In this document: piece after piece, positions 1 through 16,023 of the stretch | How positions within the stretch are numbered: position 1 is the stretch's first letter | How the letters are laid out: the number at the start of each line of letters is the position of its first letter | Assembly: GCA_005888755.1 (NCBI GenBank) | Contig: VBBQ01000021.1 | Coordinates: 20,756-36,778, forward strand | Source: Candidatus Bathyarchaeota archaeon | GTDB taxonomy: Archaea; Thermoproteota; Bathyarchaeia; 40CM-2-53-6 | DNA: 16,023 nt | Reading direction: 5' to 3' | The notes under the pieces: model-generated | What the model was told of the DNA's origin: nothing | Database searches by the model: none | The model's input: the letters and a program-made list of their open reading frames with translations, nothing else | Made by a program: the position numbers and the translations under genes

Positions 1-576
1 GGTCTTCTACTTCTCCACAACACAGATCTCTCAACAATCTACGAGCGTGCCGGCAGACTGCACGGTAGCAAAGGATCCATCACCCAAATGCCAATTCTAA
101 CCATGCCAGGAGACGACGTCACCCATCCCATCCCCGATCTCACCGGCTACATCACCGAGGGACAGATCTACATCGATCGAGGATTACACCGGAAAGGAAT
201 CTACCCACCCATCGACCCCGCACCATCTCTCTCGCGATTGATGAAGGAAGGAATCGGCAAGGGCCGGACTCGAGAGGATCACCGGGAAGTATCAGACCAG
301 CTCTACTACGCATACGCCGAAGGGCGAAGCTTCCGTGACCTTGTCGCTGTCATCGGTGAAGAAGCGCTCTCTGCCCGAGACAAGCTCTACCTAGGTTTCG
401 CTGACAATTTCGAGAGGAAGTTCATCAATCAAGGACTCTACGAAAACCGGGACATCGATGCCACCCTCGACCTTGGCTGGAATCTTCTGAGCGTCCTCCC
501 TGAAAGCGAGCTCAAACGGATCGACCCGGCGACGATCAAGAAGTATCATCCGAAATATCGCGGGAAGACGGCGTAG
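1..576 (+). CDS. atpB: A-type ATP synthase subunit B, C-terminal part (5' end outside window)
   Basis: The reading frame is open from base 1 and ends at TAG 574-576, giving about 191 residues of a protein normally near 460 residues. The start is therefore off the left edge and the ATG at 88 is internal. Recognisable family segments are [12 protein letters not shown], a stretch reading [20 protein letters not shown], then [29 protein letters not shown] and [17 protein letters not shown]. Subunit B is the nucleotide-binding but non-catalytic partner of subunit A in the A1 headpiece of the membrane ATP synthase. The stop overlaps the GTG of subunit D by one base, so the two are translationally coupled in the usual archaeal B-D order. 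The first ten residues at the window edge match the family poorly, so an edge variation or sequence error there is possible. Confidence 0.95.
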
Positions 577-1241
577 TGTCAGAGATCGTCGCGGGCGCTC
601 GTCCAACCCGGATGGAGCTTATCGCCCTCCGGCGACGACGACGCATAGCACAGCGAGGCGGGGACCTGTTACGCGAGAAGTTGGACGCCCTGATGATTGA
701 GTTCTTTCAGTTCGCCCGAGAAATCACCGCGCTACGCCAAAAGACACAGGATCTGTTGTTCCAGGCTTACGAGAAGTTCACCGAGGCCCAGATGCTCATG
801 GGCTTTACGAGAGTTGAAGAAACATCCCTAACGGTTCAAGATCGTTTTGACGTTGACGCGTCAACTCGAAACGTCATCGGCGTCTCCATTCCATACGTCT
901 CAGTGAAACTGAAATCTCTAGAAGGATTTCCTTATTCCATGATCGGAAGCAGCGCCAAACTCGATGAAGCAGTCGCATTAATGACGGAGGCCGTCAAGAA
1001 CGTGGTAGAGCTGTCTGCAGCCGAGGCCGCCATTCGCAGATTAGCCGAAGCGATTTCCGCCACAAAAAGGCGAGTCAATAGCCTGGAGAACATTGTCGTC
1101 CCGAGAATTGAGAATACCATCCGGTACATCGAAATGAGTTTGCAGGAGAGGTCGAGAGAGGATTTCTTCAGGTTGAAACGAATCAAGACTCGACTGGAAG
1201 AGGAAGAAGAAACACCTTCGGTCCATCAAGTTGCAGGATAG
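576..1241 (+). CDS. atpD: A-type ATP synthase subunit D (central stalk)
   Basis: This 221-aa protein has the family N-terminus (PTRMELIALRRRRRIAQRG, then DLLREKLDALMIEFF) and the expected length of about 200-220 residues. Subunit D is the long coiled-coil shaft that rotates inside the A3B3 head and links it to the membrane rotor. The two long heptad-rich helices are visible at about residues 20-75 and 145-210, around a short variable middle part. The start is GTG 576-578, overlapping the TAG of subunit B (taGTG), which fixes the start and implies coupled translation. The tail is strongly charged, with a run of glutamates near the C-terminus. The next gene on this strand is only a broken fragment, so the operon probably ends here. 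Confidence 0.95.
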   Translation: MSEIVAGARPTRMELIALRRRRRIAQRGGDLLREKLDALMIEFFQFAREITALRQKTQDLLFQAYEKFTEAQMLMGFTRVEETSLTVQDRFDVDASTRNVIGVSIPYVSVKLKSLEGFPYSMIGSSAKLDEAVALMTEAVKNVVELSAAEAAIRRLAEAISATKRRVNSLENIVVPRIENTIRYIEMSLQERSREDFFRLKRIKTRLEEEEETPSVHQVAG

Positions 1242-1272
1242 ATCGCTCGACCGCTTTTCCAAGTAACCAGCA

Positions 1273-1447
1273 CTGACATGGGATAGGGGCTCACCGCCCG
1301 TTCAGATAATTGTCGGAATAGTCAGCATAATCATAGGCGGAACCCTCGCCTCCCCTCTCCGACTACACAGCTGGATACTTACCCGTCACACTAGGCGCTA
1401 TTGTTACGGCTATCGGGTTCTACCGAATTTCCAAAGCTAGCGGCTGA
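1273..1447 (+). pseudogene. Frameshifted small membrane protein (two predicted helices)
   Basis: No intact gene lies between subunit D and the convergent SRPBCC gene, but two frames together read as one small membrane protein. The frame from about 1273 gives a hydrophobic segment IIVGIVSIIIGGTLAS. A +1 shift within the CCCC at 1352-1355 then continues as LSDYTAGYLPVTLGAIVTA, followed by IGFYRISKASG and a TGA at 1445-1447. Removing one C joins the two parts in a single frame. No ATG, GTG or TTG fits the upstream part well: the nearby ATG at 1278 meets a stop after two codons. The family is not recognised. It could be a decayed gene or an assembly error in a C run. Confidence 0.4.
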
Positions 1448-1482
1448 GATCAACCCTTCGCCGGCCGGAGTCATCTTGATGG

Positions 1483-1923
1483 TCAATCAAAGGACTGCTC
1501 GGCTCGTTCCTTCAAGGCCTGATTCATCTCTTCAAAGCCACGCTTCGTATCCCTGTCAAGGCTCTTTGCCATGAAGGGAACAAGTAATCCCGTGAACTTC
1601 TCGTGCTGAACGAAACGGACCCCCTTCTCATCTAATGCTTCAATCGTGAAACTGTGTTCGCCGTTAAACAGTCCCGGTATCAAGAGTCGCCCGAGCCAAC
1701 TCATCTCACGGTTCGTCTCAACATTGACCATTTTGGGCTTGAACGACATCACCCTTCCCCCCGTGGGCCCAAGCTGGACCTGAAGCTGCGCTCCAGTCCT
1801 GACCTCGCCACTCATCTGTCGAATAAACGGGTTCCACTCGGGAAACTTGGCAAAATCAGTCAAGATCTGCCAGACCCGGTCAGCAGGCGCCTCAATCTCT
1901 ATCTCAGCCGAGACCTCTTTCAT
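1483..1923 (-). CDS. SRPBCC (START-like / polyketide cyclase-type) ligand-binding protein
   Basis: A 146-aa protein starting MKEVSAEIEIEAPADRVW, then ILTDFAKFPEWNPFI. This is the classic opening of the SRPBCC helix-grip fold (beta strand, APADRVW helix, P-EWNP turn). Later parts such as RVMSFKPKMVNVETNREMSW and the long C-terminal helix (RDTKRGFEEMNQALKERAE) fit the fold's strand core and closing helix. The family binds hydrophobic ligands, and the ligand here is unknown. The ATG at 1923 is chosen over the longer open frame to 2112, because the extension runs into the neighbouring 63-aa gene and does not look like this family. It is the last gene of the minus-strand cluster with the antiporter, after a gap of 109 bases, and could be separately transcribed. 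Confidence 0.85.
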   Translation of the reverse strand: MKEVSAEIEIEAPADRVWQILTDFAKFPEWNPFIRQMSGEVRTGAQLQVQLGPTGGRVMSFKPKMVNVETNREMSWLGRLLIPGLFNGEHSFTIEALDEKGVRFVQHEKFTGLLVPFMAKSLDRDTKRGFEEMNQALKERAEQSFD

Positions 1924-2032
1924 GTCTAACCCAGCCCTAAAGGGCAGAGGAAGCTGAAATGCGTTTCGGACACGAGTGCTCGTGCCCCCTCGATAACTAG
2001 GAGAAGACCAGCAGAAGTGGTGCTCGTTCTCG

Positions 2033-2224
2033 TCACTTCTTGCTCTCTTTGGCCTTAAACGCGCTCCATCGGAAAAGCAACCATAATCCAGCTGCCATGA
2101 GAATGACAGCAATTAGGGTCATGATCGAACCCAGTCCAAGCCTGAGGACAAGGGTTAGAGCTAGAAGGACCAAGCCAACATCGCTGATTACAAACGCAAC
2201 CAGACGCGGCCGACGTAGGTTCAC
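2033..2224 (-). CDS. Small membrane protein with two transmembrane helices (63 aa)
   Basis: A 63-aa protein with a basic N-terminus (MNLRRPR) and two hydrophobic segments, about residues 9-28 (VAFVISDVGLVLLALTLVLR) and 32-52 (GSIMTLIAVILMAAGLWLLF). It ends in a lysine-rich tail (KAKESKK). It starts with GTG at 2224, only 11 bases after the TAG of the antiporter gene, so it is very likely co-transcribed with it. I do not recognise a family. The placement would suit a small accessory or unrelated membrane protein, but no function can be read from the sequence. Confidence 0.65.
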   Translation of the reverse strand: MNLRRPRLVAFVISDVGLVLLALTLVLRLGLGSIMTLIAVILMAAGLWLLFRWSAFKAKESKK

Positions 2225-2235
2225 GGTTCAGGTCC

Positions 2236-3501
2236 CTAGAGTAGTTCCCAGCCCCTCTTCTTCACAAATCTCAACCAGAATCCTGCGATCAGCGACGTCA
2301 CTATTGCGGTCAGTACGAGGGCGACGAAGAACGTCTCCGATATCAGCCCCATGTCAAAGGCGACAGTGGCAACTACTATTCCGGGTCCACCTCGAGCGTT
2401 GAGAGCTATAGCAAGGTTGATGCTCGGCAGCCTCTTCTGTTTGACCAACCTCCCTACCACCAGCGCACCCCCGCCCTTCAGCGCGGTGGAAAAAATCAGA
2501 AAACCGAGAAAGAAGAGGATGTCAAACGAGTGAATCAGGTCGAGCTTCAAGCCAACCACGGCAAAATAGACAGGCGTGAACAAGGCCAGGGATATCGATT
2601 TGACCTGGGCCTTGGCGAGGGCGAAGACCTCTTCCGGCATCATTCCAATCGCAATGCCAGCTAGAAATGCGCCGAAGACAATGTTCACGCTGAGAAGGCT
2701 CGCTAACGCGACCATCGAGAAACAGAGAAACAGAGCGTACCTGGACGGGTGATACTTGACCAGAACATCAAACCTCGACCTCAGGGTATAGCGGATCAAC
2801 CTCGGCAGACCCAGCAAGGACGCGCCAAAGAACGCAACAGTAACAAACGCAGTGTAGCCGATCAGGGACAGTGATGCCGAGGCTGAAGTCCCAACCCCCG
2901 TGGCGACGGCCAACGCCCCGAACTGGATAACATCCTCCACCGTAGCAATCGCCAGTACGATCTTCGCGAACCGCGTGTTCATGATCCTCAGATCGATAAA
3001 GATCTTTGAGATCACTGGAATCGACGTGACAGAGACACCGATGCCCACGATGATGGCTAGTGAGAGCATGTTTCCGTTTGGTCCCGAGTATGGCGCGAAA
3101 TTGTAGAAGGAGGGAACGAGCATTCCGATAATGAACGGGACAACAGTGGCCCCAACGAGGAACGAGGTAGCGATCTTACGATCTTCCCTCGAGAAAGCTC
3201 TCTGGATCTCGAACCCAGATATGAACATCAAAAGAACCAGTCCGAAATAGGAGATTACGGAGATCAACGCGCCTTCTGAGGGGAACGCGCCGAAGACCCA
3301 GTTTTCCACATCAGGGGCAACGTAGCCGAGAAAAGTTGGGCCGAGAACTAGCCCGCCGAATATCTCCCCGATCACCCGGGGAAGCTTGGCTTCGTAGAAC
3401 AAGAAACCGAAAGAGTGTGCCGTGAACAGTATGAGGACCATTGCGAAGAAAAATCTGGTCAGCTCTAGACTGGAGAGCGTGATCGCGCTAGCGAGACTCA
3501 A
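2236..3501 (-). CDS. CPA2/Kef-type cation:proton antiporter
   Basis: A 421-aa, very hydrophobic protein with the hallmarks of the Na+/H+ exchanger domain of the CPA2 family. These are the N-terminal LPRVIGEIFGGLVLGPTFLG segment, then GLVLLMFISGFEI, a central IVGIGVSVTSIPVISKIF stretch, IATVEDVIQFG, and the late NARGGPGIVVATVAFDMGLI motif. About 11-13 membrane helices are expected. It exchanges Na+ or K+ for H+ across the membrane, and the ion cannot be told from this. There is no TrkA-N/RCK domain after the membrane part, unlike KefB/KefC. The start used is TTG at 3501, 12 bases after the stop of the upstream gene, with no ATG available before the first helix. It is the core gene of a minus-strand cluster. 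Confidence 0.9.
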   Translation of the reverse strand: MSLASAITLSSLELTRFFFAMVLILFTAHSFGFLFYEAKLPRVIGEIFGGLVLGPTFLGYVAPDVENWVFGAFPSEGALISVISYFGLVLLMFISGFEIQRAFSREDRKIATSFLVGATVVPFIIGMLVPSFYNFAPYSGPNGNMLSLAIIVGIGVSVTSIPVISKIFIDLRIMNTRFAKIVLAIATVEDVIQFGALAVATGVGTSASASLSLIGYTAFVTVAFFGASLLGLPRLIRYTLRSRFDVLVKYHPSRYALFLCFSMVALASLLSVNIVFGAFLAGIAIGMMPEEVFALAKAQVKSISLALFTPVYFAVVGLKLDLIHSFDILFFLGFLIFSTALKGGGALVVGRLVKQKRLPSINLAIALNARGGPGIVVATVAFDMGLISETFFVALVLTAIVTSLIAGFWLRFVKKRGWELL

Positions 3502-3513
3502 GGAGTCTCGACT

Positions 3514-3897
3514 CTACATTGAGAATTCTCTAGGATCGACTAGGAGGGTTACTTCTTTCAGAAAAGACGGCGAATCAGGCGATTGACCATTGACTGCGAA
3601 TACTGCGTGGAGATGAACCTTGAAACGTACACTCTTGGTTTCTCCGAGAAAGTCCATCCGTACATCGCCAGGCTTCCCCTGGCTTGTCTTCTCGTGGACC
3701 AGCTTTAGCATAGGGTCGCGACGTGGGAACCAGTCTAGGACGCTTTTGCGGAGCGTATCAGATGCCGAGTTGATCGCTATGCCCTTGTGTTTTTGGCTGA
3801 ATTCTTCCATCAGAGCCTTACGGGATTCCTTCGTCACATTCTCAATGTAGGTGTAGGTCTTCTGGAGGACCTGGCTCCCCTTTAGCATATCAGTCAT
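3514..3897 (-). CDS. Conserved-looking protein of unknown function (127 aa)
   Basis: A soluble 127-aa protein, mixed alpha/beta by appearance. It has a charged helical N-terminal half (SRKALMEEFSQKHKGIAINS) and a strand-rich C-terminal half (SVRFKVHLHAVFAVNG, KEVTLLVDP). There is no signal peptide, no membrane helix and no motif that I can place. The start is ATG 3897; an ATG three codons later (3888) is an alternative. A purine-rich GAGGAGA lies just upstream. It is the first gene of the minus-strand cluster and sits 12 bases before the antiporter, so a link to ion homeostasis is possible but only by position. Normal-looking composition and tight spacing argue that it is real. Confidence 0.65.
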   Translation of the reverse strand: MTDMLKGSQVLQKTYTYIENVTKESRKALMEEFSQKHKGIAINSASDTLRKSVLDWFPRRDPMLKLVHEKTSQGKPGDVRMDFLGETKSVRFKVHLHAVFAVNGQSPDSPSFLKEVTLLVDPREFSM

Positions 3898-3988
3898 CCT
3901 TCGCGCGTTCTCCTCGATGCCTCGGATTTGTTTGAGGGGGTACTCTTCATTCGTATAAGAACTGAAGGTTAGGTTTCGGCAAGGTCAG

Positions 3989-4937
3989 TCAAGAGAGGTG
4001 AGAATCCGTGAAAAAGGGAGGCAGGTCGAGAGAAGTGATGAATTGCTTGGCTGGAGTCACGCTAATGGTTACGGTTACTGAGAGACTTATGGGCCCGCCA
4101 ACGCCAGTCACGGTGACAGAATAGCTTCCGGTTGGGGTGTTCCTTGCCATGTTGATTGTTTGCGTGGATGTCCCTGAACCTCCAGACGAGAAAGTGACTG
4201 ATGTAGGGCTCAGTGTCGCTGCTGGGCCGTGCTTGACTATTGGACTGATTGCTCTCGAGAGGCTTACCGTTCCCGTGAAACCGTTGAGGCTCGTGATGGT
4301 GATGAGGGACGTGGCGGAGGTTCCAGCCCGAATCGTTAGGCCGGTCGGGCTCGCCGCCATGAGGAAGTCGGGTGTGTTACTTCCTTGGAAGTTGGCGATC
4401 TGAACGTTCTCAGGAACGAGATTCGGGTTGGCGACGGTAACACAGAGACTGTCGTTGCTTGTGCCGGAGCATCCCGTTGAGTAGCCTATTTTTTCGGTCG
4501 AAGAACTGAGGACTTCATGGGTTACGCGAAAAAAAGTTCCCTGTTGCTGGTCCGGGGACGATATAGCCTTGCGCTGCAATGTAGAGATGAGCAACGCCTG
4601 TGGTACTGTTGACAGCAGCTTGCGCAAGAAGAGGTTGGTGAATCAGACTCCCGCTAAAGTCGATGCTTAGCGGGTCAAGGGTGGACGCGTTGGTAGCGAC
4701 GTAAATGTCGAAACTGTTGATGGAGTCTGAACCCTAAATATTCACGGAAACAGTAACGTTCGTATCCACGACTCCATTAAGTGTAGGGGCAGATGCTGGG
4801 CAAGATGTCGATGTTGCATTGTCTATGCACACGGTACCGACCAACTGCGCATGAGCTGACAGGGGAGTTGCTGAAATTGCCAAGAAAGCTGCTAGCATGA
4901 GTACGATGGATGGCAAAACTACCTTTGTCTTTCTCAA
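3989..4937 (-). pseudogene. Broken secreted protein gene: signal peptide, cohesin-like and Ig-like parts
   Basis: Three pieces on the minus strand form one gene. It starts at TTG 4937 with a clear signal peptide (MRKTKVVLPSIVLMLAAFLA, then ISATPLSAHAQ). A cohesin-like domain opens next (NGVVDTNVTVSVNI) and is cut by TAG at 4734-4736. The same frame continues after the stop as GSDSINSFDIYVATNASTL, then DPLSIDFSGSLI, and shifts frame in the T7 run at 4529-4535. With six Ts it reads on smoothly into FFRVTHEVLSSSTEKIGY. The rest is a repeat-like Ig/adhesin domain (SLNGFTGTVSLS, SVTFSSGGSGTSTQTI, GSYSVTVTG). The total of 949 bases equals a multiple of three plus one, consistent with a single inserted base. 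When intact it would be an exported surface or matrix protein. Two lesions suggest real decay, although each could be a sequencing error. Confidence 0.75.
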
Positions 4938-5023
4938 GAATTACACCTTTGTTTTCGCATCGCTTCAGATAATCATGGACAGAAAACAGTTTGGGTGATA
5001 AGAACAAACCGCGAGTTGCCTGC

Positions 5024-5398
5024 TTAGTGTACTGCTCCCCATTCGTTGCCGCAGGTATCGCACCGGTACAATTTCGCCTTCCCGGAACGCTGCTCCCTAG
5101 CAGACAGCTCTATGTTCGTAGACCCGCACTTCGGACAGATAGTATGATAGATGTTCATCTTCAACGTATCAACAATGTAGCAGGATTTTGAGTGGTCGTT
5201 CCAGAACATGCACAGGTCGCGCACGCAGACGGATGCCATTAGGGGGCATATCATCTGGTTGAACTTGCTAGTAGCGGACCGAAGAATCCGGCGAAACGTA
5301 GGGTCCCGCATGTCAAGGAAGGGTTCTATTCTCGCATCATCTGGAGGGTCCTGTTCAGGTTCCTGTCTTGCTTCGCTGTCGGACCCATCTTCGGCCAT
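5024..5398 (-). CDS. Small zinc-ribbon protein with an additional cysteine cluster
   Basis: A 124-aa protein (start ATG 5398). It has an acidic, proline-rich disordered N-terminus to about residue 28, a middle region with cysteines at 51, 58, 63 and 73, and a C-terminal zinc ribbon with CPKC at 88-91 and CDTC at 113-116. The ribbon resembles that of TFIIS/RPB9-type proteins (YRCDTCGNEW). Such ribbons bind nucleic acid or protein partners. The role of this one is unknown, and the middle cysteines could bind a second metal ion. An upstream GTG (5446) in frame gives a 140-aa version. The ATG is preferred because GGGGGAG lies upstream and the extension is low-complexity. It is divergent from the ThyX pair, with about 208 bases between starts. 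Confidence 0.7.
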   Translation of the reverse strand: MAEDGSDSEARQEPEQDPPDDARIEPFLDMRDPTFRRILRSATSKFNQMICPLMASVCVRDLCMFWNDHSKSCYIVDTLKMNIYHTICPKCGSTNIELSAREQRSGKAKLYRCDTCGNEWGAVH

Positions 5399-5551
5399 TG
5401 ACCTACCGTCTCCCCCGTTCGTCCGCTCTCGCAAAGGGCAAACCACGTAGCTAAGGATGCTGTCCCTTTCAAAACCTGCAACCAGTCACAGTGATGCCCC
5501 GCTGGGTCCCTTTTCCTCATCTTGGAACAGCGAGGGTTACAAGAATAGCGG

Positions 5552-5570
5552 CGATAGCTCTTTTATTGCG
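5552..5570 (+). promoter_or_regulatory. TATA-like promoter of the ThyX gene pair
   Basis: The sequence agctcttttattgcg carries an AT-rich TTTTATT core at 5561-5567 with purine-rich bases before it. It lies about 40 bases before the ATG at 5607, which suits an archaeal TATA box with a short leader. The start is preceded by GAAGGAT (5592-5598), a possible ribosome binding site. The rest of the 5399-5606 gap shows no other structure that I can support, and it also has to serve the divergent zinc-ribbon gene. Confidence 0.4.
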
Positions 5571-5606
5571 GGCTGAACATCCACTCTCTCAGAAGGATTT
5601 CTCGGC

Positions 5607-6065
5607 ATGCGTGTTCGCCTCGTTGGCTACGAGCCTGACCTCGAAAGGGTCTGCGCCGCCGCCATGCGATCATGCTACTCTCCCCATCCCGGCTATGAGC
5701 TCTTCACGCACACGTCACAAGACAAGGTGTTGGATGGAGAGAAAATCTTCGACGCGGAACGAATAGGTGGGCTTTTGAAACGTGCGCTCGAGCTAGGACA
5801 CTATGACATTCTTGAGCATAACAGCATAACGTGGCTGGCTGAGGCTGATGAGAAAGACATCCTATTCCTCATGGAATCTTCCAAGTTCTTTGAGACAAGT
5901 CAGATCGACGAGCAAAGATGGCTCATCACGACAAACCTCCGCGTACTAGTCGAACTAGCCCGCGGCACAAACCATCTACCTTTGACGAAAGAACTTGTTG
6001 GTACTCTGAGTGAGGCCGCTCCTATAATCGCCTCGGCCTTATCGATGCCTAACACAAAGAGTTAG
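5607..6065 (+). CDS. ThyX-like protein lacking the RHR signature
   Basis: A 152-aa protein that opens like flavin-dependent thymidylate synthase (MRVRLVGYEPDLERVCAAAM, then RSCYSPHPGY) and keeps the N-terminal landmark LELGHYDILEHNSITW. This corresponds to the GHxxxxEHxxFTF segment whose first histidine contributes to FAD/dUMP binding in known ThyX. After this it has no RHRX7S motif. Instead it goes to FFETSQIDEQRWLITTNLRV (then LVEL), which resembles the later ThyX helix NARxLxxFxxLR without the following AQWEI. It is therefore a shortened paralogue that alone should not form a full active site. The TAG at 6063-6065 is seven bases before the ATG of the next ThyX gene, implying one transcript. 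An inactive regulatory or structural subunit is the leading guess; a decaying copy is the alternative. Confidence 0.8.
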   Translation: MRVRLVGYEPDLERVCAAAMRSCYSPHPGYELFTHTSQDKVLDGEKIFDAERIGGLLKRALELGHYDILEHNSITWLAEADEKDILFLMESSKFFETSQIDEQRWLITTNLRVLVELARGTNHLPLTKELVGTLSEAAPIIASALSMPNTKS

Positions 6066-6072
6066 CGATTGA

Positions 6073-7872
6073 ATGACAAGTAAAGCGATCCTGTTCAGCT
6101 ACACCAACTACCCCGAACTCAACGCGAACTTGGAAGGGGCTGGGGTGAAGATGAGCAAAGACAGCATGCTACGTCACGGGAGTTTTACGTTCGACCTTCA
6201 AGGTATAAGCAGAGCAGCAAGCCACCAAATAGTCAGACATAGAATAGCATCCTTCTCGCAACAGTGCTACGACCCAGAAACGGAGATACTAACAGTAGAC
6301 GGTTGGAAACACTATCACGAGCTGCGCCATGACCTTGAGGTAGCCACACTTAACCCGATAACGTTCGAGATCGAGTACCAAATTCCAACGTCGTTCTTTC
6401 TCTACCCCTACGAGGGTCCCATGCATCGATTTCAGGCGAAACAGGTAGACTTGTGCGTTACACCCAATCACAAGCTATTCGTAAAAATCTATGGGCGCAC
6501 CCGCTGGGAATTCCTTGAGGCCTCGATAGTCGCCCAGATTGGACACGGGTACATCGAGTTCAAGAAGGATGGATTCTGGTACGGCGAAGAGGACGAGCCG
6601 AGCCTAATCATTCCTGGCGCGACCATCGTGAAGCAATATGCTTCAGGACAATCAGCCTACCAAAGACTGGACATCACTGTTGATTATCACAATTTCCTAG
6701 AATTCCTTGGCTACTTCATATCTGAAGGGTGCGTATGCGAATCGCCTCAGCGAGGCGGGACGAGGCACATTATCGAGATCGCGCAAAAGATTGGAAAGAC
6801 AGCAGAGAATATTGAATCCTGTGTCAAGAATCTGCCTTTCGGTGCTTATCGGTCTATCGACAAGTACGGCTGCATGAGATGGCGTATCGAAGACAAATCA
6901 CTTCTAGAGTTTCTCAAGCCTCTTGGCAAAGCCCACCAGAAGTTCATTCCTCGCTGGGCATTGAATCGAAACCAAAGAGACCTTCAGCTGCTATTCAAGG
7001 CTCTCATTGAAGGCGACGGCTCAGTTGACCAGAGAAGCGGGTGGACACGATACTATACTACGTCTAAGCGTCTAGCTGACGATGTCCAAGAACTCGCGTT
7101 CAAGCTTGGACATGGCGCAAATATTTCCTATACAGAACCGAGACCACCACGCAATCCTCTAGGATGTTACACGGTTAGTATTATCCAAAATAGGAACACT
7201 CCCTTGATCCGTCTTGATCGCACGACTTCAAGCCACCATGAAGTTGTTCAGTATCATGGTATCGTCTGGTGTATGGAGGTCCCGAACCACATTATCTATG
7301 TGAGAAGAAACGGAAAGACTGTGTGGTGTGGAAATAGTCAACGGTACGTGAAAGTCACGCGTAGCTATGGTTACCTTAAGCCGCCTGGGGTTCCGGAAGA
7401 ACTCAGCGTCCCTGTCGAGATTCAGGGACACAAGCTAGAGCTGAACTTTGAGGATGTGATGGACTTGACCCGTCAAGCCGAGGAGGGACTAGTAGCGAAA
7501 GGTATCAAGGCGGAGGACAGCCGATACTTGCGGCCCAACGCTGCAACCACGAACATAGTCATGAGTATGAGCCCACGCCAGCTCATCCATTTTTTCAATC
7601 TCCGCTGCGCCCCTGACGCTCAATGGGAGATCCGAGACCTTGCATGGTCGATGTACGCCGCGGTCCGGCTTGCAGCTCCCCAAGTCTTCGGGCCATTGCC
7701 TGCGGCAGATGAAAGTGACTACATCAAGAAACGGGTCTTAATCGTCGACGATCTAGTTCGAAAGGGCGAAGACGGATTCTCTAAGACCACGCCTGGAGAG
7801 CTCTTCCAGCTGGAGCTTCAACCCATGCTGGAACTCGTCCATCCGGTTGAGGCTTTCGTTCGCCGGTACTAG
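6073..7872 (+). CDS. thyX: Flavin-dependent thymidylate synthase ThyX interrupted by an intein
   Basis: A 599-aa precursor. The N-extein (1-64) carries HGSFTFDLQGISRAASHQIV then RHRIASFSQQ. The intein occupies 65-421. The C-extein (422-599) starts SQRYVKV and holds EDSRYLRPNAATTNIVMSM and LIHFFNLRCAPDAQWEIRDL. Spliced, the product is about 242 residues with a complete RHRX7S signature (R55, H56, R57 and S422). ThyX methylates dUMP to dTMP using FAD, NADPH and methylene-tetrahydrofolate. The N-terminus is odd: only 34 residues precede the HGSFTF strand, where the family usually has 50-75, and the usual GHxxxxEH reads SKDSMLRH, so the conserved histidine is K29. The missing part is present in the preceding ThyX-like gene. 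The start is ATG 6073 because an in-frame TGA (6070-6072) lies directly before it. Confidence 0.92.
   Translation: MTSKAILFSYTNYPELNANLEGAGVKMSKDSMLRHGSFTFDLQGISRAASHQIVRHRIASFSQQCYDPETEILTVDGWKHYHELRHDLEVATLNPITFEIEYQIPTSFFLYPYEGPMHRFQAKQVDLCVTPNHKLFVKIYGRTRWEFLEASIVAQIGHGYIEFKKDGFWYGEEDEPSLIIPGATIVKQYASGQSAYQRLDITVDYHNFLEFLGYFISEGCVCESPQRGGTRHIIEIAQKIGKTAENIESCVKNLPFGAYRSIDKYGCMRWRIEDKSLLEFLKPLGKAHQKFIPRWALNRNQRDLQLLFKALIEGDGSVDQRSGWTRYYTTSKRLADDVQELAFKLGHGANISYTEPRPPRNPLGCYTVSIIQNRNTPLIRLDRTTSSHHEVVQYHGIVWCMEVPNHIIYVRRNGKTVWCGNSQRYVKVTRSYGYLKPPGVPEELSVPVEIQGHKLELNFEDVMDLTRQAEEGLVAKGIKAEDSRYLRPNAATTNIVMSMSPRQLIHFFNLRCAPDAQWEIRDLAWSMYAAVRLAAPQVFGPLPAADESDYIKKRVLIVDDLVRKGEDGFSKTTPGELFQLELQPMLELVHPVEAFVRRY
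6265..7335 (+). mobile_element. ThyX intein with LAGLIDADG homing endonuclease
   Basis: A 357-aa intein in frame within thyX. It begins at C65 (CYDPETEILTVDGW, block A), has the block B motif CVTPNH (T130, H133), and two dodecapeptide motifs, LGYFISEGC (acidic E218) and LFKALIEGDGSVD (D315). It ends with block F/G, CMEVPNHIIYV then NGKTVWCGN, before the +1 serine S422. The endonuclease would cut an intein-less thyX allele to spread by homing, and the splicing blocks remove the intein from the protein. The penultimate residue is Gly rather than the common His; other inteins are known that splice without this His. The insertion lies immediately before the last serine of RHRX7S, a highly conserved target. 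Both endonuclease acidic residues are present, so it may still be active. Confidence 0.92.
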
Positions 7873-7893
7873 AACAACGACTTCCTGCAGCTA

Positions 7894-8472
7894 CTATGGC
7901 TTAGGTCCCGTTGCGTTAACGTGTTTGGCCCAGATCTTCTTTTCGCTGACCAGGAATCTAGCTCCAAAGGTGAGCAGGATGCTTGCAAGGTTGGCCGCGT
8001 ACAAGTACGAAATGCCTAGTGCGCTTGTCAGGCCCCAGAGAAGGGGGATTCTTACAAGGAGGTCAGACGAGGAGACCATGTTGAAGAGCAGAAACCTGCC
8101 CGCTATCCCGCCTGCCCCTGCTCTTGATCTGAAGACTAGAAAGTTGTTCAGTGCAAAGTTGACGAGAACGGCGGCTTGGCTGCTCAGAACTGCGCTCAGC
8201 AGATAGTAGGAGACCCCGTAGAAACCTGTCAAGAGGAATAGAACGTACTGGTTGAGGAATATTCCTAATCCGCCTACGAACCCGAATTTGATCAGTATCC
8301 AAGCGATCGAGCCTCCAGTCCTTGGATGCCTGGGATTAGGAGGCGAGTACATCCCAAACCCCGACGAGAAGCGCGGATCTCTGATCGCGGACGAGTAGAG
8401 AGACCCTTGGTAGTATTGCCGTCTCGCCAATACCTCGTTAAGGGGGTTGATGGGTCGAATCTCTGAACTCAA
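7894..8472 (-). CDS. GtrA-like four-helix membrane protein
   Basis: A 192-aa protein whose residues from about 56 onward form the GtrA/DPMS transmembrane domain. There are four hydrophobic helices: the first around FGFVGGLGIFLNQYVLFLL, the second ending in NFALNNFLVFR, the third RFLLFNMVSSSDLLVRI, and the fourth ending in SILLTFGARFLVSEKKIW. GtrA proteins take part in moving lipid-linked sugars across the membrane or accompany glycosyltransferases in cell-surface glycan synthesis. The first 55 residues are polar and proline-rich, longer than usual for the family. No glycosyltransferase gene is next to it here. The start is TTG 8472, the first possible start after an in-frame TAG; a later ATG at about residue 41 is an alternative that would remove most of the polar extension. 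Confidence 0.85.
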   Translation of the reverse strand: MSSEIRPINPLNEVLARRQYYQGSLYSSAIRDPRFSSGFGMYSPPNPRHPRTGGSIAWILIKFGFVGGLGIFLNQYVLFLLTGFYGVSYYLLSAVLSSQAAVLVNFALNNFLVFRSRAGAGGIAGRFLLFNMVSSSDLLVRIPLLWGLTSALGISYLYAANLASILLTFGARFLVSEKKIWAKHVNATGPKP

Positions 8473-8611
8473 ACGCTATCGGTCAATTCTAGCTAGACCC
8501 ATTCCGCGCGATATAACCGATACTCTCTCAGTCGAGAATGATGAGCAGAATCGCGTGGAGTACGAAGTGTCTTGGACTATAAAATTTCCGACACGGAGAT
8601 TGACAGAGAAT
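8473..8611 (-). promoter_or_regulatory. Intergenic region with two TATA-like elements for the GtrA-like gene
   Basis: Reading on the minus strand, one element is TTATATC at 8512-8518, about 40 bases before the TTG start, the right distance for a short leader. The other is GGAAATTTTATAG at 8577-8589, which resembles a BRE plus TATA box but is over 100 bases from the start. No coding sequence is supported here. Which element is used cannot be decided from the sequence. Confidence 0.35.
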
Positions 8612-11600
8612 CTACAGTTCGGAGGAGGCGGATATCATCGGCATGACAGGAAGCTCTTGTCCTGGCTCCACGAGTTGTTCAAACTCTCGTCTTGCCTTGT
8701 CCATCTTTGGATAGATGACTTCTCGGAACCCTGTTACTGCGAATTCGTTCGGCCTGTAAGGGTCGTTGATTACCCTCAACGCTCTGAGTGCCAGATCATA
8801 GTCTGTAGACGCAGTCTTGAGATAGAAGCCAACGACGTCGTCTTTGTACCAGTCTCGGAACGCGCGCTCCTTCTTGTGCCATCCCCAACTATCCAGGATG
8901 GTCCTAGTCCATTTCATGTGCTTGAAGATCCTCATCAACCAGTTGTGAGCAAGCCACTGAGGCAGGTCAAACCGGACCTGTTTGCCGAAGACTTCGAATT
9001 CTGGCCTGTTGATATGTTCGTATGTTATCCTGTCACCGTTCTTATCGTCAACGTTGTACCGGATCTTGTCCCGGTCCAGCTTCTCATCATCAGTCAACAA
9101 GTGTGGAGTGTAGATCTCGTCCTTGATCGCCATTACCTTGTGCAAGTCCAGCATCGCTATGTTAGTCGCGGCGAATCCTTTGTCCGCCCTATCGTTCCTG
9201 AATACCTCTAGGACCCTGTCCACGTATTTCTCGGCGTAGGAAAGGTCTCCCCACATTATGAGGTCGTAGACTCTTCTCGCAATGCCGCGGTTGGTGTCCT
9301 CGTCGAGACCCATCGTGGCTACAGTACTCATTACTAACCGCCTGTATTCGTCTGCGGTCTTCTTTCCTTTCCAGAACATCCAGTAGGAGTGCGAGATCTG
9401 CTTGGCCTTCATGTCAAGAATGGACTGGTAGCTCTCCTTTGCCCCGAATAGCGTGAGTATCCTCTCATCTGCTACGATGTTCTTGAAGTCGAGAAGCTCC
9501 GGCGACACGACCATTTTCCGGCCCAGCCGAAACGCCTCCATATTCCTAGCCCTTTGGCTAGCGGGGACGGTTTCCATTATTGCGTCAACGAGGTTCTGTT
9601 CGCTGACAGGTACGAGGCCCTTCTGGAAGGCAGCGCCGAGAAGAATAATGTTGGTGAAGAGCTTGCTTCCGAAGTAGAGTTCGGAGATCTCGCTGATTCT
9701 TCCGCCGAAGTATTCGTCAGAGTTTGTGTGTCTTCGAATATTCTCTTCCGCGTCTGGAGGATAAGTCATCATCCCGGCGAGCATTGGGATAGTCGGGACC
9801 ACGGTGGTGTTCACCACTGCGGTCGTGTGAACCTGGCTGGCGTATACGAGACTTCTCTCCGCCTCGAGCAGGTCAACCCCCATCAAGAGATCAGCCTTTC
9901 CGTTGGGGACGATGGTTGAGATCTTGGCCATTCCATTCGAGTAGAGAACGTGTGCGGAGACTGCGCCGTTTCTGATTGCGAGTCCTTTCTTGTCGTTGAA
10001 CCGGACGTGGTATCCTTCTTTGGTTCCAGCTCGAGCCAGAACTGATGACATTACTCCTACTCCCATGCCGCCTACGCCGCTGATGAATACCTTCCAGGTA
10101 TCTTTGAATCGGTGTGGAGCAGGCTGTGGAATATTGTCGAGCGGTATGTTCTTGACCCTTGATTTCGGCGGCTTGTTTCTAGTAATGATTACTTTCTCGA
10201 AGGATGGGCAAGCCATGACCTTCGTACAGTACGTGTCGGATACGCAAATCGACTGGTCAATACCAATCTTCTCTCCATAATCTGTGTCGATTATTGTGAG
10301 TCCTGGGCAGCCTGTGTTTTTGGTGCATTCTCGGCAGTTCTCGCAGACTTCCTGTGAGATGTTGACGAATGTTTCTTTCTTGACGAAACCCTGTCTCTCG
10401 ATGATCCTGTTTCTCTCTGATCGCTTTCTCTTGTGAAATGTGATGCCGCATTCTTTGTCGGCAATGATCACTTTTACACCCGGTTTCTCGAACACTTTGT
10501 CCAGTTCTTTCATGTACTTCTCTCTGTTCGACGGGGGCATCTTCTTCACGTAGATCTGTCCCTGGCCCATGGCACGGACGATACTCTCAATATCTTGAGG
10601 GGTTGTCTTGTCGCCCATCAGATTGTGGCCCGTCTCCGGTGTTGGCTGATGGCCTGTCATTGCGGTGTTCTTGTTGTCGAGGATGAGATAGAGTATGTCT
10701 TGTCCTTCTTTGATTGAGTTGGATATGGCGGTCATTCCTCTCCAGAAGAAAGTCGAGTCTCCCATCAGGGCATACTGCTTGTTTGTTACGAACGGATCCA
10801 TTCCGGACCCCGCAGCTCCCCCCAGTGACATCGCCGTTAGGTTGTGCATTTCCCCGAACGGAGGGAGGAACGACATCGAGTAGCATCCGATGTCGCCGTG
10901 TGCGAAGATGTCCTTGTGTTCAGGGGTATCTCTTAGAGAATGAACGGCGCTGAGAGTTTCCCTGTGGGGACAACCTGCGCAAAAGCCTGGAGATCGTGGT
11001 GGGACTAGGAGCCCGTAGGCTTTGATTTCTGCAAGAAGATCAAGCTCGTTGTGAATCTTCTTCTGGTCTATATTGGCTGCGGGATCGCCAAGTTCCAAGA
11101 GCAAGTTTCCAACTTTCTCAATCAGGTTTGACGGAGTGAGGCCGCTCTCTTCAGGGAATCCATCGCCCTGTGGAAAGAACTTCCCCCAGACTTTCGGCAT
11201 GCTGGAGAGCCTTCCCTCCTGCACCAAGTCGTCCAGGATGGTTTTGACCTGGTTCTCTATTGCAGGGCTTTTCTCTTCAACAACAATAATGTTCTCTACT
11301 TTCTTGGATAACTCGCCGACGATTTCTGGCTCGAGAGGATATGTTACTGCGGGTTTCAGGATTGGGAACTGTTCGTCTAGTCCGAGCTCCCAGAGAGCCT
11401 GTTCCAGATAGCTGTAGGATATGCCTGCTGCGATGAAGCCGATCCTATGCTTTCGGCCATCATCGTACAGTATCTTGTCGAGCTTATGATCTCTAACGTA
11501 TTCGTGGACTCTGGGGAATCTTTCTCTGATGATTTCCTTCTCTAGGTCCCATGTGTTTGGTGGGATGCTGACTCTTCGTTTGATGTCAATTTTCGAGATA

Positions 11601-12229
11601 TCGAGGGTAATTGGATTCTTGAATGTGATCTCTGAGGGCTGGTTTTCTGAAAGAACAACGCTACCTCCGCCTTCGGCAAGATAGGTTGTAATCAGATAGC
11701 CCACGACAAGATTGGAATATTGGGAGAGTCTGAGTCCTTCCCCGATCCAGTCCTTGACCTCTTGTGGAGTGCTGGGCTCGATGATAGCCATCTTGAGATG
11801 CTCCATAAGCTGGCGGCTATCACCTGCAACCTGAGTGCTGGAAGCATGCGGGTCGTCTCCGCAGACGACGAGTGCTCCACCTCTCTTCCCGCTCAAGCCG
11901 AGTTTGTCAGCGTAATTGATGATGTTGATCGGGTCCGCAGCGACATTGAGGCCAACGCTCTTCATCACAGCAACAGCATTGACGCCGACATCCAAGGCGC
12001 CGTTAAGTGCGGCTGCGCCTTGGGACTCGTCGTTCGTCATTTCTGCCCAGAGTCCGCATTCTCTGAGAATCTCGGCGTTCTCTTCTAGAATCGTGAAAAC
12101 TTCTGCGACAGGCGAGCCTGGGTAGCCGGCCATTAAGCCGACTTTGCTCTCAAGCGCTCCCTTTACTATCAGCTCGTTTCCGTTGAAAGCGTTGATACCG
12201 GACCCTTGGACAAAACGTTTGTCCGACAT
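8612..12229 (-). CDS. iorA: Fused indolepyruvate:ferredoxin oxidoreductase (alpha-beta fusion)
   Basis: A 1205-aa multidomain enzyme that oxidatively decarboxylates aryl-2-oxoacids to acyl-CoA, passing electrons to ferredoxin. Domains in order: pyrimidine-binding domain about 1-230 (MAGYPGSPVAEVF, MTNDESQGAAALNGAL); transketolase-C-like linker about 260-380; TPP-binding domain about 415-600 (FCAGCPHRE at 416-423, HGDIGCYSM, MGDSTFFWRGM with GDS at 490-492, LDNKNTAMTG). A ferredoxin-like part follows at about 625-680, with Cys 629, 632, 635 and 641, then 662, 668 and 674. Next is the beta-type catalytic domain about 714-920 (FISGVGGMGVGVMSSVLARA). A C-terminal domain of about 280 residues ends near FREVIYPKMDKARREFE and resembles the extra domain of bacterial long single-chain enzymes. 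Most archaeal enzymes are two-subunit. The second iron-sulfur cluster has only three clear cysteines in an unusual spacing. Start ATG 12229. Confidence 0.92.
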   Translation of the reverse strand: MSDKRFVQGSGINAFNGNELIVKGALESKVGLMAGYPGSPVAEVFTILEENAEILRECGLWAEMTNDESQGAAALNGALDVGVNAVAVMKSVGLNVAADPINIINYADKLGLSGKRGGALVVCGDDPHASSTQVAGDSRQLMEHLKMAIIEPSTPQEVKDWIGEGLRLSQYSNLVVGYLITTYLAEGGGSVVLSENQPSEITFKNPITLDISKIDIKRRVSIPPNTWDLEKEIIRERFPRVHEYVRDHKLDKILYDDGRKHRIGFIAAGISYSYLEQALWELGLDEQFPILKPAVTYPLEPEIVGELSKKVENIIVVEEKSPAIENQVKTILDDLVQEGRLSSMPKVWGKFFPQGDGFPEESGLTPSNLIEKVGNLLLELGDPAANIDQKKIHNELDLLAEIKAYGLLVPPRSPGFCAGCPHRETLSAVHSLRDTPEHKDIFAHGDIGCYSMSFLPPFGEMHNLTAMSLGGAAGSGMDPFVTNKQYALMGDSTFFWRGMTAISNSIKEGQDILYLILDNKNTAMTGHQPTPETGHNLMGDKTTPQDIESIVRAMGQGQIYVKKMPPSNREKYMKELDKVFEKPGVKVIIADKECGITFHKRKRSERNRIIERQGFVKKETFVNISQEVCENCRECTKNTGCPGLTIIDTDYGEKIGIDQSICVSDTYCTKVMACPSFEKVIITRNKPPKSRVKNIPLDNIPQPAPHRFKDTWKVFISGVGGMGVGVMSSVLARAGTKEGYHVRFNDKKGLAIRNGAVSAHVLYSNGMAKISTIVPNGKADLLMGVDLLEAERSLVYASQVHTTAVVNTTVVPTIPMLAGMMTYPPDAEENIRRHTNSDEYFGGRISEISELYFGSKLFTNIILLGAAFQKGLVPVSEQNLVDAIMETVPASQRARNMEAFRLGRKMVVSPELLDFKNIVADERILTLFGAKESYQSILDMKAKQISHSYWMFWKGKKTADEYRRLVMSTVATMGLDEDTNRGIARRVYDLIMWGDLSYAEKYVDRVLEVFRNDRADKGFAATNIAMLDLHKVMAIKDEIYTPHLLTDDEKLDRDKIRYNVDDKNGDRITYEHINRPEFEVFGKQVRFDLPQWLAHNWLMRIFKHMKWTRTILDSWGWHKKERAFRDWYKDDVVGFYLKTASTDYDLALRALRVINDPYRPNEFAVTGFREVIYPKMDKARREFEQLVEPGQELPVMPMISASSEL

Positions 12230-12432
12230 TGCATCACGTGGGTATCCGTATAGAATGTTCTAGTCGGGCTGTAGATAAGCCCGTTGTTCAGTTTGTAGAC
12301 AAATAATCCGACAATCGTTTGAATGCCCCTGTATCCGCTGTTAGAACGTTCACGCCTTCAAAACGTTCATTTCTTCTCTAAACGAGCTCCTTCTATCTTC
12401 ACGATATCTCGGTCGGCTCGACACGGGCAAGT
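12230..12432. promoter_or_regulatory. Divergent promoter region between the oxidoreductase and the metalloprotease
   Basis: For the minus-strand gene, a TATA-like CTATAC lies at 12248-12253, about 20-25 bases before the ATG, which would give a nearly leaderless transcript. A perfect 6-bp hairpin (CGGGCT at 12265-12270, AGCCCG at 12278-12283) lies just upstream of it. GAACGTTC (12344-12351, palindromic) and AAACGTTC (12361-12368) are 17 bases apart, and a related GAATGTTC lies at 12253-12260 over the TATA element. These may be operator half-sites. The plus-strand gene has only weak AT-rich candidates (about 12391-12407). Confidence 0.35.
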
Positions 12433-13443
12433 ATGAAAAACCCTACAAATACCCTATCCCTGACTGAGCAATCGCCTGGAAAAGGATATGAGTTGAGAGC
12501 GCTCCTTCTTCTCGCCATCCTTCTTGTCTCAATAATATACTTCGACTCTCCACTCGACTCTCGTGCTTCCTCTGGAGCGGTTATTCCAACCGGGGGGGGC
12601 ACATGGGCAACCTCTACCATTACTATTGTAATTTACCCGCAGCCGAACGCGCTTTGGTTCAAACCCTCATACTCATCGGACGTGGCACGTGCCATTTCTC
12701 GCTGGACGGAATCCATCATAGCTTACACCGATGCTCATGGGTCAAGCTACCTCCGCAAGCTTGGCTTCCTTGCCTACATTTCCGGGGTTAACCAATCGAT
12801 TCCTGCGAATCCAGACATTCAAATCGAGTTCATTCAGACGTTCCTGGGAGCTCTTTACCCTCTAGGTCTAGGAGTAACAATAATACCTCAGCCAGTCAAC
12901 GGAATCTTTTCAGGCCAGACCACGACACGGTTGGCAGCCTACGATCCAACAAACACGACGCAGCTAACCGATAGCGACATGATCAATATCGCTAGCCATG
13001 AGTTTGGTCATGCCTTAGGTCTCGATCACGCAACCGTCTCGGCAACGGACGATGGCACATTCGAATTGATGTTCATGTCGTATGGACAGGCAGTTGGCAA
13101 TTCTGCAAATTCGCTGGAGGCGCCTTCAACCCTGGATATGTTCGCGCTATCTTATGTCTACGATTGGCTGGCGAATTATTCTATGCCCAGCGGGGGACAT
13201 CCCAGGACGCTTCTTTCACTGCCACCCGGAGTCGCCTATTCGTCTGTGTATCCCTATGCGGAGCAGATTCAGATGCTGCAGAACTCTGTTAGCCAGTTGC
13301 GACTTGAGATCCTGATCGTGGCAGTTGTTGCGGGTCTTCTTCTCGCACTGGTCTTGGTGTTTGGCATTCTCTTGTCGCGGAGGAAGCCGGCGCCACCGGT
13401 GCCCTATTCTTGGGGACCGGTTCCGACTACTCCAACAGCATAG
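12433..13443 (+). CDS. Membrane-anchored metzincin-like zinc metalloprotease
   Basis: A 336-aa protein with the extended zinc motif HEFGHALGLDH (H189, E190, H193 and H199) and a Met-turn candidate in ELMFMSYG (M213/M215), the pattern of metzincins such as matrixins (M10). An N-terminal hydrophobic segment (about residues 22-37) is a signal anchor or signal peptide. A second membrane helix at about 292-314 is followed by RRK, then a short proline-rich cytoplasmic tail, so the catalytic domain should sit outside the cell. The region before the zinc motif (IAAYDPTN-like stretch, TDSDMINIASHE) fits a matrixin-type fold. Substrates are unknown; processing of surface or extracellular proteins is likely. 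The start is ATG 12433. It is divergent from the oxidoreductase gene. Confidence 0.88.
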   Translation: MKNPTNTLSLTEQSPGKGYELRALLLLAILLVSIIYFDSPLDSRASSGAVIPTGGGTWATSTITIVIYPQPNALWFKPSYSSDVARAISRWTESIIAYTDAHGSSYLRKLGFLAYISGVNQSIPANPDIQIEFIQTFLGALYPLGLGVTIIPQPVNGIFSGQTTTRLAAYDPTNTTQLTDSDMINIASHEFGHALGLDHATVSATDDGTFELMFMSYGQAVGNSANSLEAPSTLDMFALSYVYDWLANYSMPSGGHPRTLLSLPPGVAYSSVYPYAEQIQMLQNSVSQLRLEILIVAVVAGLLLALVLVFGILLSRRKPAPPVPYSWGPVPTTPTA

Positions 13444-13497
13444 TATTCTGGGTTTTCGGAGACGTCGACGCGTCGTTTCCTGCTATTGCGATAGTAA

Positions 13498-13539
13498 CAT
13501 TTTTATCTCGACACGTGGTTCCAGCCCACGAGGAAAATA
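13498..13539 (+). promoter_or_regulatory. TATA-like box, leader hairpin and Shine-Dalgarno of the small secreted protein
   Basis: ATTTTTATC at 13499-13507 is TATA-like and lies about 35 bases before the ATG at 13540. GAGGA (13530-13534) is a good ribosome binding site five bases before the start. Between them CGTGG (13514-13518) and CCACG (13526-13530) can form a 5-bp hairpin that partly overlaps the ribosome binding site. Confidence 0.5.
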
Positions 13540-13830
13540 ATGACCCCATCTAGACTCTTCTTGATGCTGGCAATCGTATCTCTGGCGGCAATACCATTCC
13601 TTGCGCGACCGGTCGCGGCCGACACTACTACGGGCACTCCAGGACAGCCGAACCAGAGCTGCCAATCAGTGTTTCCGGCAGGAACCTTCACGCCTCCAGG
13701 GTTCAACACTGACGGATTCAACCATGCAACGAACGTCTACGCTGGCTCCGGACAGAATACTCAGACTCCGGCAAACTCGCATGCTGTCTCGCAATACGAC
13801 GTCGCATGTTTCCAGGCCGGTCAACACTAG
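13540..13830 (+). CDS. Small secreted protein, two cysteines (96 aa)
   Basis: A 96-aa protein with a clear signal peptide (MTPSRLFLMLAIVSLAAIPF, cleavage after about residue 27, PVAADTTTG). The mature part of about 70 residues is rich in Gly, Asn, Gln and Thr and has two cysteines (in NQSCQSVFPAG and DVACFQAG) that could form a disulfide. The pattern PGxxN...YAG...SQYDVACFQ resembles small secreted proteins that I associate with soil Actinobacteria; this is recollection, not a search. Function is unknown. It has its own promoter-like sequence and is followed by a T-rich terminator-like tract, so it is likely a single-gene unit. It is well supported by signal peptide, ribosome binding site and promoter. 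Confidence 0.8.
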   Translation: MTPSRLFLMLAIVSLAAIPFLARPVAADTTTGTPGQPNQSCQSVFPAGTFTPPGFNTDGFNHATNVYAGSGQNTQTPANSHAVSQYDVACFQAGQH

Positions 13831-13839
13831 AAACCTTCC

Positions 13840-13853
13840 AACCCCTCTTTTTT
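13840..13853 (+). terminator. Pyrimidine-rich T-tract terminator
   Basis: ACCCCTC followed by six Ts (13848-13853), ten bases after the stop of the small secreted protein. Archaeal transcription commonly ends at such T tracts without a hairpin, and none is visible here. Confidence 0.5.
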
Positions 13854-13949
13854 CCAATCATCGGACAAGGGGTAAATCCGACCTTCTATTATTCCGTCTG
13901 TCCATTAGCGAAATCACGGTCAGATCTAGGACTGGGAATTGATAGGCAG

Positions 13950-14492
13950 TTGACGGTTTACGTGGCTATGTTGCGAGGAATCAATGTAAGCGGGCAGAAA
14001 ATTATCAAAATGGAAACCCTCCGCGCGTCATTCGAGGCGTTGACGTTCAGCCGAGTCAGAACCTATTTTCAAACTGGAAACGTGGTCTTCGAAGCTTCGA
14101 AAGGCACCGTTGACAATTTGTCTAGAAAGATAAAAGAAAGGATTCTGGGCGACTACGCTTTTTCGGTTCCGGTGATTCTGAGAACTTCAGCCGAGATGAA
14201 GAAGATTGTTAGCGACAACCCGTTTTTGATGGAAAGAGAGATCGATCATTCAAGGCTGCACGTGACATTCCTTGCTGAACTACCGGAAAAGGCCGCTTTG
14301 GGAAAACTAGATTCTTTGAATGGGGACCCGGACCAATTCCGAATTAGGAACCGAGAAGTCTATCTTTATTGTCCAAACGGATACGGAAGGTCCAAGCTGT
14401 CAAATTCTGCCTTCGAGAAGTTGCTGTCTGTTGAAGCGACAACTCGAAACTGGAAAACCGTGAACATGCTTGTAGAGATATCATCAGTATAG
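13950..14492 (+). CDS. DUF1697 family protein
   Basis: A 180-aa protein with the signature opening of DUF1697, VYVAMLRGINVSGQKIIKME, followed by RVRTYFQTGNVVFE; the rest aligns in character with the whole domain (VPVILRTSAEMKKIV, LHVTFLAELPE, EVYLYCPNGYGRSKLSN). The C-terminal ATTRNWKTVNMLVEI is also typical, and the length matches the family's usual 175-185 residues. Function is unknown; the family is found mostly in bacteria and some archaea. The start is placed at TTG 13950 because the family opens only a few residues before YVAMLRGINV. The open frame back to 13806 overlaps the secreted protein gene and has no family character. Confidence 0.88.
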   Translation: MTVYVAMLRGINVSGQKIIKMETLRASFEALTFSRVRTYFQTGNVVFEASKGTVDNLSRKIKERILGDYAFSVPVILRTSAEMKKIVSDNPFLMEREIDHSRLHVTFLAELPEKAALGKLDSLNGDPDQFRIRNREVYLYCPNGYGRSKLSNSAFEKLLSVEATTRNWKTVNMLVEISSV

Positions 14493-14512
14493 GAATCGGC
14501 AAGATGATTGGT

Positions 14513-14523
14513 CCTAGTTTTTT
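14513..14523 (+). terminator. T-tract terminator after the DUF1697 gene
   Basis: CCTAG followed by a run of six Ts (14518-14523), about 25 bases past the stop. This is a plausible archaeal terminator, with no hairpin seen. Confidence 0.4.
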
Positions 14524-14618
14524 GACAATGGGTTTTGGTCCAACACTCTAGTCGATGGACTCCCTCTTGAAGACTATTGGTTTGAAGCAGAAATATTCCG
14601 ATCTATATCCCGATATGA

Positions 14619-14906
14619 CCGCTTCCTAGGCCAGTTCATTTTGGAGATGGGACGACAACCAATGGCACACTAACCGTGACACACAGTTATGACAAACAAG
14701 CCGTGTATTTTGCAAGACTCTTGGGAACAGACAGCCTTGGAAGGACAAACTACACCCTTTCAGAATCTCGCGTAATCATTGTCAGAACGCCGCACGATCA
14801 AGACGAACATGCAAGAACTCTGATACTTCAGATAGAATCGCCCATTTTCGGCCCTGATTCAAGATCTGAACAGGCACATCTAGAAGGGGGATTTTCCACG
14901 CTGTAA
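14619..14906 (+). pseudogene. PKD-domain gene fragment
   Basis: The frame opens after TGA 14616-14618 and reads PRPVHFGDGTTTNGTLTVTH, then SYDKQAVYFARLLGTDSLGR. This is a PKD domain: the FGDGT turn, the VTHSY strand and the LxxTDSxGRT closing strand are all recognisable. It continues as ESRVIIVRT and then an unrelated tail to the stop at 14904-14906. There is no signal peptide, partner domain or convincing start (only GTG 14676, inside the domain), so this is a leftover of a larger secreted protein gene. PKD domains mediate contacts in extracellular proteins, for example proteases and S-layer-associated proteins. Its tail overlaps the first copy of the diverged repeat. Confidence 0.6.
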
Positions 14907-14997
14907 ACGCGGATAATTTCCGATTGACGTAAGCCCGGATTGTGTTTTGATCAGCCTGTCTCGCCCATTATCAATGCTAGACAGCAAGTGCTTTGGA
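14837..14997 (+). repeat. Diverged tandem duplication, copy A
   Basis: Shared blocks with copy B: ATCGCCCATTTTCGGCCCTG at 14837-14856, ATCTGA at 14864-14869, TAAGCCC at 14930-14936, TTGATCAGC at 14947-14955, CTCGCCC at 14960-14966 and AGACAGCAA at 14979-14987. The order is kept, and the offset to copy B is 232 bases at the left end and 242 at the right. No intact coding frame or RNA family is recognised. The copy overlaps the end of the PKD fragment. Confidence 0.5.
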
Positions 14998-15068
14998 AAG
15001 AACAGGGGGTCTTAGCGACTGCTCCTCGCGTCGCATGAGTGGTTGACGCGAAACTTTCGATCCAAGAA

Positions 15069-15240
15069 ATCGCCTATTATCGGTCCTGACACCGAATCTG
15101 AGACCCATCCCTACACTGCCCGAGAGATCGTTCGTGACAGGCGACAAAACCGCTAGTTTCGCCCTGGCATCTAAGCCCAAACCGCGCCTTGATCAGCAAG
15201 ACTCGCCCGGAAACTCTGCCAGACAGCAAAACCTCCCGTC
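15069..15240 (+). repeat. Diverged tandem duplication, copy B
   Basis: Counterpart of copy A: ATCGCCTATTATCGGTCCTG at 15069-15088, ATCTGA at 15096-15101, TAAGCCC at 15172-15178, TTGATCAGC at 15189-15197, CTCGCCC at 15202-15208 and AGACAGCAA at 15221-15229. Similarity is patchy, perhaps 60% by eye, with small insertions between blocks. It ends about 70 bases before the 3' end of the RNase P RNA gene. It is probably non-coding. Apart from the two copies, the PKD fragment and short T tracts, I see nothing else between 14493 and 15297. Confidence 0.5.
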
Positions 15241-15297
15241 AGGAAAGAGGAGTATTGCGCGGAGCAACCCGCGACACACGAGCGGTTTCTCCGGATT

Positions 15298-15311
15298 CCT
15301 TTCGATAAAGG
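15298..15311 (-). terminator. Small hairpin directly 3' of RNase P RNA
   Basis: CCTTT and AAAGG form a perfect 5-bp stem with a 4-base loop (14 bases in all) just after the RNase P RNA on the minus strand. A second hairpin, CGCGG/CCGCG with a 6-base loop, follows at 15258-15273. They could mark transcript end or processing; no T tract follows. Confidence 0.3.
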
Positions 15312-15655
15312 ATTGTTTTTGGGGGCGGCGTCCCGGCTGTAACCCACCTTCTGTTTTAAGCAGCATCTGTCTAATCGGGGAACCCGCGCCTCCAGCGGAG
15401 GATCATAGGCGTCTACTGCCCCTTTCACACCGTCGCAGGGACCCGTTTCATCCTCAATTCCCAGCCCTCCATCAGCGCTCCCCGGGAGAGGGCGTATCAT
15501 CGTCATCCTGGACCGGGCAAGGTCTCGTTTCTGCGCCCCCGCACAGGCTCTCACCTGGCACCTCTTACGATCACAACGGTCTCCGCCATGTGGGTGGAGT
15601 TTCCTCAAGACCACCATCAATGGTCCTGTAACTGCTCACCGGCTCGCCGCCTATC
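15312..15655 (-). ncRNA. rnpB: RNase P RNA (archaeal type)
   Basis: This is the catalytic RNA that removes 5' leaders from pre-tRNAs. On the minus strand, conserved region I is GAGGAAACTCC (15596-15606) and conserved region V is ACAGAAGGTGGGTTAC (15339-15354). The two form helix P4 (CCACC with GGTGG, then AAC-U-CC with GGGUU around the bulged U). P1 is formed by GGCGGCG (15645-15651) with CGCCGCC (15324-15330), and may be extended by TTGTTGGG with CCCAAAAACAA. P2 can pair through CCGG on both sides. Internal landmarks include GCAGAAACGAGACC and GATGAAACGGGTCC, then CTGCGACGGTGTGAAAGG. The length of about 335-345 bases is usual for archaea. The exact ends are estimated from P1. It lies in the same orientation as, and about 75 bases downstream of, the 23S rRNA. 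Confidence 0.88.
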
Positions 15656-15729
15656 CCAACAATGATCATAACGTGCTGTGCAGAAAGGCTTCGTTCTGAT
15701 ATCGCTCCGAACGTGGACCCCACATGGGC

Positions 15730-16023
15730 CCAACACCTTGTGCGATTGGGGATCGCGGGCTGAACGTCTCGACCGAAGTCTTGACGCGTACACCCCGATT
15801 CCATCAACCCCATCTTCTATGGGAGCACTCGTCACAGTCCCACAACGCCGTCACCAGCGCTGGAATAGTTTGGACTGGAATGGTTGCCTATTTTCGGGAG
15901 AGGTTTCGGGCTTAGATGCTTTCAGCCCTTATCCTCGATAGCGTGGCTGCCCGGCAGTGCCCTGTCGGACAACCGGTAAACTAGAGGCTACGATACCCCG
16001 TTCCTCTCGTACTAGGGGCGCCT
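15730..16023 (-). rRNA. 23S ribosomal RNA, 3' end (5' part outside window)
   Basis: Reading the minus strand inward from the right edge, the sarcin-ricin loop AGTACGAGAGGAAC is at 16000-16013. It is followed by CACTGCCGGGCAGC, then GATAAGGGCTGAAAGCATCT and AAGCCCGAAACCTCTCCCGA. These are universal landmarks of the last 250-300 bases of 23S rRNA. Beyond them, GTTGATGGAATCGGGGTGTA matches the start of the closing helices. The 3' end is estimated at 15722-15740, from the distance past the loop. No 5S rRNA or tRNA follows. Confidence 0.93.

Follow-up and report, generated by a model that had tools for sequence, protein, structure and literature searches.

A pair of adjacent ThyX homologues in Bathyarchaeia with complementary active sites: a probable divided flavin-dependent thymidylate synthase

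Two neighbouring plus-strand genes of a Bathyarchaeia genome, here termed A and B, both encode homologues of the flavin-dependent thymidylate synthase ThyX and show complementary losses, and we conclude that the pair is likely a divided flavin-dependent thymidylate synthase, most probably acting as an obligate A2B2 complex with two complete active sites. Homology of both proteins to ThyX, the predicted fold of A, the residue pattern, its conservation, selection on the genes, their order and, in most carriers, the lack of any other detected synthase are direct results of the analysis. The pair was identified in a stretch of 16,023 nucleotides (the window), which belongs to contig C18 of a Bathyarchaeia metagenome-assembled genome (MAG) of 2.0 Mb that is 95% complete (G000). 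A sequence-only reading of this DNA had placed the two open reading frames with 7 bases separating the A stop codon from the start of B, all of which we could confirm. In window coordinates the features of the locus are:

5607-6065, plus strand: ThyX subunit A, 152 aa, ThyX fold without the RHR motif and active-site loop
5799-5801, plus strand: His65 of A, equivalent to the conserved H53 of ThyX (GH...EH segment)
5814-5816, plus strand: Glu70 of A, equivalent to E58 of ThyX
5934-5942, plus strand: Asn110-Leu-Arg112 of A, equivalent by alignment to N163/R165 of ThyX on the FAD side
6073-7872, plus strand: ThyX subunit B precursor, 599 aa with its intein, starting 7 bases past the A stop codon
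6073-6264, plus strand: N-extein of B, 64 aa, with beta1, a shortened N-terminus, K29/R34 and RHRIASFSQQ
6235-6243, plus strand: RHR motif of B
6265-7335, plus strand: LAGLIDADG intein, 357 aa, residues 65-421 of B, inside RHRX7S and before the catalytic Ser
7336-7872, plus strand: C-extein of B, 178 aa, with the SQRY loop, EDSR (R147), MSPR, NLR (R174) and AQWE

Elsewhere in the window, positions 8612-12229 (minus strand) encode a 1205-aa 2-oxoacid:ferredoxin oxidoreductase whose TPP, POR and DUF6537 domains are fused into a single chain, and positions 12433-13443 (plus strand) encode a putative membrane-anchored zinc protease, recognized from its translation alone by a HEFGHALGLDH motif and a C-terminal transmembrane segment.

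Protein A had been described as having the N-terminal opening of ThyX and a GHxxxxEHxxxTW segment, with neither RHRX7S nor AQWEI. The translation bears this out, with GHYDILEHNSITW and GHYDILEH present and RHR and AQWE missing; A is not only N-terminal, however, since it also has a C-terminal ThyX part consisting of the strand WLITTNLR and helices. It thereby retains both the H53/E58 helix and the N163/R165 strand-helix (Thermotoga maritima numbering, used throughout). Positions 1-64 of the Pfam Thy1 domain were matched by A with an E-value of 3.4e-7, and its score against PF02511 was above the cut-off (30.7 bits vs 24.8), while its score against the NCBIfam equivalog TIGR02170 was below it (23.4 vs 87.9). 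An AlphaFold2 model of window A built from 29 sequences (pLDDT 88, pTM 0.81) retrieved ThyX first in Foldseek (E 1e-4) and superimposed on ThyX structures with Z-scores of 13-14 and an rmsd of 2.1-2.5 over 120-131 residues, whereas the best non-ThyX match reached a Z-score of 3.9. About 128 residues aligned with T. maritima ThyX, spanning its positions 9-209 with the central lid deleted. As judged from its predicted structure, A is a ThyX fold minus its middle. The top matches of a model of an intein-free B orthologue (L070) were likewise all ThyX (Z 10-14, next match 4.0); confidence in that model was moderate, with a pLDDT of 63.5 and values under 50 in the active-site loop. Thus, the predicted structures of A and of the B orthologue both meet the criterion of a ThyX fold. 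Comparing the alignments of A and B as profiles gave no useful match, which is expected because the two proteins keep different parts.

Protein B had been read as a ThyX with the motifs RHRX7S, EDSRYLRPNA and LRCAPDAQWEI. The motifs stand, but that reading overlooked that residues 65-421 of the 599 aa are an intein. The inserted segment has the expected features, namely Cys at position 1, a TxxH block (TPNH), two LAGLIDADG-like endonuclease motifs (Pfam LAGLIDADG_3, E 3.9e-12), a terminal Asn (N357) and Ser at +1, and so meets the criteria for an intein; its penultimate residue is Gly (CGN|S) where His is usual. The insertion point lies between X7 and S of RHRX7S, so that the Ser+1 of the splice junction is the equivalent of the catalytic S88. 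In the unspliced frame X7 is followed by Cys, and RHRX7S of window B is therefore present only once the intein is removed; in this genome, B would depend on protein splicing. Mature B has 242 aa, similar to orthologues without an intein, of which the closest have open frames of 243-262 aa, and meets the RHRX7S criterion, which A does not. B matched Thy1 in two pieces (46-85 and 85-191, E 3.3e-39) and met both cut-offs, with 135.1 bits against PF02511 (24.8) and 110 against TIGR02170 (87.9). B carries an intein in the window genome and in G005, G013 and G015 but not in most close relatives, a sparse distribution from which we infer that the B intein has probably been mobile recently.

The sequence-only reading had proposed a search of archaeal genomes for the same two genes side by side. 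Strong matches to an A profile (E at most about 1e-36) were found in 46 of 256 Bathyarchaeia genomes, almost all of them MAGs, in two distant groups: the window family f1 (soil MAGs, e.g. BA_*, UBA185) and f10/f12/f14. A third lineage, f71, belongs to another class of the same phylum; here the pair was checked in G534 and G597, and A was present in G604 and G610. A ThyX-B match was found in 45 of the 46 A-bearing Bathyarchaeia genomes; A of G008 is cut by a contig end. A preceded B in every pair inspected, at a spacing of -25 to +8 bases, most commonly with a 4-base overlap of stop and start (29 pairs). Within the window clade the median dN/dS was 0.060 for A and 0.048 for B, and although these ratios are rough owing to high dS, purifying selection on both genes is clear. 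Two adjoining partial matches to one family could also come from one ordinary ThyX gene broken in two by an assembly error, a frameshift or pseudogenization, an explanation that we regard as practically excluded: dozens of independent genomes share the pattern, at a dN/dS of about 0.05, which refutes a pseudogene or broken assembly, and a ThyX C-terminal part is present in A as well as the first, N-terminal strand in B, so that the two overlap in ThyX coordinates, which rules out simple gene fission.

No full-length ThyX was found in any of the 46 Bathyarchaeia genomes with A, and ThyA was not found in 39 of them; the seven carriers with ThyA were G060, G233, G234, G236, G239, G246 and G250. 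The window genome had neither ThyA nor a match to Pfam thymidine kinase (TK). A search of IMG/VR for a viral origin of A gave no match with the strict peptide patterns used. A scan of genome contigs returned only Bathyarchaeota-type loci and missed f71, which makes absence elsewhere weak evidence, and sampling beyond this phylum was weak. The occurrence of ThyA in seven pair-bearing genomes, together with the existence of ThyX paralogues with a shifted substrate such as PolB (PMC5954106), would fit a neofunctionalized complex that methylates another substrate (UMP, as in PolB, or nucleic acid), with dTMP supplied by salvage or another route. We consider this very unlikely, as the dUMP-contacting residues are fully conserved, no further thymidylate synthase was found in 39 of the 46 carriers, the window genome lacks a Pfam TK match and no biosynthetic cluster surrounds the pair in the window.

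Individual genomes held other arrangements. G014, which belongs to the same genus as the window and is 95% complete, had no part of ThyX and no ThyA; nearly all its relatives have the pair. G019, from the window's family, had a single divergent full-length ThyX (L040:1728-2510, minus strand) and no pair, which suggests replacement of the pair. On a 5 kb contig, G006 carried a second, divergent A+B of the f71 type (G006:C33; L137:3190-4183) besides its normal pair, for which contamination and lateral transfer are both possible explanations. A second B-like copy in G249 (G249:C526:2283-2834) has two internal stops and is apparently a decaying duplicate. Finally, in other Bathyarchaeia families, G052 encoded a 427-aa protein (open frame 445 aa; L034:2601-3884, minus strand) with two degenerate ThyX-like halves in one chain, and similar matches occurred in G062, G063 and G218; this protein is possibly a fused counterpart of a double ThyX.

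We surveyed the active-site residues in 34 pairs, with 34 full-length ThyX proteins for comparison. In B, R70 (the Arg of GISR), Q75, R78, H79, R80, S88, R90, R147 and R174 were kept in all 34 pairs, whereas H53 and E58 were kept in none, N163 in 4 and R165 in 22; in window B, the MSPR of the C-extein has Ser in place of N163. The shortened N-terminus that had been noted for B was confirmed, with the folate-loop segment lost along with H53 and E58 in every pair, and K29 and R34 of window B indeed occupy the places of these two residues. In A, E58 and R165 were kept in 34 pairs, N163 in 33 and H53 in 31. No A had RHR at its ThyX place, and S88 and R90 were likewise absent from every A; by alignment, the RHR strings of three f14 A proteins lie in another segment. 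The full-length proteins kept all these residues with one or two exceptions. Thus, the complementary pattern was present in 34 of 34 pairs, a recurrence that makes the losses more than chance. Adjacent genes with complementary active-site residues fulfil the criterion that we propose for a divided ThyX, and the criterion of all active-site residues on one type of chain, as in a homotetramer, is not met.

In the three f71-type A proteins of the survey (L137, L142, L148) H53 was lost, and their B partners had Phe for Y91. In reduced T. maritima ThyX a hydrogen bond joins H53 and Y91 (PMC11940539), and a tie between the two changes is suggestive only.

Since every dUMP-side residue is on B, B alone could be the synthase by forming a homotetramer whose FAD/folate pocket is relaxed, and A a non-catalytic protein that stabilizes, assembles or regulates it; the f71 pairs, in which A also lacks H53, indicate that this residue is dispensable at least there. 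We nevertheless find this improbable, because the very set kept by A is missing from B (the folate-loop segment together with H53 and E58 in 34 of 34 pairs, N163 in 30 of 34), a B match accompanies A in 45 of 46 genomes and no genome combines A with a full-length ThyX. No B with a full N-terminus and H53 was found adjoining A among the relatives. Such a relative, or a model in which B forms a complete site by itself, had been named beforehand as refuting a divided enzyme, and neither turned up.

The division of residues between A and B can be compared with published subunit contributions. In site 1 of Mycobacterium tuberculosis ThyX, subunit A supplies RHR and R199, subunit B supplies S71 and R190, and subunit C supplies R87, the backbone of Q103, S105, R107 and Y108 (PMC6514825). 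By alignment these three sets correspond in T. maritima to R78-H79-R80 and R174, to residue 55 and R165, and to R70, S88, R90 and Y91, respectively. Protein A keeps the subunit-B set and its neighbours H53, E58 and N163, and protein B keeps the other two sets. The A/B split agrees with the subunit partition of M. tuberculosis ThyX.

In the divided enzyme that we propose, both proteins derive from ThyX. A lost the RHR function and some 70-80 residues of the central loop and lid. Missing from B are the N-terminal segment that holds the folate loop, H53 and E58, and in most cases N163 as well. The mature enzyme would most likely be an A2B2 heterotetramer on the 222 plan of ThyX, in which two B chains, opposed across one dyad, create two dUMP pockets, each composed of RHR and R174 of one B and R70/S88/R90/Y91 of the other. 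One A would supply the FAD/folate side of each site through H53, residue 55, E58, N163 and R165; a common chain for H53, E58 and residue 55 is inferred from their closeness in one helix. With B, A, B and A at the subunit places A, B, C and D, two sites would be complete and the remaining two, without RHR and loop, would be dead. The A-B complex, its stoichiometry and the conversion of dUMP to dTMP are all inferences.

The suggestion of the sequence-only reading that one active site is completed by two different subunits thus has strong, if indirect, support from conservation in three lineages, the lack of a full-length ThyX alongside, selection on both genes, the tight A-B order, the ThyX fold of A and losses that match the published subunit contributions. 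Some observations run counter to it: H53 does not seem to be absolutely required in f71, R165 is kept in about two thirds of B proteins, ThyA occurs in 7 of 46 carriers, and G014 has neither ThyX nor ThyA.

We also analyzed the origin of the pair. In a maximum-likelihood tree, B of the window clade grouped with full-length ThyX of f81/f85/f86/G025 and f14 B with other ThyX, and as a result of this placement a single clade of all B was rejected (p-AU 0.0003). Furthermore, the N-terminus of window-clade A was 59% identical to f85 full-length ThyX, with which it shares an insertion, and 31% identical to an f14 A. These results speak for a division that happened independently in the window clade and in the other Bathyarchaeia and f71 lineages, a history compatible with a divided enzyme that we consider possible without favouring it. 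Against it, the C-terminal halves of A from the three lineages matched one another (hhalign E 4e-20, 2e-8 and 1e-10) and full-length ThyX only marginally (E 0.01-0.08), a mutual closeness that favours a single origin of A. Such an origin was not rejected (p 0.385), although the A phylogeny, with 70 N-terminal columns, was too short to decide. One division followed by re-fusion in f81/f85/f86/G025 was not rejected either, and it explains the B data no worse than the free tree does (p 0.45). We therefore raise, as no more than a tentative and rather doubtful scenario, that an obligate two-subunit ThyX had a single origin in Thermoproteota, where duplication and complementary degeneration split the site between a subunit for the FAD/folate side and one for the dUMP side, and that recombination of the two tandem genes restored one full-length ThyX in the ancestor of f81/f85/f86/G025; several independent divisions, combined with convergence or recombination, are also still possible. 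If true, re-fusion would mean that the division of an essential enzyme is reversible, and the single-chain relatives provide a test case for its undoing.

Our search of an open-access library, a scope that leaves out most subscription papers and preprints, turned up no account of a divided or heteromeric ThyX. Work on ThyX has so far dealt with a homotetramer in which three identical chains share a site, and its division into two chains appears to be a natural dissection of which subunit contributes which residue and of why not all four sites are needed. In many members of the Bathyarchaeia, which are abundant and uncultured, no thymidylate synthase other than the pair was found, and annotation pipelines are likely to label A as a fragment or a protein of unknown function. 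Complementary degeneration of paralogous subunits follows a logic shared with other catalytic heteromers derived from duplicated homomers, such as Tad2/Tad3, in unrelated enzyme families.

Among single-chain relatives, the atypical ThyX of Corynebacterium glutamicum (3ge9/3fnn) shares the fold and is a structural match to both A and B, but it has the whole Thy1 domain in one chain and, according to its depositors, is not required for thymidylate biosynthesis. PolB, a UMP/dUMP methylase (4p5a/4p5b), also has the ThyX fold but is a single-chain paralogue with a changed substrate. Inteins within ThyX proteins are likewise present in Trichodesmium Ter ThyX (PMC3620165) and mycobacteriophage TdS (PMC5050341); unlike these, the window intein is hosted by the B subunit of a divided ThyX. 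With ThyX itself (PF02511, TIGR02170; T. maritima TM0449, M. tuberculosis), A and B have the fold in common, B the same dUMP-binding and RHRX7S residues and A the same FAD-side residues. ThyX as known so far is built from four copies of one full-length chain, whereas here the residue set is spread over two genes, neither of which is complete. Altogether, the divided ThyX keeps the fold and, jointly, the residue set of ThyX and departs from it in not being a single-chain homotetramer.
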